Position numbers and translations under genes: made by a program. Shown in pieces: positions 1 to 64,000 of a stretch of DNA of 64,000 bases. Positions within the stretch are counted from its first letter, which is position 1. Every line of letters begins with the position of its first letter. This stretch comes from Nitrosopumilus adriaticus (GTDB taxonomy: Archaea > Thermoproteota > Nitrososphaeria > Nitrososphaerales > Nitrosopumilaceae), in NCBI RefSeq assembly GCF_000956175.1, contig NZ_CP011070.1:1172147-1236146 (forward strand). Direction: 5' to 3'. The notes under the pieces were generated by a model that saw only the letters and a program-made list of their open reading frames with translations, had not been told where the DNA came from and did not search any database.

Positions 1-179
1 GCATGTGGAGGTGAAAAAAAAGACTCAGGGCGGTTTAACAGGTGATTCGTAATATCCCAACTTCCACCTACTGTCACTAGTAATATCCCAAAACTTGTAA
101 AAATACTTCCAAAAAGAAAAATTTTCTCAGAGTAAATTTTTAAAAACTTTTTTGGAAGATCAGACTGTGAAAGAGGCAT
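1..179 (-). CDS. partial membrane protein, N-terminus only
   Basis: Reading from an ATG at 179 towards the window edge gives 59 residues beginning MPLSQSDLPKKF. A hydrophobic stretch follows (about residues 21-38) and then the segment SWDITNHLLNRPESFFSPPH. The basic N-terminus followed by one membrane span suggests an integral membrane protein with the rest lying beyond the window. It runs in the same direction as the exported protein that starts at 786 and begins 26 bases after that gene's stop, so the two are probably co-transcribed. I cannot name a family from this fragment. Confidence 0.6.
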   Translation of the reverse strand, partial: MPLSQSDLPKKFLKIYSEKIFLFGSIFTSFGILLVTVGGSWDITNHLLNRPESFFSPPH

Positions 180-204
180 GACTATTGTATTATTTCATAA
201 AATA

Positions 205-786
205 TTAGGGATTTACATTTACTGAATAATCTAAAACATATTCATCTTGATGGTCTAAAATCCCTGAATCAGGATAATGCGACAGGCTACTGGTATGTGG
301 AATATCAATAGATTTTACATAGATCGTAAAGATGCCTATTTTTTCAGGTGTAATAATTAAATCTAGATGATTTTTTGCACCAGGCAAAATTGGTCTATTC
401 ATAGCTTCAATTGAAGGGTATTTTGCAATTGTAGATTCCAAACCACCGCTATATTTGGCACCAATTTCATCACCTACTTCAACATGAACTGAAGATTGTG
501 TAAAATCATATGTTGCAATCTCCACAATACCATCAATTTTGGAAATAGTTGGAAATGATGTAGAAAGAATATGGATATCACCATAATCACCTCGGTTTTC
601 TGAAACTATATTCAGCCTAAAAGAATCACCTAAGAAAATATCCGAATCAGACATAACTACTTCAAAATAGGGTTGAGGAACAAGTTGTTCATTAGAAAGA
701 TATCTTTCAGGCAATATGAAAATTGTCAAACTAAAATAAACAATAATGAAAATACCAATTATCGAGTAAATCAAAATTTTTCGCAT
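205..786 (-). CDS. membrane-anchored extracellular beta-domain protein
   Basis: The 193-residue product starts with a basic MRK and one strongly hydrophobic segment (about residues 4-24), an uncleaved anchor or signal peptide. The rest is polar, rich in beta-forming residues and has no cysteine. Phrases such as 'IFLGDSFRLNIVSENRGDYGD' resemble the start of an Ig-like or CARDB-like domain, and 'PEKIGIFTIYVKSID' looks like the closing strands of such a fold. The domain should lie outside the cell. A second membrane protein follows immediately on the same strand. The function is unknown; the fold assignment is an inference from pattern only. Confidence 0.7.
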   Translation of the reverse strand: MRKILIYSIIGIFIIVYFSLTIFILPERYLSNEQLVPQPYFEVVMSDSDIFLGDSFRLNIVSENRGDYGDIHILSTSFPTISKIDGIVEIATYDFTQSSVHVEVGDEIGAKYSGGLESTIAKYPSIEAMNRPILPGAKNHLDLIITPEKIGIFTIYVKSIDIPHTSSLSHYPDSGILDHQDEYVLDYSVNVNP

Positions 787-930
787 ATGAACTAGAAATC
801 AATTACTGTTAAAAAATGATAAGAAAAGCAATCAAAAAGCAAAGACATCTTATTAGAAGAGAAAAGAAAACCAATGTATGATAAGTAATAGGATTTTATT
901 TGAAAAGATTACAGCATGAGTTGAATAGTA

Positions 931-2034
931 TTGGGAATTCCTGAAAAAATTAAAGCCATTCAAGATGAGATGGCAAAAACTCAGATTAACAAAGCTACAG
1001 AACATCATATTGGTCTACTAAAAGCAAAGATTGCAAAGCTGAAAAGAGAGCAAGAAGCTGACGTTACTAAAAAATCAGGGATGAAACAAGATGGGTTTGA
1101 TGTAAGGAGAAGCGGAGATGCAACAGTGGTGTTTATCGGATTACCTAGTGTTGGAAAATCAACATTACTAAACAAAATGACAGGTGCCAAATCAGCAGTG
1201 GGAGCTTTTCAATTCACGACATTAACAGTTGTTCCAGGAATGATGGAATATAGAGGTGCAAAAATCCAAGTCTTAGACCTCCCAGGAATTATCAAAGGTG
1301 CATCCACAGGTAAAGGATTAGGAAAGAGAATTTTATCCGTAGCGCGAACTGCGGATCTTGTTCTTTTGGTATTGGATGTTTTTCAACCATTTCACGAGGA
1401 TGTGCTTACCAATGAATTAGGAAACATAGGAATTAGACTCAATCAATTACCGCCAAATATTACAATAGAAAAAGCATCAATGGGAGGCATTGCAATTGCA
1501 CAACAAGTAAAATTAACAAAAATTACTGAAAAACATCTTAAAGATATTTTACATCTCTATGGTATTGTTAGTGCACGTGTTGTAGTACGAGAAGATTTAA
1601 CATCAGAGCAGTTAGCAGATCATATTGCAGGAAACATTAGTTATTCAAAAGCACTTACGATTTTAAATAAAATAGATTTGGTAGATAAAGAATTTTTAGA
1701 AAATTTAAAAACAAAAATAAAATCAGATGTTATTGAAGTATCAGCAAATGCAGATATCAATATTGAATTTCTCAAAGAAAAGATCTATGAAAAATTAAAA
1801 TTCATCAGAATATACATGCGACCAAAAGGTGGAGAAACTGATTTTAAAGAACCACTAATTGCAAGGGAGGGAGACACAGTAGAAGACATCTGTAACAAAT
1901 TACATCGTAGATTGAAACGAGAATTCAGATATGGTCTTGTATGGGGTAAGAGTGTAAAATTTGGTGGACAGAGGGTAGGATTGAATCATATTTTGATTGA
2001 TGAAGATGTCTTGACAATCATCAAAAGACGCTAA
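931..2034 (+). CDS. DRG-family GTP-binding protein (Obg/DRG with TGS domain)
   Basis: The 367-residue product is a developmentally-regulated-GTP-binding-protein homologue, a translation-associated GTPase of archaea and eukaryotes. The basic N-terminal helix (MGIPEKIKAIQDEM) is typical of DRG. The G1 loop is GLPSVGKST (about residue 70), followed by the G2/G3 region with LDLPGIIKGAS and the G4 motif NKID (about residue 247). A TGS domain fills the C-terminus (about residues 290-367). The start is TTG at 931; the ATG a few bases upstream runs into a stop at once. The length fits the family. It stands alone on the plus strand, divergent from the gene at 786. Confidence 0.93.
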   Translation: MGIPEKIKAIQDEMAKTQINKATEHHIGLLKAKIAKLKREQEADVTKKSGMKQDGFDVRRSGDATVVFIGLPSVGKSTLLNKMTGAKSAVGAFQFTTLTVVPGMMEYRGAKIQVLDLPGIIKGASTGKGLGKRILSVARTADLVLLVLDVFQPFHEDVLTNELGNIGIRLNQLPPNITIEKASMGGIAIAQQVKLTKITEKHLKDILHLYGIVSARVVVREDLTSEQLADHIAGNISYSKALTILNKIDLVDKEFLENLKTKIKSDVIEVSANADINIEFLKEKIYEKLKFIRIYMRPKGGETDFKEPLIAREGDTVEDICNKLHRRLKREFRYGLVWGKSVKFGGQRVGLNHILIDEDVLTIIKRR

Positions 2035-2311
2035 AATTATTTTTAAAAATTAATCATAAGATCAATAAAGAATGGAAAAATAATTAATTTTTCAAGAAAA
2101 TAAAAAAATAATTTTATTTTATGGGGAATTGTCACGATATGTGTATTAAATAGAGATCAAATAGGTTGAATCTAAAAAAATTATGAAAATACATTTTCAA
2201 AAATTAAACGATCAGAAAAAAAATTCATTATAATTACTTGAGAAATTGTAATCAAATTGTGTAAATTTCTTTAGTTTAACCACTGAAAAACAATGAAAAT
2301 GTCGATTCAGT

Positions 2312-2644
2312 ATGGCAGCTAAACGAAAAGCAGCTCCAAAGAGAAAGGCAGCAACTAAACGCAAAGCCGCTCCAAAGAGAAAGGCAGCAAAAAGAACTGC
2401 AGCTAAAAAAGCAGCTCCAAAGAGAAAGGCAGCAACTAAACGCAAAGCCGCTCCAAAGAGAAAGGCAGCTCCAAAGAGAAAGGCAGCAACTAAACGCAAA
2501 GCCGCTCCAAAGAGAAAGGCAGCTCCAAAGAGAAAGGCAGCAACTAAACGCAAAGCCGCTCCAAAGAGAAAGGCAGCTCCAAAGAGAAAGGCAGCAACTA
2601 AACGCAAAGCCGCTCCAAAGAGAAAGGCAGCAAAAAGACGATAA
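2312..2644 (+). CDS. Lys/Arg/Ala-rich repeat protein, probable nucleic-acid-binding protein
   Basis: The 110-residue product is built almost only from Ala, Lys, Arg, Pro and Thr. Blocks of the type KRKAAP and KRKAAT repeat along its whole length, with one variant block (KRTAAKKAAP) near the N-terminus. There is no globular domain, cysteine or signal peptide. The composition matches eukaryotic histone H1 tails, chlamydial Hc-type proteins and the Lys/Ala tails of some bacterial HU proteins, so DNA or RNA binding and compaction is the natural guess. The start is the ATG of MAAKRKAAPK. Two long minus-strand frames across it are shadows of the repeat. Expression and binding are not shown by sequence. 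Confidence 0.8.
   Translation: MAAKRKAAPKRKAATKRKAAPKRKAAKRTAAKKAAPKRKAATKRKAAPKRKAAPKRKAATKRKAAPKRKAAPKRKAATKRKAAPKRKAAPKRKAATKRKAAPKRKAAKRR
2431..2640 (+). repeat. 54-bp tandem repeat inside the Lys/Arg/Ala gene
   Basis: The segment beginning AGCAACTAAACGCAAAGCC recurs at 2431, 2485, 2539 and 2593, a period of 54 bp (18 codons). The copies look nearly identical at the nucleotide level, including synonymous positions, which suggests recent expansion by slippage or unequal recombination rather than protein-level constraint alone. Copy number may vary between strains. Confidence 0.85.
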
Positions 2645-2930
2645 TATCGCCAAATTAACAATCGTCATTTAGAGACGAATTGTTTTCATTTTTCTGAATT
2701 AAGTAGTGCAAACTTTAGACAAAATTTTGAGTGTTGCTTTGATAAACTATTTTGATAGATTTTCATTACAACAGAAATTTTTGTCAACAAATCACAAATA
2801 CGATTGAAAAAAATCCTTATTTTCTTATTCTGAACTTTACACTACAAAAAAAGGTGAAAATATTAAAAACAAAATTACATTATACAAAAATATATTTTCT
2901 AGTTTCAAATGAAATAGATTTTAAAAATTA

Positions 2931-4589
2931 TCAATAAAGATAACTCATCAATTTAATTTGTTCTTCAGTAGAGATTACATTTTTGTTTGTCAAAATTTCT
3001 AGCAAGTCTTTGAACAATGCTTTTTGTTCAGAAGACATTCCACCGGCAGGACCTTTTTCTCCAGGTGGTCCAGGTGGACCTCTTGGACCGGCAGGACCTA
3101 CGGGTCCTTGTTCCCCTACGGGTCCTTGTTCACCAATAGAGCCTATTGGACCTGTAGGACCTCTTTCTCCTTGTGGTCCTTGAATTCCTTGTGGTCCTTG
3201 TGGACCTTTTTCTCCAGAAGGACCTGTAGTTCCCCGCTCACCTTGTGAACCTTGTGGACCTTGTGGACCTTTTTCTCCAGGAGCACCAATTGGACCTGTA
3301 GGACCTTTTTCTCCAACAGGTCCTATTGCACCTTTTTCTCCTTTTTCACCCTGAGGTCCAGGAACTCCTGTAAGACCCTTAGAACCTGCAGGACCTTGTG
3401 GACCTTGTGGACCTTTTTCTCCGATTGGACCTTCAACACCTTTGTTTCCTTTTTCTCCAACAGGGCCAGGTGGACCAATAGGTCCTTTATCGCCGGGTGG
3501 ACCATTTGGTCCTGTTAATCCTTTATCGCCAAGGGGTCCGGGCGGACCATTGGGTCCTTTATCACCAAGGGGTCCAGCTGGACCTTTTTCTCCAACAGGG
3601 CCAGAAGGACCTTGAAGACCTTTTTCTCCTTGTACTCCAGAAAGTCCGGTTGGGCCTTTATCGCCGGGTGGACCATTTGGTCCTGTTAATCCTTTATCGC
3701 CAGTTGGTCCTTGTTGACCCTTGTCTCCTTTTTCTCCAGGAGGGCCTCTTAATCCAGAAAGTCCTTTGTCACCAGTTGGTCCTGTAGAACCTGTTTCACC
3801 TTTGTCACCTATTGGTCCTTTTAATCCAGGTGGACCTTTGTCACCAACAGGGCCAGTAGCACCTTTGTCTCCTTTGTCTCCTGGAGGGCCAACAATTCCT
3901 TTGTCACCTTTGTCTCCTTTGTCACCAGTAGAACCCTTGTCACCGGTAACACCTTTGTCACCAGATAATCCTTTTTCGCCAGTTGGTCCTTTGTCACCAG
4001 TTGCTCCTTTGTCACCAACAGGGCCAGGCGGACCATCAGGTCCTTTATTTCCAACAGGTCCTTGTGGACCGGGAGGGCCAGGTGGACCTTTGTCACCAAC
4101 AGGGCCAGGCGGACCATCAGGTCCTTTATTTCCAGGCAAACCAGAGGTTCTTGAAGAACGAACATTAGATTTTGTTACTGATGATTCTTTTTTATTTTCA
4201 GATGCCATAGGTTTAGGTTCGTATTTAGATTCAGATTCATTTGCGTCAGATGAAGATGCCGAAGTTTGTTTTAATTTAATATCAAAAACAGAATGCAGTG
4301 AAGAGAATAGATCTACAACAACTATCCAAATGGTGTCAAGTGTTGCAATTGATGATGGAAGCGGATTATCAGGAGAACCAAGTTTCTCAGAAAACATCCC
4401 ATCATTAACTCTAAGATGGAAATTTCCTCTCCATAAAGAAGGGAATTTTTTAGAAAATAGAGCCTCATCAGAAGGTCTACTATCTGTGATTGAAATTTGA
4501 ACTTCATATACGCCTGATTGTTTAAAAGGAGACCGTCCCTGAACTTCTAATCTAGGTTGAGATGACACATTCGTTTCTGTATTTTTCAA
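2931..4589 (-). CDS. collagen-like Gly-X-Y repeat protein
   Basis: The 552-residue protein has three parts. Residues 1-110 form a likely beta-sandwich with a conserved-looking segment around [11 protein letters not shown]. Residues 110-149 are a Ser/Lys/Glu linker. Residues 150-517 are about 120 consecutive Gly-X-Y triplets, rich in GPPG, GDKG, GEKG and GPQG. The last 35 residues (from [10 protein letters not shown]) are helical and could be a trimerisation or capping domain. I see no signal peptide and no membrane segment. The start is TTG at 4589; the frame is closed by a stop just upstream and no ATG precedes the domain. In other collagen-like proteins the GPP and KGD/KGE patterns stabilise a triple helix. 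The role here is unknown. Confidence 0.88.
3039..4142 (-). repeat. collagen-like coding repeat (9-bp based)
   Basis: This stretch encodes the Gly-X-Y array. Units of 9, 18, 27 and 36 bases recur with small changes; for example the block encoding [16 protein letters not shown] appears twice near the N-terminal end. Several open frames on the opposite strand here are by-products of the periodic sequence. Such arrays are prone to length change. Confidence 0.85.
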
Positions 4590-4690
4590 GTATTTCTGTA
4601 TTTAGATGCTTGAATCAGAATATAGGTAAAAAATGAACATATTTTCAATTAAGGATGGTATTTATCTAGATAAAACGCCAATTTGAGCTA

Positions 4691-5833
4691 GTGAAGAAAC
4701 CTTTCGGGAAAAAATCAAAGGAAGTTAAAGAATCCTCTGTAAAAAAGGATAAAGTTGAAGAGACTAGCCTAGTTGATTCAGACTATAATCGTAAGAAATT
4801 ATTCAAAAAAGGAATCAATTTGATGGCAGATGAAAAATTGGAAGAGGCAATAGTTGTATTTGAGCAAGCATTACGAATTGAACCAGATAACATAGAGACT
4901 TTAATGAAATTAGGTTATGCAAGATTTCATATCGATGATCACGGTGAAGCATTAAAAGTATATGATAAAATTCTGGAGATAGATGTTACAAATCCAGAAG
5001 CATGGAATCTAAAAGGATTAGTACATTATGAACAAAAGAATTTTTCAAAAGCTCTTGATTCAGTTGATAAAGCAATTGAATCAGATCCAACATATGCAAT
5101 GGCATGGTATAACAAAGCATGTTTCTTGTCATTGCTAAATCAAGTACCAGAAGCACTAGAAGCACTAAAACGTTCAATTGAAATTGATGTTAAAAATGCA
5201 AGAAGATCAATTCGAGATAAAGATTTTGCAAATGTTAGAATTGAAGAAGGATTCAAAAGAATTCAAGAAGTAGTAGTTTTAGAATCAGTCAGACAAGGAT
5301 ATCACACATTGGGTGCCATAGTATGGACAACATTTCTAGATAAAGCTGATGCAGAATCATCTTTAAGGAAATTATTAGAAAAAGGATTAATCGTACAGAA
5401 TGAAAAACGTGACGGTCTAAGTAAAATTCCAATTTATGATCTTGCACCAAACATTGCAGAGAAAATGGGAAAAGAAAAGAAGGGATTATTTGGAATTACA
5501 AGAAAAACTTTACCAAAACCAGTAAAGAATTTGAAAGAGCTAAGCCATGCAATTCAATCAGTTAGAGAAGCAATAGAAGATGGAGATGTTGAAAAAACAA
5601 TAGAGGTGTTTGATATTTTCATAAACCCATCAAAATCAGGAGAACAAATGATAGAGAATTTCTTTGATGAACATCGAGAAATAAGATTATGGACAATCAG
5701 ACTAAAAGATAGAGGTGAAGATTATCTAATTGAAAATAAAGAAAAAATGTTAATCCTTTTTGACAACATAGAAGTAACAATAACTAAAAAGCTTAGAAAT
5801 GAAATTAATTATTCAGCAGATAAATCCCAATAA
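4691..5833 (+). CDS. TPR-repeat protein with C-terminal helical region
   Basis: The 380-residue product begins with a Lys/Glu/Ser-rich 30-residue tail. About four tetratricopeptide repeats follow (residues ~33-165), with clear TPR signatures such as AIVVFEQALRIEPDNIETL, ALKVYDKILEIDVTNPEAW and ALDSVDKAIESDPTYAMAW. The remaining part contains a segment (about 205-260) ending in KIPIYDLAPNIAEKMGKEKKG that could be a winged helix. No signal peptide or membrane span is present, so it should act in the cytoplasm as a protein-interaction scaffold. The start is GTG at 4691. It converges with the rhodanese gene and overlaps its 3' end by 25 bases. Confidence 0.82.
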   Translation: MKKPFGKKSKEVKESSVKKDKVEETSLVDSDYNRKKLFKKGINLMADEKLEEAIVVFEQALRIEPDNIETLMKLGYARFHIDDHGEALKVYDKILEIDVTNPEAWNLKGLVHYEQKNFSKALDSVDKAIESDPTYAMAWYNKACFLSLLNQVPEALEALKRSIEIDVKNARRSIRDKDFANVRIEEGFKRIQEVVVLESVRQGYHTLGAIVWTTFLDKADAESSLRKLLEKGLIVQNEKRDGLSKIPIYDLAPNIAEKMGKEKKGLFGITRKTLPKPVKNLKELSHAIQSVREAIEDGDVEKTIEVFDIFINPSKSGEQMIENFFDEHREIRLWTIRLKDRGEDYLIENKEKMLILFDNIEVTITKKLRNEINYSADKSQ

Positions 5834-6615
5834 TTTGCATCTTCCTGTTTTTGTGTAGGTTTTTGAAGACTTTTCCATTCCTTAAATGAGCGAACATATA
5901 ATTTTGCATTAGGCAAACCTGCAGATTTTAGTGCATAGTATGCTAAACCAGAAAGAGTGCCAACACTTCCACAATAAGTAATAATTTCTGAATCACCAGT
6001 AATTCCACGATTATCAAGTAATCGTTTCATATCCTCTTTTGAGCGCAAAATATTATCATTACTTGCAAGAGTCCTATAAGGAAGGCTAATTGCTCCAGGA
6101 ATATGTTGTTCAAGAAAATTTAATCGCTCTCTGTTATCAATTAGAATAACATCATCACGGCTTTTTGCACTTTCTAGATAATCAGATGTAGCTAATATTT
6201 CAGGTCGTAGATTCATTGAATGTTCTTTGGTTTGTATTTCAGGAATTTTAGAATCATTTTCTAGCCCAAGTGATTTCCAATGACTATAAGTTGTTTCAAG
6301 CAGTGTTACATCAGAATGTCCAAGATATTCCAATGTCCATGCAACTCTTGAGGCTAACGCACCAAATGTATCATCATAAACAACAACACGGGTTTCATCA
6401 TCAATGCCCATAGAGTTTACGAGTTTTATAACACGCTCAGGGCTATCGTCAGACAAAAGATTTGCCAAAGGTAAATTAACTGCAGAAGGAATATGATCTT
6501 GTTTGTAATCACCTTCACGTCGGACATCTATTACTCGAACACTTTTGTCTCGTATTTCTGAACGTAGAGAATCAACATCAGTTGTAATTTTACCAGATTC
6601 TGTCAAGCAGCACAC
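5809..6615 (-). CDS. two-domain rhodanese (thiosulfate/3-mercaptopyruvate sulfurtransferase)
   Basis: The 268-residue protein has two rhodanese domains. The C-terminal one carries the active loop with Cys215 in ITYCGSVGT; the N-terminal one has Asp where the cysteine should be (VVVYDDTFGA) and is structural. Family members transfer sulfane sulfur from thiosulfate or 3-mercaptopyruvate to an acceptor. The loop CGSVGT differs from the CRxGxR loop of classical thiosulfate sulfurtransferases, so the donor is uncertain. The GTG start overlaps the end of the siroheme reductase gene by 13 bases, implying translational coupling and a shared role in sulfur or nitrite metabolism. Confidence 0.88.
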   Translation of the reverse strand: MCCLTESGKITTDVDSLRSEIRDKSVRVIDVRREGDYKQDHIPSAVNLPLANLLSDDSPERVIKLVNSMGIDDETRVVVYDDTFGALASRVAWTLEYLGHSDVTLLETTYSHWKSLGLENDSKIPEIQTKEHSMNLRPEILATSDYLESAKSRDDVILIDNRERLNFLEQHIPGAISLPYRTLASNDNILRSKEDMKRLLDNRGITGDSEIITYCGSVGTLSGLAYYALKSAGLPNAKLYVRSFKEWKSLQKPTQKQEDANYWDLSAE

Positions 6616-8411
6616 TCACCCTTTCCAGTTTTTGTGTGATAACTTGTATCGCTACCGTAATCAAGATAGAAATCCGGATCTTCTTGTATTGTTGGAGGAG
6701 TAATCAGTGGCTCGATGATTTTTTTAATATCACTGATCGATTTAATATCAGAATCTTCATTACCATTTACTACTCTATGAATCCAGGATTTGAGAGTGTC
6801 ATCAGATTTCTTTTTTTCTTTAAACAGTTCAATAATTTTCAGAATGACAGGTATGACTCGTTTTGCAGGTACTCTAACACAAGTTGCTCCAAGCATCGTA
6901 TCCCCATCAGAACGGCCACCCAAAGACATTTGGTAATTTGGATACATATCTTTTCCAACACGTGCACCGCCTCCAAAGAAACCAATGGTTGCAATACCGT
7001 GTTGACCACAAGAATTAGGACATCCACTTATCTTAATTGAGGCATCGCTAAGATCATCATCCTCATCTAGTTTTAATTCCAGAAATTTTCTCTGGATTTC
7101 TTTTGCCAATCTATGTGAATTCGTCAAAGCAAGATTACAGGAAGTAGTGCCAGAGCAGCCAATAGGAGCAGTCATAGTTAAGGCACCAGACTTTGCAAGT
7201 CCAACCTCAAGTAATTTAGAATATAATTGAGGTAAGTCATCTTCTAGCACATAACGTAGTGCAACATTTTGTACAAATCCACATCGTGCCTTACCTTCAG
7301 AGGAAAAGTCACGGATAATATCACCTAATGCATTTAATTGATTTGAAGTTATATCACCAGCTTCTAGAGTGATAAACACTGAACGATAATCAGATTGTTT
7401 TTGTTTTACAGTGTTTGTTTTTAGCCATCTAGCATAACCATCAGGAATTGAATTACCACTTTCATCGGTAATTCTAATTGGTCGTTTTATTTCATCAGGT
7501 GTTGTGTCAACATCAAGTTGTGTTACAACAGATTGAGTAGCCCGTACAATTGCCCTTTCTTTGAATACAAGATTTTGGAATTTCTCCCAACCCATGTCGT
7601 TTACCAAATAACGCATTCTATTCCTTGCAAGATTTTTTCTATCACCTAATCTATCAAATATTCTCATTACAGCAATAGAGGTATAAAGTAAATCTTCTTC
7701 AGGTGTGAATTCTTCTAATTGATGTCCAACAAATGATTTGTTACCCAATCCACCACCAAGGAATATTTTGAATCCTCTTTGAGAAGAGCCATCAAGTTCT
7801 CTTATCTGTGGAATTAATCCAACATCAACCATCCTTACCATTCCATGTTTTTCACAACATGTAAAATTGAATTTAAATTTGCGCGGAAGGTTTTGAGCCA
7901 TTGGATTTCTTAAAAAGAATCTGGCTGTTGCTAGTGCATAAGGAGTAGAATCAAATTTTTCATCAGGGCAAACACCGGATAGCGGGCTACACATAACATT
8001 ACGTACTGAATTACCACATGCTTCTCTAGATGTCAGACCTACTTCAGCAAGACCTCTAAAAATTTCAGATACATCTTCTAGAATTACCCAATGTAATTGA
8101 ATATTTTCTCGAGTTGAAAAATGGGCACTGCCAATAGAATACTGTTCACTTAATTGAGAGATTTTTTCAAATTGGTGTGGATAAATTTCACCGGCAGGTA
8201 GTTTGATTCTAACCATGGCATAATCACCAGTCATTCTCGTACCATATGCACCATGTTGAAGCCTAAATCGTCTAAAACTATCCTCATCATATTTTCCTTG
8301 ACGGAACATCTTTACTGTTTTAGCAAAATTATCTGCCTCCTCAATCCTACCCCAATTAATTTTAGGCTTTACAGAATCAGGAGAAGATTGTTTAAGATCA
8401 GATATTGTCAA
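6603..8411 (-). CDS. siroheme-dependent nitrite/sulfite reductase (ferredoxin type)
   Basis: The 602-residue protein contains both ferredoxin-like halves of the nitrite/sulfite reductase family. The siroheme/4Fe-4S ligands are Cys419, Cys425, Cys464 and Cys468, in the expected C-x5-C...C-x3-C arrangement (IGCSGTTSC and SGCPNSCGQH). It should perform a six-electron reduction of nitrite to ammonia or of sulfite to sulfide. Sequence alone does not decide which. The downstream overlapping rhodanese and the nearby cysteine synthase and TusA favour a sulfur link, while homologues are often named nitrite reductase. The start is TTG at 8411. It is cytoplasmic, without a leader. Confidence 0.92.
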   Translation of the reverse strand: MTISDLKQSSPDSVKPKINWGRIEEADNFAKTVKMFRQGKYDEDSFRRFRLQHGAYGTRMTGDYAMVRIKLPAGEIYPHQFEKISQLSEQYSIGSAHFSTRENIQLHWVILEDVSEIFRGLAEVGLTSREACGNSVRNVMCSPLSGVCPDEKFDSTPYALATARFFLRNPMAQNLPRKFKFNFTCCEKHGMVRMVDVGLIPQIRELDGSSQRGFKIFLGGGLGNKSFVGHQLEEFTPEEDLLYTSIAVMRIFDRLGDRKNLARNRMRYLVNDMGWEKFQNLVFKERAIVRATQSVVTQLDVDTTPDEIKRPIRITDESGNSIPDGYARWLKTNTVKQKQSDYRSVFITLEAGDITSNQLNALGDIIRDFSSEGKARCGFVQNVALRYVLEDDLPQLYSKLLEVGLAKSGALTMTAPIGCSGTTSCNLALTNSHRLAKEIQRKFLELKLDEDDDLSDASIKISGCPNSCGQHGIATIGFFGGGARVGKDMYPNYQMSLGGRSDGDTMLGATCVRVPAKRVIPVILKIIELFKEKKKSDDTLKSWIHRVVNGNEDSDIKSISDIKKIIEPLITPPTIQEDPDFYLDYGSDTSYHTKTGKGECAA

Positions 8412-8588
8412 TACAAAGAAATTTCATTTAGTTTGGTTATAAATTTTTGATATAGGGATGTTTTAGTATAGAAAATTTTGAGAATATACATAATTTTCCT
8501 GCTTTTTTAAAACCACATAAGAATTAGTTATACCTAATTTTTTCGAAATGTGGGAAAGTATTAATTGTTAAGAGAATGAATTCATCCC

Positions 8589-9407
8589 ATGCAAGAAGCA
8601 ACAGTAGCAGAACAATCTAATAAAATATTTACAGATGTAAAAGAAGTTGAAATTACACGTGCGATTGCAAATGAATTTCATGATGTATTAATAGACAGAG
8701 CTGACTCAGATGTCATAATTATAGGAGCTGGTCCAGCAGGATTAACAGCTAGTAGAGAATTATCTAATATGGGTTTCAAAGTTCTCGTAATTGAACAAAA
8801 TAACTACCTAGGCGGAGGATATTGGTTAGGCGGATACATGATGAATCCAGTTACAGTAAGAGAGCCAGCCCAGAAAATCTGGGATGAGTTAGGAGTACCA
8901 TACAAAAAAGTTGCAGAAGGATTGTATCTAACTCCAGGACCACACGCAGTATCAAAATTAATTGCAGCAGCATGCGATGCAGGAGTAAAATTCCTTCAAC
9001 TAACAAAATTCGACGACCTAGTATTGAAAAATGGCAGAGTCGCAGGAATTGTTGTGAATTGGATGCCAGTGTCAGCTTTACCACGAAACATAACTTGTGT
9101 AGATCCAGTTGCATTAGAGGCAAAAATCATCATCGATGCATCAGGTCACGATTCTGTTGCAGTAAAAAGACTCGTAGATAGAGGATTAGCCAAGTGGAAA
9201 GGAATGGAACCAATGCATGTCAATGACGGAGAAGAACATGTTGTTCATAAAACAGGTGAAGTTTATCCAGGATTGATTGCAGCAGGTATGTCAGTTACTG
9301 AAACACACGGACTAGCAAGAATGGGCCCAACATTTGGTTCCATGTTATATTCAGGTAAAAAAGCAGCTGAAATAACAGCAGCAAAAATCAAAGAGTTAGA
9401 AAGATAA
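8589..9407 (+). CDS. thi4: thiazole synthase, Thi4 type
   Basis: The 272-residue protein is a Thi4/ribose-1,5-bisphosphate-synthetase-family enzyme that builds the thiazole phosphate of thiamine from NAD and glycine. The dinucleotide fold is GAGPAG (residues 46-51), followed by EQNNYLGGGYW. At the position of the sulfur-donating cysteine of yeast Thi4 the sequence reads ITCVDP with Cys170, while many methanogen enzymes have His there. This suggests a sacrificial single-turnover mechanism (inference by family comparison). The start is ATG at 8589. The 177 bases upstream contain a TATA-like GTTATACC near 8527, and I could not recognise a TPP riboswitch. Confidence 0.92.
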   Translation: MQEATVAEQSNKIFTDVKEVEITRAIANEFHDVLIDRADSDVIIIGAGPAGLTASRELSNMGFKVLVIEQNNYLGGGYWLGGYMMNPVTVREPAQKIWDELGVPYKKVAEGLYLTPGPHAVSKLIAAACDAGVKFLQLTKFDDLVLKNGRVAGIVVNWMPVSALPRNITCVDPVALEAKIIIDASGHDSVAVKRLVDRGLAKWKGMEPMHVNDGEEHVVHKTGEVYPGLIAAGMSVTETHGLARMGPTFGSMLYSGKKAAEITAAKIKELER

Positions 9408-9430
9408 GTCATCAAGACATATCTTTTTTA

Positions 9431-10201
9431 TTGAAAATTTCTAAAATTATTCTATATGATGAACCAACAGTTCCTGAAATTCAATTAGATAGATTAAGAA
9501 AGTTTCTTGGAAACACGTTTCAAATTACAATTGAAATAAGAAAGAATTTGTTCAATAACTTAGATGATAAGACATATGAAAAAATTGCAAGCATTAGAAT
9601 TTCAGACATTAAGAAACCATTTCAGAAACATTCTACTTCAGATGAAGATGTTTTAGTAGAAAAAAAGAGCATAGACATGTCTCAAGAAAAAGAACCCCCA
9701 TTATATGATGGAGTGGAATTACAAAAAATTATTTCAGAAGTAATTCCAGATAGTGAAAATAGAAGAGATATACTAAACGTGGTTTTTACAAATAAGATTT
9801 CATGCACATTTGATGAATGTGATTATAGATATCATGCAAGAGCTTTGATTAGTTCCAATCCTGTAATAATTTCAACTACAGGCATGATAGAGGCCCCAGC
9901 AAAACCAAAACAATACTATCTGGATTTAATGACAAACTTTTCAGAAGATGCAATAGACGAAATCAAAAAAAGATACAAAGGCCAATTTTTAGAATATCAT
10001 GATTCACGTTTATCAGAAATCGCAGAAGGCTACCTATTACAAGCCATTATGTATTATGAAACAGGAGAGGCGTTTTGCGATAATTCAGACTGCAGATTGT
10101 TTAATTCTCACTGGCAAGAAGAACTCATCCATTCCCAGATAGACAACAAAAAATTGTGTGAAAAACACCAAGAAATTCTAAATCAATTTAAACAGAATTA
10201 A
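9431..10201 (+). CDS. conserved archaeal protein, DUF6775-like (tentative)
   Basis: The 256-residue protein begins with ISKIILYDEPTVPEIQLDRL, which I associate with the archaeal DUF6775 family of putative metallopeptidases; this is from memory and unverified. The C-terminal third has a cluster of possible metal ligands: CDNSDCRLFNSHWQEEL and LCEKH (Cys, Cys, His, Cys, His). There is no classical HExxH motif. The middle (about 65-90) is low-complexity and charged. The start is TTG at 9431, 23 bases after thi4, so the two probably form one transcript. Its 3' end overlaps the convergent malate dehydrogenase gene by 14 bases. Confidence 0.7.
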   Translation: MKISKIILYDEPTVPEIQLDRLRKFLGNTFQITIEIRKNLFNNLDDKTYEKIASIRISDIKKPFQKHSTSDEDVLVEKKSIDMSQEKEPPLYDGVELQKIISEVIPDSENRRDILNVVFTNKISCTFDECDYRYHARALISSNPVIISTTGMIEAPAKPKQYYLDLMTNFSEDAIDEIKKRYKGQFLEYHDSRLSEIAEGYLLQAIMYYETGEAFCDNSDCRLFNSHWQEELIHSQIDNKKLCEKHQEILNQFKQN

Positions 10202-11090
10202 TGTCATCACGAATTTTTTTAGAAGATTCTTTTAACATTGATGATTCGGATTCATCAAGAACAATTGTATGTATTTCAGAAACGCCATTTTGATTAATTT
10301 TTACAGGAACACCCATTGCCACATCATTTTCACCGTATTCACCCTCAAGAACTACCGATGCCGTAAGAAATAGTTCTCTGGTATTGATGATGGTATTAAT
10401 TACATCGTAGACATTTTTTGCAATACCAAACTGAGATCGGCTCTTATAATTTCTCAGAGTCTTCCAATAGTTTCGAATATCAAAAGTAATGTATTTTTTT
10501 TCAACATCATTAATCATAGAAGACAGAGATTTTCCTTCAACAGTTACGTTTGAAAAAATAGGAACCATTGAATCACCATGCTCCCCAAGAACTAATGCAT
10601 TATTTATTGAGGATTGAGGCACAGATAATTTTTCTGATACAAAATAACGAAATCTGCTTGAATCAAGGCTTGAAGCAATGCCAATTACTTTAAATCTAGA
10701 AAAACCAGATTCTTTTTGAAAAAAATATGTCAAAACATCGGGAGGATTTGAAACCATTAAAATTATTGCAGATGGGCAATACTGTTTAATTTTTTTTGCA
10801 ATCTCTTTTATCATATCTACTTGCGGATTTTTATTTTCGGTCCTTGATTTCGTGTATGAAACAGTACTTGCAGCTATAACTACAATGTCTGAACCAGATA
10901 ATTCAGCATAGTCATCTGTTCCATGTATCGAAAATTTTGAAGATGCAGGGATTGCATTTGCAATATCCAATGATTCACCAATGGCTTTATCTCTACTACG
11001 ATTGATCAACAAGACATCATCTAGTGCGTTTGCGACACAAAGGAATCCAATTGATGCACCAACTCGGCCGCTGCCAATTATTGAAATCAA
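10188..11090 (-). CDS. mdh: malate/lactate dehydrogenase family protein
   Basis: The 300-residue protein is an LDH-like malate dehydrogenase. The N-terminal Rossmann loop is GSGRVGAS (residues 6-13). The conserved SNPPDVLTY corresponds to SNPVD, and the catalytic histidine lies in GEHGDSMVP. After beta-2 the usual acidic residue that binds the NAD ribose is replaced by Asn-Arg (LLINRSRDK), which suggests NADP(H) use. The substrate loop (TKSRTENKNPQ) departs from the usual RKPGMSR form, so substrate choice should not be assumed. The start is TTG at 11090. It is followed upstream, on the same strand, by stress-protein genes. Confidence 0.88.
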   Translation of the reverse strand: MISIIGSGRVGASIGFLCVANALDDVLLINRSRDKAIGESLDIANAIPASSKFSIHGTDDYAELSGSDIVVIAASTVSYTKSRTENKNPQVDMIKEIAKKIKQYCPSAIILMVSNPPDVLTYFFQKESGFSRFKVIGIASSLDSSRFRYFVSEKLSVPQSSINNALVLGEHGDSMVPIFSNVTVEGKSLSSMINDVEKKYITFDIRNYWKTLRNYKSRSQFGIAKNVYDVINTIINTRELFLTASVVLEGEYGENDVAMGVPVKINQNGVSEIHTIVLDESESSMLKESSKKIRDDINSV

Positions 11091-11106
11091 TTAAAACACA
11101 ACCTGT

Positions 11107-11538
11107 TTATTTTACAATTAAAACAGGACAGCGAGTTTTTTGCGACACTCCATTTGCGACACTACCTAAGAGAACTTTATCAAAACCAGTTCTCCCATGA
11201 GAACCAATTACAATTAGATCATGTTTTCTTGATTTTGCAAAAGTTACGATGTCATTTACAACAGATTTTGAAGTGATTATCTGGGTTTTGATAGAAATGT
11301 TATTTTTCTCTGCAATAGATTCCAGTTTTTCAACATGTTTTTTTGTTACTTTGCTCTGTTTTTTAATTAATTCTTTATCGGCTCTTGCGTCATAATATTT
11401 GTGATGCCAAGCATCACCTTCAAGACATGTGAGAAGAGTTACTTTTGATTGATATTTTTTTGCCACATCTAATGCAACTTTAAAAGATCTAGTTGATTGA
11501 TTGGATAGATCAAACGGAACAAGAATATTTTGAAACAT
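11107..11538 (-). CDS. universal stress protein (UspA family)
   Basis: A single Usp domain of about 143 residues runs from MFQNILVPFDLS to RCPVLIVK. The nucleotide-binding signature GSHGRTGFDKVLLGSVANGVS matches the G-x2-G-x9-G-(S/T) pattern of ATP-binding Usp proteins. The frame extends 17 codons upstream, but that extension overlaps the neighbouring gene and lacks homology, so I take the ATG at 11538, one base after that gene's stop. The spacing implies co-transcription with the hibernation-factor-like gene. It is the first of three Usp genes within 2.6 kb. Confidence 0.9.
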   Translation of the reverse strand: MFQNILVPFDLSNQSTRSFKVALDVAKKYQSKVTLLTCLEGDAWHHKYYDARADKELIKKQSKVTKKHVEKLESIAEKNNISIKTQIITSKSVVNDIVTFAKSRKHDLIVIGSHGRTGFDKVLLGSVANGVSQKTRCPVLIVK

Positions 11539-11539
11539 T

Positions 11540-11884
11540 TCAAAACTCTTCCTTTTTACGAATGCTTTCCCTCTGACGCTTATTCTCACGATCAGAATAT
11601 TCTCCTTCTAATTTTCGGCTTAATTCATCAGCAATTTTTAGAATATCCCAACCAGATGCAGTGTAAATCAATGTATTTTTGGAAGTCTTGACAGTTGCAG
11701 TAGCATCATAATGGGTTTTTGAACCTTCAGGATTTTGAAATTCTACTGTAATTTTTGCCTCAATGATATTTGATAACACTTTTTGAACTTTCTCCAAGGC
11801 AGAGCCAAACTTAGAAGAAAGTACTTCGTTTGCAGGTTCATCTTTGGATAAACCAATTACATACAAAGGAACAGGATCTGCCAT
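11540..11884 (-). CDS. small protein resembling ribosome hibernation factor HPF/RaiA
   Basis: The 114-residue product has a beta-alpha-beta-beta-beta-alpha pattern. It starts LYVIGLSKDEPANEVLSS, continues with strand AKITVEFQ and strands ATATVKTS and TLIYTASG, and ends in a helix WDILKIADELSRKLEG with a charged tail. This order resembles HPF/RaiA, which bind the small ribosomal subunit in stress, but the similarity is by pattern only. The ATG start at 11884 is preceded by an AT-rich promoter region shared with the divergent CBS gene. Overlap-level spacing with a Usp gene supports a stress role. Confidence 0.6.
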   Translation of the reverse strand: MADPVPLYVIGLSKDEPANEVLSSKFGSALEKVQKVLSNIIEAKITVEFQNPEGSKTHYDATATVKTSKNTLIYTASGWDILKIADELSRKLEGEYSDRENKRQRESIRKKEEF

Positions 11885-11993
11885 ACATTATTGGTATCAT
11901 CTAGAAGTAAATATCTTTCTCAGTAATTACCAAATATGAAATTCAATGATGAATGTATTAATCCTTAATTAAGAAATAAAAATTAGAGAGATA

Positions 11994-12848
11994 TTGGATG
12001 TCAAAGATATTAAATTATCAGAATTAATTTCAAAACCAATCACAGTAACGCAAAATACAACATTATTAAAAATCAGAGAGAGTCTATTAAAAAATAGAGT
12101 AAAACGTGTAGTTATTGTAGATAAGAAAAAACCTCTGGGCGTAATTACTGAAAAAGACATTGCAAAAAAAATCTATGAGTTAGGTTCAAAACCAATCAGT
12201 TCAGTAATAGCAAAGGAGTTTATCCCTAAGAAATTATTTACAATGACCCAAGACAATACTGTAACTCAATGTGCAATGATGATGAAGAAACATCGAATCA
12301 GTCTTGTCATCATCACAAATAAAGATGATACACTGCAAGGGATTGTAACTGAAACAGATCTAGTAAAAGCAGTCCTTACAAAAGAATCAACACCATACAA
12401 AGTTTCAGAAATTATGGAAAAAAATGTCATTACTGCATTACCAAGTGATCCTATATTACACATAGAAAGCCTATTACTGAAATATGCCATATCGAGAGTA
12501 ATTATCAAAAGGAATCAAACCCCTGTAGGAGTCATCACATTCAGAGATTTTGTGCCTGCAAAAATACCTCAATGGATTGCAGATTCAGCTGATCCAAAAG
12601 AAGTTCAAGAATATAAATTCAAAAAAGGTTTAGAAGAAATTCATTCAAATCAAATGAGTTACCTGTTTCCATTTCATGCAACAGATATCATGTCATCCAA
12701 CCCAATCACTGTAGACATAAATGATGATGTCAAGGTCGCAGTAACTTTAATGGTAAAGCACAACATTAGTGGGCTACCAGTAGTCAAAAAATCAAAATTA
12801 GTAGGCATTATTACAAAATCAGATATTGTAAATTCCTTAACAAAATAA
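11994..12848 (+). CDS. protein with four CBS domains
   Basis: The 284-residue protein consists of two pairs of CBS (Bateman) modules, visible as repeats of 'V(I/V)xxKxPLGVITEKDI'. The repeats are PLGVITEKDIAK (about 43), LQGIVTETDLVK (about 112), PVGVITFRDFVP (about 175) and LVGIITKSDIVN (about 266). CBS pairs bind adenine nucleotides and act as energy sensors or regulatory subunits. No catalytic domain is fused. The start is TTG at 11994, as an ATG two bases downstream is out of frame. It lies among Usp genes, which also bind ATP, suggesting a shared energy or stress response (inference). Confidence 0.9.
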   Translation: MDVKDIKLSELISKPITVTQNTTLLKIRESLLKNRVKRVVIVDKKKPLGVITEKDIAKKIYELGSKPISSVIAKEFIPKKLFTMTQDNTVTQCAMMMKKHRISLVIITNKDDTLQGIVTETDLVKAVLTKESTPYKVSEIMEKNVITALPSDPILHIESLLLKYAISRVIIKRNQTPVGVITFRDFVPAKIPQWIADSADPKEVQEYKFKKGLEEIHSNQMSYLFPFHATDIMSSNPITVDINDDVKVAVTLMVKHNISGLPVVKKSKLVGIITKSDIVNSLTK

Positions 12849-12863
12849 TTTTAGAAAAACAAA

Positions 12864-13286
12864 TTACTTTACTATCATTATTGAACAAGATGAAGATTGA
12901 CTAAGCTTATTTGAAACACTGCCAAGTAAAAATCGAGCAACAGTCCCCAGTCCTTTGTTACCGACAACAACCAAATTACATTTTTCTTCCTTGATTACTT
13001 TATCAATTTCATTTACAATGTTACCTTCTTTGATCAGAGATTTTCCACTAATTCCATTTTTAGAAAGAACCTCATTTGCATCACTCAGAATTTTTTTACC
13101 ATATTTTCGTAAAAGTTGCAAGTATTCCTTACGATCTAAAAGATTTACAGGTATTGATTTTTCAACAACATAAATCAAAACAATTTGTGAGTCAAACGCA
13201 TGTACCATTTCACATGCCCTTTGTAGAGCTTTTTTAGAATATTTTGAGCCGTCTAAAGGTACTAGGATTTTTTTAAAATTATTCAT
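12864..13286 (-). CDS. universal stress protein (UspA family)
   Basis: A 140-residue single-domain Usp, from KKILVPLDGSKYSKKAL to SCSIMIVK. The ATP-binding loop is GNKGLGTVARFLLGSVSNKLS. The ATG at 13286 overlaps the stop of the next upstream Usp gene by four bases, so the pair is a coupled operon. The N-terminal codons for KILVPLDGSK share a perfect 30-bp stretch with that neighbour. Confidence 0.9.
   Translation of the reverse strand: MNNFKKILVPLDGSKYSKKALQRACEMVHAFDSQIVLIYVVEKSIPVNLLDRKEYLQLLRKYGKKILSDANEVLSKNGISGKSLIKEGNIVNEIDKVIKEEKCNLVVVGNKGLGTVARFLLGSVSNKLSQSSSCSIMIVK
13242..13271. repeat. 30-bp direct repeat, copy 1 (5' end of Usp gene)
   Basis: These 30 bases are identical to 13668-13697. 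Both copies encode the strand KILVPLDGSK at the start of neighbouring Usp genes. The rest of the two genes has diverged, so identity including silent sites suggests local gene conversion or slow change in this block. Confidence 0.8.
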
Positions 13287-13714
13287 TTTACAATCAAAAC
13301 CGGTTTTTTGGATTTGTGTAATACATAATTTGAAACACTGCCCAAAAACATTTCTTTTACACTTCCCCTTCCTCTTGCTCCAATAACTACCAAATCAACT
13401 TTATTTTTACTATTATTTACAAACCTTGCAATATCATATCCAGGATCACCTGCAAGAGATTTACCAGTTAATTGAATACCTTTTTTTGCTGCACGGACTT
13501 TTGCCTGTTCAAGTATTTTTTTTATTTCTTTCATTGTGTTAAAATCTAAGAAACCAAGTGGGTGGAGAGCATATATTCCAGGCATAGATTTTACTGCCAA
13601 GGCAGTAATTGTTCCATTTGATTGTCTTGCAAGATGAATTGCCATATCCAATCCACGAAAAGAGTTTTTTGAGCCGTCTAAAGGTACTAGGATTTTCTTT
13701 GTTTTTATAACCAT
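13283..13714 (-). CDS. universal stress protein (UspA family)
   Basis: A 143-residue Usp domain beginning MVIKTKKILVPLDGSK. The ATP-binding loop is GARGRGSVKEMFLGSVSNYVL and the end is KKPVLIVK. The middle segment (SMPGIYALHPLGFLDFN) differs from the other two Usp proteins here, so ligand or partner may differ. The ATG at 13714 is the first gene of the two-gene Usp operon. The upstream 110 bases separate it from the divergent CBS gene at 13826 and probably hold both promoters. Confidence 0.9.
   Translation of the reverse strand: MVIKTKKILVPLDGSKNSFRGLDMAIHLARQSNGTITALAVKSMPGIYALHPLGFLDFNTMKEIKKILEQAKVRAAKKGIQLTGKSLAGDPGYDIARFVNNSKNKVDLVVIGARGRGSVKEMFLGSVSNYVLHKSKKPVLIVK
13668..13697. repeat. 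30-bp direct repeat, copy 2 (5' end of Usp gene)
   Basis: Second copy of the perfect 30-base direct repeat at 13242-13271. It covers codons for the first beta strand of the Usp fold in the upstream gene of the pair. Confidence 0.8.
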
Positions 13715-13825
13715 ATAGAATTTATCTCAATTGATAACTTAAAAGCATTCAGTGATTTTCCATGATGATTTTCAAGTATGATAATTTAGAAATCATATCA
13801 TATAATTGAAAACAATAATTTTACC

Positions 13826-14263
13826 ATGGAAGGAAGTACTTTTGTTAATGAAGTAATGACTAAAACTGTCTTAACTGCAGATAAATCTGTATCAATACAA
13901 GATGCCGCACAAAAAATGAAAGAGTTGAAAATAGGATGTGTAATTATCACGGAAGATTCTAAACCCATAGGAATTATCACTGAAAGGGATTTTGTTACAA
14001 AAGTTGCGGCTGAAGGCAGACCGTTATTTACAGAGATTTCAGAAGTAATGTCGTCTCCATTAATAACGATTGAACCTGAAGAGACAATTTGGGAAGCTTC
14101 AGAAATTATGAAAGAAAAAATGATTCACAAGTTACCAGTCAAAGAAAATGATGAGATTATAGGAATTGTGACCACTACAGACATTGTAAAATTATCAAGT
14201 GTCGGATCAGACTCGGAAATGCGCAGAATATGTGATCAAATAATTTTGAGAATGAAAGACTAA
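13826..14263 (+). CDS. CBS-domain pair protein
   Basis: The 145-residue protein is a single Bateman module made of two CBS domains. These are visible as IGCVIITEDSKPIGIITERDFV (first, residues ~33-54) and HKLPVKENDEIIGIVTTTDIV (second, ~107-127). It has no other domain. It probably binds AMP/ATP and regulates a partner. It sits between the Usp pair and trxB, and with the four-CBS protein forms a group of nucleotide-sensing genes. Confidence 0.9.
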   Translation: MEGSTFVNEVMTKTVLTADKSVSIQDAAQKMKELKIGCVIITEDSKPIGIITERDFVTKVAAEGRPLFTEISEVMSSPLITIEPEETIWEASEIMKEKMIHKLPVKENDEIIGIVTTTDIVKLSSVGSDSEMRRICDQIILRMKD

Positions 14264-14315
14264 TAATCAAAAAAAGATATTCACTTAAATTATTGAAAAA
14301 AATCTATCAAACATC

Positions 14316-15320
14316 ATGATGGCAGCTGACGCAGGTGCAACAGTACTTGAAACAAATGATAGCGATCCTATGAAACCAGATAAGGCTAAAACAAAATTTG
14401 ACGTAATAATTATCGGTGCAGGGCCATCAGGGTACACTGCAGGGATTTATTGTTCTAGAGCAGGTTACGACACATTGATTTTATCAGGCATACTTCCAGG
14501 TGGCCAATTAGTAAATACAACAGAAGTAGAGAATTACCCAGGATTTGAAAATGGGATAATGGGTCCAGATTTAATGATAGACATGAGAAAGCAATCTCAA
14601 AGAATGGGAACAACAATTATTGATGATGAAGCAGTTGATGTAGATTTTAGACGCAGCCCATTCAAAGTTTTAACAAGTTCTGAAGAATATGAGGGGCGTG
14701 CAGTAATCATCGCCACAGGTGCCAATCCAAGAAAAATGGGATTGGCAGGAGAGCAAACATTTGCAGGAAAAGGTGTTTCATATTGTGCAACATGTGATGG
14801 ACCATTTTTTAGGAATCAAGAGATAGTTGTTGTTGGAGGTGGAGATTCAGCTATAGAAGAGGCAACGTTTCTAACAAAATTTGGCACAACTGTCCACATT
14901 ATTCATCGAAGAGATGAACTGCGCGCAAGTAAAGTAATGCAAGAACGGGCATTTAATAATGAAAAAATAAAAATCCATTGGGACTCAGCTGTAACAGACA
15001 TCAAAGGTGATCAAAAAATGCAACAAGTTATTATTAAAAATCTAAAAACAAACGAAGAATCAACAATTAATGCAGGAGGTCTTTTTGTTGCAATAGGGCA
15101 TGAACCAAATACAAAATTATTCAAAGGACAAATAGATTTGGATGATGAAGGATATGTTGTCTTAAAAAATAAAACTCACACCAACATTGAAGGGGTTTTT
15201 GCAGCAGGAGATGTTCATGATAGAAGTTACAGACAAGCAATTACTGCAGCAGGTTATGGATGCATGGCTGCAATTGATGTCGATAAATATCTAACAGAAA
15301 GCGCAGACAAAAAAGAATGA
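14316..15320 (+). CDS. trxB: thioredoxin reductase
   Basis: The 334-residue flavoprotein has an FAD loop GAGPSGYTAG (about residue 34) and the GGQL motif. The redox-active pair is Cys157/Cys160 in SYCATCDGPF, the second nucleotide loop is VVGGGDSAIEEA, and a C-terminal FAVAGDV-type motif reads FAAGDVHDRSYRQA. It reduces thioredoxin with NAD(P)H. The basic HRRDELRASK region after the second loop is of the type that contacts NADPH. An N-terminal 27-residue extension precedes the fold; two ATGs (14316, 14319) are possible. The small Cys protein that follows overlaps its stop by four bases, so they are co-expressed. Confidence 0.94.
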   Translation: MMAADAGATVLETNDSDPMKPDKAKTKFDVIIIGAGPSGYTAGIYCSRAGYDTLILSGILPGGQLVNTTEVENYPGFENGIMGPDLMIDMRKQSQRMGTTIIDDEAVDVDFRRSPFKVLTSSEEYEGRAVIIATGANPRKMGLAGEQTFAGKGVSYCATCDGPFFRNQEIVVVGGGDSAIEEATFLTKFGTTVHIIHRRDELRASKVMQERAFNNEKIKIHWDSAVTDIKGDQKMQQVIIKNLKTNEESTINAGGLFVAIGHEPNTKLFKGQIDLDDEGYVVLKNKTHTNIEGVFAAGDVHDRSYRQAITAAGYGCMAAIDVDKYLTESADKKE

Positions 15321-15532
15321 AGAATGCACTATGCAAAAAGTGTCTAAAAAAATTTCAACAAAAAGAAATCTTTACAATTCAGCAATTCCAATATAGGAAG
15401 ATTCCCACATACAGTTGGTCTCTTGATTATTTCAAAAAATTAGGAATTGATGAATGGGATTCCTTCTGCAGTAATTGCATACTAGAGTATTCCAAAAAAT
15501 CCAAAGACGAATGGAATAAATTAAAAGTTTAA
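15317..15532 (+). CDS. small Cys-pair (zinc-ribbon-like) protein
   Basis: The 71-residue protein has two Cys pairs, CKKC at the N-terminus (residues 6-9) and CSNC near residue 50, suggesting one structural zinc site. The rest is basic and aromatic (QFQYRKIPTYSWSLDYF). The ATG overlaps the trxB stop by four bases (ATGA type). It could be a redox or nucleic-acid-binding partner; I do not recognise a family. Confidence 0.75.
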   Translation: MKNALCKKCLKKFQQKEIFTIQQFQYRKIPTYSWSLDYFKKLGIDEWDSFCSNCILEYSKKSKDEWNKLKV

Positions 15533-15562
15533 ACAATTTTGCAGGCAATTAGGTAGTAAGTC

Positions 15563-16036
15563 ATGGACAATACAGATAATCTTAAAAATTCAATAAATGA
15601 CGCTAGCGGAAAACTTGCAAAAGTAGGAACAGAATTAGCAAAAATCAAATTTAGTTACAAGGTTGAAGAAAAAGCATCCAAAGATTATTGGATGAAAAGA
15701 ATGAATGAATTCAAAAATCACAATGATAAATCTTTAGAATATTATAATCAAGTTCATGCCATGATGAATTTAGTTAACAAGGAAGAATCACAAATGTTTC
15801 TATTACGCATAAGTAAATTTCGACAATTAGGTTTGGAATTATTAGAAATCATGCAAAAAATCAAAGATAATCCATCAATAACAGATCCTAAAGACAAACA
15901 GCAAAGTCAATGGAGTAAAGAAATTAAAAACAATCTAAACGAACAAAGTGGAAAATGCCTTAATCATGAAAGAGACATGAATCAAACGTTTAGAGATTTT
16001 TATCAAAATCAATTAAAGCAAATTCTAGATTCCTAG
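15563..16036 (+). CDS. helical hypothetical protein
   Basis: The 157-residue product is almost wholly helical and charged, with one cysteine (GKCLNHE). Long amphipathic stretches such as LLRISKFRQLGLELLEIMQKI suggest a helical bundle. No signal or membrane segment. The start ATG at 15563 lies 30 bases after the upstream small gene, so it may be in the trxB transcript. Its end overlaps the convergent cysteine synthase gene by four bases. No family recognised. Confidence 0.7.
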   Translation: MDNTDNLKNSINDASGKLAKVGTELAKIKFSYKVEEKASKDYWMKRMNEFKNHNDKSLEYYNQVHAMMNLVNKEESQMFLLRISKFRQLGLELLEIMQKIKDNPSITDPKDKQQSQWSKEIKNNLNEQSGKCLNHERDMNQTFRDFYQNQLKQILDS

Positions 16037-17025
16037 TATGCCAAATCAGACATATGTTTTGCCTTTTTCAAAGAATTTTCAAATTCCTCTTCAGTCATGA
16101 CATTTTGTAAAGCATAAACACTCTTGAACTTTCTTCCATCATCAGCAAAAATTCCCACTACACAAGCATCTCCATCAACAGGGTATTTTTTCATACATGC
16201 ATAAACTGCTGCAGATGAGGGGCTAATCAAAAGTTGATCTTTTTCAAAAACATCTTTTACAACATCAAATGCTTCTTTATTATCAACAGAAACCCAATCA
16301 TCAACAACGTTTTCACGTTTTAAAAATAAATCAGGTTTTGCAGATTCTTCAAAGTTTCGCCATCCTTGAATTAAGTGATTTTGTTGTGGTTGGCAACCAA
16401 TTATCTTAACATCAGGATTTTTTTCTTTAAGAAAAGTTCCAATTCCTGTAATTGTTCCACCAGTACCAACACCTGTAAAGAAATGAGTTATTTTTCCTTC
16501 TGTCTGTTTCCAGATTTCAGGACCAGTTCCAACATAATGACCCTTGAAATTTGCCTCGTTTGCATATTGGTTTGGGGAATAATATGTGTCAGGTCTTGAT
16601 GATGCAATAGAAGTTGCTAATGCAATACTTTGATCTGTTCCAGCACCAACTTTAGGACACAAATCATCACTTGTTTCAAACACTTTAGCCCCGAGATTCC
16701 TAATGATATCTTTGGTCTCATTACTGGCTTTTTCAGGAATTACAATCTCTACTTTATACCCCAATACATTTGCAATACCAGTTAAGGCAATTCCAGTATT
16801 GCCAGAAGTAGGTTCTATGATAATGCTTTTTCCTTTAGTTAAAATTCCTCGCTCTTCACCATCTTTAATCATCCAATATGCAGCTCTGTCTTTTACAGAA
16901 CCAAATGGATTATGCCCTTCCAGTTTTGCAAAATATTCAACATTATCATGAGAAAGTGAATTTAATTTTACGAGAGGAGTATTTCCCACTCTACTCAAGA
17001 CATCTGTATCAGTAACAGTAGTCAT
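16033..17025 (-). CDS. cysK: cysteine synthase family PLP enzyme
   Basis: The 330-residue protein is a fold-type II pyridoxal-phosphate enzyme. The PLP lysine is Lys45 in FGSVKDRAAY, the substrate loop is PTSGNTGIAL, and the phosphate-binding glycines are in GTGGTITGIGTF. It should form cysteine from an activated serine and sulfide; cystathionine beta-synthase activity is also possible in this family. No serine acetyltransferase is nearby, so O-phosphoserine is a candidate substrate (inference). The start is ATG at 17025, eight bases after the TusA-like gene, so the two are almost certainly one transcript and a sulfur carrier may feed it. Confidence 0.92.
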   Translation of the reverse strand: MTTVTDTDVLSRVGNTPLVKLNSLSHDNVEYFAKLEGHNPFGSVKDRAAYWMIKDGEERGILTKGKSIIIEPTSGNTGIALTGIANVLGYKVEIVIPEKASNETKDIIRNLGAKVFETSDDLCPKVGAGTDQSIALATSIASSRPDTYYSPNQYANEANFKGHYVGTGPEIWKQTEGKITHFFTGVGTGGTITGIGTFLKEKNPDVKIIGCQPQQNHLIQGWRNFEESAKPDLFLKRENVVDDWVSVDNKEAFDVVKDVFEKDQLLISPSSAAVYACMKKYPVDGDACVVGIFADDGRKFKSVYALQNVMTEEEFENSLKKAKHMSDLAY

Positions 17026-17033
17026 TATTCCGG

Positions 17034-17270
17034 TTATTTCACCTTTTTAATTTGAAATGTAATTACATTTCCATCTTTTGATAAATCCAATAACTCATGA
17101 CCGTTTCTTGTAACCCATCTAGAAATATCATCTTCAGCAGCAGGATCATCAGCAGAAACAGTCAAAGTTTCACCAACTTGCATTCTTTCAATTTCAATTT
17201 TTGTCCTAAACACAGGTTCAGGACAAAACAATCCAGTTGCATCTAATTTTTTTTCAGTAGAATCAGACAT
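17034..17270 (-). CDS. TusA/SirA-like sulfur carrier protein
   Basis: The 78-residue protein has the TusA signature: the strand LDATGLFCPEPVFRTK with the CPxP motif (Cys17), an amphipathic helix, and the segment LTVSADDPAAEDDISRW. The cysteine accepts persulfide sulfur for transfer to biosynthetic enzymes. It is directly upstream of cysteine synthase and not far from a rhodanese, a common sulfur donor for TusA proteins. The start is ATG at 17270. Confidence 0.92.
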   Translation of the reverse strand: MSDSTEKKLDATGLFCPEPVFRTKIEIERMQVGETLTVSADDPAAEDDISRWVTRNGHELLDLSKDGNVITFQIKKVK

Positions 17271-17340
17271 CGATATCTAATTCATCAAAGGCGTTTTGTC
17301 ATATTAAAATCTATTTGAGTTTAGCTTGTCCTACTTTATC

Positions 17341-18261
17341 TTACAATGTCATTTTGAAAATAGTAGCAAGGTTTCTATCTTTCATAAAACTAGGATCCTG
17401 ATTTTGTAGATTGATTTTTTGTGAAATTCGTCTCATCGAATAAAGTGCAATTTTGTAGAATAATGGCCACATAGAACTATTCTGATTTGAATCATATAAT
17501 CTTAATAGTAATGTGAAAAGCCATTTTGCATTTGGATAATGTTCTGAAATATAATCAACTATGTATTCTTTAGAATTATTAATTTTGTATTTTAGATGAT
17601 CCAGGGTTTCTGATTGTGAGACATAACCTGTTTGAGAAACACGGATGTCCCCAGATTTCATTGCTTGTAAAATATCATCAAGATTATTTTCAGAATTAAT
17701 CACATTAACACATCTTCCAAGAGTTGATAAAACATGTGAATCACTACCGGCAACTTGAGTCATGTTATTATCTAGAGCAAATTGAGTGGCACGAGCGTTT
17801 GATAAAATATCAACGTTATTACTATTGAAAACCTCAACCATATCACATTTTTTTGCATTATCACGCAACGCGTTAATCAAACCAAATGGATGTGGAGCAG
17901 ATGAGACACCACCCTGATCTCGCACTTTATCAATTACTTCTTCAAGAGATATTCCTGTAGGAATTTCATCATGAATGCCATAGGCTAAAACATGAGCCCC
18001 ATTATCGATTGTTATTTCTTCAGCAGGGTACACATTAATTTTTTTGAATTTCTCATGATCATTTTTGTATTCAAGCAATTGACGGTACCCATCAAGCGTA
18101 TTGTGATTTGTTACAAAAATTGCATCCAATCCCAAATTAAATGAACGTTCAAGTTGATCACGTATTGAGATATTACAATCATATGAAGGTTCACCTTCAC
18201 CCACATGGAAATTTGAAAATGAGTTATGACAATGTAGTTCAGTAGCAATAGACATTTTCAC
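17341..18261 (-). CDS. PHP-domain metal-dependent phosphoesterase
   Basis: The 306-residue protein has a PHP domain (residues ~1-205) with all expected metal motifs: HCHNSFSNFH, the second motif TNHNTLDGY, PAEE, SAPHPFG and GSDSHV. Such stand-alone PHP enzymes hydrolyse phosphoesters, for example nucleotides or small phosphates. The C-terminal 100 residues are extra and helical (DYISEHYPNAKWLFTLLLRL), with no motif I recognise. GTG at 18261 and ATG at 18255 are both possible starts. The substrate is not predictable from sequence. Confidence 0.88.
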   Translation of the reverse strand: MKMSIATELHCHNSFSNFHVGEGEPSYDCNISIRDQLERSFNLGLDAIFVTNHNTLDGYRQLLEYKNDHEKFKKINVYPAEEITIDNGAHVLAYGIHDEIPTGISLEEVIDKVRDQGGVSSAPHPFGLINALRDNAKKCDMVEVFNSNNVDILSNARATQFALDNNMTQVAGSDSHVLSTLGRCVNVINSENNLDDILQAMKSGDIRVSQTGYVSQSETLDHLKYKINNSKEYIVDYISEHYPNAKWLFTLLLRLYDSNQNSSMWPLFYKIALYSMRRISQKINLQNQDPSFMKDRNLATIFKMTL

Positions 18262-18306
18262 ATAATATAGGTCTCTTTTGATTATTAACCCTATTGAAAA
18301 ATAGAA

Positions 18307-19032
18307 CTATCTGAAAAGGTCTTCGTGTTCAGGCCGAATTATTTCATCTATAACATGATCTTGAATTTCAAATGAGTAACCACGAACTATAGTGATAGGG
18401 ATTTTTAGGGATTTGCCCATCACTAGTTCTGCAGCCGATGAAATCTCATCAGCTACAGCAATTGCAGTGACACGTAAAATCTTTTGAAATGAATCATGTG
18501 TACCAGCATAATCAATTATTGGATTTAATCCAGAAATACCTATGGCACAATTAGTTTGACCCATTCTAAAAGGACGTCCAAAGGTATCAGAAATAATAAC
18601 AGCCACATTTTTGTTAGTTTGTTTTAAAATATTGAAACGAATTGATTCAGCAGAGATATCTGAATTAATTGGCAATAGTGTCGCATATCCTTCTTGCACA
18701 TTACTTTCATCAATACCCGCATTTGCACAAATAAATCCATTATTTGTTTCAACAATTAAAATTCCATTTTTCATTCGTACAATTCGTTTTGATTCAGATA
18801 AGATTAATTCAACTAGACGAGGATCTTTTTGATATTGAGAGCCAATTCCTTGAGATAATAATGAAGGTTCAACAGTAGATAATTTTACAATTCTTCCCTC
18901 TTGTTTTGAGATTATTTTTTGTGCGATTACTAAAATATCACCATCATGTAATTGGCAAGATCCCATTACCAATTCAGATATCTCGTCTGATGGTTCTATT
19001 TCTTTTTCAATGAGAACAGGAATAATTTCCAA
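18307..19032 (-). CDS. cofE: coenzyme F420:L-glutamate ligase
   Basis: The 241-residue protein matches CofE, which adds glutamates to F420-0 using GTP. Hallmarks are DGDILVIAQKIISKQEGRIV, the segment ANAGIDESNV and the motif SDTFGRPFRMGQTNCAIG. It lacks the C-terminal nitroreductase-like domain of the fused actinobacterial enzyme. The other F420 genes, cofD and cofC, are at 49.3-50.9 kb, so the pathway is dispersed. The start ATG at 19032 lies 34 bases after the phosphatase gene. Confidence 0.94.
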   Translation of the reverse strand: MEIIPVLIEKEIEPSDEISELVMGSCQLHDGDILVIAQKIISKQEGRIVKLSTVEPSLLSQGIGSQYQKDPRLVELILSESKRIVRMKNGILIVETNNGFICANAGIDESNVQEGYATLLPINSDISAESIRFNILKQTNKNVAVIISDTFGRPFRMGQTNCAIGISGLNPIIDYAGTHDSFQKILRVTAIAVADEISSAAELVMGKSLKIPITIVRGYSFEIQDHVIDEIIRPEHEDLFR

Positions 19033-19066
19033 GTAAGAGTACTAAAAAGATGACCTAAAAAATTGT

Positions 19067-19717
19067 TTAGGCAGGGGTTATTGTTTCCAGTTCCATTTTG
19101 TAATGCTTGTTGATAATATCTAAAACTTTTGAGAGATCTTTTTCTTCCAGAGTAGTAGTAGCCAAGTCTTTGACTAAATCCTGAGCCCTATAAGCAATAC
19201 CTAATCCACAAATATCAAATAGTTTTACATCATTTGCCCCATCAACAACACAAACAATATCCTCTTTTTTCTCACCCCATTCTGCAATTTTTATTTTAGC
19301 AGACTTTGATTTATCAGAATCAACATGAATTACAACACCATCCAATTTCCCATCTTTGAATTTTAATTCGTTTGAATAAACATAATCTAATCCTAATTCT
19401 TTTTGCAATCTATCCATCATTAATGTGAATCCTCCAGAAACTGCCATGAGTTTCCATCCAGCAGATTTTAAGACTCTACAAAGTTCCTTTGCGCCAGTCA
19501 TTATAGGTAATGCATCTGCTACTTCCTGACATGTTTTTTCATCAAGACCTCTAAGTGCAGCAACTCTTGTTTTCAAGCCTTCTTCCCAGTTGATTTTACC
19601 CTGAATTCCTTGTTTGGTTATTTCCCAAATCTCATCTTCTTTGTTTAGTTTTTCTGCAAGAATAGGAAGGTATTCTTCATCATATAAAACACCTTCAACA
19701 TCAAAAATTACAAGCAA
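19067..19717 (-). CDS. HAD-family phosphatase, SerB-like
   Basis: The 216-residue protein belongs to the HAD-IB phosphatases. Motif I is VIFDVEGVLYDEE with nucleophile Asp, motif II is the Ser in MAVSGGF, and motif III is the region DKSKSAKI...VCVVDGANDVKLF. Phosphoserine phosphatase is the closest named function, which would supply serine near cysteine synthase. The second motif I aspartate is Glu here (DVEGV), as in some archaeal HAD proteins, so the substrate remains open. The start is TTG at 19717. Confidence 0.85.
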   Translation of the reverse strand: MLVIFDVEGVLYDEEYLPILAEKLNKEDEIWEITKQGIQGKINWEEGLKTRVAALRGLDEKTCQEVADALPIMTGAKELCRVLKSAGWKLMAVSGGFTLMMDRLQKELGLDYVYSNELKFKDGKLDGVVIHVDSDKSKSAKIKIAEWGEKKEDIVCVVDGANDVKLFDICGLGIAYRAQDLVKDLATTTLEEKDLSKVLDIINKHYKMELETITPA

Positions 19718-19821
19718 TGGATTTCTGATTTGGAAAAAAATTGCTAATTATATTAAAGTTTAAACTTTTTTGAGATCCAAAAAACGCTAGTAATAAATCA
19801 CCGTTTGTTTTATGGTTATAC

Positions 19822-20106
19822 ATGGCAGAATTAGAACACAAATACGAAGTAGACATCAATGAAAAAGAAGGAAGACAAAAACTGCCTCAAGAAGTCAAAG
19901 ATGAATTAAAAGCATCAGGCATGATGGATGAAAAAGGGAAATTGAAACTTAAAGGCGTTAGTCCAAAAATGCTCAAAAAAATGAAGCAAGAGTATGTAGA
20001 CTGTCCAGTTTTAAAAGAAGAAATTCAGTTTATCCAGTGTTTTGTGTGCCCTAATTTCCAAAGTAGAGTGATGGGTAAAGTTCTCTGTAAAGGGGATGCA
20101 CTTTAA
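19822..20106 (+). CDS. conserved small Cys protein
   Basis: The 94-residue protein has a charged N-terminal half (KEGRQKLPQEVKDELKASG) and a C-terminal half with four cysteines: YVDCPV, FIQCFVCPN and VLCKGD. These could bind zinc or an iron-sulfur cluster. No signal peptide. The start is ATG at 19822; a TATA-like region lies upstream near the divergent phosphatase gene. Function unknown. Confidence 0.75.
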   Translation: MAELEHKYEVDINEKEGRQKLPQEVKDELKASGMMDEKGKLKLKGVSPKMLKKMKQEYVDCPVLKEEIQFIQCFVCPNFQSRVMGKVLCKGDAL

Positions 20107-20180
20107 AATTCTGAAATAAATTCTAACAGTAAAATTCTCACGAAAGGCTCATTAGTTAAATTAATTCTTGGACTTTTAGT

Positions 20181-21623
20181 TTGAGTAAAGAAGATGTCGG
20201 AATCACAGTTTCAAAAAATGCAGATTTTAGTGAATGGTATACCCAGGTTGTTCTAAAAGCAAAACTTGCAGATTATGCACCTGTTAAGGGATTAATTGTT
20301 CTAAGACCAGACGGATATTCTATTTGGGAATCATTAAGAAGCACATTTGATAAAAAATTTGCAAAAAATGGGATAAGAAACGGATTTCTACCAATATTAA
20401 TTCCAGAATCTTTGTTAGGAAAAGAACAAAAACATTTTGCAGGATTTAATCCAGAAGTATTTTGGGTTACTCATTCAGGGACAAATGAAATTGGAGATAG
20501 GCTTGCTCTAAGACCAACATCAGAGACCTTGGCATATACAATGTATGCGAAATGGATTCAAAGTTGGAGGGATTTACCATTAAAAATCAATTTTTGGAAT
20601 ACAGCATTGAGGGCAGAAATCAAAGCAACAAAGCCATTTCTAAGAACCTCAGAATTTTTGTGGCAAGAAGGTCACACGGTTCATACAACTCAAGAAGAAG
20701 CTGAAAAAGAAGTGATGAAGATTTTAGAGATTTACAAAAACACTGTTGAAGAAGAATTGGCAATACCAGTAACAACAGGAAAGAAAAGTGAAAAAGAGAA
20801 GTTCGTAGGAGCAGTATATACAACCACAATGGAATCAATTATGCCAGATGGAAAAGCATTGCAGATGGGAACATCTCATTTTCTAGGACAGAATTTTTCA
20901 AAACCATTTGAAGTAAAATTTGCAGATAAAGATAATGTAGAGCATTTTGCTTGGCAGACTTCATGGGGAGTTTCATGGAGATTAATTGGTGCGATGATAA
21001 TGGCACACGGTGATGACAAAGGTCTAGTATTGCCACCTAATGTCGCACCAACTCAAGTTGTGATTGTTCCAATTTACAAAAATGAAGAAGGAAAAGAGAA
21101 AGTACTATCCAAGGTAGATGAAATTAAAAAACAGTTAGAAACAAAAGAAATTCGTGTACACGTAGATGATAGAAGTGGTCTATCTCCAGGTTACAAATTT
21201 AATGATTGGGAATTAAAAGGAGTACCATTAAGAATAGAGATAGGACCTAAAGATATTGAAAAACAAAGTATTGTAATTGCAAAAAGACACAATAGAGAAA
21301 AATCAACTTTGAGTTTTAATGAAATTGAAAAAATATTCACAATATTACAAGAAATTCAAAAGGAGATGTTAGAAAAGGCCAAAGAGCAAGCAAAAGAAAA
21401 CACAATAGAGATTTCAAATTATGACGAGTTTAAATCAAAAATTGAGAGGGGAGGATTCTTCAATGCTCCTTGGTGCGGAAAATTAGAATGTGAAGAAAAA
21501 ATTAAAGAAGAAACTGGAGCAGATATTCGGGTAATTCCATTTGGAAGTGAAAATGAAGATCTGAAATGCATGTACTGTAAAGAACAGAGTCTGTCAAAAC
21601 CTGTTTTTGCTAGAGGGTACTAG
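20181..21623 (+). CDS. proS: prolyl-tRNA synthetase, archaeal/eukaryotic type
   Basis: The 480-residue class II synthetase charges tRNA-Pro. Motif 2 is in the region FRTSEFLWQEGHT and motif 3 in the active-site segment around WGVSWRLIG. The anticodon-binding domain follows (VVIVPIYKNEEGKEKV). The C-terminal zinc domain carries CGKLEC and CMYC, and the protein ends with the Gly-Tyr typical of the eukaryote/archaea-type enzyme (PVFARGY). The start is TTG at 20181. The length is normal for the family. Confidence 0.96.
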   Translation: MSKEDVGITVSKNADFSEWYTQVVLKAKLADYAPVKGLIVLRPDGYSIWESLRSTFDKKFAKNGIRNGFLPILIPESLLGKEQKHFAGFNPEVFWVTHSGTNEIGDRLALRPTSETLAYTMYAKWIQSWRDLPLKINFWNTALRAEIKATKPFLRTSEFLWQEGHTVHTTQEEAEKEVMKILEIYKNTVEEELAIPVTTGKKSEKEKFVGAVYTTTMESIMPDGKALQMGTSHFLGQNFSKPFEVKFADKDNVEHFAWQTSWGVSWRLIGAMIMAHGDDKGLVLPPNVAPTQVVIVPIYKNEEGKEKVLSKVDEIKKQLETKEIRVHVDDRSGLSPGYKFNDWELKGVPLRIEIGPKDIEKQSIVIAKRHNREKSTLSFNEIEKIFTILQEIQKEMLEKAKEQAKENTIEISNYDEFKSKIERGGFFNAPWCGKLECEEKIKEETGADIRVIPFGSENEDLKCMYCKEQSLSKPVFARGY

Positions 21624-21639
21624 AACAAATTCAGCCACA

Positions 21640-21649
21640 AATATAATAA
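21640..21649 (+). promoter_or_regulatory. TATA box of egtB
   Basis: The sequence AATATAATAA lies 24-33 bases before the egtB ATG at 21673, the spacing expected for a leaderless or nearly leaderless archaeal transcript. Confidence 0.5.
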
Positions 21650-21672
21650 TAGATTAAAATAATTTTTCAATA

Positions 21673-22983
21673 ATGTCCTCAAATCAGGAATTAGATCAAA
21701 AAAATGCGGTTTTAGAACAATTTAGAGAAACTCGAAGTAGGACATTAGAACTTGTAAAAACTTTGGAGAAAGATGATTTTGTTGTTCAGACGGCATCATA
21801 TATGAGCCCACCAAAATGGCACATCGGTCACGTTAGTTGGATTTACGAGGCCATTATGAGTAAAATAGACAAAAATTATGAGTTTTATTCAAAAGAATTT
21901 TCAGAATATCTTAATTCATACTATCAACAATTTGGAGTTCCACACGATAAGGGCTTAAGGGGAGTAGTATCACGACCCACAGTTGATCAGATATTTCAAT
22001 ATTTTAATACAATTAATCAAAGAGTAGAGCGTTTTATTGAATCAAAAAATATCAGTTCTGAGGAAATGAGATTAATCATCATGGGTTTCCATCATGAATG
22101 TCAACATCAAGAGCTTCTAGTATACGACTTGCAGCATCTTTTAGCAGAGCAATATAATCCTGTTAAGAAAAATAAAATCTCAAAACAAAGCAATCCAGAA
22201 AAAAGATCAGTTAGAATCAATGGAGGTCTTTACACCATGGGATATAACGGAGATGACTTTTGTTATGACATTGAACTTCCAGAACACAAAGTATACCTTA
22301 ATGATTTTAAGATAGACGTTTTTCCCATTACAAACGAAGAATATCTAAAATTTGTAGAAGACGGAGGATATGATACATACAAATTTTGGCTATCAGATGG
22401 ATGGGAAAAAGTAAAAGAGAATAATTGGAGTGCACCAATGTATTGGGAAAAAATTGATGACGAATGGCATGTCAGAGACTTTTTAGGGATTAGAAAAATC
22501 AATCCAAATGAACCTGTATGTCATGTCAGTTATTATGAAGCAGATGCATACTGTAAGTGGGCTGGAAAAAGACTTCCTACTGAGGCAGAATGGGAAAAAG
22601 CTTCATGCTGGAATGAGGAAAAAAGTGAAAAGACAGTCTATCCTTGGGGAAATGACAAACCAACAAACGAAAAATGTAATTTACTTGAATCATATGTTTG
22701 GGGATGCTCAGAGATTGGCACATATCCAAACGGTGCAAGTCAATATGGATGTCAGCAAATGATTGGAGATGTTTGGGAATGGACTTCATCAGAATTTACT
22801 GGATATCCAGGATTCAAATCAGGATTTGACGAGTATAATGACAAATGGTTTACAAATCAAAAAGTTTTGAGAGGAGGATCTTTTGCCACACCAGAAATGT
22901 CAATTAGAGGAAGTTATAGGAATTTTTTCAGATTGGATGAACGTTGGCTACTATCAGGTTTTAGATGTGCAGAAGATATCTAA
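21673..22983 (+). CDS. egtB: EgtB-like ergothioneine biosynthesis enzyme
   Basis: The 436-residue protein joins a DinB-like N-terminal domain with a C-terminal FGE-sulfatase domain, the arrangement of EgtB/OvoA-type non-haem iron enzymes that put sulfur on hercynine. The iron site is His50 in KWHIGHVSW plus His141 and His145 in FHHECQHQE. The C-terminal domain is clear from RVNGGLYTMGY-like residues near 180, LPTEAEWEKA, GDVWEWTSSEF and RGGSFATPE. The natural partner, methyltransferase EgtD, is encoded convergently and overlaps by four bases. Sulfur donor choice (cysteine or gamma-glutamylcysteine) cannot be read from sequence. Confidence 0.9.
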   Translation: MSSNQELDQKNAVLEQFRETRSRTLELVKTLEKDDFVVQTASYMSPPKWHIGHVSWIYEAIMSKIDKNYEFYSKEFSEYLNSYYQQFGVPHDKGLRGVVSRPTVDQIFQYFNTINQRVERFIESKNISSEEMRLIIMGFHHECQHQELLVYDLQHLLAEQYNPVKKNKISKQSNPEKRSVRINGGLYTMGYNGDDFCYDIELPEHKVYLNDFKIDVFPITNEEYLKFVEDGGYDTYKFWLSDGWEKVKENNWSAPMYWEKIDDEWHVRDFLGIRKINPNEPVCHVSYYEADAYCKWAGKRLPTEAEWEKASCWNEEKSEKTVYPWGNDKPTNEKCNLLESYVWGCSEIGTYPNGASQYGCQQMIGDVWEWTSSEFTGYPGFKSGFDEYNDKWFTNQKVLRGGSFATPEMSIRGSYRNFFRLDERWLLSGFRCAEDI

Positions 22984-23402
22984 TTCTTAGATATCAAAGT
23001 TAGTGAAAAATGGCTCTTATCATCTAACCATGTATGTTTAATTTCAAACCCCACATCATCTAGAAGTTTGTTAATTTGAGATAATCTATACTTGTGAGAG
23101 TATTCTGTATGTATCAATTCATCTTTTTCCAATTTCAACATAAGGTTAGATTTAGAAATCACTACAGATTGATCAACTAGAGATTTCAAATACATCTCAA
23201 TCCTTTGATCATTTTCGTTATACAGAGAATGGTGTGAGAAATTTTTTAAATTAAAATCAGCATCCAGTTCATCATTGATTCTTGAAAGAACATTCAAGTT
23301 AAATTCTGCAGTAACACCCTGTGAATCATTGTATGCAGATTCCAAAATCTGCTTATCCTTTACCAAATCAAGTCCAATGAGAAAGAGATCCCCTTTTTTC
23401 AT
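22980..23402 (-). CDS. egtD: EgtD C-terminal fragment (frameshifted histidine methyltransferase)
   Basis: This 140-residue frame carries the C-terminal part of the EgtD family: KKGDLFLIGLDLVKDKQIL and SAYNDSQGVTAEFNLNVLSRIN are family hallmarks. It ends FSLTLISKN. It continues the protein of the 23411-24001 frame after a one-base shift; reading through without a start gives TKINSTMKKGD, which links the two parts as in intact homologues. Whether the ATG at 23402 is used is doubtful. The two pieces together (about 340 residues) make a complete EgtD. Confidence 0.82.
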   Translation of the reverse strand: MKKGDLFLIGLDLVKDKQILESAYNDSQGVTAEFNLNVLSRINDELDADFNLKNFSHHSLYNENDQRIEMYLKSLVDQSVVISKSNLMLKLEKDELIHTEYSHKYRLSQINKLLDDVGFEIKHTWLDDKSHFSLTLISKN

Positions 23403-23410
23403 TGTGGAGT

Positions 23411-24001
23411 TTATTTTTGTAAAAACTCATATCCATCCTTTGGCGGGAAATTTCCAAAACTAGAACCTAAAAATAAAATTAAATTTTTCTTATCATCATA
23501 GTCTTTTAAAAATTCTAAACCTCCCTCATAGGTGTCAATTATTCCAGTAATATGCAAATTTTCATAATCACGCAGGAGATCCTCTGAACTTTCTGCAAGA
23601 ATCTCAGAAATATCAATTGGAAAATATTCAACAGACCCATATAATTTTGAGAAAATATCAAGGATTATTCGGGTCTTTACAGATGCGCCACTGCCTAATT
23701 CAACGACTCGGAATGTTTGATTAAGATATGAAGGCAACTCATCTTTGAGGTTATTTAAAATCATTATTTCAGTCTTAGTAGGATAGTATTCAGGTAATGT
23801 GCAGATTTTTTCAAACAAATCTGAGCCTTTTTTATCATAGAAGAACTTGGGAGAAATGAATTTGCCAGTTCTATTCAAACTGAAAGAAATCTCTTCAGCA
23901 AAGGTTTTTTCTATTTTACTGGAATGAGGTTTGAAATATTGCAGTCTATCATCAATTATGAATTTTTTATAGTTAAGATTTTTTTGTAAAGTATCATTCA
24001 A
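23411..24001 (-). CDS. egtD: EgtD N-terminal fragment (histidine N-alpha-methyltransferase)
   Basis: This 196-residue frame is the N-terminal part of the SAM-dependent histidine methyltransferase EgtD (DUF2260-type), which makes hercynine. It has the family segments KFFYDKKGSDLFEKICTLPEYYPTKTE (residues ~53-79) and the SAM-binding motif VVELGSGASVKTR, then ILFLGSSFGNFPP. The frame stops at TAA (23411-23413) after EFLQK, next to a run of five T on the plus strand (23414-23418). Adding one base to this run restores a continuous reading frame into 22980-23402. It may be a sequencing error, a recent mutation or a slippery run. Confidence 0.85.
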   Translation of the reverse strand: MNDTLQKNLNYKKFIIDDRLQYFKPHSSKIEKTFAEEISFSLNRTGKFISPKFFYDKKGSDLFEKICTLPEYYPTKTEIMILNNLKDELPSYLNQTFRVVELGSGASVKTRIILDIFSKLYGSVEYFPIDISEILAESSEDLLRDYENLHITGIIDTYEGGLEFLKDYDDKKNLILFLGSSFGNFPPKDGYEFLQK

Positions 24002-24095
24002 GTATTAATTCAGACTTAATTAACATAAATGCGTTATCCTAAATTTTATGCGTAAATCATATTTCTTGATATACTTCTTTATTCAACAATAGTCA

Positions 24096-25061
24096 ATGGT
24101 TGAAATTCTAAGAGTTGAGCGTTTGAAAAAATATTTTATTAAAAAAGGAATGTTTGGAGGAAAAACTGCAACAGTTAGGGCAACTGATGATATTTCTTTT
24201 TCACTTGAGGTTGGAGAAGTTTTAGTATTGGCAGGTGAGTCAGGTTCTGGAAAATCAACCATAGCTAAATTAATCCTAAGATCAATTGAACCTGACACGG
24301 GGAGAATCTTTTTTGAAGGAAATGAAATAGATAACGAAAAAAAGAATTTAGATAAAATCAGAATGAATTGTCAAATGATTCATCAAGACCCATATGATTC
24401 CATTAATCCTAGAATGAAAATTGGAGACATTGTTGCAGAGCCTTTAGAAATTCACAAAATTGGAAACAAGCAAGATAGAGTAAAGAGAGTAATCGAAGTT
24501 TTACAAGAGGTAAAACTTGAACCTGCCCAAGAAATAGTAAAAAAATACCCCCACATGTTATCAGGAGGACAAAGGCAAAGAATAGTTCTAGCACGAGCCT
24601 TGGCATTAAAACCTAAAATCATCATTGCAGATGAGCCAGTTTCAATGCTGGATGTTTCAATTAGAGCTGAAATGCTCGAATTAATGCACGAATTACAGAA
24701 AAAATACAATATTTCATTCATCTACATCACACATGATTTGGCAACTGCTAGGTATTTTGGACAAAAAATAGCAATCTTGTATATGGGAAAAATTGTTGAA
24801 ACGGGTCCAATTAACCAAGTCTTGCTAAAACCAAAGCACCCATACACTCAAGCATTAATTGATGCAATTTCAGAGCCAGATCCAGATAATCTAACGAAAG
24901 AAAGGAAGATCAGGATTAAAGATGCAACTTACGAAGACACTTCCCAAGGATGTAGATTTAGAGCAAGATGTCCCTATGTAATTGAGAAATGTATTGAAGA
25001 ACCAGAGTTGTTAGAGATTAGTGATGGCCAATTTTCTGCATGTCACATAAAATTAGACTAG
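24096..25061 (+). CDS. peptide-type ABC transporter ATP-binding protein (OppF/DppF)
   Basis: The 321-residue ATPase has Walker A GESGSGKST (about residue 47), the ABC signature LSGGQRQR, Walker B IIADEPVSMLD and the H-loop ITHDLATAR. The C-terminal oligopeptide extension is present with four cysteines (CRFRARCPYVIEKC and SACHIK), a site for a 4Fe-4S cluster in some family members. No permease or OppD partner is adjacent; a peptide-binding protein is encoded 31 kb away at 56.3 kb. It should energise uptake of peptides, nickel or related ligands. The ATG at 24096 fits an AT-rich promoter after egtD's start. Confidence 0.92.
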   Translation: MVEILRVERLKKYFIKKGMFGGKTATVRATDDISFSLEVGEVLVLAGESGSGKSTIAKLILRSIEPDTGRIFFEGNEIDNEKKNLDKIRMNCQMIHQDPYDSINPRMKIGDIVAEPLEIHKIGNKQDRVKRVIEVLQEVKLEPAQEIVKKYPHMLSGGQRQRIVLARALALKPKIIIADEPVSMLDVSIRAEMLELMHELQKKYNISFIYITHDLATARYFGQKIAILYMGKIVETGPINQVLLKPKHPYTQALIDAISEPDPDNLTKERKIRIKDATYEDTSQGCRFRARCPYVIEKCIEEPELLEISDGQFSACHIKLD

Positions 25062-25891
25062 GACGTTTTTACAGATGGCATTCGTTTATCTTTGTAAGTA
25101 ACAACATTTGAAACACCATTCTTTGGAAACACACCATAGATCAACTTAGCTTTCTGTATTACAGAATCTTTGAGTGAAACCATTATGAATTGACTTTCTT
25201 TTGATCTTTCTTCTAAAATTTTTGCAAGTCTTTCAGAGTTTGGAGCATCAAGATGGGCATCAACCTCATCAAACAAGTAAAACGGAGATGGTTTTAGTTT
25301 TTGTAATGCAAGAACAAATACAATAGCTGCCAAAGTTTTTTCACCGCCACTAATTGATGTTGATTCTCTTTTTGGTTTGTTAGGGAATTGAATCAAATAA
25401 GAAATTCCAGAATTGAATATATCATCTTCATTCTGTAATTCCAACCAAGCATTTCCTTCAGTCATTTTATTGAAAATTAAACGGATTTCCTTATCGACTT
25501 TGTCAAATGCATCCAAGAATGTTTGCCGCTTATCTTTCTCAATATCTTCAATGAATTTAACAATGGAATTTCTCTCCTCCTCAAGAGAATTCTTTCTTGT
25601 GGACATTGAACGATATCCATATGAGACTTCAAGATAGGTTTCAGGGGCCTTGGCATTTAGTGCATTAAGTGTATTTAGTTCTGCAGTCAGTCCTTGAACA
25701 ATAGATTCAACATCAAATGTTTCCATATCCTTATCAAAACCAAATGCAGATAGAAGTTGTTTGAGTTTTACTTCATTTTCAACTAAATCATGCAAATCCC
25801 TATTCAATGAATCAGTTTGACGTTCCAATGAATTCATTTGCTTTGTAATCTCCCTATCTTTTTCAGATAAAATTTTTGAGTTTGTCATCAT
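25058..25891 (-). CDS. smc: SMC C-terminal fragment (frameshifted)
   Basis: This 277-residue frame contains the end of the second coiled coil and the C-terminal ATPase half of SMC. The signature motif is SISGGEKTLAAIVF, Walker B is LYLFDEVDAHLDAPN (read from FYLFDEVDAHLD), and the D-loop follows. It overlaps the N-terminal frame by 29 bases in a different phase. The join falls at the A4T5 run 25869-25877; removing one base there fuses the two into a normal SMC of about 1,180 residues. The start at ATG 25891 is probably not a real translation start. Confidence 0.88.
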   Translation of the reverse strand: MMTNSKILSEKDREITKQMNSLERQTDSLNRDLHDLVENEVKLKQLLSAFGFDKDMETFDVESIVQGLTAELNTLNALNAKAPETYLEVSYGYRSMSTRKNSLEEERNSIVKFIEDIEKDKRQTFLDAFDKVDKEIRLIFNKMTEGNAWLELQNEDDIFNSGISYLIQFPNKPKRESTSISGGEKTLAAIVFVLALQKLKPSPFYLFDEVDAHLDAPNSERLAKILEERSKESQFIMVSLKDSVIQKAKLIYGVFPKNGVSNVVTYKDKRMPSVKTS

Positions 25892-28583
25892 ACTCTTTTA
25901 GATTTTCAATTGAGGAACCAGATGTGGAAATTAGATCTTGTTCTTTTTCTCTTAATTTGATTAAAACTTGACTTTTTGATTCTTTTTGTTTTTCCAAATC
26001 CAAGATTTTTTGTTCTAGTTCTTTGTATTCTAATTTCAGGGAATTTTCTTCATTGGACAAACGATCGAATTGAGACTTTTCTCGGTTATCTTGGGTTTGC
26101 AAAGTTGTTTGTTGAGAAGATTTATCACGGTATTCATTCATTATTGTGGTGTATAGTTTTTCAATTTCGGCTTTCTTTAGGTTAATTTTTGATAATTCAT
26201 TTGCAATTCGAGTTTGTTCTCCACTAGCATAATTTTCCTCGACAATTGCAATACGCTGACGAAGTGATTCTACATGAGATTCAGATGTAGAAACTTCAGA
26301 CTCAATAGTTTCATTTCTCGAAGTCAGTTCAGAGATTCTTTTTGTCAATTGATCTTTCATGGTGATTGCAGAACTAATTCTCGATTTTAGATTTTCAAAA
26401 TTTTCATTAGCCGATGTTAGTGAATTTTCAGAGATGGAAAGTCTATCAGAATAAGATTGGATTGAATCATCTAATTTATTCAAAGAATGTTTTTTCTTTA
26501 ACATGTATTTTTTGATCAAACCAATAGACTGGAATAAGCCATCAATATCACTACTCATTGAAATCAATTTTGTTAGTTTAGAAATCTTTGAATTTATGTC
26601 AATTACAACGGTTCCTCCTTTTGCCTCAAAGAATTCACCATCCAGAGTAACTGCTTTGTAACCCATTTGAGACACATCATAGCCAGATTCGCGAGATTCA
26701 GTAAGGACAATATTTCCAAACAAGAATGTTTTGAGAGCAGAGTAGGCAGCATCACAGTTTACATAATCCGCAAGAACACCAATCACTCCAGATTTTTTAG
26801 GAAGTTTTAGATTGAATTGAGGAATTGCATCAAGTGGAATGATTTTTAGTTTTGGCAAATTTTTACTTCGGGCAACTTCTGCAATTCCAAGTAATGTTGC
26901 AAAGTCCTTTACAACAATTGCTTTAATCCAATCAGAGCTTACAGCCATAACAGAGCGTTCATATTTTTTGTCCCAAGAAATCATCTCATATACTAATCCC
27001 TCTATTCCAAGTTTGTCGGCATCTTCTTTTAATTTTGCAACTGTGTAATCTTCATGCATGAATCCTTTTACGGTTTTTATTTTAGATTCGTATTGAGTTG
27101 CTGCCTTGCTGGATTTTTCTAAAATTAATCCTAATTCATCCATGTCATTGTTAATTTTTAATTTTCTTTCACGTAGTTTTGAAATTCTAGATTTTAATTC
27201 AGAGATTGTGGCAGTATGATTATTAATCATAGACTCTAATTGAGATTTGTATTTAGTTAGTTTTGCAATATCTTCTTCTAATTCTGAAAACTTTGTAGAA
27301 TTAGTTTTTATTTTAACGATGGATTCATCTTTTTCATTTTGTATTTTAGATAATTTTAGTTCAGATTGGTTTAATTCATTTGTCAGTGACTTTATCTTAT
27401 TATCAATTTCAGATTTTTTAGCTGCAGCTTTTGATTGTGCGTTTAGGACATCATTTCTTTGTGAATCAATAATTTCTAAATCAGCATTAATTTTGTTTTT
27501 CTTTGAATTTGTTTCTTCAATTGACTCTTTAATTTTATTTATCTGAGAATTGATATCATTTCTTACTTGATTAATCTCTTCAATTTCATTTTTAATTTCT
27601 GGAATTCGAAGTTCGATTTGTTGAATCCTTTTCTTTGATGCAGATATTGTTGAATTATCAATTTCATATTGTTCCATTGCAGAACTTATTTCTACATCAA
27701 GGGATGCTTTGGCCTGACTATAGTCATTAGCTTCTGCCATCAATTTCGATTTTTCAGTTTCAAGAGATTCAATTTCTGCACGCAATGCAGTTCTTTCTTC
27801 GTCAAATTTTGTAATTTCAGAAGTTAGAGTGTGTAAAGAGGATTCTTTAGAAGATTTTTGCTCAGAAATAATTTTCATTTTATTGGCAGCAGCTATTGCC
27901 TTGTAACGATTTAATTCTCGCTCTAAAATATCGTGTCGTAATTTTTGATTTCGTTCTTCTTCAAGTTCATCAATTCTTTTTTTAATTTCACCCATTTTTG
28001 CAAGGGCTATCTCTAATCGTCTATCTGCTTCATCAAGTTGTTTTACCGACTCGGTCTTTTTTTCATCAAAATAGGATAATCCAATTAAATCCTCAATAGT
28101 TTTCCTTTTTTCCTCTGATGTGAATTCAGAGATTCTAGTCACAGTTCCTTGTTGAACAGCATTAAGTTGGCCAAGTCCTGCATTTGCCATATCTAGTAAA
28201 TCAAGAATATGGCTTCTGTTGGTTTTCTTTTTATTTAGATAGTAAGAGTTTTCCCCATTTTCATCCATTTCTCTTGTTATTTCAACTAGATCTGAATCTA
28301 CAGGGATTTTTCTATCCGAGTTATCAAAGTGAACACTTGATCTTGCCATTTTTGGGCCACGGCGATTTCCCTCAATATCATGAATTAATGAACGAAGTTT
28401 ATCGACTCTCATTACTTTGGGTTTATTTTCACCCATTGCAAAAATAATGGCATCCAAAATGTTACTTTTACCAGATCCGTTTGGGCCTGAGATCGATACA
28501 AGTCCAGGTTCGAATTGAACCACAGTATTCTTAAATCCAAAGGATTTGAAGCCAAAGATCTCTACTTTTTTAACATGAACCAA
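25863..28583 (-). CDS. smc: SMC chromosome-segregation ATPase, N-terminal part (frameshifted)
   Basis: This frame gives about 906 residues of SMC. It has the N-terminal head with Walker A GPNGSGKSNILDAI, coiled coil 1, the hinge with glycines (about 505-640, DKLGIEGLVYEM and VTLDGEFFEAKGG) and most of coiled coil 2, then stops at TGA 25863-25865. SMC organises and segregates the chromosome together with ScpA-type kleisins; no kleisin gene is adjacent. I prefer the TTG at 28583 (start VHVKKVEIFGF) over the GTG at 28598, because the extra residues are not typical. The C-terminal head is in the next frame. Confidence 0.9.
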   Translation of the reverse strand: MVHVKKVEIFGFKSFGFKNTVVQFEPGLVSISGPNGSGKSNILDAIIFAMGENKPKVMRVDKLRSLIHDIEGNRRGPKMARSSVHFDNSDRKIPVDSDLVEITREMDENGENSYYLNKKKTNRSHILDLLDMANAGLGQLNAVQQGTVTRISEFTSEEKRKTIEDLIGLSYFDEKKTESVKQLDEADRRLEIALAKMGEIKKRIDELEEERNQKLRHDILERELNRYKAIAAANKMKIISEQKSSKESSLHTLTSEITKFDEERTALRAEIESLETEKSKLMAEANDYSQAKASLDVEISSAMEQYEIDNSTISASKKRIQQIELRIPEIKNEIEEINQVRNDINSQINKIKESIEETNSKKNKINADLEIIDSQRNDVLNAQSKAAAKKSEIDNKIKSLTNELNQSELKLSKIQNEKDESIVKIKTNSTKFSELEEDIAKLTKYKSQLESMINNHTATISELKSRISKLRERKLKINNDMDELGLILEKSSKAATQYESKIKTVKGFMHEDYTVAKLKEDADKLGIEGLVYEMISWDKKYERSVMAVSSDWIKAIVVKDFATLLGIAEVARSKNLPKLKIIPLDAIPQFNLKLPKKSGVIGVLADYVNCDAAYSALKTFLFGNIVLTESRESGYDVSQMGYKAVTLDGEFFEAKGGTVVIDINSKISKLTKLISMSSDIDGLFQSIGLIKKYMLKKKHSLNKLDDSIQSYSDRLSISENSLTSANENFENLKSRISSAITMKDQLTKRISELTSRNETIESEVSTSESHVESLRQRIAIVEENYASGEQTRIANELSKINLKKAEIEKLYTTIMNEYRDKSSQQTTLQTQDNREKSQFDRLSNEENSLKLEYKELEQKILDLEKQKESKSQVLIKLREKEQDLISTSGSSIENLKEYDDKLKNFI

Positions 28584-28598
28584 TAACAACAATTTCAC

Positions 28599-29192
28599 AT
28601 TAGATAGGATAATCGATGGTTAACAAGTTTAGTTGACAGAATTGAGTAATTTTTCTTGTTTTGTTATCATATTTTTCGTAACGGTTAGGCCTAACAAATC
28701 ATATCATGTAATTCAAAACAAATTGATTCGTAATGATAGAATGTTTAGAATTTCTTCTCATCATTTAAAAATTCGAGTTAGGCACGATGCAGGTATTTTT
28801 ATTAAATTAAAAAGTGGTTTCAGGCTTTATCGGGATTTCCCTTGAACACCTGAAGCACACAAACGATAGGACGGTGTTAAAGTAACTACAACAAAAAATA
28901 TCTTAACATCTTGTGTGTGTACTAAAAACAAACAGGAAGTTTTTGAAATATAGTATGATCGGATGAATTATTGTTTTCAATAAATTATATCAGAGGAGTT
29001 GTGATAAACCCCACAATAGATCCGGCCATAAATAGGAATAAATTTTTTGAGAATTTCATCGGGTTGATAATAATTCTAGATAATATAATAAATAATATCG
29101 ATTGTATGGATTAAACGATCATCCAATATAATTAAAAGAAGACGGAAACCTTTCTAATTTATTGATTTTAGGGCCACCTATAATTACCGATA
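28599..29192. other. 594-base intergenic region
   Basis: The longest non-coding stretch in the window. A plus-strand frame at 28633-28845 has no coding character that I trust. A 24-codon minus-strand frame (28985-29059) is listed separately. No tRNA cloverleaf, riboswitch or repeat could be recognised. The region must hold the smc promoter on one side and the nitrilase promoter on the other. Confidence 0.5.
28985..29059 (-). CDS. possible 24-residue hydrophobic peptide
   Basis: An ATG at 29059 opens MKFSKNLFLFMAGSIVGFI followed by TTPLI and stop. It has a basic start and a single 15-residue hydrophobic segment, the pattern of a small membrane peptide. It stands alone in the largest intergenic gap. 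The short length means it could arise by chance; conservation in relatives would decide. Confidence 0.3.
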   Translation of the reverse strand: MKFSKNLFLFMAGSIVGFITTPLI

Positions 29193-29942
29193 ATGGATTC
29201 TAAAATTATGGTCAAATTAGGAGTGATTCAAACAAAATCCTATGATTCAAATCAAAAAGGAATATCAAAAGTATCAGAGATCTTAAAAAAACTCGGCAGA
29301 AAAGAGACAGAAATAGTATGCCTACCCGAACAATGGTTAAAAAATAATGAAATCAAAGATTTTGATTTGGAATTTTTAGAATTTAAGAGAATTGCCAGAG
29401 ATTTTGCAATGACGATAATACCAGGGGCATTTTATGAAATCAAAAAAAATACATCAATCATCTCCCCAATAATAGGACCAGAGGGGGAATTCATAGGTAG
29501 GCAGGAGAAAATCCATCCTTTTGATTATGAACGAAAAAATGTAAAGCCTGGAAAAGAGGCCAAAATTTTCAATACATCGTGCAAGTTTGGGATAATCATC
29601 TGCTATGATATGGTATTTCCTAATGTTGCCAACATTCTTACAAAGAAAGGGGCCCAGGTATTATTTTCACCAAGCAGAATTGTTAGGCGAGGTATTGTTC
29701 CTTGGCAGATGTATGTTCAGATCAGGGCATTGGAGAACAGAATACCCATTATTGCTGCAAATGTAGAGAATAAAAAATATGGTGGGAATAGCATCATTGT
29801 AGATCTATCAGAAAATAACAAAATTATGACAACAAACATGATCAAACTAAAAGGCGAAAGTCAAAAAAGCAAAGAATTTGAACTTGAGAAATACGAATCA
29901 AGTAGAAAAATTAGATTTTCAGATTCAAACAAATTTCAATAG
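29193..29942 (+). CDS. carbon-nitrogen hydrolase (nitrilase superfamily)
   Basis: The 249-residue protein has the nitrilase Glu-Lys-Cys triad: Glu in VCLPEQW, Lys in RQEKIHPF and Cys in GIIICYDMVFP. Family members hydrolyse amides or nitriles, for example omega-amides or carbamoyl groups. The substrate cannot be told. The start could be the ATG at 29193 or the in-frame ATG at 29208 (MVKLGVIQTK). It converges with the inositol-phosphate synthase gene with no gap. Confidence 0.9.
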   Translation: MDSKIMVKLGVIQTKSYDSNQKGISKVSEILKKLGRKETEIVCLPEQWLKNNEIKDFDLEFLEFKRIARDFAMTIIPGAFYEIKKNTSIISPIIGPEGEFIGRQEKIHPFDYERKNVKPGKEAKIFNTSCKFGIIICYDMVFPNVANILTKKGAQVLFSPSRIVRRGIVPWQMYVQIRALENRIPIIAANVENKKYGGNSIIVDLSENNKIMTTNMIKLKGESQKSKEFELEKYESSRKIRFSDSNKFQ

Positions 29943-31037
29943 TTAATTGCCAGCAACAAACTTTTCACATTCACTTTTTGCTAAAGCATCAGAAGTTTGT
30001 TCTATTGGGTGCTTCATCAAATAAGCACTAGCAGGTTTAATTGGACCACCGACGCCCCTATCAAGTGCAATCCTAGCTAATCTAATTGCATCAATTACAA
30101 TTCCTGCAGAGTTTGCTTTATCATCTACTTCCAAACGAACTTCCATGTTGTAAGGAATGTTTGCCCATTGACGACCTTCAATTCTCATAAACATTAACTT
30201 AGTGTTACCTAAAAATGGAATAAAATCAGATGGGCCAACATAGATTTGATCATCATCTAATCTTTCTCGAAGCTGGCTTTGAACACTTTCTGTTTTAGAA
30301 ATTCTTTTTGAAGCTAATCTATCTTGTTCTTTCATATTTAGAAAATCAGTATTTCCACCAACATTGATTTGGTAGGTTTTTTCAATTTTAGTTCCTCTGT
30401 CACTACATAATTTTGCCAGTGTTCTATGTACAATAGTTGCGCCAACTTGACCTTTAATATCATCACCAATACATGGGATGTTCTTTTCTTCAAACTTTTT
30501 TGCCCATTTTTCATCAGATGCAATGAATGAAGGAATACAGTTCACAAAAGCAGTGTTAGTATCCAGACAAATTTGAGCCCAAAATTCAGTAACTTTGTCT
30601 GAACCTACAGGCAAGTAAGATACGATGATTTCAACTCCTTTCTCTTTGATAATTTGTTTAACCTCTTCAGTGATTTGTTCTACAGATTTTGGATTTTCAA
30701 TAGGTTTAATTCTATTTTCAACCCAAACCCCCACTCCGTCTAAAATTGGGCTTTCATACACCATAGCATCATTATGTGGTAAATCTTCTTTAGCAATCCA
30801 ATCAACCATATTTGGAAATGCATAGATTGCTTCATGAAGGGGTTTACCAACTTTATTTTCACCAACATCAAATCCACAAACAAAATCAATATCATGAATT
30901 CCATATCCTGCTAATTTATCATGAATAATTCCAGTAACTTCTTGAGAAGGATTTTTTCTATAATATTCAATTCCTTGAATTAAACCAGAAAAACAATTTC
31001 CAATACCAACTAAACCAACTTTTATTCTATCAGACAT
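29943..31037 (-). CDS. ino1: myo-inositol-1-phosphate synthase
   Basis: The protein of 364 residues (from MSDRIKVGLVGIGNC) converts glucose-6-phosphate to inositol-1-phosphate, a precursor of archaeal inositol phospholipids. Hallmarks are the NAD loop GLVGIGNCFSGL, SYLPVGSDKVTEFWAQ, the segment CIPSFIAS, GDDIKGQVGATIVHR and NVGGNTDFLNM. The open frame continues 50 codons upstream, but that part crosses the divergent promoter region and does not look like the family, so I choose the ATG at 31037. Residues and length fit the archaeal/actinobacterial type. Confidence 0.94.
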   Translation of the reverse strand: MSDRIKVGLVGIGNCFSGLIQGIEYYRKNPSQEVTGIIHDKLAGYGIHDIDFVCGFDVGENKVGKPLHEAIYAFPNMVDWIAKEDLPHNDAMVYESPILDGVGVWVENRIKPIENPKSVEQITEEVKQIIKEKGVEIIVSYLPVGSDKVTEFWAQICLDTNTAFVNCIPSFIASDEKWAKKFEEKNIPCIGDDIKGQVGATIVHRTLAKLCSDRGTKIEKTYQINVGGNTDFLNMKEQDRLASKRISKTESVQSQLRERLDDDQIYVGPSDFIPFLGNTKLMFMRIEGRQWANIPYNMEVRLEVDDKANSAGIVIDAIRLARIALDRGVGGPIKPASAYLMKHPIEQTSDALAKSECEKFVAGN

Positions 31038-31112
31038 TTGAAATTTGGTATTATTAGGCGGGTTTAAAGTTTTCTTACTCGACAGAATGAAATTGTTTCT
31101 TGAAGGCAGAAT

Positions 31113-31120
31113 TTTATACT
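31113..31120 (+). promoter_or_regulatory. TATA box of deoxyhypusine synthase gene
   Basis: TTTATACT ends 20 bases before the ATG at 31141, consistent with a leaderless archaeal transcript. It supports this ATG over the longer frame that would begin at 31045. Confidence 0.5.
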
Positions 31121-31140
31121 TGGCATCAACAACCAAACTA

Positions 31141-32082
31141 ATGGTAGAGCCGGGTCGTCCAGTAAAAGACATAGAAATAGATTCCAATACATCTTTAGTG
31201 GAAATTTTTGAAGAATTATCTCAATCAGGGGGATTTGAATCCGTAAACCTATCAGACGGATTGGAAATTTTGTCAGAGATGATTTCAGATAAACAGTGTT
31301 TGCGATTTGTTTCATTTGTTGGTGCAGTAGTATCGACCGGACTAAGAGGAATAATCAAAGATATGATAAAAAACAAATGGTTTGATGTTGCAATCACAAC
31401 ATGTGGTGCATTAGATCATGACATTGCAAGACATTTTTCACATTACAAAGAAGGAACATTTACGATGGATGACATGGAATTGGCAGATCAAAATATCCAT
31501 AGATTAGGAAATGTGCTTGTTCCAATGGATAGTTATGGTCCACTCATCGAAGAGAAAATGCAGGCATTTTTAGAAGAAGAGTATCAAAAAGGAGTAAAAG
31601 AAATGACCACTGCAGAGATTTGTAAAATGATTGGAAAACATCTAGGTGAAGATTCATTTCTTTATTGGGCACAGAAAAACAACGTAAGCGTAGTAGTTCC
31701 AGGAATAATGGATGGTGCAGTAGGGAGTCAAATTTGGCTTTTTGCACAAAAGCACAGCGATTTCAAACTTAACATGACGGGAGATGCAGATTTACTTTCA
31801 GGATTTATTTTCAAAGCCGAAAAATCAGGAGCATTTATGATTGGCGGGGGTATTTCAAAACATCACACATTATGGTGGAATCAATATAGAGAAGGGTTAG
31901 ATTATGCATTTTACATCACTACTGCACAAGAATTTGATGGGAGTCTTAGTGGAGCCTTGGTCAGAGAAGCAATTTCTTGGGGAAAAGTAACGCAAAAAGC
32001 TAAACAATCAACACTACATGCAGAAGTAACAACAATTTTGCCATTTATTTATGCAGCATTAATCAAAAAATTACAAAAATAG
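31141..32082 (+). CDS. dys: deoxyhypusine synthase
   Basis: The 313-residue enzyme (MVEPGRPVKDIEI...) makes deoxyhypusine on aIF5A using NAD and spermidine or a related polyamine. Family motifs are TTCGALDHDIAR, VVPGIMDGAVGSQ, and the active-site segment GGGISKHHT, where the lysine forms the enzyme-butylimine, followed by YAFYITTAQEFDGSLSGA. I choose ATG at 31141 because the upstream in-frame extension overlaps the TATA box and the divergent gene's promoter. No deoxyhypusine hydroxylase is seen here. Confidence 0.94.
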   Translation: MVEPGRPVKDIEIDSNTSLVEIFEELSQSGGFESVNLSDGLEILSEMISDKQCLRFVSFVGAVVSTGLRGIIKDMIKNKWFDVAITTCGALDHDIARHFSHYKEGTFTMDDMELADQNIHRLGNVLVPMDSYGPLIEEKMQAFLEEEYQKGVKEMTTAEICKMIGKHLGEDSFLYWAQKNNVSVVVPGIMDGAVGSQIWLFAQKHSDFKLNMTGDADLLSGFIFKAEKSGAFMIGGGISKHHTLWWNQYREGLDYAFYITTAQEFDGSLSGALVREAISWGKVTQKAKQSTLHAEVTTILPFIYAALIKKLQK

Positions 32083-32131
32083 TTTTGAATCTAGATAAAC
32101 CCTCTTATCTAATCACTACAGAGATATTCTA

Positions 32132-32845
32132 TTGACTTCTGAAATTAAAATTAAAGAGATAAAATCTGTGAATCTTGAAGGAGGGTACTTAATTGATGGA
32201 TTTCCTTCAGTAGGATTTAGCAGTGCAATTGCAACAGAGTCAATGATACACACATCAAATTTTGAGTTAGCAGGTATTATTGATTCAGAAAAATTTCCAC
32301 CAATAAGCGTGATAAAAAATGGGAAGCCAAATTATCCAACTAGGATTTTTGTTAATGAGGATCTTAAAGTTGCAATTTTTTTATCATATCTAACACTTGA
32401 ACAATCTTTACACAGAGTTACAGCTAGAACTATGTTTGAATGGGCAAAAAAACACAAGATCGAATTAATTCTCAGTAGTGTAGCAGTTAAAGATCCTAAT
32501 GGAAATGAAGAGATGATTGGAATTGGAAGTACTGAATCAGCAAGAAAGAAAATAAGAGATGCGGGATTAAAAGTATTAGAACACGGTACAGTTCCAGGAA
32601 TTCCCGGAGTTTTGTTAAATGAAGGAAGTGTAATAAAACAGGATGTTGTAGTAATAGTCTTTCACACAAAGGGGGAAGGTCCAGATTTTAAATCGAGTGC
32701 AAATCTTTGTATGGCTATGTCAAAATTAATCCCAGGTGCCTCATGCAACATATCATCATTACAAAATGAGGCAGAAAAAGCTGAAGAAGTAATAAAAGAA
32801 GCACAGGTAGAATCAAGCCAGATCAAAGATTCAATGTATAGATAA
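32132..32845 (+). CDS. PAC2-family protein (proteasome-assembly-chaperone-like)
   Basis: The 237-residue protein matches the archaeal PAC2 family: GGYLIDGFPSVGFSSAIA, the segment FPPISVIKNGKPNYPTRIF, GIGSTESARKK and GTVPGIPGVLLNEG. Homologues are related to the eukaryotic proteasome assembly chaperone 2 and are thought to assist 20S assembly, though this has not been shown for most archaeal members. The C-terminus is helical and charged. The start is TTG at 32132, 49 bases after the deoxyhypusine synthase stop; co-transcription is likely. Confidence 0.9.
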   Translation: MTSEIKIKEIKSVNLEGGYLIDGFPSVGFSSAIATESMIHTSNFELAGIIDSEKFPPISVIKNGKPNYPTRIFVNEDLKVAIFLSYLTLEQSLHRVTARTMFEWAKKHKIELILSSVAVKDPNGNEEMIGIGSTESARKKIRDAGLKVLEHGTVPGIPGVLLNEGSVIKQDVVVIVFHTKGEGPDFKSSANLCMAMSKLIPGASCNISSLQNEAEKAEEVIKEAQVESSQIKDSMYR

Positions 32846-32898
32846 AATTTTTCAATTAATGTTTAATTCAGATTTTAATTTCTTGTAATCAGTAGAAA

Positions 32899-33519
32899 AT
32901 GGAACAATTTTTAGAATTTGCAGTACTAGTTATTGCCATTTCAGCATCAGGAGTAATGGCACCAGGTCCATTGTTTGCAGCAAACATATCATATGGATTA
33001 AGAGACGGTACAAGATCGGGAATTAAGATGGCCGTTGGCCATTCAATTGTAGAATTTCCATTAATCATACTATTAGGAATAGGAGTGTTTTCTTTAGAAA
33101 TATTTCCTGAATTTAGAACAGTAATTTCAATTTTAGGCGCAATAACACTTTTCATTTTTGCAATTCTTCAAATTAGAACAGTTTTTTCAAGAAAAGAAAT
33201 TTCAGAGATTAAACCAAAACAGAGTCCACTAATTGCAGGGGTTTTACTTAGTGCATTAAATCCATTTTTCATAATATGGTGGCTTACAATTGGTTTTAAA
33301 TTAATTTCAGATGCAATGTTGATTTGGGCATTTGCCGGAATTGTAATTTTGTTCGGTTTACATATATGGATGGATTTTGTGTGGTTAGGAGTAATATCAT
33401 TTCTTGCTTCAAAAAGTTCAAAGATACTATCGAATAAAAACTACAAAGTATTGATGGTTTGTTTGAGTTTGGTATTAGTGTATTTTGGAATAGTGTTCTT
33501 GACAGATTCGATATATTAA
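32899..33519 (+). CDS. LysE/RhtB-family transporter
   Basis: The 206-residue integral membrane protein has about six hydrophobic segments and the LysE signature MAPGPLFAANISYGLRDG near the N-terminus. The central LLSALNPFFIIWWL (about residue 115) is also typical. These exporters move amino acids or similar small molecules out of the cell. The substrate is unknown. The start is ATG at 32899. It overlaps the convergent small membrane gene by four bases. Confidence 0.92.
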   Translation: MEQFLEFAVLVIAISASGVMAPGPLFAANISYGLRDGTRSGIKMAVGHSIVEFPLIILLGIGVFSLEIFPEFRTVISILGAITLFIFAILQIRTVFSRKEISEIKPKQSPLIAGVLLSALNPFFIIWWLTIGFKLISDAMLIWAFAGIVILFGLHIWMDFVWLGVISFLASKSSKILSNKNYKVLMVCLSLVLVYFGIVFLTDSIY

Positions 33520-33788
33520 CTGCAATCCAAAATTTCTATTTCAGGTTCACATGAATCATTAAATGAATCAATTTTTTCAACAATTATTTCACACAATTCA
33601 GGATCAAGTGATTTTTCATACGAGAAAATATCATTTAGTATCAACATATGTTGAATCCCACATGAATTTCCTGTAAAACTAAGGAGTACAAGAATGAATA
33701 AAATCAATAATGCAAATAGAAATAAATTTTTTAAACTAATTTTTTGAAATATCAATTTCCATTGTAGAAACATTTCGTTGTTTCCCAT
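33516..33788 (-). CDS. small membrane protein with extracellular cysteines
   Basis: The 90-codon frame holds one hydrophobic segment ([17 protein letters not shown]) followed by a 50-residue tail with four cysteines (NSCGIQH, ELCEII, DSCEPE, LDCS). Two disulfides outside the cell are plausible. It overlaps the 3' end of the Alba gene by 53 bases if the first ATG is used; later starts at 33773 (ATG) or 33755 (TTG) reduce the overlap and still keep the hydrophobic segment. Function unknown. Confidence 0.65.
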
Positions 33789-34332
33789 CTTGCGAAGTAA
33801 GAGAATCAGAAGAAATTCTTACATCACTAATAACATACCCAACTGAATCCATTCTTTTTACAATCATTTGAGAAACATCAACTGCTTGCGTAATTCTTTT
33901 ACCTCTAGCTTTAATCGTCACAGTTGGCCTAGTAGAAAGTTGAGTTAAAGTTGCAGAAACATATGTCATTATAGGTTTAGTACCAACAAAAATCACATCA
34001 CGCTCTTCAGAAGGAGGATGAGTTTCAGCAGCATCACTTTTTGGTTCTGGTGTTGGTTCAGGTTCTGGTGTTGGTTCAGGTTCTGGTGTTGGTTCAGGTT
34101 CTGGTGTTGGTTCAGGTTCTGGTGTTGGTTCAGGTTCTGGTGTTGGTTCAGGTTCTGGTGTTGGTTCAGGTTCTGGTGTTGGTTCAGGTTCTGGTGTTGG
34201 TTCAGGTTCTGGTGTTGGTTCAGGTTCTGGTGTTGGTTCAGGTTCTGGTGTTGGTTCAGGTTCAGATTTAGTTCTAGAGTCAAATTCGGATAAAATGTCT
34301 TCAGCATCTTTTGATTTTTTAGGGTCGCTCAA
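33736..34332 (-). CDS. Alba-family nucleic-acid-binding protein with Pro-Glu repeat tail
   Basis: The 198-residue protein ends in a complete Alba domain (residues ~112-198). It has [20 protein letters not shown], then [20 protein letters not shown] and the closing [17 protein letters not shown]. Alba proteins bind DNA and RNA and help shape archaeal chromatin. The N-terminal half is unusual: a short acidic leader, then about 12 copies of PEPTPE (residues ~23-102). This acidic, stiff tail has no counterpart in ordinary ~90-residue Alba. The Lys of the usual binding loop is retained (GTKP). The start is ATG at 34332. Confidence 0.92.
34038..34266 (-). repeat. 18-bp tandem repeat encoding PEPTPE
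   Basis: An 18-base unit (on the plus strand GGTTCTGGTGTTGGTTCA) is repeated about 12 times with no visible variation. It encodes the Pro-Glu-Pro-Thr-Pro-Glu tail of the Alba protein. Spacer-less units of this kind are a coding minisatellite and not a CRISPR array. Copy number is likely to vary. Confidence 0.9.
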
Positions 34333-34372
34333 TTTTGAATTCCTGTCATTACAAAACTTTCTCCGGCGTTTA

Positions 34373-34639
34373 TTAATTTTTCAGGTTTTGCCCTTTGAGA
34401 TAGTCTTCAAGTAATTTTTCAAGATCATCTTCATTACTAGCTTTTCTTATTTTCTCAACCAAATCCTCTTGTTCAATCTCATAGCAATTTAAGACATCTT
34501 GAGAATCTTTGAAAACCAGCATTGCTTTATTTTTAAAAATACAATGATAGAGTTTTTCTTTTTCCATTTTCTCAGGTTTTAAATTGACTCCGTTTTCATC
34601 AGCAGAAACTGGATAATCCATAAAATTATGACATGGCAT
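34373..34639 (-). CDS. hypothetical small acidic protein
   Basis: The 88-residue product is charged and without membrane segments. A beta-rich middle ([20 protein letters not shown]) leads to an acidic helix ending [17 protein letters not shown]. The ATG at 34639 or the in-frame ATG at 34621 ([11 protein letters not shown]) may be the start. It is divergent from dinB and followed by the Alba gene on the same strand. No family recognised. Confidence 0.65.
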
Positions 34640-34693
34640 CAGTATTTAGATGAATACACAATACAGTAATAATCAAAACAACATTGAAAAATA

Positions 34694-35788
34694 TTGGAAA
34701 CGAGAGTAGTTTTCCACATAGATTTTGATTATTTTTATGCTCAGTGTGAGGAGACAAGATCACCAGAATTAAAAACAAAGCCAGTATGTGTTTGTGTTTT
34801 TTCAGATAGGGGAGGAGATAGCGGTGCAATTGCCACGGCTAATTATGCTGCAAGAAAATTTGGTGTAAAATCAGGCATTCCAATTTCATTTGCAAAGAAA
34901 AGATTAGAAGATAGGAAGGATGCAGTATTTTTGCCAGTAGATTTTGAATTTTATTCTGAAATGTCACAAAAAGCAATGGAGGTTATGAAATCTAACGCAG
35001 ATATTTTTGAATATGTTGGAAGAGATGAAGCATACCTAGATGTAACAAAACGAGTAGATGGAGATTTTAAAAAAGCAAGTCACCTAGCACAGCAAATTAA
35101 AAATTCCATTAGAGAAAAAATCAAACTTAGTTGTTCCATTGGAATTTCACCTAACAAATTAATTTCCAAAATTGCATCAGATTTTAGAAAACCAGACGGT
35201 CTTACAGTTGTAACTCCAGATAACATGAATGAATTTTTAGAACCATTAAAAATCAGGTCAATTCCAGGAATTGGTAAAAAAACTGAACAGAGATTTAGTG
35301 AGATGAAATTAGAAACTATACAAGATTTAAAAAAATTGGATGTTTTTACCTTGAATAAAGAGTTCGGGAGAAAGAGTGGAACTTACATCTACAATGCAGT
35401 GAGAGGAATTGACACCGAACCAGTCAAAGAAAGAGAGGCAAGCATACAATATAGTAAAATATCTACATTGAAAAAAGATTCTAAAGACTATCAATTTTTG
35501 TATGAAAATATTGTTGAATTATCTAAAGAAGTACATAATGTGTTAATGAAAAATAATAGAATGTTCAAATCGGTCGGAATTCATATTGTTCAATCAGATT
35601 TATCAATTAAATCAAAATCTAGAATGCTCAAAAATCCAACAAAAAGTCTGGAGGAACTACAAAAAAATGCTGATCAATTACTAAAAGAAGCTTTAGAAAA
35701 TCAAAAAGATACAATTAGAAGATTAGGAGTTAAAGTTTCGGAGCTTTCAGAAGTTCAAGGTCAAAGCAGCATTACAAATTATTTTTAA
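34694..35788 (+). CDS. dinB: DNA polymerase IV (Y family, DinB/Dpo4)
   Basis: The 364-residue translesion polymerase has the first catalytic motif HIDFDYFYAQCEE, the steric-gate region SGAIATANYAARKFGV, and the second acidic motif GRDEAYLDVT. The helix-hairpin-helix is IRSIPGIGKKTEQRF. The last eight residues QSSITNYF form a PIP box for binding the PCNA clamp. The little-finger domain fills ~240-345. The start is TTG at 34694. It copies past damaged bases. Length and motifs fit the family fully. Confidence 0.95.
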   Translation: METRVVFHIDFDYFYAQCEETRSPELKTKPVCVCVFSDRGGDSGAIATANYAARKFGVKSGIPISFAKKRLEDRKDAVFLPVDFEFYSEMSQKAMEVMKSNADIFEYVGRDEAYLDVTKRVDGDFKKASHLAQQIKNSIREKIKLSCSIGISPNKLISKIASDFRKPDGLTVVTPDNMNEFLEPLKIRSIPGIGKKTEQRFSEMKLETIQDLKKLDVFTLNKEFGRKSGTYIYNAVRGIDTEPVKEREASIQYSKISTLKKDSKDYQFLYENIVELSKEVHNVLMKNNRMFKSVGIHIVQSDLSIKSKSRMLKNPTKSLEELQKNADQLLKEALENQKDTIRRLGVKVSELSEVQGQSSITNYF

Positions 35789-35797
35789 ATTAGGAAC

Positions 35798-36715
35798 TCA
35801 TTGTTCAAGTTTTTTCATTCTTCTTGATTCTATCAATATGACCACCAGAATAAATGCAAATAGCCACGGCAAAAACATAATTTCGCCTGCAATTTTGTGG
35901 TATTCTTCCCAAGCCACAGGATCTGTTGTTACCTTAAGAGCATACCAAGATAATGAAAAGATTCGAATCAGATTAACAGTGATTGTTCCAATTATCCCTA
36001 AAACAAAATACATTATTTTTCGGGGTCTTGGAATATTCAATTTTAGCATGAATGCTCCAATGACTAATGAAAAAATGATAATACTATGAACACCTGCAGA
36101 TGGCCAAAATACTTGTAAAGCCATAGAACCATGATCACCCCGAAGGAACATGACATTGTCTTTTGCCACTGCAGTTCCTAGATCAAGAACTGTGATAATC
36201 CACACATTTGCTTGAACAAAGTATGGAACAACATATTGTAATGGACCCAAAGTATCATATGGGAAAAATGCATCAAGGGAAAGAATAATTGCAGTGCCAA
36301 TTAAAAAGATCGGTCCAGCTGGTGCAATTCTAATCCATCGCTTGCCAAAGAAAATAGTCAATGCAGCAACAACAAAAATTGCCATTACAACAAAATCCCA
36401 CATCCATGTCCAGGAGTAAATTAATTGCACATCAAACTGCTCGGCTGATTCAACAAGATACTCTCTTAAACCATACTCTAATGAAATTAAATATCCAATA
36501 GTTAGAATTGCCATAGGAATAACTGTGAGTAATCGTTTTTTTGATAGGACAATTTTAAGACCAATTAATTCAGCTACTACGAAAACAAGTGCAAAGAAAT
36601 AACCTCCCCGACCTTCATTCCAACTCCATGCTATAGAATCAGGATATGCAATCATCGAGAAAAGAATTGGACTTGCAATTATGATAATTCCGAAAATAAG
36701 ATTCCAATTCTGCAT
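35798..36715 (-). CDS. archaeosortase/exosortase-like membrane enzyme
   Basis: The 305-residue protein has about eight hydrophobic segments. The C-terminal part carries the archaeosortase/exosortase layout. Family members use Cys-Arg-His; here the corresponding residues are Ser206 in FWPSAGVHS, Arg251 in VNLIRIF and His273 in EYHKIAGEI. Family enzymes are proposed to cleave a C-terminal sorting signal of exported proteins and attach them to lipid or transfer them to the surface. Serine in place of cysteine is the unusual point. The start is ATG at 36715. No sorting-signal substrate is adjacent. Confidence 0.78.
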   Translation of the reverse strand: MQNWNLIFGIIIIASPILFSMIAYPDSIAWSWNEGRGGYFFALVFVVAELIGLKIVLSKKRLLTVIPMAILTIGYLISLEYGLREYLVESAEQFDVQLIYSWTWMWDFVVMAIFVVAALTIFFGKRWIRIAPAGPIFLIGTAIILSLDAFFPYDTLGPLQYVVPYFVQANVWIITVLDLGTAVAKDNVMFLRGDHGSMALQVFWPSAGVHSIIIFSLVIGAFMLKLNIPRPRKIMYFVLGIIGTITVNLIRIFSLSWYALKVTTDPVAWEEYHKIAGEIMFLPWLFAFILVVILIESRRMKKLEQ

Positions 36716-36802
36716 TAGTTAAACCTAAAAAATGGCAAATAAATAGCTGAACTTTGTAAGTTTTGAAAATTTATTCATAAATTAAAATTGGAAAAAGAGC
36801 CA

Positions 36803-36910
36803 CTAATCTTCGGCATCTTCAATTTCATCTGCCTCAGGATCTCTCCTACTTGGCCTGATTGGAACATAAATGAATGTCATAAATTCTATTCCCAAGACTC
36901 TAACATACAT
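36803..36910 (-). CDS. possible 35-residue protein
   Basis: An ATG at 36910 opens a 35-codon frame (MYVRVLGIEFMTFIYVPIRP then SRRDPEADEIEDAED). It has a hydrophobic-aromatic N-terminal half, a basic SRR turn and a very acidic tail, an ordered composition that is unlikely for random AT-rich sequence. It sits in a 238-base gap between the archaeosortase-like gene and the membrane gene at 37439. Too short for confident calling. Confidence 0.35.
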   Translation of the reverse strand: MYVRVLGIEFMTFIYVPIRPSRRDPEADEIEDAED

Positions 36911-36953
36911 TCAAAGGTTGTAATTATTTGCCTAATTGGTAATTTCTAGTGCA

Positions 36954-37439
36954 TTAAGATGAAGGATCAAACTTGCATTCAATTTTCAGGGATTTTATTG
37001 TTGTAAAGTATGTGATAGTCAAAATTCCAATGGCAATTATTCTAATTGGTATTTCATAATTTGTTAAAAATGCAGTTGCAGTGGCCCCTACTGATCCAAA
37101 TGTTGAGATTACAGCAAATCCAATTGGCCCACAACTACATGCACCTGCAGCAGCACCAATGACAGATCCAAATATTCCGCCGCTAATTTTTTGTTTAGAT
37201 TTTTTAAGAATATTAATTCGAAATATGTTCATTGGTAAAACTAAAGCAGATAAAAAAGAAATTGTTAAAATTAGAATAAATCCAAATTCAGTACCAGAAG
37301 GAATGTGGCTTACTACATATGGCTCTAAGAATATGTATTCAGATAAAATTAGCAGGCCCACCATCATAGATGAAAAAATAATAATTGCTAAAAGAAGATA
37401 TTTGAAATTTGAAAATATCAGAGTTGTTACAGATGTCAT
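36954..37439 (-). CDS. four-helix membrane protein beside a DsbA-like gene
   Basis: The 161-residue protein has about four hydrophobic segments. Between the second and third lies KKSKQKISGGIFGSVIGAAAGACSCGPIGF, a Gly/Ala-rich stretch with a Cys-Ser-Cys motif, and a further cysteine is near the C-terminus. Its ATG follows the stop of the DsbA-like gene with no gap, so the two are translated together. A role in re-oxidising or holding the thiol protein, comparable to DsbB or VKOR, is an inference from position and cysteines; it is not homologous to either as far as I can see. Confidence 0.72.
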   Translation of the reverse strand: MTSVTTLIFSNFKYLLLAIIIFSSMMVGLLILSEYIFLEPYVVSHIPSGTEFGFILILTISFLSALVLPMNIFRINILKKSKQKISGGIFGSVIGAAAGACSCGPIGFAVISTFGSVGATATAFLTNYEIPIRIIAIGILTITYFTTIKSLKIECKFDPSS

Positions 37440-38102
37440 CTATGCCATTGTGTCCAATATTTGTTTGAACACTGAAAATGGTTGTGCACCACCAAGTTGC
37501 TGCTGTCCGTCTGGTCCTACAATAAAGAATCCAGGAGTTCCACGTACACCATTATCTCTTGCTTGTTGTGTATTATACTGCACACGTTTAGAATATTTTC
37601 CGGAATCAAGACAGCTTTCAAAAAGTTCCATGTCAAGACCTAAACTAAATGCAAATGCTTTTAGTCGTTCAGAATTTGCCCATCCTCCATCAATTTTTGA
37701 TTCTTGTGAGATGTAAAGTAAGTCATGGTAATCCCAATACATCCCTTGATCTTCAGCACAGTATGATGCTTGAGCTGCTTTTGGAGAATCTTTTCCTAAA
37801 AAGGCCATGTCAACAAAAACTAGATTTGCTTTTCCAGTTTCAATGTAATCACGTGTTATCGCAGGCTTGGTATTATGAAACCAATTATAACATTGATGGC
37901 ATTGATAATCACCAAATTCAACAATAGTTATTGGAGCAGAAGGATCTCCCAAAATTGCAGAACCCATAGCTGTAGAAATGGTTCCGTGTGTTCTACCCAT
38001 ATCAAGATTCACAGATTCTGAAGGAGAGGATGAAAGGGATGCTGCAACACCTGCAATAATTCCAATAACAATTACGCCTAGAATTACAGCTTTTTTGTTC
38101 AT
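37440..38102 (-). CDS. DsbA-family thiol oxidoreductase, membrane-anchored
   Basis: The 220-residue protein begins with a signal/anchor (residues 4-22) and then a DsbA/Thioredoxin_4 domain. The active pair is Cys68/Cys71 in GDYQCHQCYNW, and the cis-proline loop is VRGTPGFFIVG. Two more cysteines (SYCAED, ESCLDS) may form a structural disulfide. It should act outside the membrane, forming or reshuffling disulfides of exported proteins. Ammonia-oxidising archaea often carry several such proteins. The downstream membrane gene is directly coupled. The start is ATG at 38102. Confidence 0.9.
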   Translation of the reverse strand: MNKKAVILGVIVIGIIAGVAASLSSSPSESVNLDMGRTHGTISTAMGSAILGDPSAPITIVEFGDYQCHQCYNWFHNTKPAITRDYIETGKANLVFVDMAFLGKDSPKAAQASYCAEDQGMYWDYHDLLYISQESKIDGGWANSERLKAFAFSLGLDMELFESCLDSGKYSKRVQYNTQQARDNGVRGTPGFFIVGPDGQQQLGGAQPFSVFKQILDTMA

Positions 38103-38134
38103 ATTTCAAAACAGAGTTAATTGGTTAAAAAAAC

Positions 38135-38332
38135 TTATTCCAAATTACGGGATGACTTTCTTTTAAACAAATTTACAAATTTTGCAATTGCAATATCAAT
38201 TGGACACATCTCACATACCATCTTTGATGAATGCTGATCAAGATGTTTTTCAAATTTTTCTCTAGATTCTAAAACTAGATCACATTTTTCACAATAGACT
38301 TTTTTGGTATTATTCTTTGATGGATTGTCCAC
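38135..38332 (-). CDS. small C2H2 zinc-finger protein
   Basis: The 65-residue product has one classical C2H2 finger: VYCEKCDLVLESREKFEKHLDQH, matching C-x2-C-x12-H-x4-H up to small spacing changes. It is followed by another Cys pair (MVCEMCP) and a basic tail. C2H2 fingers bind nucleic acids or proteins. The ATG overlaps the start of the divergent gene at 38317 by 16 bases, so the two promoters interlock. Confidence 0.8.
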   Translation of the reverse strand: MDNPSKNNTKKVYCEKCDLVLESREKFEKHLDQHSSKMVCEMCPIDIAIAKFVNLFKRKSSRNLE

Positions 38333-38682
38333 TATTTTTTTGGGTAACTAGTGCTTATAAAGATCCTGTTGAAAATCAAGATGTGCTAAAAAGTCTGGAC
38401 AAATTTGTTACAGGATTTTTTGTAGTAGTATTTGGTATTTTATGGTATTGTAGTTCAAAGTATCAAATCAAACAGAGTCACTACACAATCGTAGTACATG
38501 ATATTTTTGGAAAAGAATCCAAGATTAACGGAATAAGAACAAGTTTTAGAACATTGGAAGTTACACAAAGTTACATTTCAGAATATCAAAAACGTTTTGA
38601 AGGATATAGTTTTTCACTTGCACAAGAGATTCCAATAATCAAAAACCCAGCATTTAAAATTTTTAAAAAAATTCAAAGATAG
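38317..38682 (+). CDS. hypothetical protein with hydrophobic segment
   Basis: The 121-residue product has a hydrophobic segment (FVTGFFVVVFGILWYC, about residues 30-45) followed by a polar, beta-rich domain (YTIVVHDIFGKESKINGIRTSF) and a basic end. One membrane anchor with a cytosolic or external domain is likely. Starts at 38317 and 38320 are both ATG and lie inside the divergent zinc-finger gene. Its 3' end overlaps the convergent 38673 gene by ten bases. No family recognised. Confidence 0.6.
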   Translation: MMDCPLFFWVTSAYKDPVENQDVLKSLDKFVTGFFVVVFGILWYCSSKYQIKQSHYTIVVHDIFGKESKINGIRTSFRTLEVTQSYISEYQKRFEGYSFSLAQEIPIIKNPAFKIFKKIQR

Positions 38683-39038
38683 TGAATTCTCATGTGAACA
38701 TTAAGTTCAACTTCATATTTTGTAACATACCCACAATGAGTACACGAAAACATATCAGATTGCTTCACAGTTTCTCTTTCTATCACTCTTCCTGAAATTG
38801 ATGTTATGTTAATTCTCTCATTATTTGAGATCACAGCAAAATTTTTTCCTTCATCAATAGAGTCCAAGTATTCTTTAATGGATGAAATCACCAAATCAAC
38901 ATCAATAGGATCATCATCAAAAGTAGAAAGTGTGAATTGATGTTGTTTTATTGTGGGAATAGCTTCCACTTTATCTGCAACATACACTAGCAATTCATTT
39001 TTTATTGAAGAAATATCCTTGCAATCAATTGTAAGCAT
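38673..39038 (-). CDS. protein with C-terminal C2H2 zinc finger
   Basis: The 121-residue product has an N-terminal alpha/beta domain (residues 1-85, LTIDCKDISSIKNELL... TFDDDPIDVDLVISSIKEYL) and a C-terminal finger FSCTHCGYVTKYEVELNVHMRIHYL. The finger has Cys-x2-Cys and His-x3-His in the classical arrangement. It may be a DNA- or RNA-binding regulator. It lies close to the other C2H2 gene at 38135. The start is ATG at 39038. Confidence 0.75.
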   Translation of the reverse strand: MLTIDCKDISSIKNELLVYVADKVEAIPTIKQHQFTLSTFDDDPIDVDLVISSIKEYLDSIDEGKNFAVISNNERINITSISGRVIERETVKQSDMFSCTHCGYVTKYEVELNVHMRIHYL

Positions 39039-39097
39039 AAGATTTCAAGAAGTTGTCAATATTTTAGTCTAACAATAATTGAAAATGATTATTATGG

Positions 39098-39505
39098 TTG
39101 GCAGTGTCTGTGAATAGAATGGGAGATTCAGAAACATTTGGAGTTGAGAAAGGTCATGGCGAAGAGGTCGTGTCATGGCTAAACAGTCAGGCCAAGAAAC
39201 AAGGGGTAAAACTTGAAGCAAGACTATACGGATATGAAATTTCTACAAAAAATTTTGGAGATTTTGAAATGTTTTCATGGATGGGGGATGTTCAAATTGC
39301 TAGAAAAATGATTATCAAAGCCAGTAAAAGATTCAAGGTACGAGTTATTGAAGGAGGGTACAAACCAAAAGAAAAATTACTGAGATTAAAAAAATTTGAT
39401 TTTGCCAAAGTCAAAAAAGGAGAAAAGACAATAGGTCAATTAGAATTTTCAGCACCAAGATTTGGAAATAGTCAATGGGAGATACAAAATGAAGAACGTC
39501 ATTGA
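39098..39505 (+). CDS. hypothetical basic protein
   Basis: The 135-residue product is basic and mixed alpha/beta, with aromatic-rich segments such as TKNFGDFEMFSWMGDVQIARK and a Lys-rich middle. There is no cysteine, signal peptide or membrane span. The start is TTG at 39098, as the ATG four bases upstream meets a stop in its own frame. It lies 27 bases before the dehydrogenase gene and may be co-transcribed. Function unknown. Confidence 0.65.
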   Translation: MAVSVNRMGDSETFGVEKGHGEEVVSWLNSQAKKQGVKLEARLYGYEISTKNFGDFEMFSWMGDVQIARKMIIKASKRFKVRVIEGGYKPKEKLLRLKKFDFAKVKKGEKTIGQLEFSAPRFGNSQWEIQNEERH

Positions 39506-39532
39506 GAGATTAATTCATAGGAAGTGCAATAA

Positions 39533-40411
39533 GTGAAAAAGGTAGGAATTATTGGATTAGGAATGTTAGGGAATGCAGTAGCACTGCATTTGTTGGATTC
39601 AGGTTTTGAAATAACAGTTTACAACAGATCAAAAGAAAAAACATTACAAATCAAAGAGAAAGGTGCAAGAGTTGCTTCATCGCCAAAAGAGGTTGCAGAG
39701 CAAGTAGAACTGCTAATAATTGTAGTAAAAGATGCAGAAGCAGTAAAACAGGTATCTTTTCAAAAAGATGGAATTGTTGAAGGTAAAAATGAAAAATTAA
39801 TTGTTGCAGATATGAGTACGATAAATCCATCAGAATCAAAAAATATTTCAGAAAAATTTCTTGGGCACAATATAAAGAAATTAGATATTCCAGTGATGGG
39901 AGGACCAAATGTTGCAATTACTGGAGACTTAGTAATGATGGCATCAGGAGATAAGAAAACATTTGAAAGTTGCAAAGATGTTTTTGAGAGAATTGCAAAC
40001 AGAGTATTTTTCTTAGGGGAAAGTGGAGTGGCACATTCAGTCAAATTGGCTATGAATCTTCAAATAACTATGCTAGCACTTGCTCTATCAGAAGGAATTA
40101 CACTTGTAAAAAAATCAAATGTTGAACCTGAAAAATTTCTTGAAATTTTAAACTCGACTTATTTTAAAACAGGGATGAGTGAAAAAAAGGCATACAAAAT
40201 GGCAAAAGGCCAATATGAAGCCACATTCACTCTTGCAAATCTAAAAAAAGATATCAGTACGATTACAGAGACTGCCAAATCTTTAGGAGTGAAATTACCA
40301 ATGACTGAGAAGGCTGAAGAAGTTTACGGAGATGCCCTAAATGAGGGATTGGGAAATGTAGACTATACAGGAATAATCGAATACATTAAAAGAATTAATG
40401 ATTCAAAATAA
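39533..40411 (+). CDS. 3-hydroxyisobutyrate dehydrogenase-family oxidoreductase
   Basis: The 292-residue protein is a beta-hydroxyacid dehydrogenase. It has the Rossmann loop GLGMLGNA (about residue 8), the substrate motif DIPVMGGPNVA, and the catalytic lysine in VKLAMNLQ. After beta-2 the sequence YNRSKEK indicates NADP(H) preference. Possible substrates include 3-hydroxyisobutyrate, tartronate semialdehyde or succinic semialdehyde; the last would connect with the 3-hydroxypropionate/4-hydroxybutyrate CO2 cycle of these archaea, but this is inference. The start is GTG at 39533. Confidence 0.9.
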   Translation: MKKVGIIGLGMLGNAVALHLLDSGFEITVYNRSKEKTLQIKEKGARVASSPKEVAEQVELLIIVVKDAEAVKQVSFQKDGIVEGKNEKLIVADMSTINPSESKNISEKFLGHNIKKLDIPVMGGPNVAITGDLVMMASGDKKTFESCKDVFERIANRVFFLGESGVAHSVKLAMNLQITMLALALSEGITLVKKSNVEPEKFLEILNSTYFKTGMSEKKAYKMAKGQYEATFTLANLKKDISTITETAKSLGVKLPMTEKAEEVYGDALNEGLGNVDYTGIIEYIKRINDSK

Positions 40412-40442
40412 AACCAAAATCACGAATAAAATTAAACAAAAA

Positions 40443-40450
40443 TTCTATAA
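40443..40450 (+). promoter_or_regulatory. TATA box of SDR gene
   Basis: TCTATAAG ends 22 bases before the ATG at 40473. The position supports that start and a leaderless transcript, and argues against the longer frame that would begin inside the upstream dehydrogenase gene. Confidence 0.5.
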
Positions 40451-40472
40451 GTTACGGGTTCTTTGTGTTAGT

Positions 40473-41234
40473 ATGAGATTAAGTGATAAAGTTGCCATAG
40501 TAACTGGTGCATCAAGTGACATAGGCAAAGGGATTGTGAAAAGATTTATCGAAGAAGGGGCAAAAGTAGTTCTAGTTGCAAGAAATCTAGAAGGCTTAGA
40601 AAAAGCAAGAAAAGAGATCGGAAATGAAGAGTCAACAGCTTCAGTTACATGTGATTTGACTGATGAATCCCAAACACTACAGGCAGTAAATCAAATCATG
40701 GACACTTATGGTAAAATAGACATTTTAGTAAATAACGCCGGAGCAATAAATGACCCAGTACACTTTCATGAAATGAAGGATATGGAAATTAAAAAACTCA
40801 TTGATGTGAATTTGTTAGGAGTCTTCCATATGACAAAGGCAGTGCTTTCAAAAATGTCAGATGTGAAAAAGGGTTCTATTGTAAATATTGGTTCAATATC
40901 AAGTGAAAGGGCAATACCAAGAGTTCATTTGGCAGTTTATTCAGCTACTAAAGCCGCAATTTCCATGTTTACAAAATCAATTGCAGTCGAATATGCTAGA
41001 AGAAATATCAGATGCAATTGTGTGAATCCAGGAATAATTAATTCAGGAATGATTAAACCATATTTAGACGATCCCCAAGCAAGGAAAGTTCTCGAAGAAA
41101 GATTACCACTTGCAAGAGTTGGAGAACCAGTAGATGTTGCAAATGCTGCACTCTATTTAGCATCAGACGAAGCAAATTGGGTAACAGGCACCATTCTCAA
41201 CGTGGATGGTGGTAAGACTGCCTCAGAAGGATAA
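40473..41234 (+). CDS. short-chain dehydrogenase/reductase (SDR)
   Basis: The 253-residue protein has the SDR cofactor motif [14 protein letters not shown] (about 85), the catalytic serine in VNIGSISSE and Tyr-x3-Lys in VYSATKAA. The RN after beta-2 (VARNLEG) favours NADP(H). The C-terminus ([12 protein letters not shown]) is typical of FabG-like enzymes. Substrate unknown; 3-oxoacyl or sugar alcohol substrates are possible. The longer open frame starting at 40398 overlaps the upstream gene and is less likely. It ends overlapping the convergent DUF99 gene by 12 bases. Confidence 0.93.
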
Positions 41235-41804
41235 TCCTTTTTCAAACAATCTTTTTGCAAGTAGTTGTGAGACGCGAATAGGTTCTGGAATAGAACCATG
41301 TAATGTTATATCATTAAGAAGATGCTTAACGTCATTTAAGGTACAACCTTCCTTTCTAACAAAAATATCATGAGAGGTATGCAAAGTAATTTTCTCTCGT
41401 TTATTCAATTTATTATATTCAAAAATTTTGGATTCAGATGAATTTGGGAAATGATGTTTAATAGCATCTTCAATTCCAAGAGAATCATTGTATGAAACTC
41501 CAATGATTGGAATTTGTAGGGAATCAAATAATTTTTTGATATCTATAATGTTATACATCGAAACTATCAAGCCAGAGATCAGCACATAACTTACATCAGG
41601 TCTATCTAGTTCACCATACATTTTAAGAATAGAATCAGTGGCATCATCACCACCCAATGTTGCACTTCCAAAAACAAAATCATCAATAATGAAATCTCGT
41701 CTCATTACAATTCCAGATAAAATAGAATTTGATGAATTAGGGGCAAAGCTTTCAGCTATTGCAAGCCCCCTTAATCCCTTTTTTTCAAGATGGAGGGATC
41801 TCAT
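41223..41804 (-). CDS. DUF99 (UPF0215) family protein, endonuclease-V-like
   Basis: The 193-residue protein matches the archaeal DUF99 family, related by fold to endonuclease V. It starts KGLRGLAIAESFAP and has VFGSATLGGDDATDSILKMY and DVSYVLISGLIVSMYNIID, with a C-terminal half ending in a helical segment. No biochemical role is established that I know of. The ATG at 41804 lies inside the 3' end of the small membrane gene upstream, so translation is probably coupled. Confidence 0.85.
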   Translation of the reverse strand: MRSLHLEKKGLRGLAIAESFAPNSSNSILSGIVMRRDFIIDDFVFGSATLGGDDATDSILKMYGELDRPDVSYVLISGLIVSMYNIIDIKKLFDSLQIPIIGVSYNDSLGIEDAIKHHFPNSSESKIFEYNKLNKREKITLHTSHDIFVRKEGCTLNDVKHLLNDITLHGSIPEPIRVSQLLAKRLFEKGLSF

Positions 41805-41910
41805 TGTTTTTTGTCCTCAAATATGCACGGTAGCTCAATCCCGTAATTACCATTACAACGCCAGTAATTACAGACCACATTACAAAAGATGAGATTTGAG
41901 ATTCATCCAC
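41785..41910 (-). CDS. 41-residue membrane protein overlapping DUF99
   Basis: GTG at 41910 opens MDESQISSFVMWSVITGVV followed by VMVITGLSYRAYLRTKNNEIPPS and stop. A single membrane span (about residues 9-26) is followed by a basic segment, giving a clear N-out/C-in topology. The 3' end overlaps the DUF99 start by 20 bases. The ordered sequence and overlap make it a likely real gene that a length cut-off would miss. Confidence 0.6.
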   Translation of the reverse strand: MDESQISSFVMWSVITGVVMVITGLSYRAYLRTKNNEIPPS

Positions 41911-41997
41911 AAATAATTAAAAAAATAGTTACCATCTAAAGTTTCTGTTGGAATAAAAAATAGATATTCAAGCAGGGCATGAAACATCTAAATAGAT

Positions 41998-42225
41998 TTG
42001 ATGCAGACGAAAAATATGCCCGAATTCATATGTCCTGACTGTGGAAAACGTCTTTTTCATGAAAATGAAACAACCCTAAAGGTTGAAGAGACAATACACT
42101 CTAAATTCTGCAGAAAGAGTGAGGGAGAAACTCATAGTTACATGCACAGAGATCCAGCACATATGGAAACATTTGATTCAGAAAGAGAAAACGACTCAAC
42201 AGGCACTCCAGTTTTAAAGAAATAA
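41998..42225 (+). CDS. small zinc-finger-like protein
   Basis: The 75-residue product has FICPDCGKRLFHENET with a Cys pair, then IHSKFCRKSEGETH. The cysteines and histidines could form a single C-C-H/C-H type zinc site. The C-terminal half is polar and disordered. Starts at 41998 (ATG) or the second in-frame ATG, MPEFICPDC, are possible. It precedes the geranylgeranyl reductase gene by 53 bases. Confidence 0.7.
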   Translation: MMQTKNMPEFICPDCGKRLFHENETTLKVEETIHSKFCRKSEGETHSYMHRDPAHMETFDSERENDSTGTPVLKK

Positions 42226-42278
42226 GGTTCAAAAAAATTCCTCAAAATTATATCCTAGCTGCTTTAGATTTAGTTAAG

Positions 42279-43493
42279 TTGGATGAAGAACATCATTATG
42301 ACTTGGTTGTGGTGGGAGGAGGCCCAGCAGGCTCTTCAGCAGCATTTGCGGCGGCAAAGAATGGAATCAAAGTTGCATTATTAGAAAAAGAAAACTCGAT
42401 TGCAGAAACAGTCAGAACAAGCGGAGTCACGTGGATTAAAAATATCAAAGAGTTTGGGATCCCAGATGATTGTTTTAATCCGATTAAAAATTTCTCATTT
42501 TGTTCACCAAATAATGAAGTTATGATTAGTGACTCAGTTCCACGAGCAGCTGTTTTAGACGTTAGAAAATCATACAGGTGGTTAGCACAACAAGCAAAGG
42601 AATCAGGGGCAGATATTTTTTTAAAAGTAAATGTTAATAATGTAATTAAAAACGAGGAAGGAGATATCGTAGGAGTTACAGGTATTGGACCTAATGGAAA
42701 AATTACATTTCATTCAAAAGTAGTAATTGATGCAAGCGGATTTCCATCCACATTATGCAAGGCAATGGGGTTTGTATCCCAGTGGAAGCGATTTGGTGCA
42801 GGAGCAGAATACGAAGTAAAAGCAGAAAATGTAGAGTCAGACACATGGTGGCTAATGGTAGGTCAACAATACTCACCAGCTGGATATGCCTGGATTTTTC
42901 CTCTAGGCAACAACATTGTTAGAATTGGAGTAGGAGTTGGAAAACCAGAATCAGATGTAGACCCAACTCAAAGACTCAAAGAACTTATGGATTCCAAGGT
43001 TGGCCCAATAAAAAAACTAGGAAAGTTAACACCAATTGAATTTCATTATGGATTAATTCCAAATGATGGTTTATCAAGAGACACTGTTTTTAATAATTTA
43101 ATTTTAGTTGGAGATTCTGCAGGTCAGGCAAACCCATTAGTTTTAGAAGGGATAAGATACGCAATAAAATTCGGCAGAGTTGCAGGAAAAGTTGCATCAG
43201 AGGCAATAAAATCAGGAAAAACAGACAAAGATGCATTGAAGCCATATGAAGAAAATTGGAGGAAAGCGATTGAATCAAAAATAAATTCAGCAGGCAAAGT
43301 ACAAGACAGATGGATTGGACTATCGGATGAAGAGTGGGATAAAGAATTAGACATTATCAAAGAATTGAATTCAGAAGAGTTCATTGATTTTATTAAAGCA
43401 GAATTTGGATTATCAAATATGGTAAAATTAGCAACGCATCATCCAAAACTTGCAGTAAGACAGCTCTTCAATTTAGTAAAAGGGAAAAAATAA
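42279..43493 (+). CDS. geranylgeranyl reductase family flavoprotein
   Basis: The 404-residue protein has an FAD loop VVGGGPAGSSAA (about residue 11), the EKENS strand end, DASGFPSTLCKAMG, and the FAD-binding GDSAGQANPLVLEGIRYA near residue 285. Archaeal members saturate the isoprenoid chains of membrane lipids (digeranylgeranylglycerophospholipid reductase) or reduce geranylgeranyl precursors. The C-terminal 100 residues are helical. The start is TTG at 42279. The exact substrate is open since genomes carry several paralogues. Confidence 0.9.
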   Translation: MDEEHHYDLVVVGGGPAGSSAAFAAAKNGIKVALLEKENSIAETVRTSGVTWIKNIKEFGIPDDCFNPIKNFSFCSPNNEVMISDSVPRAAVLDVRKSYRWLAQQAKESGADIFLKVNVNNVIKNEEGDIVGVTGIGPNGKITFHSKVVIDASGFPSTLCKAMGFVSQWKRFGAGAEYEVKAENVESDTWWLMVGQQYSPAGYAWIFPLGNNIVRIGVGVGKPESDVDPTQRLKELMDSKVGPIKKLGKLTPIEFHYGLIPNDGLSRDTVFNNLILVGDSAGQANPLVLEGIRYAIKFGRVAGKVASEAIKSGKTDKDALKPYEENWRKAIESKINSAGKVQDRWIGLSDEEWDKELDIIKELNSEEFIDFIKAEFGLSNMVKLATHHPKLAVRQLFNLVKGKK

Positions 43494-46451
43494 TTACTTT
43501 ACATTAAAAAAATCAGTTACACGAAGATCGTGATATTCTAATTGTATAACATAAAGACCTGGATCAAATGGTTCAGATATTATTTCAGAGAACAACCCTG
43601 AAGAATTATCCTTCAGAGCAATCGCCTCTACAAGATTCCCTCTCTGATCAAAAATGTCAACAAACAGGTCCTCTCTAAAAGAAATTGTCTTCTGAACTGC
43701 ACCTGACACAATCAATTTATCATTTTCATAGGATGCTTCAATGACTGCGGTTCTGGAGCGAATTGGAAGATATCGTTCTATTATTAGCTTTAATTCATCA
43801 ATATTTTCATCTACACTTGCTGCATCTTTGTCAATAAAGCCAGCTTTAATTTCAGTGATCACAGATGAAAAGCGAGGATTACTAGCGAAATCATCACCGC
43901 CAAATTTTTCGGCAAATGATTCAAGTTCTTCAAACTCTCGAGCTAATTCAACTAAGTTCAAATCTGATGCACTGTATTTGTAGTCAAATTCTTCTTCAAC
44001 ATGAACAATTTGGGTCGCCTTTGAATCCTGGTACTGCAGCATCACCACATAGAGACCAGGATCAGTTGGAGCAATCCACTGAGTGTAAAAATTACCTTGT
44101 TTTGTATCAGTGAATTTTAAACTACTATGAGTACTACCATCCATATTGAAAATAGTTACGTATAGATTTTCACGTCTATCAAAAACAGATTTTTCAGTAG
44201 CACCATTTAGAACCCAGATATCTTTTTCAGCATCAAAGGAAATATCATAAATGATTTTTGGATTTTCTAAAACCAAATACTCACTAAGGTAGTCCCCAAT
44301 CTGTGAGATTTTAGATTCTGCATCAACAAAATTTGCAATGCTGATTAGTTCATTAGCATCATCCATCATTTTATTATATTCATCGACATATGCAGAAAAT
44401 TCACTGTTGTAAAAAGTAGAAACCATATTTGAGAAGGCATCAAGTTTTTTACGGAATTCAATTCGCTTTATTTCATCTGCAGTATATCCAACATCAGAAC
44501 CAAGAGGATCATTTGCATATGCTTGTGAAACATCAGTCCATTCTACAAATAATTCGCGCACTAAGAAATCAGCTTGATCAAGATCATTTTTGATTACAAG
44601 GTCTCGTACATCATCTATTTTCTCATTAAACTTGTCAGTGAATTCAATATAGTTTGGTAAGAAACGATTCTTTGTCAAACTAAGTTCAACTAAATTTTCA
44701 AGTGATTTTGCACGCTGTAGAATATCACTTGCACGTACTTTGAATGCATCTTTATCATATGAATCCAAATCAGATTTTATTTGAGGGGCCTTTTCACTCA
44801 CCCAAGTTAGTAAAACTTCAATTCTATCAATTCGGGTAATTGAGGGGTTTCCTGATTCCATTTGTTTGGCCGTATCCAAAATTTTGAGCGCATTATCAAT
44901 CAAAAACAGATTTTCATAATCTGCTTGAAGTTCAGCTTTTTGTTTCATAGTATTATATTGAAATTCTAAAACTAACAATGGGTTTCGTTTTTCTCTTAAT
45001 TCAGTCATGGATTGATCAAATTCAGATACAATTTCTAAGATCTCATCAGCAGATTCAGCATTTTCCACCCTTTCTAGTAGTGATTTCCAATCTTCCACAA
45101 GAGAAGAATCAATTCCACTTGATTGTGAAATCTCAACACTCTTGTTAATTCTGGATGATATGTCAATGATTTGAGCCATCTGTATTATTTCAGATTCTGA
45201 ATCCAAAATGTTTTGAACTGACGTTGCCAGAGCTAAATCAGTTTCTAAATTATCCCAATCAGGTATGATCAGATTAGCAAGATCACTGTTTTCTTCAGAA
45301 TCATTTGAAATAAATCGTTCAACATTATCTAATTCTCGCAGTAAGACTGCAGCTTGGTGCAATTCAGAAACACGGGTTTTTGATTCAATTAACTCAGCAA
45401 TTGACTCTTTACTCATCAAAGATGGTTTAAGGGACTCCCAATCATTTTGAACCAATCGATAAAGGTCACTTTGTTTTCTTGATACAACATCAAGATATCT
45501 TGATTTTGAAAGAATATCTATTAGTTCACTTAGTTCATCAGAGTAAATTGGAGCAGTGCCCCGTGCAAAAATAAATCCCACTTCATTTTTCACAGGTTTG
45601 CTCATTACAGTGTCAGATTTTTTCATCAAGTTTAACAATGTCTCCTCTAACTCATCAAATGTAGGAGTTTTTTGATTGCTTGTCTTTTCAGGATTTACAT
45701 TTCTAATATCCACAAATACATCACTTAACAAATCGATGGCTGTTGTTTTGTCACCAATTTGATAGTAAAATATTGCTGTATAGGTTGTTTCATCAATGGA
45801 CTTTGCAATATCAAAAGAAATTTCATCATCATCTAATAATTGTTGAACAGAATCAAGCGAAGAGGATACTGCGGGTCTAATTAACGGATCAACATCAAGA
45901 ATTAAGTCATCTGCAAAAAATTCAGTCCATAAATTAACATATGTTGATTCTAATTCAGACAGATTATTGGATGTTTGATTAGATATTGGGGATGAAACAT
46001 TAAACAAATCACTGATTAATGATGCTTGATCATTTACCAATTTTTGCGCCATTGAAATTTTTTCATCGTTATTAGGTTCTGAAAAAGTTGATGATGATAC
46101 AGTAAATGTTGTTGATTTGGCATAGTCACCATAAAACAATTTAATTTCATATTCACCAGAAATGCCACAAATCCTTCCTTTCAGTGGAATTACATCAGTG
46201 ATGAAAACCCCATTTGATAAAGGCATGAGTTGCTGGATTTGACATAAATCTCCTTGAGGATTAAAAATTTGCATAATTAAAAATGAGTCGTCAGTAATAC
46301 TTGCAATAGTACCATAAATGAAAAGAGGTTCACCACTCTCATAACTTCCAAAATCATCAAGAATTGTAATCCTATCAGGGCTCTGAGCAGTCGCATATAC
46401 AGGCATCAGCAATATTACCATTAGGCTCAGAACTACTGGAAATTTCCCCAT
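43494..46451 (-). CDS. large secreted helical/Ig-domain surface protein
   Basis: The 985-residue protein has a signal peptide (MGKFPVVLSLMVILLMPVYATAQS). An N-terminal macroglobulin-like domain follows (FGSYESGEPLFIYGTIASI). The long middle region (about 130-760) is helical and charged. Two related C-terminal domains resemble each other: VTIFNMDGSTHSS...TDPGLYVVMLQYQD and VDIFDQRGNLVEA...FDPGLYVIQLEYHD. No C-terminal membrane anchor is visible. It should be outside the membrane, on the S-layer or cell surface. The family is unnamed to me. Its 3' end lies one base from the reductase gene's stop. Confidence 0.8.
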   Translation of the reverse strand: MGKFPVVLSLMVILLMPVYATAQSPDRITILDDFGSYESGEPLFIYGTIASITDDSFLIMQIFNPQGDLCQIQQLMPLSNGVFITDVIPLKGRICGISGEYEIKLFYGDYAKSTTFTVSSSTFSEPNNDEKISMAQKLVNDQASLISDLFNVSSPISNQTSNNLSELESTYVNLWTEFFADDLILDVDPLIRPAVSSSLDSVQQLLDDDEISFDIAKSIDETTYTAIFYYQIGDKTTAIDLLSDVFVDIRNVNPEKTSNQKTPTFDELEETLLNLMKKSDTVMSKPVKNEVGFIFARGTAPIYSDELSELIDILSKSRYLDVVSRKQSDLYRLVQNDWESLKPSLMSKESIAELIESKTRVSELHQAAVLLRELDNVERFISNDSEENSDLANLIIPDWDNLETDLALATSVQNILDSESEIIQMAQIIDISSRINKSVEISQSSGIDSSLVEDWKSLLERVENAESADEILEIVSEFDQSMTELREKRNPLLVLEFQYNTMKQKAELQADYENLFLIDNALKILDTAKQMESGNPSITRIDRIEVLLTWVSEKAPQIKSDLDSYDKDAFKVRASDILQRAKSLENLVELSLTKNRFLPNYIEFTDKFNEKIDDVRDLVIKNDLDQADFLVRELFVEWTDVSQAYANDPLGSDVGYTADEIKRIEFRKKLDAFSNMVSTFYNSEFSAYVDEYNKMMDDANELISIANFVDAESKISQIGDYLSEYLVLENPKIIYDISFDAEKDIWVLNGATEKSVFDRRENLYVTIFNMDGSTHSSLKFTDTKQGNFYTQWIAPTDPGLYVVMLQYQDSKATQIVHVEEEFDYKYSASDLNLVELAREFEELESFAEKFGGDDFASNPRFSSVITEIKAGFIDKDAASVDENIDELKLIIERYLPIRSRTAVIEASYENDKLIVSGAVQKTISFREDLFVDIFDQRGNLVEAIALKDNSSGLFSEIISEPFDPGLYVIQLEYHDLRVTDFFNVK

Positions 46452-46523
46452 AAAGTTACAAACCGAGATTAATCATACTTAAAACTTGAGTAGCTATGAT
46501 ATGCGAATCCCTACTCCACACAA

Positions 46524-46739
46524 TCAAGCCATGGCAACTACAGTAAAGTAGTTGCCAGACTTGATTTTTGGCACAGTGTTGGCATGGTTGGTATTTTTCG
46601 ATATACAAATTGAATGGAATTGCTCGATTGTGCACTTTGTACAATTTTTACAAATCATGCTATTTGGCTTCAAGCAATAGGAGCATTTGGTATGCTCATA
46701 TAATTTTCCACCACAGTTTCGGCATGATTCATCAGGCAA
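46524..46739 (-). CDS. small multi-Cys zinc-ribbon protein
   Basis: The 71-residue product starts PDESCRNCGGKLYEHTKCSYCL and continues with MICKNCTKCTIEQFHS. The four Cys-x2-Cys pairs fit one or two zinc ribbons. The C-terminal 25 residues are plain. It is encoded on the minus strand upstream of the large secreted protein, and its ATG at 46739 is divergent from the methyltransferase. It probably binds nucleic acid or protein. An alternative minus-strand frame at 46456-46644 is a shadow. Confidence 0.7.
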   Translation of the reverse strand: MPDESCRNCGGKLYEHTKCSYCLKPNSMICKNCTKCTIEQFHSICISKNTNHANTVPKIKSGNYFTVVAMA

Positions 46740-46840
46740 TTCTTTTCAAACAAAATTAATTTAAATAAAATATAAGAAGCACGTAGAAGTCGTTCATATC
46801 AATCATCAGTGAAACGAAAACTAAAATGAAATAACAAGTC

Positions 46841-47479
46841 ATGAGAGTTATGGATGGAGTTAGAAAAACCTTTGATGAATGGGCTCAAAATGGAAGAGCG
46901 GAATTGATGGAGGTAGAGCACGGAAAGAATGTTTCAAAATTTTTACAAACCATATCATTTGAGAAACCATTTACGTTTCTAGATGTTGGTTGTGGAAATG
47001 GATGGGTAGTAAAGAAAATTTCAAAGGAGAAAAATTGCAGAAAGGCAGTAGGCATTGACAAAAGTAAAAAGATGGTCATACAGGCAAAACAAAAAAAAGA
47101 GAGTAAGAAAGAAGAATTCATCCATACCAATATAGAATCAATGAAGTACAAAGGGAAGTTTGATTTTATTTTCTCAATGGAATCAATTTATTATGCAGAT
47201 TCAATTGATGTTGCCTTAAAAAAAATATTTAAAATGTTAAAACCCGGGGGAAGTTTTTTCTGTGGGACTGATTTTTACTCAGACAACAAGGCTACAGCAA
47301 AATGGGCAAAGATTATGAAAATACAAATGCATTTGCATTCAAAAAAAGAATGGAAAGAGTTTTTCAAGAATGCGGGGTTTATTACAAAAACAAAGCAAAT
47401 CAAAGATTTGAAAAGTAAGAAAAAATGGAAACGTGAATTTGGAACATTGTTCATTATAGGCACAAAGCCTCAAAGGTAA
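46841..47479 (+). CDS. class I SAM-dependent methyltransferase
   Basis: The 212-residue protein has the SAM-binding loop FLDVGCGNGWVVKKI (residues ~47-61), the acidic motif II GIDKSKKMV and the post-loop DFIFSMESIYYAD followed by MLKPGGSFFCGTDFY. The overall layout is that of small-molecule or ubiquinone-type methyltransferases (Methyltransf_11). Substrate unknown. The start is ATG at 46841. It sits just before rnpB on the same strand. Confidence 0.9.
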   Translation: MRVMDGVRKTFDEWAQNGRAELMEVEHGKNVSKFLQTISFEKPFTFLDVGCGNGWVVKKISKEKNCRKAVGIDKSKKMVIQAKQKKESKKEEFIHTNIESMKYKGKFDFIFSMESIYYADSIDVALKKIFKMLKPGGSFFCGTDFYSDNKATAKWAKIMKIQMHLHSKKEWKEFFKNAGFITKTKQIKDLKSKKKWKREFGTLFIIGTKPQR

Positions 47480-47512
47480 TATTCAAATTCAATCAAGATA
47501 CCAAACTATCAT

Positions 47513-47792
47513 GTGAGCTGGAGCACGACACGCTGCTACGGCAGAGGAAACTCCTCCCTCCATACAGGAAATGTGATCCGGAGATGGATAATCAGAGATG
47601 ATTGGCAACGGAGCAGAAAAAAATCCAATATGGCGTACTATGATGGCAAAACCTGAGGTTTCCATAGAAGGAATGAAAAAAGCCGCCCCACATGGAGCAA
47701 GGCCAAACAGAACTTAAAGTTCCTGTACTAGGTTCAGGTAGGCTGCAAAGCGAAATATCGTGAAAACAGAAGGAGGGTTACTCCCAGCACAC
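47513..47792 (+). ncRNA. rnpB: RNase P RNA
   Basis: About 280 bases with the conserved elements of RNase P RNA. Near the 5' end is GGCAGAGGAAACTCCTCC (conserved region I), in the middle are GTGGCAAAACCTGAGG-like and AAAAAAGCC elements, and near the 3' end is ACAGAAGGAGGGTTAC (conserved region V). The 5' segment GTGAGCTGG (47513-47521) pairs with the 3' segment CCAGCACAC (47784-47792) apart from one A-A mismatch, forming helix P1. It processes the 5' end of tRNAs. A T-run follows the 3' end. Found by pattern, without covariance search. Confidence 0.85.
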
Positions 47793-47793
47793 A

Positions 47794-47807
47794 TTTTTTT
47801 AATTTTT
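47794..47807 (+). terminator. T-run terminator after RNase P RNA
   Basis: Seven T residues (47794-47800) followed by AA and further T residues lie directly after the P1 helix of the RNase P RNA. Archaeal transcription often ends at such U-runs. Confidence 0.55.
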
Positions 47808-47813
47808 AAAATT

Positions 47814-49196
47814 TTAACTCATTGATTGAGCATTTTCTTTACAAATCTCTGCTGCACATCCGCATGATGCATCACATAGACATGAGCCCTGCATTTCACA
47901 ATCACATTCAGAGCCCATTTCAGCAGATGCAGCACATCCACATGCTGCCTCCTCACGGTTAGCCATTGTTGGAGGAGGGGTAGTTGTTTCTTGAGGTGCT
48001 GTATTTTCATAAACACTTCTTGTTTGTTGATAATCAGTTTCATCTTTTAGTTGGGCCTCACCTCTATTGGTTTGGTAACCACCAGATGATGCACTAGTTT
48101 GGTAACCTACTAATCTACTAGGATCAATTCCTTGTTGACCAACTTTTTCGTTTTTAAGAGATCTGCTACTTACAAAGAAAAATGCAATTCCTGCAACGGC
48201 TGCCAATCCAGCCATTCCGTATACAATGTAAATTGGAAAGTCACCAGTGGATGTTGTTCCATAACCTTCAGGAGTAGTTGGCGTAACACCAGCAATTTCA
48301 AGACCATCAAGAACATCTATTGAACCAAATCCAATCAAAGATAATGTAGCTGTATCTGATGATTGTACACTTCTAACAACATATCTTTCATCAGCATCAA
48401 TTTCTGCAGTAAATACTCTTTCTACTTGTCTGCCTTCTCTAATACTACTTTCACCCATAGTCCAACTAGATACGACAAATCCAGAAATTGACTCATCCAA
48501 TCCAAATGTTCCAGCATCTACATTGATACCAGTTGGATCAAACAAAAAGTGCCAATTTGTAAGGGGTTGTTGTAAAATAAAATCAGCATTAATTATAGGT
48601 CTATGAAGAACTTGTTCTGCTTCTGTTCCAGCAAATACAGCATAAACTTCAGGCTCTTGGTCTCTTAGCATGTTAATTGGAATGTTAATCTCGACACCAT
48701 CAATGTTAATTTCATCATTTACAGTCATTCCTCTCCAGCCCAAATCAACTAAACTTCTTTGGGAATCTTTTGTAATCACATAACCAGAAAGGGTTCCTTC
48801 AAGGAGGACTTTGTAATCTATTGAGGTATTGATGTTTCTTCCTTTAAGAAAGAATTCATAAGCCACATTCAAATCGGTAATTTTTGCATGACTTCCATCA
48901 TCAGATAATTTTTGATTTAGTTTATTCATTAAATCTTGAACGCCAGGATTTGAAGAATCTGCAACTCCGGCAACAGTCCATTCATTTCCACGTAGTACAT
49001 CAAAGAGTTGCCCGCCATTAGGATATTCAATAAAGACAGTTTTTAGATAATTTATAGCGAATGGAGATTCGTCAGCATTTGGATTAATTCGTGCATCCAA
49101 TTGTGCAGCCCATGCAGGACTAGTAGTACCAAATACAACAAGCCCAACAAGCAAAACTGTTAAAATTACAGCCCTAGACACGAGTAAAATCCACAA
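47814..49196 (-). CDS. exported single-span membrane protein with Cys-rich cytoplasmic tail
   Basis: The 460-residue protein has a signal peptide (residues 1-30, ending SPAWA), a soluble beta-rich region (31-319), a membrane span (321-343, IVYGMAGLAAVAGIAFFF) and a tail ending with nine cysteines between 419 and 452. The tail holds ACGCAA, ECDCE, SCLCDASCGC and EIC, four Cys-x-Cys pairs like a metallothionein. If the N-terminal part is outside, the Cys tail is cytoplasmic and could bind copper, zinc or iron-sulfur clusters. The tail also contains a Pro/Thr-rich linker. Ends near the rnpB terminator on the opposite strand. Unknown family. Confidence 0.8.
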   Translation of the reverse strand: MWILLVSRAVILTVLLVGLVVFGTTSPAWAAQLDARINPNADESPFAINYLKTVFIEYPNGGQLFDVLRGNEWTVAGVADSSNPGVQDLMNKLNQKLSDDGSHAKITDLNVAYEFFLKGRNINTSIDYKVLLEGTLSGYVITKDSQRSLVDLGWRGMTVNDEINIDGVEINIPINMLRDQEPEVYAVFAGTEAEQVLHRPIINADFILQQPLTNWHFLFDPTGINVDAGTFGLDESISGFVVSSWTMGESSIREGRQVERVFTAEIDADERYVVRSVQSSDTATLSLIGFGSIDVLDGLEIAGVTPTTPEGYGTTSTGDFPIYIVYGMAGLAAVAGIAFFFVSSRSLKNEKVGQQGIDPSRLVGYQTSASSGGYQTNRGEAQLKDETDYQQTRSVYENTAPQETTTPPPTMANREEAACGCAASAEMGSECDCEMQGSCLCDASCGCAAEICKENAQSMS

Positions 49197-49297
49197 AATA
49201 ACAGTAATAAACTTATCCTAAGTTAAATGATCGCAATCTTTTGAAAAAGTAATATGAGGTAATAAAACAAAACTAGATAGTTTTAGGGGAAAATGGT

Positions 49298-50218
49298 ATG
49301 ATCACAGTATTAGCAGGAGGAACAGGTTCAGTCAAATTAGTAAGAGGACTGGTAGCTCAAGAGTCCAAAGTTAATGTGATCAGCAATGTCGGAGATAATT
49401 ATTGGCTTTATGGTCTCTATGTTTGTCCAGATATCGACACCATCGTTTACGGTTTAGCAGATTTACTTGATCAAGAAAGAGGTTGGGGAATGAAAAAGGA
49501 TACCTTCAACTTTTTACGTCAAATGGAAGTTTTTGGAGAAGAGACATGGTTTAGAGTAGGAGATAGAGATGCTGCAACACATTTGATTAGAACTAACATG
49601 CTAAAAAATGGAAAAAATCTCAGCGACATTACAAAATGGATGTGTGAGAAATTTGCAGTAAGTGCCAACATCATTCCAGTTACAGATAACAGTATTGAAA
49701 CTAGGATTACAACAGACAAAGGAGAATTACACTTACAAGAATACTGGGTAAAGCATAGGGGAAAAGATCCAGTTTTAGGAATCCAATATATCGGGGCCGA
49801 TAAAGCACGACCAAACCCAGAAGCAGTAAATGCAATCCATGATGCAGACATGGTTATTTTGGCTCCAGGAAATCCACTTACATCAATTGGGCCAATGTTA
49901 CAGATTAAAGGCATTAGAAAAGAATTATCAAAAATTAAGAAAAAAGTTGTTGCAGTAAGTCCACTAATTGGAGAGAATGCAATAAGCGGACCCGCAGCAA
50001 AATACATGCAAGCAGCAGGAATTGAATCTAATGCTTATGGATTGGCAAAAATGTATTCAGATGTATGCTCCAACATAATCTTAGATTCAAAAGACAGATT
50101 ACTTACAAAGAAAATTCAAAGTTTAGACATGAGAGTTTTTGAAACTAAAATCACTATGAAAAATAAATTAGCTGAAGACGCATTAGCAAATTTCATTTTA
50201 AAACAAGTCCACGTTTAA
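49298..50218 (+). CDS. cofD: 2-phospho-L-lactate transferase (F420 biosynthesis)
   Basis: The 306-residue protein is CofD, which moves the lactyl-phosphate from its guanylyl carrier to 7,8-didemethyl-8-hydroxy-5-deazariboflavin (Fo), giving F420-0. Hallmarks are ITVLAGGTGSVKLVRGL, NVGDNYWLYGLYVCPDIDTI and APGNPLTSIGPMLQIKGIR. It is followed by cofC after one base, so the two are translated from one transcript. The ATG at 49298 is the family start. cofE is separate at 18.3 kb. Confidence 0.95.
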   Translation: MITVLAGGTGSVKLVRGLVAQESKVNVISNVGDNYWLYGLYVCPDIDTIVYGLADLLDQERGWGMKKDTFNFLRQMEVFGEETWFRVGDRDAATHLIRTNMLKNGKNLSDITKWMCEKFAVSANIIPVTDNSIETRITTDKGELHLQEYWVKHRGKDPVLGIQYIGADKARPNPEAVNAIHDADMVILAPGNPLTSIGPMLQIKGIRKELSKIKKKVVAVSPLIGENAISGPAAKYMQAAGIESNAYGLAKMYSDVCSNIILDSKDRLLTKKIQSLDMRVFETKITMKNKLAEDALANFILKQVHV

Positions 50219-50219
50219 T

Positions 50220-50858
50220 TTGAAAATAGCTGCAATAATACCTGTAAAAACTTTCTCCAATGCAAAGACACGTTTAGATTTATCTCCAGCAAAAATTGAA
50301 AATTTGTGTGAGATAATGCTAGAAGAAATTCTACATACAATTTCAATTTCCCCTCAAATTGATAAAACAATCATAGTGACAAAAGAAGAAAAAGCAATTG
50401 AGATTGGAAAAAAATTCAACGCAGTAGTATTGATTGATGAAAAAGAGGAAAGTGTCAATAGTGCAGTATCAATTGCAGACAAATACCTTTTAGAAAACAA
50501 ATATGATGCATCCATTGTATTCCCTCAAGACATCCCATACATCAAAACACAAGATATTGATTTTATGTTAAACTACAAAGCACCACCTAATTTTGCAATA
50601 ATTATTCCTTCAAGAAGATTTGATGGAACAAATGCCCTTGCAAGAATGCCAATTGATTTAATGGAAACCCATTATGATGAAGATAGTTACAAAATCCATA
50701 TGAATACCGCAAAAGAGCACACGCTAAATGTTGCAATGGTTTTCGTTAAAAGAATAATGTGGGATGTAGACAATATAGAAGATTTGAAATTTTTATTAGA
50801 ACAAAACGAAAAACCACATATCGCAGAAAAAATTAAAAAAATCCTAGAGATTAATTGA
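50220..50858 (+). CDS. cofC: 2-phospho-L-lactate guanylyltransferase (F420 biosynthesis)
   Basis: The 212-residue protein is CofC, a nucleotidyltransferase that activates 2-phospholactate with GTP for CofD. It begins IAAIIPVKTFSNAKTRLDLSP, then has VLIDEKEESVNSAVSIA and the acidic loop VFPQDIPYIKTQD. A short C-terminal helix follows. The start is TTG at 50220, one base after the cofD stop. Confidence 0.92.
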   Translation: MKIAAIIPVKTFSNAKTRLDLSPAKIENLCEIMLEEILHTISISPQIDKTIIVTKEEKAIEIGKKFNAVVLIDEKEESVNSAVSIADKYLLENKYDASIVFPQDIPYIKTQDIDFMLNYKAPPNFAIIIPSRRFDGTNALARMPIDLMETHYDEDSYKIHMNTAKEHTLNVAMVFVKRIMWDVDNIEDLKFLLEQNEKPHIAEKIKKILEIN

Positions 50859-50907
50859 AAATATTATTTTCCTAAGATCAAAAAAACCAGTTGAGATCAC
50901 CAACAAA

Positions 50908-50916
50908 CTTATAAAC
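50908..50916 (+). promoter_or_regulatory. TATA box of TFB gene
   Basis: CTTATAAAC lies 54-62 bases before the TFB ATG at 50970, so the message would have a short 5' leader of roughly 30 bases. Confidence 0.45.
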
Positions 50917-50969
50917 AATAATTTAGAAAATTTTAAATAGTATCATTAAAGGTTTTGTGAGAAATAAAG

Positions 50970-51878
50970 ATGGTTAAAAAAGTAAATCCAAAAGACAGAT
51001 GCCCAAGATGCGGGCAAGGAACAGTTGTTACAGATGCCAATACAGGGGAGAATTTTTGTGGAAAATGTGGATTTGTAATTACAGATAAAGTTGAAGAGTC
51101 AGGACCAGAATGGAGATCATTTTCAAATGAAGGTGAAAACAAAAGCAGGGCAGGAGTTCCAACATCACTGGCAATGCACGATATGGGTCTAGCCACGGTA
51201 ATCAATCCACAAAATCGAGATGCAACAGGAAAACCATTAACTGCTTCAATGAAGAGCACAATTGAGAGATTAAGAACTTGGGATAGCAGAAGTCAAGTTC
51301 ATGAGCCAGTGGATAGAAATTTCAGACAAGCGTTTAGTGAATTGGACAGATTGAAAGACAAGCTTGCAGTAGGGGACGCAGTAATTGAAAAAGCAGCATA
51401 CATTTACAGAAAAGCATTAGAGAAGGGCCTGGTAAGAGGACGCTCAATTTCAGCATTAATCGCATCTGCACTTTATGCAGCATGCAGAGATACAGAAACA
51501 CCACGAACTCTAAAAGACATTGGCCAAGCAAGCAACATCAAAAGAAAAGACATTGCTAGATGTTACAGACTATTACTAAGAGAATTGAATTTAAAAATGC
51601 CAGTAGTTGATCCAATCAAATGTATTTCAAGAATTGCAAGTAAGGCAGGACTATCAGAAAAAACAAAAAGAAAGGCAACTAAAATTTTACAAACTGCTGA
51701 AGAAAATAAAATTTCAGCAGGAAAAGATCCAATGGGATTAGCAGCTGCTGCACTCTATGTAGCATGTGTCACAAACGGAGAAAACAAAACACAAAGAGAT
51801 GTTGCAGAAGCTGCAGGAGTGACCGAAGTCACAATTAGAAATAGATACAAAGGCTTGAAAGTAGCATTAAATCTCTAA
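50970..51878 (+). CDS. tfb: transcription initiation factor TFB
   Basis: The 302-residue protein is archaeal TFIIB. An N-terminal zinc ribbon (CPRCGQGT, CGKCGF) is followed by the B-reader region (PEWRSFSNEGENKSRAGVP) and two cyclin repeats (~110-205 and ~205-302). Key motifs include GRSISALIASALYAACRD and DPMGLAAAALYVAC. TFB recruits RNA polymerase to TATA-bound TBP. These archaea usually encode several TFB copies, so regulation by choice of factor is possible. The start is ATG at 50970. Its 3' end overlaps the convergent CAAX protease gene by 12 bases. Confidence 0.97.
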   Translation: MVKKVNPKDRCPRCGQGTVVTDANTGENFCGKCGFVITDKVEESGPEWRSFSNEGENKSRAGVPTSLAMHDMGLATVINPQNRDATGKPLTASMKSTIERLRTWDSRSQVHEPVDRNFRQAFSELDRLKDKLAVGDAVIEKAAYIYRKALEKGLVRGRSISALIASALYAACRDTETPRTLKDIGQASNIKRKDIARCYRLLLRELNLKMPVVDPIKCISRIASKAGLSEKTKRKATKILQTAEENKISAGKDPMGLAAAALYVACVTNGENKTQRDVAEAAGVTEVTIRNRYKGLKVALNL

Positions 51879-52856
51879 GGAAGGCTCTTTTTTAGAATAA
51901 AAACGATTTACAAATAAAATTGAAACAGAGACAACTCCAGATATTAGCAACAATATTTCCAAGGAAGACATTAGGGGGTAAGAGAATGCTTCCTCAATTG
52001 AAATGGAGTTTAATTGTGAAATGAAATTTGCATAAGAGAAGACAAAATAATTCATAGCCCAATGAATCAAAAGAGAGGCCACAAATCCATACCTCAGATA
52101 AACCCATCCCAATACAATGCCACTAGCAGCGGCTTGGGCAAATTTTCCTTCAGTCCAAGATTCAGCAAATGCAATATGAGCAAATCCAAAGAAAATACCT
52201 ACAAAGGCAATTAGCAAAAATGCTTTTTTGTAATCATAAATTTTTAGTGAACTAGGAGCCCATAAACATTTGATAAAATATTTGGGAGAAGATTTGTGTG
52301 AGTATAACGCAAACAGTGGAATGCCTATCAAAATTAGGCGAAATCCAAATTCTTCAATCAAAGGTGCAAGTGAGACGTAAAAGAACTGAATCAGATTATT
52401 GTCATCGAGAGGAGGTACAGTCACTATGCCGAATGCCTCTTGGACGAAATTAATTACTACAGAAACCAGGATTAAGATTGAAAACCATTTTGTAATTCCA
52501 ATCATATAGTTTGTCGAGGTGTTAAATTTTCCAAAAGAGATTATCGATGAAATTGATTTTAAAAATCCATGTTTTGGACCTAAAATTGCAATTGTAAATA
52601 GCGCAGCATAAAAAATCCACAAAACAACAAATGCATCTCCAATGGTCACATCCAGTGGAGATTGATAAAAGTCGGTACCGTCAAAAATACTCAGATGTGT
52701 TATAGGATATTCAAAATTAATATCATCTCCAATGTCGCTTTCAAAAACAATGTAGATTCCCATAGGAAATGAAACCAGCAGTAAACCAAGAATAATTGAT
52801 TGTAATGCAGTAAACGGAATTCCAAGGAATTGAAGAAGTCTATTGGAATGTTCCAA
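51867..52856 (-). CDS. CPBP-family intramembrane metalloprotease (CAAX protease-like)
   Basis: The 329-residue membrane protein has eight or so hydrophobic segments and the catalytic motifs of the CPBP/Rce1-like family: PLIEEFGFRL, GFAHIAFAE and HWAMNYFVF. The Glu-Glu and two His residues coordinate zinc. It should cleave a peptide within the membrane, but the substrate is unknown. The start is TTG at 52856. It lies just upstream of the aIF1 gene on the same strand by six bases, so co-transcription is likely. Confidence 0.9.
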   Translation of the reverse strand: MEHSNRLLQFLGIPFTALQSIILGLLLVSFPMGIYIVFESDIGDDINFEYPITHLSIFDGTDFYQSPLDVTIGDAFVVLWIFYAALFTIAILGPKHGFLKSISSIISFGKFNTSTNYMIGITKWFSILILVSVVINFVQEAFGIVTVPPLDDNNLIQFFYVSLAPLIEEFGFRLILIGIPLFALYSHKSSPKYFIKCLWAPSSLKIYDYKKAFLLIAFVGIFFGFAHIAFAESWTEGKFAQAAASGIVLGWVYLRYGFVASLLIHWAMNYFVFSYANFISQLNSISIEEAFSYPLMSSLEILLLISGVVSVSILFVNRFYSKKEPSLEI

Positions 52857-52862
52857 TGTATT

Positions 52863-53171
52863 CTAATGTAATTCTATAGTGTCTGCAGCAAAACCCAAAT
52901 TAATCAAAGTGTCTTTGATACTATCTCTATGATCACCCTGTAAGAAAATGTAACCTTCTTTGGCAGTACCACCACAAGCATATTTGTTTTTTAGTTCTTT
53001 GGCGACAGTTTCTAAATTATTTAGTTTAGGATCTAGCCCTTCAATCATAGTACCTTTTTTCTTAAATCTTCTAGTTTCTAATCTAATAATTATTTTAGTG
53101 CTATCTTTGGCAAGTTCACCACATGCACACAAGTCTTCTGGTAGACCACAAGTATTACAAATTACTGCCAT
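52863..53171 (-). CDS. translation initiation factor aIF1 (SUI1 family)
   Basis: The 102-residue protein has the SUI1 fold: RFKKKGTMIEGLDPK, LETVAKELKNKYACGGTAKEG and the end YIFLQGDHRDSIKDTLINLGF. The N-terminal 20 residues hold CNTCGLPEDLCACG, a zinc-binding segment seen in many archaeal aIF1 proteins. It ensures correct start codon selection on the small ribosomal subunit. The start is ATG at 53171. Confidence 0.94.
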   Translation of the reverse strand: MAVICNTCGLPEDLCACGELAKDSTKIIIRLETRRFKKKGTMIEGLDPKLNNLETVAKELKNKYACGGTAKEGYIFLQGDHRDSIKDTLINLGFAADTIELH

Positions 53172-53275
53172 TCGTTCGAAATAAATTCAATTGTACGCAC
53201 TATTAAGCCTTGTTTGAATTATTCATACAAATTAAAAATAAACGGATTTTTTAGATAGAAAATCAAAGAACAGTA

Positions 53276-53608
53276 ATGTCAAAAGATCTTACAAAAAAAG
53301 CTGCTGAAATGCTGTTAAATGGTGCAACATTACTTGGAGATCCGTGTCCATATTGTAGAGGAGTTAGAGTAATGAAAGAAGGGCATGCATTATGTATCAA
53401 TTGTGGACGGGAGCCAGAAAAAAAGGACATTAAATTAGAAGAATCACCTCAGAGCAAAAAATCAGGACTAGAAGAAACTCTTGAAAGGAAATTGCAAGTA
53501 CTCTCAAAAGAACTTGAAGGAGAAGCAAACCATGAAAAACAGCAGGAAATTCTAAAATCAGTTAATTCAGTGCTAGAAACATTAGAAAAAATCAGAGGAA
53601 AACAATAA
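53276..53608 (+). CDS. ZNRD2/autoantigen p27-like zinc-ribbon protein
   Basis: The 110-residue product contains the segment KKAAEMLLNGATLLGDPCPYCRGVRVMKEGHALCINCG, diagnostic for the Sjogren syndrome/scleroderma autoantigen 1 family. Four cysteines form one zinc ribbon. The C-terminal half is a charged helix (EETLERKLQVLSKELEG). Function in archaea is unknown. The ATG at 53276 lies 34 bases before the Sec61-beta gene's start region at the 3' side, so the two may be co-transcribed with DUF2070. Confidence 0.9.
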   Translation: MSKDLTKKAAEMLLNGATLLGDPCPYCRGVRVMKEGHALCINCGREPEKKDIKLEESPQSKKSGLEETLERKLQVLSKELEGEANHEKQQEILKSVNSVLETLEKIRGKQ

Positions 53609-53642
53609 AGTTTTTATGTAAAAATTCGGATGTCGAGGTATA

Positions 53643-53810
53643 ATGAGTAGCAACAAGAAATCAGCACCACTTCCAGCATCAAGTGGAGGATTGATGAGAT
53701 TCTTTGAAGATGAAACAAAGGGATTCAAAATAGATCCAAGAATAGTAGTATCCATTCCAATTAGTTTAATCGTAGTTTCATGGGTAATTGATCTTTTCCT
53801 AGCTCCGTGA
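53643..53810 (+). CDS. secG: preprotein translocase subunit Sec61-beta (SecG)
   Basis: ATG at 53643 opens a 55-residue product starting SSNKKSAPLPASSGGLMRFF, containing DETKGFKIDPR, and ending in one membrane span (VVSIPISLIVVSWVIDLFL). This is the archaeal Sec61-beta pattern: a small cytosolic part with Ser/Pro/Gly, the LMRFFEDE motif and one C-terminal helix. It belongs to the SecYEG channel. It is too short for most gene finders. The DUF2070 gene starts seven bases after its stop. Confidence 0.92.
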   Translation: MSSNKKSAPLPASSGGLMRFFEDETKGFKIDPRIVVSIPISLIVVSWVIDLFLAP

Positions 53811-53817
53811 AGAAACA

Positions 53818-55566
53818 ATGGAACAAGAATCAGACGATGTTTCAAATATACACAATAGGTTCTCCCTTACTCTAGTTAATCCATCATCACATTATTTTTC
53901 ATTAGTTGTATCATTAGTAGTAGCCTCAGTGATGGTTCTTGCAACATATTTTGGTTATTTGGGCAATCTAGGTTTTGAGCAAAATTGGTACAGGCTGCCA
54001 ATTGTGTTAGGAGTACTAGTTGCAACCCAGTTACTAGATACAAGATTTTCAAAGAAAAAAGAATTTTCAAAGTCACTGCATTCATCACTTTTTGGAAACA
54101 TGTTATGGACAGTAACTGTTCTGATGGGCATACTGTCAAGTGTTGTTTTAGCAAAAGAGATAGAATTATTCTTTATAGTTTTTGGATTATTACTTTTTGC
54201 AAGTTTCAGAATAGGAATTTACACTACAACGCTTGGAGCAAGTCTCAAAAAAGCCTGGGCAATTTGTTTCATCCAGCCATTGGCAATGTATTTTGTATTA
54301 ATCCCACAAGATATGTGGCTCTCAATACTTTACGAGCCAGTAGGATTAGCATACGGGATTTCATTTATGATAATTGCCAGTGTATGGTCAGTTCTTACAG
54401 ATAGAGCTGGTAGGCCAGGGATGGAGAGCACACATAAAACAATTCAGGCATATCTTGCATCACAAGGAAATGATTTCGAGGATGCCGAAGAACTAATGGA
54501 GCAACGCTCAAGCGAAACCAAAGTCACCACATCACAATTAAGATTGTCATCACCCAATGGAAAAACAGACTTTAGAATGGTGTTACCAGAGATACATCCA
54601 GGACCATATCACCCAGTAGGAGGAAGTAACATCCCATATTTGATTTACAAAAATTTATCATCATCTGCAATGGTAATGCACAGCATTTCTGATCACTCGT
54701 TGAATTTGCCATCAAGAAATGAAGTGGAGAGTTATTTAAAAAAAATAGAAGACAGTAAAGTCAAAGAAGAAGGATTGCATTGCACAGAACCAGTAACAGT
54801 TCAAATAAACAAAGCAAGAGTCACAGGATTACTATTTGGTAATAATCCATTGTTGTTTTTGTCCCTATCACCACATGGTATGGAAGACATTCCAAGTTAC
54901 ATGAAAACAGAGATTGAGCAGTATGCTGAGAATAGAAATTATGCAAGAGCGATGATAGTGGATTGCCATAATGCAATGGGCGAGGAGATTTCAAAAGAAG
55001 ACGGGGAAGACATGTTAAAAGCTGCCAAGTCTTGTTTAGATTCTCTGATTACAAAAGAAAGTTACCCAATAGAGTTCGGTTATGCCAATTCTGATGACAT
55101 GGATGTTTGGACAGAGGATTTAGGAATGGGTGGATTAGGAGTGGTATGCTTGGTAATTAATTCAAAAAAATACTTTCTAGGTTGGGCAGATGCAAACAAT
55201 ATGGAAAACGGAATCAGAGAGAAAATTATAGATAACTTTTCCAAAAGAGACTATAATTTGTTAGAAATTTGTACATCAGATACTCATTATGCACCAGTAA
55301 AAGCTAGAAACAGGAATGGGTATTATCAATTAGGATTAATCACAAGTGCTGACAAACTTTCAAAGTGGTTTTTAGAGATTGCCAAGGTTGCAGAATCAGA
55401 AACAACAACTGCAAAATTTGAAATTTTAGAAAATGAGGCAAATGTCAAAGTCATGGGGCAGGGAATATACGAAGACTATTCAAAAGCACTAGATAATTCA
55501 TTAAAAATTACAAAAGCATTTGTCATAGGCGGAGTACTGTTTTTCATAACTAGTTTGTTTCTATAG
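53818..55566 (+). CDS. DUF2070 family membrane protein
   Basis: The 582-residue protein has several membrane spans in the N-terminal 190 residues and a large cytosolic domain. The domain contains the DUF2070 signature LPEIHPGPYHPVGGSNIPYL and later DCHNAMGEE and ICTSDTHYAP, which look like metal or active-site segments. A final membrane span is at the C-terminus (IGGVLFFITSLFL). The family is archaeal and its function is not established. The His and Asp residues suggest a hydrolase (inference). It follows Sec61-beta closely, so they are co-transcribed. Confidence 0.92.
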   Translation: MEQESDDVSNIHNRFSLTLVNPSSHYFSLVVSLVVASVMVLATYFGYLGNLGFEQNWYRLPIVLGVLVATQLLDTRFSKKKEFSKSLHSSLFGNMLWTVTVLMGILSSVVLAKEIELFFIVFGLLLFASFRIGIYTTTLGASLKKAWAICFIQPLAMYFVLIPQDMWLSILYEPVGLAYGISFMIIASVWSVLTDRAGRPGMESTHKTIQAYLASQGNDFEDAEELMEQRSSETKVTTSQLRLSSPNGKTDFRMVLPEIHPGPYHPVGGSNIPYLIYKNLSSSAMVMHSISDHSLNLPSRNEVESYLKKIEDSKVKEEGLHCTEPVTVQINKARVTGLLFGNNPLLFLSLSPHGMEDIPSYMKTEIEQYAENRNYARAMIVDCHNAMGEEISKEDGEDMLKAAKSCLDSLITKESYPIEFGYANSDDMDVWTEDLGMGGLGVVCLVINSKKYFLGWADANNMENGIREKIIDNFSKRDYNLLEICTSDTHYAPVKARNRNGYYQLGLITSADKLSKWFLEIAKVAESETTTAKFEILENEANVKVMGQGIYEDYSKALDNSLKITKAFVIGGVLFFITSLFL

Positions 55567-56203
55567 TCTTCATCTGATCAATATTTCCATAAAATTCATC
55601 AATAAATGAAGAGAATTGAAAAATTGGAACGATTGGGACATTTTCAATGAAGTTTATTTTATCTTCATATAATGTAACAATTACAGGTACTGCCATCGAA
55701 CCGGGAGTTTTTTCTACATAGTGTTTTGTTCTCTCAATTTGTTTTTTAACTGCAGTTTGTAATGCTGAAGAACTGTATCGTTTCCAATGTTTGCAATCAA
55801 TTAAAATTGCAATACCCAATCTAATTCCAATTACATCAATTTCCATACGAGGTTTTGTAAGAATCATATTTTTTATGACTGCAAAATTTTTAGACGATAA
55901 TATTTCCCCAGTTAAACCTTCAAAATCCCTCCAATCAAGAGCAACGGAAATTTCATCTATAGGATGGCCTTTCTCAAGTAATTTGACCGCAATTTTTAAT
56001 TTGTCACCATCTTCAAAATAATAATTTTCATCTTTTTTTGAGCCAATATCATTTTTTATAAATTCTTCAAGAATCATTTTAGAATCAGCAAGACTCATTT
56101 TTGTAACAGCTGAAAAATCCTCAGCAGATACACCACCTTGAATAACACCACTCAATCCATTGACCATCTTAGGGTAAATTTTCAACTTTATTTTTTGACT
56201 CAT
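55550..56203 (-). CDS. predicted PD-(D/E)XK nuclease with N-terminal winged helix
   Basis: The 217-residue protein has an N-terminal helical region (about 1-75) that could be a winged helix, and a C-terminal nuclease core. DFEGLTGEILSSKNFAVIKN is followed by MEIDVIGIRLGIAILIDCKHWKR, in which the Asp and Asp-Cys-Lys (normally D/E-x-K) form the catalytic site, and an EKTPGS segment. It resembles archaeal Mrr-like or Holliday-resolvase-like enzymes, and could serve DNA repair or restriction. No methyltransferase neighbour. The start is ATG at 56203. Confidence 0.75.
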   Translation of the reverse strand: MSQKIKLKIYPKMVNGLSGVIQGGVSAEDFSAVTKMSLADSKMILEEFIKNDIGSKKDENYYFEDGDKLKIAVKLLEKGHPIDEISVALDWRDFEGLTGEILSSKNFAVIKNMILTKPRMEIDVIGIRLGIAILIDCKHWKRYSSSALQTAVKKQIERTKHYVEKTPGSMAVPVIVTLYEDKINFIENVPIVPIFQFSSFIDEFYGNIDQMKTIETN

Positions 56204-56283
56204 GGAGTGATATAGGTTTTAAGAACTATTAACTGGAAGTTATTATGATATAGATTTTATTACAAGCTTTTAAAAATAATAGC

Positions 56284-58746
56284 ATGAAAAAATTGCTAGT
56301 CATACTGCTAGCTCTTTCAATTATAACTTTGATGAATAGTGAAGCATGTGCAGAAAAAAATACATTTTTTGATTCAGTTAAATTCATTCAATATTTGGAT
56401 GAAAATACAGCATTAGAAGAAGTAAGAAATGGAAATCTTGATGTGTATTATTATAGAATTGCATCAGACAGATTAGAAAATCTTCAATCAAGAGAAGGGT
56501 TACAGGTTTTTGATTCTACAGGAGGATCATATAGCATATTAGTGAACCCTGCAGAATCAGAAAAATTCAATCCGTTTTCAAATAGAGACATCAGATTTGC
56601 ATTGAATTATTTGGTAGATAGAAAATTAATTGTAAATGAATTGATGGGCGGGTACGGAGCCCCGATTATTTCTTACTACAGCCCATCAGATCCAGAATAT
56701 CTCACCATTATCAAGCAGTTGGAATCATTTAATTTTAAATTCAATCCTACCCTTGCTAATGAAATAATCACCAAAGTCCTAGAAGAGAAAGGAGCCCAAA
56801 AAATTGATGGAAAGTGGCAAATTTCAAGCAATCCTATAGAAATTACGATTTTCATAAGAAGTGATGATCCTGTTAGAAAATCAATTGGTGAAATATTATC
56901 AGTTGAACTGGAAAAGATTGGATTTACTGTCAAAAAAGATTTTGGTGATTTAAACAAAGCATTTGTCGTAGTGTATGGCTCCAATCCTTCAGATTTGAAA
57001 TGGAGTTTATACACTGAAGGATGGGCTCGCTCTGCATTTGTAAGATATGATTCAGTGGGACTGGGGCAGATGTACTCTCCTTGGTTTTCAAACATGCCAG
57101 GATTTAACGATATGTCATATTGGAATTACAAAAATGACAAATTAGATTCATTGACTCAAAAAATTTACACAGGTGATTTTGAATCATCAGAAAAAAGATC
57201 CGAATTAATTCAAGAAGCAGTTGTTGAAGGGATTAATGAGTCAGTCAGGGTTTTTTTAGCAAGTAAAGTTGATCAATATGTAGCAAATGAGAAAGTTTCA
57301 GGAATTGTAAATGACTTTGGTGCAGGAGTTCCAAGTAGATTCACACCAATTAATGCTAAAAGTAACAGTGACGAATTTGTAATTGGAGTCAAACAAATCT
57401 ATCAAGGAGCTTGGAATCCAGTTATGGGATTAACAGATAGTTATAGTAGACACATTTGGGGAATCATATCAGATCCTGGAACATTCAAGCATCCGTTCAC
57501 CGGTGAGACAATTCCTGTTAGAGCAAATTGGAAAGTAGAAACGGCAGGGCCTAATGACAAACTTGGCATTCCAATCGAATCAAAAATATGGAATCCAATA
57601 TTGCAGGAATGGTCTAATGTAAAAGAAGATTCAGAGGCAATAAGCAAAATAACATTTGATTTTAAATTTAGTAATTGGCACAATGGAGAAGAAATGGACA
57701 TGAATGATATTCTTCATTCATTATATTTTACAATAGAATGGGGCACACAGACGGATGAAAATGATAGAACATTTGATACAGAATTCACTCCAAGAGCTGC
57801 TCAGAGTATTCAGACAATCAAAGGAGTGAATGTGATTGATGAGGATACCATTGAGGTTTACGTAGACTATTGGCATTTTGATAAAGGAGAGATTGCAGAA
57901 TGGGCATTATTGTGGAGTTCAATGCCATGGGAAATAATTGATGCAATGGAAAAAGCAGTAATTGACGGAAAAGCCTCATTTTCAAGATCAGGCGCTACAA
58001 GTAAAAATGTAAGCTGGCTATCATTAATCATTCCAAAGGATTCAAATACCATCAAAGGTTATTTGCAAGAATTCAAAAATACACACTACATTCCAAATGC
58101 GCTCAAAGACTCTAGAGATTCAGAGTATTTTCAAAACAGATATGATTCATCAATTAAATGGGTTGAGGCCAATAATCATGCAGTAATTAGCAATGGTCCT
58201 TTTTATCTTGAATCATACTCACCAGAATCAAGAACAATAACAGTTAAAGAATTCACTGATGAATCATATCCATTTAAAATTGGAAAGTGGGAGCAATTTG
58301 AAAAGGCAAAGTTTCCAGAAATCAAAAAAATAGATATGAAAAACACATTACAAAAAGGAGCAGAACTTAACATGATTGTAAATGCAGAAAATTCAGACAG
58401 TGTTCTTTACTTTTTAACAAATAGTGATGGGAATATGATTTCATCAAAGAAGATTGAGATAGATGGCGGAGACATTACAATTAGCATACCATCTGAAACT
58501 ACAAAAGATTTAGGAGTGGGGGCAAGCAACATCAAAATATTTGCAATTTCAAATTCTGTGCTAAAACCGGATTTTTATGAATCAAGTTTTATTGTAACAG
58601 AAAAGGAAGAAAAATTACCCACAAACATTCCTAGCAACAAAGTTTTTGTAGAAAATGAATCAAACATGTGGTTTTTGATAATCCCAATAGTAGTGATTTT
58701 TCTAAGCATAATTTTCTTAAAGAAGAGACTTCAAGCCAAACCATAA
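56284..58746 (+). CDS. peptide-type extracellular solute-binding protein (SBP_bac_5)
   Basis: The 820-residue protein has a signal peptide (MKKLLVILLALSIITLMNSEACA) and the family 5 solute-binding fold: NRDIRFALNYLVDRKLIV, WNYKNDKLDSLTQKIY and, in the second half, KFSNWHNGEEMDMNDILHS. The last 30 residues include one membrane span (FLIIPIVVIFLSIIFL) and basic residues, an anchor that keeps it on the membrane as is common in archaea. A separate ABC ATPase is at 24.1 kb, but no permease is adjacent. It overlaps the convergent Tsr3 gene by 16 bases. Confidence 0.93.
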   Translation: MKKLLVILLALSIITLMNSEACAEKNTFFDSVKFIQYLDENTALEEVRNGNLDVYYYRIASDRLENLQSREGLQVFDSTGGSYSILVNPAESEKFNPFSNRDIRFALNYLVDRKLIVNELMGGYGAPIISYYSPSDPEYLTIIKQLESFNFKFNPTLANEIITKVLEEKGAQKIDGKWQISSNPIEITIFIRSDDPVRKSIGEILSVELEKIGFTVKKDFGDLNKAFVVVYGSNPSDLKWSLYTEGWARSAFVRYDSVGLGQMYSPWFSNMPGFNDMSYWNYKNDKLDSLTQKIYTGDFESSEKRSELIQEAVVEGINESVRVFLASKVDQYVANEKVSGIVNDFGAGVPSRFTPINAKSNSDEFVIGVKQIYQGAWNPVMGLTDSYSRHIWGIISDPGTFKHPFTGETIPVRANWKVETAGPNDKLGIPIESKIWNPILQEWSNVKEDSEAISKITFDFKFSNWHNGEEMDMNDILHSLYFTIEWGTQTDENDRTFDTEFTPRAAQSIQTIKGVNVIDEDTIEVYVDYWHFDKGEIAEWALLWSSMPWEIIDAMEKAVIDGKASFSRSGATSKNVSWLSLIIPKDSNTIKGYLQEFKNTHYIPNALKDSRDSEYFQNRYDSSIKWVEANNHAVISNGPFYLESYSPESRTITVKEFTDESYPFKIGKWEQFEKAKFPEIKKIDMKNTLQKGAELNMIVNAENSDSVLYFLTNSDGNMISSKKIEIDGGDITISIPSETTKDLGVGASNIKIFAISNSVLKPDFYESSFIVTEKEEKLPTNIPSNKVFVENESNMWFLIIPIVVIFLSIIFLKKRLQAKP

Positions 58747-59222
58747 TCCTTTAGTATAAAGTCTATTTGCGACTCATTTTCAAGTTTAGAGTATTCTTCA
58801 AAGAGATTTTGATTTAATTCGTAAAAGGTATGGCCCCATTTGAATTTGTCAAGTAATTCTAAACCTTGCTCTTTATCACCGAGAATTATTAATGATGCAG
58901 ATAGTGCTTCAGCAGTAGTCAGCTTGTTGAGTTTTGAATAATTTACAGGATTACCTGCAAGTAAAGGAGGAAGTTTTCTTTTAATCCCATTAAATTTTTT
59001 TGAAAAAGCCTGGTCTGCAAGATTCCACGAACAATCAATCCCAATTATAGAATTAATCAAGAATTTATCTTTGGGGAGAAGTGTCTTTTCTGAGAACGGA
59101 TCTAAGACCAATCCTTTAGTTCCAATTTTTTTTATGTTTTTAGCAAGACCAAATTTGACCATTTTAGCAGCCGTGCACTTTTTTGGATCATCCTGATAAA
59201 ACATTAAAACTTGTAATTTCAT
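58731..59222 (-). CDS. tsr3: Tsr3-like rRNA aminocarboxypropyltransferase (DUF367)
   Basis: The 163-residue protein matches Tsr3, which transfers the aminocarboxypropyl group from SAM to a small-subunit rRNA pseudouridine in eukaryotes and many archaea. Motifs are QDDPKKCTAAKMVKFGL, LDPFSEKTLLPKDK, GIDCSWNLAD and LPPLLAGNPVNYSKLNKLTTAEAL, ending with the FKWGHTFYELN segment. I choose the ATG at 59222; an upstream TTG adds four residues. It is followed on the same strand, upstream, by the 1095-residue protein. Confidence 0.93.
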   Translation of the reverse strand: MKLQVLMFYQDDPKKCTAAKMVKFGLAKNIKKIGTKGLVLDPFSEKTLLPKDKFLINSIIGIDCSWNLADQAFSKKFNGIKRKLPPLLAGNPVNYSKLNKLTTAEALSASLIILGDKEQGLELLDKFKWGHTFYELNQNLFEEYSKLENESQIDFILKDYGLA

Positions 59223-59256
59223 TTTAATCAACAATACAATACAGAGTATTTTGGAT

Positions 59257-62200
59257 TTACTCTAGAGTTTTGTATGTGATTTTGTAATAGAAACGAGATG
59301 CCTGATCATCTTTGATAATCTCAACATTCCAATTTGTGTCAGACAAAAATGCATCAGATGATACAGGCAAAATACTGAATTTCTCCAATCGAACATCAGG
59401 GCCACTATACCTTACATTCAAAGAAACTCCATCAACTTCAACAACATCATAGATTTGTCCAGGTTTGCGTGTAGATTCACTCACAAAACAGTCAGCATCA
59501 GGTCCAATAATACAAATTCCAGTTTCACTTGAAATTCGGAGATTGACATTTGATTCATCTCCTCTGGTAGGAGTAATCAAAGAGCCTGAAATTACACGTG
59601 GTGCAACTGTTTGGTCATTTACAGTTTTTTCAGCAGTAAAAATAGAAATTGCATCTTCAGAAAGTCTATTTTCTTTCTCAATTAGCGTATCTAATTTCGG
59701 AGTTTTTGGTTTTTCAACTACATTGAATTTAATTGATTTTGCTTCAAAATCAGCATCAACTAATGCTTCGTATGAGCCAATTGCTGAGGGGGATGAAGGA
59801 ATGGTGAATTGGTATGTAAAGGTACCAGAGGAACTAGGGCGTATTGTAGTTACAGGGCCATGACTTTTACCACAAATAAAAGAGCCACAAGATATTTCGC
59901 TACCTGTTTTTTTAGCAACGCTTACTTCAAATTTTTCAAGATAGATTAGTTTGTTAGGTTTTCCAGTAATTACCACTACATCCCCTGGATAGTATTCAGA
60001 TTTATCAGTGAATAGTAAGAGAGACAGTGGTGCATCAAGACCAAAAGTGAAATCATTTACAACTGAAAACGTTGTTTCGGTTCTAGTATTTCCATACGAT
60101 GCTTTTACAGTATAACTTCCTTCAGCAAATATTGTTGCAGGAAGTTCAAAGAGGCTTGTAAAATCACCACCTTGTGTTGGATAAACAGAGGATTCATGAA
60201 TCTGTTTGTATGGGAATTTTCCATCAACAACTTTAATTGATACTCTCTCAGGAACAACAAGACCTTGATCACCTTGAACACGTTTGATAATATTTCCTAC
60301 TACCTTTAGTTTTTCACCAGCCTTGTATAATGATTTTTCAGTTGTTACAAAGATAGGGGTTTTTGACAATGTGTCGTTTTCAGGATCAGGGGATACTTTG
60401 AAGAAAAGAACATTGTTTTGAGAAGCTGTTGATACTTTGATTTTATAGATTCCAAAATTAGATTTTTTAACATCTCTTTCCTTGTCATCAATCTTTGAAC
60501 TTTGAGTTTTTTCAGAAATTGGAGTTCTCCAATCAAATGAAAATCGTTGTTCATTTACAATTGCCCCTTGATCAGTTCTTGTTCCATCAGGTCTTGTAAT
60601 TGTAATGACTACAGAATTATCACTAGTAGGAGGCAATATTCCAGTAAGACGAACTGTTTCGCCTAGACCATAGACTTCTTTATCAGTAGAGATAATTGCC
60701 CCGTCTTTCAAATCAAGAGAATTTGCAGTTTCAAAACTAGTAGAAGCTGATAGTCCTTCATACTTTGCTTGCACAAGGTATTTTCCTTCAGAGAAAATAA
60801 GTTTGCTCAACTCAGTTGTCACAGAAAATATTCCAGAGGATTCAGGAATTGCAGTAAAATCATACCCTATTGAAACACCACTGGTAGATAGTTTTCCTGC
60901 ATCAGCTGATCCTATAATTTGTAAGGGTTTGCCATCTTCAGTCAAGATTTTTACTTTAACAGGTTCTGTTTCAAAACTGGCTCGAGATACAGTATTTGCT
61001 ATTTGTCCTGTGATAATGATTTTTTTATCCAAACCAAATTCATAGATGGATTTATCAGTGAATACAGTAAGAGGAGTGGTTGATTTCACATATGTGGATG
61101 GATCTTTTACCACTTGAATAAATTTAGTTGCAGAGCCAATATCTTTACTGACCTTTATAGAATAACCCCCTAATCGAGTGTCACTTTGTGGGATTTTAAA
61201 AGAATATTTGAATTTGCTATCTCCATCCAATCTCACAACGTCGAGGATTTTCAGTGTGGAGCCACCACCAGTACTTCCACCCAAAGAAAGATTCTTGGTC
61301 TGAATAATTTCTAAATTAAAGGAATCTACCCATTTGTCATTTAAACGACCAGTAATGTTTACAGTTTCACCAAGTCCATAAACTTCCTTATCAGTCCAAA
61401 GTGAAATAGGCACATTTTCTTTGACATCCGTGTTTACATCAAAATAAATCAGTGCAGATTTGTCAAAATATTCAGCGTACACCTCATATGTACCGTAGAC
61501 AGGATTTACTGTAGTCAAAAATAAGCTAGTTGAGAATTTATCTTTTGTAGGATACAGATTGCCACTAGAGACAACTTTACCCTGAGGATCTTTTACAGTT
61601 AATTTCATTCCTTCAAATGGAATTGTTTCAGAAGTAACACCAGTTATTGAAACTAGTTGCCCTGGAATGTATTGTGATTTATCTGTAATAATACTTAGAG
61701 AAGAATCATCTTTAGTTTTTTGCTCTAATATTTCATAGCCTACAGAAAAATTTGTTTTGGTACTTGCGCCAGCATATGAAACAGATACGGTATATTCACC
61801 CTCTTTGATTCCCAGAACTTGATGTAAATTCAGAGTCGTTTTGTAATTTAGTTTCAGATCAGGGTATAATTTTAGAGATTGGAAATAGTTGGGGCCAGAA
61901 ATCTCCACGTTGATTGGTTCAGATTGGAAAAATGGCTTTACAATAAAAACTTCTTTGGATACACTTCCAGATATTTTTGCAGTTTGTCCAAACAAATAAG
62001 ATGATTTGTCAGTAGATACAGTTACAGTTATTTCATCAGATGCTTTAGTTTCTAAAATTTTTCCATTTGATGAGCCAGCAGTGGATGTTGCAAACTTCCA
62101 ATCATCTGAACTATCAAAATCATATCCATCAAAAATTCGCTGCCATGATTTAAAGTCATTTTGAATATCTGCAATAAGAGGAGTCTTATCAACTACAACT

Positions 62201-62544
62201 CCATTCTTGTCTCTTAGTTCGACCATTTCATTTGAATCAGTAAACCAAACACTTTGATAAGAATATGTCAAAAATTGTCCAGGCTTTATGATGGTTCCAT
62301 CAGGTATTGTCATTGTTTTTTTCAGAACGGTAGTGGATGCAATTTTCCAACCACCTAAATCAACATCAGAGTTTGTGGGATTGTAAAGCTCAACCCACTC
62401 TGAGATTGATGTTGCATCATTTCCAGGAGGATTGATATCCACTTCATTAATTACAACATGATCAGTATTTGTTTGAGCATATGCGGGAACAATTATTCCT
62501 ACAAGTAATACCAAAGATAAAACTAGAGATAGATTACGAATCAT
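59257..62544 (-). CDS. large secreted lamin-tail/macroglobulin-repeat surface protein
   Basis: The 1095-residue protein has a signal peptide (MIRNLSLVLSLVLLVGIIVPAYAQ). A lamin-tail domain (LTD) follows at about 28-170 (VVINEVDINPPG, EWVELYNPTN, GWKIASTT). After it come seven repeats that open with a pattern like TDKxxYxxGxxVxITG, as in DKSSYLFGQTAKISGS, DKSQYIPGQLVSITG and DKEVYGLGETVNITG. Each unit is about 100 residues, like macroglobulin MG2 domains, except the last, which is longer. I see no C-terminal anchor. It is probably extracellular and structural or adhesive. Confidence 0.83.
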   Translation of the reverse strand: MIRNLSLVLSLVLLVGIIVPAYAQTNTDHVVINEVDINPPGNDATSISEWVELYNPTNSDVDLGGWKIASTTVLKKTMTIPDGTIIKPGQFLTYSYQSVWFTDSNEMVELRDKNGVVVDKTPLIADIQNDFKSWQRIFDGYDFDSSDDWKFATSTAGSSNGKILETKASDEITVTVSTDKSSYLFGQTAKISGSVSKEVFIVKPFFQSEPINVEISGPNYFQSLKLYPDLKLNYKTTLNLHQVLGIKEGEYTVSVSYAGASTKTNFSVGYEILEQKTKDDSSLSIITDKSQYIPGQLVSITGVTSETIPFEGMKLTVKDPQGKVVSSGNLYPTKDKFSTSLFLTTVNPVYGTYEVYAEYFDKSALIYFDVNTDVKENVPISLWTDKEVYGLGETVNITGRLNDKWVDSFNLEIIQTKNLSLGGSTGGGSTLKILDVVRLDGDSKFKYSFKIPQSDTRLGGYSIKVSKDIGSATKFIQVVKDPSTYVKSTTPLTVFTDKSIYEFGLDKKIIITGQIANTVSRASFETEPVKVKILTEDGKPLQIIGSADAGKLSTSGVSIGYDFTAIPESSGIFSVTTELSKLIFSEGKYLVQAKYEGLSASTSFETANSLDLKDGAIISTDKEVYGLGETVRLTGILPPTSDNSVVITITRPDGTRTDQGAIVNEQRFSFDWRTPISEKTQSSKIDDKERDVKKSNFGIYKIKVSTASQNNVLFFKVSPDPENDTLSKTPIFVTTEKSLYKAGEKLKVVGNIIKRVQGDQGLVVPERVSIKVVDGKFPYKQIHESSVYPTQGGDFTSLFELPATIFAEGSYTVKASYGNTRTETTFSVVNDFTFGLDAPLSLLLFTDKSEYYPGDVVVITGKPNKLIYLEKFEVSVAKKTGSEISCGSFICGKSHGPVTTIRPSSSGTFTYQFTIPSSPSAIGSYEALVDADFEAKSIKFNVVEKPKTPKLDTLIEKENRLSEDAISIFTAEKTVNDQTVAPRVISGSLITPTRGDESNVNLRISSETGICIIGPDADCFVSESTRKPGQIYDVVEVDGVSLNVRYSGPDVRLEKFSILPVSSDAFLSDTNWNVEIIKDDQASRFYYKITYKTLE

Positions 62545-62770
62545 TTTTGTTTCCTATTTTGATTGAATATAGGACTCTTTTTAGAATGAAATTGAGGAAA
62601 AGTTGAGCTTGTTGTTAAAGTTGACCTCAAATATCCGACTTTTTGTGGCTTTTTCATGCATATTTTACAGATTTTTGGTATTTAGGGTGTACGTAGAAAT
62701 CATTCCAGTGAAAATAGCAGGAGTAATGATTTGATCAGTTTTATTCCAAACTTAAACTGGATATTGAACC

Positions 62771-63013
62771 TTAGCTCAATAACTCATACTCGCCTTTCAG
62801 AAAATTAGCACTTACTGCTTTTATTTCAATCAAATTTCCTTCAACATCAAGTGTTTGTCTCCCATACAAAGGTCCAATTTTCACATTATCCACATAAACT
62901 AACAGACTGGAATCAAGAGTTGGTCCATAAAGTCGATATAGCTTATTTGTTTTACCGTGATAAATTTTGGTTCTAAAAGTTCTCTGTGCAGACCATTTAC
63001 CTACTTTTACCAA
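62771..63013 (-). CDS. small beta-rich hypothetical protein
   Basis: The 80-residue product is basic at the N-terminus (VKVGKWSAQRTFRTKIYHGKT) and beta-rich throughout, with Tyr and Gly (YRLYGP, YVDNVKIGPLYGRQ) and no cysteine. The start is TTG at 63013. It could be a small beta-barrel nucleic-acid-binding protein, by composition only. It is in a 226-base gap after the surface protein gene. No family recognised. Confidence 0.6.
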   Translation of the reverse strand: MVKVGKWSAQRTFRTKIYHGKTNKLYRLYGPTLDSSLLVYVDNVKIGPLYGRQTLDVEGNLIEIKAVSANFLKGEYELLS

Positions 63014-63121
63014 TAAATGAACACTAATTTTTGAACTTAAGTATATTTCTGTTATCCATAAAGATACTTTCTACAGCATATGCAATTTTAGATAAAAAGC
63101 AAAAAATCCTGATGGGTTTTT

Positions 63122-63463
63122 CTATCTAGAAAAGATTCTCGCTAGGAATGTTTTCTTTTTTCTTGGAGATGAAGATATCTTCGAACTCTTTGTAAACTGC
63201 CTATCTATTATTGCATCAAGATGTTCATCTGAAATCAAAGTTTTTGGGTGGCTAACTTTAGGCTTTTCTGTCTTAAACGTACTTTTCTGTAGCATCTGTA
63301 TTTTATCATCAAGCTGCTTTGTTTTTGATTCTAAATACATTTTATCAGTGTTGTAAAGAGGCTTGTTCTTTTCCATACATTCTAAAATGAATTTTAATCT
63401 GCCCTCATCCCCCATTCCAGAATTAAGAAGATCAGTTGCCATCGTTTTGTAATCACTATACAT
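63122..63463 (-). CDS. hypothetical basic helical protein
   Basis: The 113-residue product has a helical N-terminal part (YSDYKTMATDLLNSGMGDEGRLK), a coiled middle (YLESKTKQLDDKIQMLQ) and a basic disordered C-terminus (SSPRKKKTFLARIFSR). It may be a nucleic-acid-binding or scaffold protein. The start is ATG at 63463. No family recognised. Confidence 0.6.
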   Translation of the reverse strand: MYSDYKTMATDLLNSGMGDEGRLKFILECMEKNKPLYNTDKMYLESKTKQLDDKIQMLQKSTFKTEKPKVSHPKTLISDEHLDAIIDRQFTKSSKISSSPRKKKTFLARIFSR

Positions 63464-63665
63464 TTTTTATCTAATCACAAAATTGTTAATAATTCTTTCA
63501 TTTTTGTAGATTCATTAAATGGTATTTGTATCATTCAAAATTAAGACTAAAAATAATTCACAATCAATAAATTACAACATTATTCAAGCTACCGTGACTT
63601 TGCAAACCCTGGGAGAGGTTCGCGAGCTTTCAGGTAAGGCATTGTCGTTAAATTATTAAATTTTC

Positions 63666-63839
63666 TCAATTCAATACCTGAATCCTAGTTGTAACATCAT
63701 CTTGTGTAAGCAGTTTTGCATGTAATGTACAAAATCTCATGATACATTTTGCAAACGGTCTTCTTATACCTTCTTCAAAATAATAGTGCATTACCTGAGT
63801 AAATGCCTCACTATCACATCCTAGCATATTACAAATCAT
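63666..63839 (-). CDS. 57-residue Cys/His mini-protein
   Basis: ATG at 63839 opens MICNMLGCDSEAFTQVMHYYF, continuing through GIRRPFAKCIMRFCTLHAKLL and ending RIQVLN. Cys-x4-Cys at the N-terminus and Cys-x4-Cys-x2-His later form a plausible single zinc site. The frame is stop-bounded upstream. It is too short for the usual cut-off but its ordered cysteines suggest a real gene. Confidence 0.55.
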   Translation of the reverse strand: MICNMLGCDSEAFTQVMHYYFEEGIRRPFAKCIMRFCTLHAKLLTQDDVTTRIQVLN

Positions 63840-63888
63840 GAGAGAATCTATGAAAAATTGAGCCTAAAAGGGCAGGTTATTGTGAAAA

Positions 63889-64000
63889 TCACCAGCAGCT
63901 ATCATAGGTATCTACGGATTCCTTATTTTTCTGATACTCCAAAATTGCATCATACATCTGATTGAGAAGTTCATCATCTATTGGAATGCTCGTACCAAAT
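63889..64000 (-). CDS. partial gene, C-terminal end at window edge
   Basis: The frame entering from the right edge encodes the last 36 residues or so, including DDELLNQMYDAILEYQKN and ending DTYDSCW with a TGA stop at 63889. It is helical and charged. The N-terminus lies outside the window, so I cannot assign a family. Its stop is 49 bases before the start of the mini-protein on the same strand. Confidence 0.45.
   Translation of the reverse strand, partial: FGTSIPIDDELLNQMYDAILEYQKNKESVDTYDSCW

What the first reader, a model, noticed from the sequence alone, without database searches (positions are those of the whole stretch)
2931..4589. Collagen-like protein with about 120 uninterrupted Gly-X-Y triplets in an archaeon
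Residues 150-517 are consecutive Gly-X-Y triplets rich in GPPG, GDKG and GEKG. They are flanked by an N-terminal beta-sandwich-like domain and a helical C-terminal cap that could trimerise. No signal peptide is visible. This layout, head domain plus collagen stalk plus cap, is that of fibrous or appendage-type proteins. KGD/KGE motifs can stabilise the triple helix without hydroxyproline.
Basis: partly seen in the sequence, partly recalled or inferred. Interest (0 to 1): 0.75.

Follow-up and report, generated by a model that had tools for sequence, protein, structure and literature searches.

The report
Core collagen-rod protein of ammonia-oxidising archaea
A marine ammonia-oxidising archaeon carries a true collagen-like protein, and it is not a curiosity of one strain: nearly every member of its family has one copy, always with the same head and tail, usually with a stalk of about 124 collagen triplets (about 100 nm if it forms a triple helix), and never with a secretion signal, which suggests an unstudied structural rod that may act inside the cell.

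Summary
The minus-strand ORF encodes 123 uninterrupted Gly-X-Y triplets; the true start is probably GTG at 4568 (545 aa). The array is under strong selection as protein: against the nearest relative, 123 Gly codons show 49 synonymous and 0 replacement differences. This is a single-copy core protein of Nitrosopumilaceae (head domain in 127 of 136 genomes, all 20 genera), found nowhere else in the class or phylum samples, and not in viral contigs. Orthologues share a beta-sandwich head (AlphaFold2 pLDDT 88, no confident structural match), an uninterrupted array and a near-invariant 34-residue tail. Array length is 122-125 triplets in 34 of 61 orthologues, including a genus whose X and Y residues have diverged to shuffle level. 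No orthologue has a signal peptide or LPXTG motif, although other collagens of the family and exported proteins in this window have signal peptides. The appendage reading is therefore not supported as stated. Best reading: a homotrimeric fixed-length rod, a spacer or tether between a head partner and a tail partner, more likely cytoplasmic than surface. Localisation and trimerisation are inferred. The name 'LPXTG-anchored collagen-like adhesin' fails its curated cut-off here.

The parts
2931..4568 (-).
   Evidence: start codon GTG in 27 loci and ATG in one; upstream extension closed by stops in several relatives
4269..4568 (-). N-terminal beta-sandwich head domain (about 100 aa), no Pfam, NCBIfam or PDB sequence relative
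   Evidence: AlphaFold2 pLDDT 88.2, pTM 0.79; invariant residues incl. W46, D86, F95; no family
4143..4268 (-). Variable, probably disordered Ser/Lys/Glu/Pro-rich linker
   Evidence: alignment A1 unconserved after column about 104; model pLDDT <50 at residues 103-108
3036..4142 (-). 123 uninterrupted Gly-X-Y triplets (369 aa; about 106 nm as a triple helix at 0.286 nm per residue)
2931..3035 (-). Near-invariant C-terminal tail of 34 aa ([34 protein letters not shown]) and stop codon, probably a short helical hairpin
   Evidence: mean column identity 92% over 23 sequences; found in 113 of 232 class genomes, all listed hits in the same family
4569..4609 (-). Conserved upstream block with TATA-like CTAAATAC, probable core promoter
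   Evidence: same block ahead of the start codon in the loci compared
4691..5833 (+). Divergently transcribed TPR protein; conserved neighbour, but older and wider than the collagen gene, so probably not part of it
   Evidence: synteny; TPR protein found order-wide

Best explanation
It is a single-copy core structural protein of Nitrosopumilaceae that most likely folds as a homotrimer. Three beta-sandwich heads sit at the N-terminus, a collagen triple helix of about 123-124 triplets forms a rigid rod of about 106 nm, and a conserved helical tail registers the three chains and/or docks to a partner. It works as a fixed-length spacer or tether between whatever the head binds and whatever the tail binds. 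Because it lacks any export signal in every orthologue, the rod more likely acts in the cytoplasm (scaffold or cytoskeleton-like element) than on the surface. Shown: the anatomy, conservation, selection on Gly, absence of export signals, family-wide distribution. Inferred: trimer, rod shape, cytoplasmic site, tether role.
For: Uninterrupted array and PF01391. Gly codons: 49 synonymous and 0 non-synonymous differences. Head in 127/136 family genomes and all 20 genera, only in this family in a phylum sample of 398. Tail 92% conserved, family-restricted. Array length 122-125 in 34 of 61 orthologues. The distant L087 and L042 have 124 triplets although their X/Y identity to the window equals that of shuffled arrays; the distant L096 has 18+106=124 split by one frameshift. 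No signal-peptide-like segment in 59 orthologues against clear ones in exported proteins of the window and in other collagens of the family. A signal-less 94-aa gene lies 0-38 bp downstream in eight loci from other genera. Strong synteny. A recognisable copy is kept in a 0.8-Mb genome (L097).
Against: No direct evidence of trimerisation, triple helix or location. Nearly all characterised prokaryotic collagen-like proteins are on surfaces, spores or virions (general knowledge). The best fold match of the head, not significant, is an adhesin domain (SgrA, E 0.28). Array length is not constant everywhere (84-120 and 139-163 in other members), which weakens a strict ruler. Non-classical export cannot be excluded from sequence. 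The hydrophobic moment of the tail helices is not significant.
Confidence: 0.45

Rival explanations
1. A surface fibre or matrix protein exported by a route without a classical signal peptide: heads outward or tail in the S-layer, acting in adhesion or envelope stabilisation.
For: Most known prokaryotic collagens are surface proteins. A 2026 paper reports an 'LPXTG-anchored collagen-like adhesin' up at low salinity and seen in the proteome of Ca. Nitrosotenuis chungbukensis MY2 (PMC13037477), possibly an orthologue. A proteome study of N. adriaticus, N. piranensis and N. maritimus finds putative structural proteins up under H2O2 (PMC6593220), possibly including this one. Weak head resemblance to the SgrA adhesin domain.
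Against: No signal peptide in 59 orthologues, no LPXTG. Family members that are clearly secreted collagens do carry signal peptides. The adhesin name rests on the collagen part only and fails the curated cut-offs in the window protein and five orthologues.
Confidence: 0.35
2. A virion, tail-fibre or particle component captured from a virus: signal-less collagen fibres with N-terminal heads are typical of phage tail fibres.
For: 558 phage records match the collagen stretch, several annotated as tail fibre or minor tail protein.
Against: The head has no phage relative. No structural phage genes nearby; synteny with housekeeping genes across genera. Near-universal single-copy core gene.
Confidence: 0.05
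3. A cytoplasmic protein in which the collagen-like array is only a flexible, low-complexity linker, not a triple helix.
For: No hydroxylase of family PF13640 in the genome. KGD/KGE stabilising pairs are few.
Against: Strict Gly at every third residue without an interruption in the orthologues whose full array was read, with only synonymous change at Gly. A plain linker would not need this.
Confidence: 0.1

Closest known systems
Streptococcal collagen-like proteins Scl1/Scl2 (NCBIfam SclA NF038330, SclB NF038329)
   Same: Globular N-terminal domain plus Gly-X-Y array; array matches by sequence
   Different: No signal peptide, no LPXTG; no match of the head; below curated cut-off (256 of 325 and 187 of 400 bits); conserved helical tail instead of a wall anchor
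Legionella collagen-like adhesin Lcl (NCBIfam NF046116)
   Same: Collagen array similarity
   Different: 234 of 500 bits; no signal peptide; different ends
Bacillus BclA exosporium protein (from general knowledge)
   Same: Signal-less collagen protein with a long stalk and a globular domain, assembled inside a cell
   Different: Globular domain is C-terminal and TNF-like in BclA; here it is an N-terminal beta-sandwich; archaea make no spores
Phage collagen-like tail fibres
   Same: Signal-less, collagen stalk with end domains (stretch matches)
   Different: No head or tail homology found, no phage neighbourhood
SgrA ligand-binding region of Enterococcus faecium (PDB 5fce)
   Same: Best fold-level resemblance of the head by probability and TM: 0.95 and 0.56
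   Different: E-value 0.28, 9% identity; no evidence of homology

Membership tests
Collagen-like repeat (PF01391) | Consecutive Gly-X-Y triplets above the curated score | tested here: met
   201.7 bits against 27.2; 123 triplets
Collagen-like repeat (PF01391) | Forms a trimeric triple helix | not testable with these tools
   Needs CD, SEC-MALS or a structure
Scl / LPXTG-anchored collagen-like adhesins (NF038329, NF038330) | Score above curated cut-off | tested here: not met
   256.2 of 325 and 187.3 of 400; five orthologues are below both as well
Scl / LPXTG-anchored collagen-like adhesins (NF038329, NF038330) | Signal peptide and C-terminal LPXTG | tested here: not met
   No hydrophobic N-terminal segment and no LPXTG-like motif in orthologues
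Legionella Lcl (NF046116) | Score above curated cut-off | tested here: not met
   233.8 of 500
Phage tail-fibre collagens | Homologous head or tail domain, or phage structural neighbourhood | tested here: not met
SgrA-type adhesin domain | Significant structural or sequence match of the head | tested here: inconclusive
   Foldseek E 0.28, TM 0.56; no sequence match in PDB
BclA-type exosporium collagens | N-terminal targeting motif and C-terminal TNF-like domain | not tested
   Only the absence of any Pfam domain besides Collagen was seen
Nitrosopumilaceae collagen-rod family (defined here) | Head domain + uninterrupted array + conserved SYLY-type tail, next to the GTPase and TPR genes | tested here: met

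The most novel reading that the evidence does not exclude
A family-wide intracellular collagen: a fixed-length (about 124-triplet, about 106 nm) cytoplasmic triple-helical rod that organises the interior or shape of the slender rod-shaped Nitrosopumilaceae, a core cytoskeleton-like use of collagen in a prokaryote.
Probability: 0.25. Interest if true: 0.9.

Novelty: new variant of a known kind. Interest (0 to 1): 0.6.

Why it matters
Nitrosopumilaceae are among the most abundant archaea on Earth, and their cell biology is poorly known. A near-universal, single-copy, strongly selected collagen protein with private head and tail domains and no export signal is an obvious candidate for a defining structural component of these cells. 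It would widen the known uses of collagen beyond extracellular, spore and virion structures, offer a natural collagen of defined length, and correct a misleading adhesin annotation that may already colour the reading of physiology data.

Tried and rejected
Pfam, NCBIfam, PHROGs and PDB sequence searches of head and tail: no relative. Viral contigs, phages and plasmids for the head: none or chance only. Foldseek of the head against PDB and viral models: nothing below E 0.001. Prolyl hydroxylase family PF13640 in the own genome: absent. The TPR neighbour as a dedicated partner: rejected, because it is order-wide. The downstream 94-aa gene as an obligatory partner: rejected, because it was absent from all six Nitrosopumilus genomes searched; its AlphaFold2 model is weak (pTM 0.42) with no useful fold match. 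A possible relation of the head to N-terminal domains of bacterial tail-fibre-like proteins was only a recollection and found no support here. Length steps of about 20 triplets looked suggestive, but the distribution and multiple separate indels do not support strict quantisation.

Full report
Observation. The minus-strand ORF at 2931-4589 is real and contains 123 consecutive Gly-X-Y triplets; 5000 shuffles of the same protein never exceed a run of 10. Pfam Collagen is far above its cut-off. The stretches before and after the array match nothing in Pfam. The start codon is probably the GTG at 4568: relatives keep GTG or, in one, ATG at that position, several have stop codons just upstream, and a conserved TATA-containing block precedes it. 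The protein is then 545 residues, 53.7 kDa; the array is nearly neutral overall (net charge +1).

Host. The window lies in a 1,803,090-base single-contig genome. Relatives retrieved by the head are labelled Nitrosopumilus, Nitrosarchaeum and other Thaumarchaeota, so it is a Nitrosopumilus; the size is what I recall for N. adriaticus, which I did not verify.

Not a single-strain oddity. With a single sequence the head is found in 31 of 36 other genomes of the genus, and with a profile in 127 of 136 genomes of the family, all 20 genera, one copy in all but one of them. Most of the misses are fragmented assemblies, where repeats tend to break contigs. In a phylum-wide sample of 398 genomes every hit is in this family; the tail behaves the same in 232 class genomes. 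Viral contigs gave none. Other families of the order do have collagen repeats, but not this protein.

Selection and length. Against the nearest relative, 123 Gly codons show 49 synonymous and no replacement differences, X positions 39 and 8, Y positions 25 and 16; five other pairs show the same zero at Gly. The long arrays read in full are uninterrupted. Of 61 distinct orthologues, 34 have 122-125 triplets; others run from 84 to 163. In L087 and L042, from a distant genus, the X/Y sequence is no more similar to the window than a shuffled array, yet the length is 124; in L096 a frameshift splits 18 and 106, again 124. I read this as constraint on length, with the caution that lineages are not independent and that several genera have settled on about 100-112.

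Domains. AlphaFold2 gives the head a confident beta-sandwich with two short helices (pLDDT 88.2, pTM 0.79). No PDB or viral fold matches significantly; the best by probability and TM is the ligand-binding region of SgrA (TM 0.56, E 0.28). The tail is the most conserved part (92% mean identity) and its sequence suggests a short helical hairpin, but the hydrophobic moment is not significant and trimerisation is inference.

Where it works. No orthologue of 59 has a signal-peptide-like segment and none has LPXTG, while exported proteins in the same window score 2.6-3.1 on the same measure against 0.01 for this protein. Other collagens in the family, such as a 2518-residue frame with 559 triplets (L184) and L185, do start with signal peptides. 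In eight loci from other genera a signal-less 94-residue gene follows 0-38 bp downstream. This favours a cytoplasmic site, but non-classical export remains open.

Neighbourhood. GTPase, collagen gene, divergent TPR protein, rhodanese, sulfite/nitrite-reductase-like gene and a Thi4-like gene largely keep their order across genera (names of the last three from sequence inspection). The TPR protein is order-wide, so the linkage may be only vertical inheritance.

Literature. I found no paper describing this protein family. A 2026 study reports an 'LPXTG-anchored collagen-like adhesin' expressed more at low salinity and detected in the proteome of Ca. Nitrosotenuis chungbukensis (PMC13037477). The name is that of the NCBIfam Scl models, which the window protein and five orthologues match through the repeat and below cut-off; whether that protein is this orthologue is unverified. 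A proteome study of three Nitrosopumilus strains reports putative structural proteins, related to proteins that interact with thrombospondins, up under H2O2 (PMC6593220); this may include it, unverified. The same 2026 paper states that Nitrosopumilaceae are rods and Nitrososphaeraceae cocci, which is the only, weak, basis for the cell-shape idea in the novel case.

Verdict. Confirmed observation, interpretation partly supported. A new, lineage-defining variant of prokaryotic collagen-like protein, most likely a fixed-length homotrimeric rod, more likely inside the cell than outside.

Noticed in passing
L184 (G197:C1:1248500-1259500), minus-strand frame: A 2518-residue secreted-type reading frame with 559 uninterrupted Gly-X-Y triplets, an N-terminal signal peptide and C-terminal FG-GAP-like repeats in a related genus; an exceptionally long collagen array.
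   Followed up: partly
window 2312-2644 (+): 110-residue Lys/Ala-rich protein (AAPKRKAATKRK repeats, 54-bp unit, 99% identical copies), histone-H1-tail-like, just downstream of the collagen gene and convergent with it.
   Followed up: no
window 33736-34332 (-), repeat 34043-34263: Alba-like protein with 12.3 perfect copies of an 18-bp repeat encoding EPTPEP in its N-terminal part.
   Followed up: no
L084, L085, L086, L087, L090, L092, L095, L100 (downstream of the collagen gene): Unknown 94-residue family (ending PPGQMFS) in an apparent operon with the collagen gene in other genera, not found in the six Nitrosopumilus genomes searched.
   Followed up: partly
L096 8895-10433: The collagen array is split by one frameshift (18 + 106 triplets); assembly error or pseudogene not decided.
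   Followed up: partly
L097 9153-10250: A 0.8-Mb genome keeps the head, a much shorter array (with an N run) and a diverged tail, suggesting the gene survives genome reduction.
   Followed up: partly

Follow-up and report, generated by a model that had tools for sequence, protein, structure and literature searches.

The gene at 35798..36715 on the reverse strand of the window (the whole stretch of 64,000 nucleotides of Nitrosopumilus adriaticus DNA that was analysed) raises the question of whether a sorting enzyme of the archaeosortase type can work with a serine nucleophile. In the available portions of PMC7157517 and PMC11980579, both archaeosortases and exosortases count as cysteine enzymes, and the reaction that follows cleavage is given as unresolved. 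The initial annotation read the product of this gene, a 305 aa protein with an ATG start (the coordinates include the stop codon), as an archaeosortase-like enzyme with Ser at the expected position of the catalytic Cys. The results given below support that reading, and we consider it probable that the product is an archaeosortase with a serine nucleophile, which cleaves PEF tails and delivers the substrate protein to an acceptor, possibly a lipid.

The protein matches the thaumarchaeosortase profile of NCBIfam (TIGR04297) over its full length at 614.5 bits (cut-off 250) and the exosortase/archaeosortase profile TIGR04178 at 44.4 bits over residues 201-294 (cut-off 23). The third NCBIfam match, archaeosortase C (TIGR03762; E 2.2e-4, 21.1 bits), did not reach the cut-off of 100, and a Pfam search gave no match. 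By these profile scores, the protein is a member of an already named family rather than an unclassified oddity. The term 'thaumarchaeosortase' was not found in the open-access papers that our literature search covered, and among the matches listed there for archaeosortase together with Thaumarchaeota or ammonia-oxidizing, no study of a Ser enzyme was evident.

The 193 phmmer hits, one of which is the window's own copy, yielded 168 distinct homologues; in their alignment, the column of the catalytic Cys, residue 206 of the window protein, holds Ser in 147 and Cys in 21, and R251 and H273 are conserved in all 167 rows that have a residue at those columns. The proposed register of the triad is thus borne out: Ser206 (codon 36098..36100, context WPSAG), Arg251 (codon 35963..35965, context NLIR, within the NxxR motif) and His273 (codon 35897..35899, context YHKIAG, within the FH/YHxxxG motif), all on the reverse strand and with coordinates counted from the ORF start, occupy the positions of the catalytic Cys, Arg and His. 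Accordingly, the conserved Arg and downstream His (or Arg) of the superfamily are present, and its catalytic Cys is missing from the window protein, which has no Cys at all over 305 aa. A conserved cysteine elsewhere, which would have undermined the assignment, was sought across the 148 Ser-type proteins (the window protein included) and none was found, the best column holding Cys in 10 of 148; 112 of these proteins contain no Cys, 31 contain one and five contain two, so the Ser-type enzymes have no replacement thiol. The gene in one genome (L247 in G132) lies inside a far longer open frame of 619 aa, possibly a fusion.

The loss of the catalytic Cys would suit a pseudo-enzyme that merely binds PEF tails and serves as a membrane chaperone, receptor or retention factor, the more so as Cys173 of ArtA is reported to be critical for activity in the accessible part of PMC9263693. 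A dead site should drift, however, and Ser206 is unchanged across all 148 Ser-type rows, with Arg and His kept in every such row that has the residue; furthermore, a second family, described below, made the same Cys-to-Ser change and also keeps both residues. We regard the pseudo-enzyme as quite unlikely.

The serine-nucleophile archaeosortase would also have to present its active site on the outer face of the membrane. The protein is polytopic, with nine hydropathy segments, and its K/R-rich loops would be consistent with eight membrane crossings that place S206 and H273 outside, provided that segment 166-184 does not cross. The AlphaFold2 model (59 sequences; pLDDT 84.8, pTM 0.80) is weakest exactly at the nucleophile, where the mean pLDDT over residues 201-210 is 55, and therefore is no test of the triad. 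A sequence search of the PDB returned no meaningful relative (best E 0.71), and Foldseek gave no match at E<=0.001.

Where, then, are the substrates? No ORF of the window ends in a PEF-type tail, as expected from the remark in the initial annotation that no sorting-signal protein is adjacent. This result, at the same time, extends to the large surface proteins of the window, which it named as candidates to compare and which carry no such tail. The rest of the genome (1.80 Mb, single contig), as predicted there, does contain such proteins: eight PEFG-CTERM (TIGR04296) tails score over the cut-off, all outside the window, along with one TIGR04297 gene and no second TIGR04178 protein over the cut-off. 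Four of the eight are consecutive at C1:1523.7-1526.5 kb, three of them with an identical tail and the fourth with a PEFS variant; two of the eight are cupredoxins with a C-x-H-P-W-M motif (L002 and L009), of which only L009 matches Pfam Copper-bind. In these tails, a PEF[G/P/E/S] motif is followed by a hydrophobic segment and then by a basic tip. In cultures, three PEFG-CTERM proteins were 4 to 10 times higher without catalase, according to the available text of PMC6593220.

Across the class, the TIGR04297 enzyme was detected at E<=0.001 in 226 of 350 genomes (211 over the cut-off) and the TIGR04296 tail in 223. Both were present in 210 genomes, the enzyme only in 16, the tail only in 13 and neither in 111; in the 219 good genomes (completeness >=90%, contamination <=5%), the respective numbers are 149, 8, 0 and 62, all of these counts being taken on related genomes, that is, not on phylogenetically independent events. 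Hence tails do accompany the Ser homologues; their absence would have spoken against the initial annotation. Of the 13 tail-only genomes, 12 are less than 90% complete, so that the enzyme could simply be missing from the assembly, and the remaining one, G343, has a completeness of 96% and a contamination of 6%. Neither tail nor enzyme was found in any of 14 control genomes (E<=0.001). Against the serine-archaeosortase reading stand the eight good genomes with the enzyme and no tail at E<=0.001, and G168, which has a strong PEFP tail and no enzyme. PEFP tails were seen in two complete genomes without a TIGR04297 match (L338 in G168 and L356 in G095).

Part of the mismatch concerns the tail model. 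PEF C-termini were found in nine genomes where only the enzyme had been detected (G256, G305, G004, G275, G317, G188, G165, G170 and G248), and none was seen in G213, G276 and G335 with a profile built from 29 diverse tails and on reading of the C-termini. Because PEF tails occur in Ser-enzyme genomes without TIGR04296 matches (for example, G305, G004 and G256), the PEF signal core is broader than the TIGR04296 model. The 29-tail profile has matches in 24 of 37 chosen genomes (E<=0.1), PEFP, PEFE and PEFG forms coexist in the same genome (tails from two other families), and the known archaeal PEF-CTERM model, TIGR03024, gave only sub-threshold scores on the PEF tails examined.

The tails could also be ordinary membrane anchors that involve no enzyme, their co-occurrence with the TIGR04297 gene reflecting the shared ancestry of the genomes. 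Most of the positives indeed come from one family, f1, and SlaB-like proteins demonstrate that plain C-terminal anchors exist in these cells. Such anchors would hardly account for the identity of P, E and F in 29 of 29 tails (the motif filters fixed P and F, and E, which was not fixed in later collections, is only a partly free result), for the lack of any good genome with TIGR04296 tails and no enzyme, or for lineages of the same order that are without both; we consider this explanation very unlikely. As for SlaB itself, the main S-layer stalk was rejected as a substrate: a plain membrane helix with no PEF closes the roughly 330-aa SlaB-like proteins, that of the N. adriaticus genome (L369) among them. 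A 421 aa protein of G170 (L343) combines a match to the Metallosphaera SlaB profile with a PEFP C-terminus, and a SlaB-like N-terminal part plus a PEFP tail was noticed in L343/L390 of G170 and L391 of G165. SlaB-like matches, the enzyme and the PEFG tail were all missing from the five g24 genomes searched and from G081 and G114; we suspect that g24 is Nitrosocosmicus, which is described as having neither slp nor slaB in the part of PMC11559005 that was available.

The gene neighbourhood is conserved to different depths. The 80 closest loci listed include 76 titled Nitrosopumilus, Nitrosopelagicus or another thaumarchaeal group and four titled only 'archaeon'. Where there is room for it, every one of the 76 close loci retains the convergent gene for DNA polymerase IV; of the wider loci, 33 of 56 do. 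Upstream, also on the reverse strand, lie genes for a membrane protein of 161 aa that contains a CSCGP motif (36954-37439) and a DsbA-like thioredoxin protein (37440-38102). The thioredoxin-like gene is kept in 68 and the membrane protein gene in 67 of 76 close loci, and they are nearly absent from the wider loci (0/55 and 2/55, respectively); they are therefore local neighbours, not partners. The 985-aa protein encoded at 43494-46451 (reverse strand) has a T9SS type A tail match at 24.4 bits, against a cut-off of 23, located mid-protein (760-814), which is probably a match to an Ig-like fold; neither this protein nor that encoded at 59257-62544 has a PDB relative at E<=0.001.

When did the serine appear? 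The TIGR04178 profile has matches in 114 of 300 genomes of the phylum. In the 66 TIGR04178-positive genomes outside the class, TIGR04297 matches at E<=0.001 in 41 and over the cut-off in none; 13 rows added from these genomes all have Cys, as did the rows read earlier, and full-length relatives in the other classes of the phylum carry Cys. The closest Cys-type relatives (L212, L253 and L255-L257) match TIGR04297 at 115-164 bits. IPEFP tails are present in three genomes with a Cys sister enzyme (G373, G387 and G466), and no PEF tail was seen in two others (G486 and G535); given the tails in those three, the signal core survived the Cys/Ser swap.

In a tree of 81 rows built after masking of the nucleophile column (80%-identity clusters without rows shorter than 230 aa, plus the 13 outside-class rows), one weakly supported branch (SH-aLRT 77) parts Ser from Cys, and the 48 Ser rows group with seven Cys rows with an SH-aLRT of 99. 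Just three columns, S206, P283 and L255, tell the 33 Cys rows apart from the 48 Ser rows without exception. Leu255 (R+4; codon 35951..35953, reverse strand) is Leu in all 147 Ser-type rows counted, and the 21 Cys-type rows carry either Ile or Tyr there; Pro283 (H+10; codon 35867..35869, reverse strand) is Pro in 147 of 147 Ser-type and 0 of 21 Cys-type rows, so that both separate Ser from Cys perfectly within this family. Most of the other invariants of the Ser family are also present in the five closest Cys rows, and hence the switch to Ser is nearly isolated. All 148 Ser-type rows encode Ser206 by a TCN codon; this is no proof of a single origin and is only compatible with one, given that codon use is equally uniform at other serines, with TCN at the conserved Ser254 and Ser256 and AGY at Ser211. 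Judging from the trees, a single origin of Ser in this family is likely. Two genomes of family f1 encode extra Cys-type exosortase-like proteins in addition to the Ser enzyme (L196 in G015 and L248 in G068); an oxidative-stress motive for avoiding a surface thiol was dropped because Cys paralogues persist in f1.

A second family, of about 700 aa, with XrtD and XrtW as its best NCBIfam relatives, far below the cut-off, shows [P/A]SSG where relatives from other classes show ACSG, and keeps Arg and His. It was found in 10 of 201 genomes of the order, with Ser in nine (L206, L210, L394 and L396-L401) and Cys in a weak tenth (L402). Around its genes (L405 and L406), glycosyltransferase-like ORFs were recognised by eye as neighbours. 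Pro283 was rejected as a general hallmark of Ser chemistry, being Pro in the second Ser family only in g23 (L206, L210 and L394) and Ile or Val in the other second-family sequences read. A 55-row tree of both families, again with the nucleophile column masked, requires two Cys/Ser changes; constraining every Ser row to a common clade costs 237 log-likelihood units and is rejected (p-AU 2e-42). In that tree, the second Ser group forms a single clade (95/87) nested among its family's Cys rows (97/98); the branch side of the first Ser group is supported at 38/4, and the first Ser group plus five Cys rows at 97/97. The Ser codons of the second family are AGT in five and TCA in four, so a further change there is possible. 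On this evidence, chances are about even that two unrelated families of the same order independently swapped Cys for Ser, kept Arg and His (and, in the PEF family, the signal core), and act as serine transpeptidases via an ester.

From the alignments and by analogy, we infer serine catalysis, the cleavage site, the ester intermediate and the acceptor of the window enzyme. Secreted proteins with a PEF[G/P/E/S] tail would be retained in the membrane; Ser206 on the outer face, aided by His273 and Arg251, would attack a bond near PEF; an ester rather than a thioester acyl-enzyme would form, and the tail peptide would be freed. The new C-terminus would then be transferred to an acceptor, possibly an amine-bearing lipid, as in the model for ArtA, in which an acyl-enzyme precedes transfer to lipid and which is speculative as presented in the available sections of PMC7157517.

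Alternatively, Ser206 might act as a protease only: the PEF tails would be hydrolysed off and the proteins released, with neither a lipid nor any other acceptor involved. Serine acyl-enzymes are commonly resolved by water, and small cupredoxin-like substrates could be soluble carriers, the C-x-H-x-M copper motif being present in 17 of 69 PEF proteins. The Cys relatives, however, are regarded as transpeptidases in the accessible part of PMC7157517, and a protease without transfer seems unlikely, if by no means negligible.

If the gene product is indeed a serine archaeosortase, the enzyme and its matching PEF-type tails amount to a natural test of whether such a sorting enzyme works with serine, and a lineage-wide natural Ser enzyme with a defined signal, set beside Cys sisters with the PEF core, provides a clean pair for testing the chemistry required. 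Two independent Cys-to-Ser swaps in working transpeptidases, if true, would mean that the nucleophile of the superfamily is exchangeable while the substrate code is retained. Because copper proteins of ammonia oxidisers that resemble plastocyanin are among the candidate substrates, the enzyme may be relevant to the surface placement of copper proteins in these abundant archaea.

Compared with known systems, the window protein is a typical thaumarchaeosortase, with no difference from TIGR04297. With archaeosortase C (TIGR03762) and PEF-CTERM (TIGR03024), which archaeosortase C recognises according to the part of PMC5244752 available, citing Haft 2012, the system shares a PEF-type signal; however, the Cys-type relatives examined are, like the window protein, below the archaeosortase C cut-off, and the tails examined are below that of TIGR03024. 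The superfamily and a tripartite C-terminal signal are common to this system and Haloferax ArtA with PGF-CTERM, whereas the triad of ArtA is Cys173, Arg214 and Arg253 (PMC9263693, available text) as opposed to Ser, Arg and His here, so that the third catalytic residue varies within the superfamily (Arg253 in ArtA, His273 here). Rhombosortase RssP, with GlyGly-CTERM, is likewise a serine enzyme acting on a tripartite C-terminal signal but belongs to the rhomboid family, described in the available portion of PMC11980579 as unrelated to archaeosortases, whereas the window protein is of the archaeosortase type.
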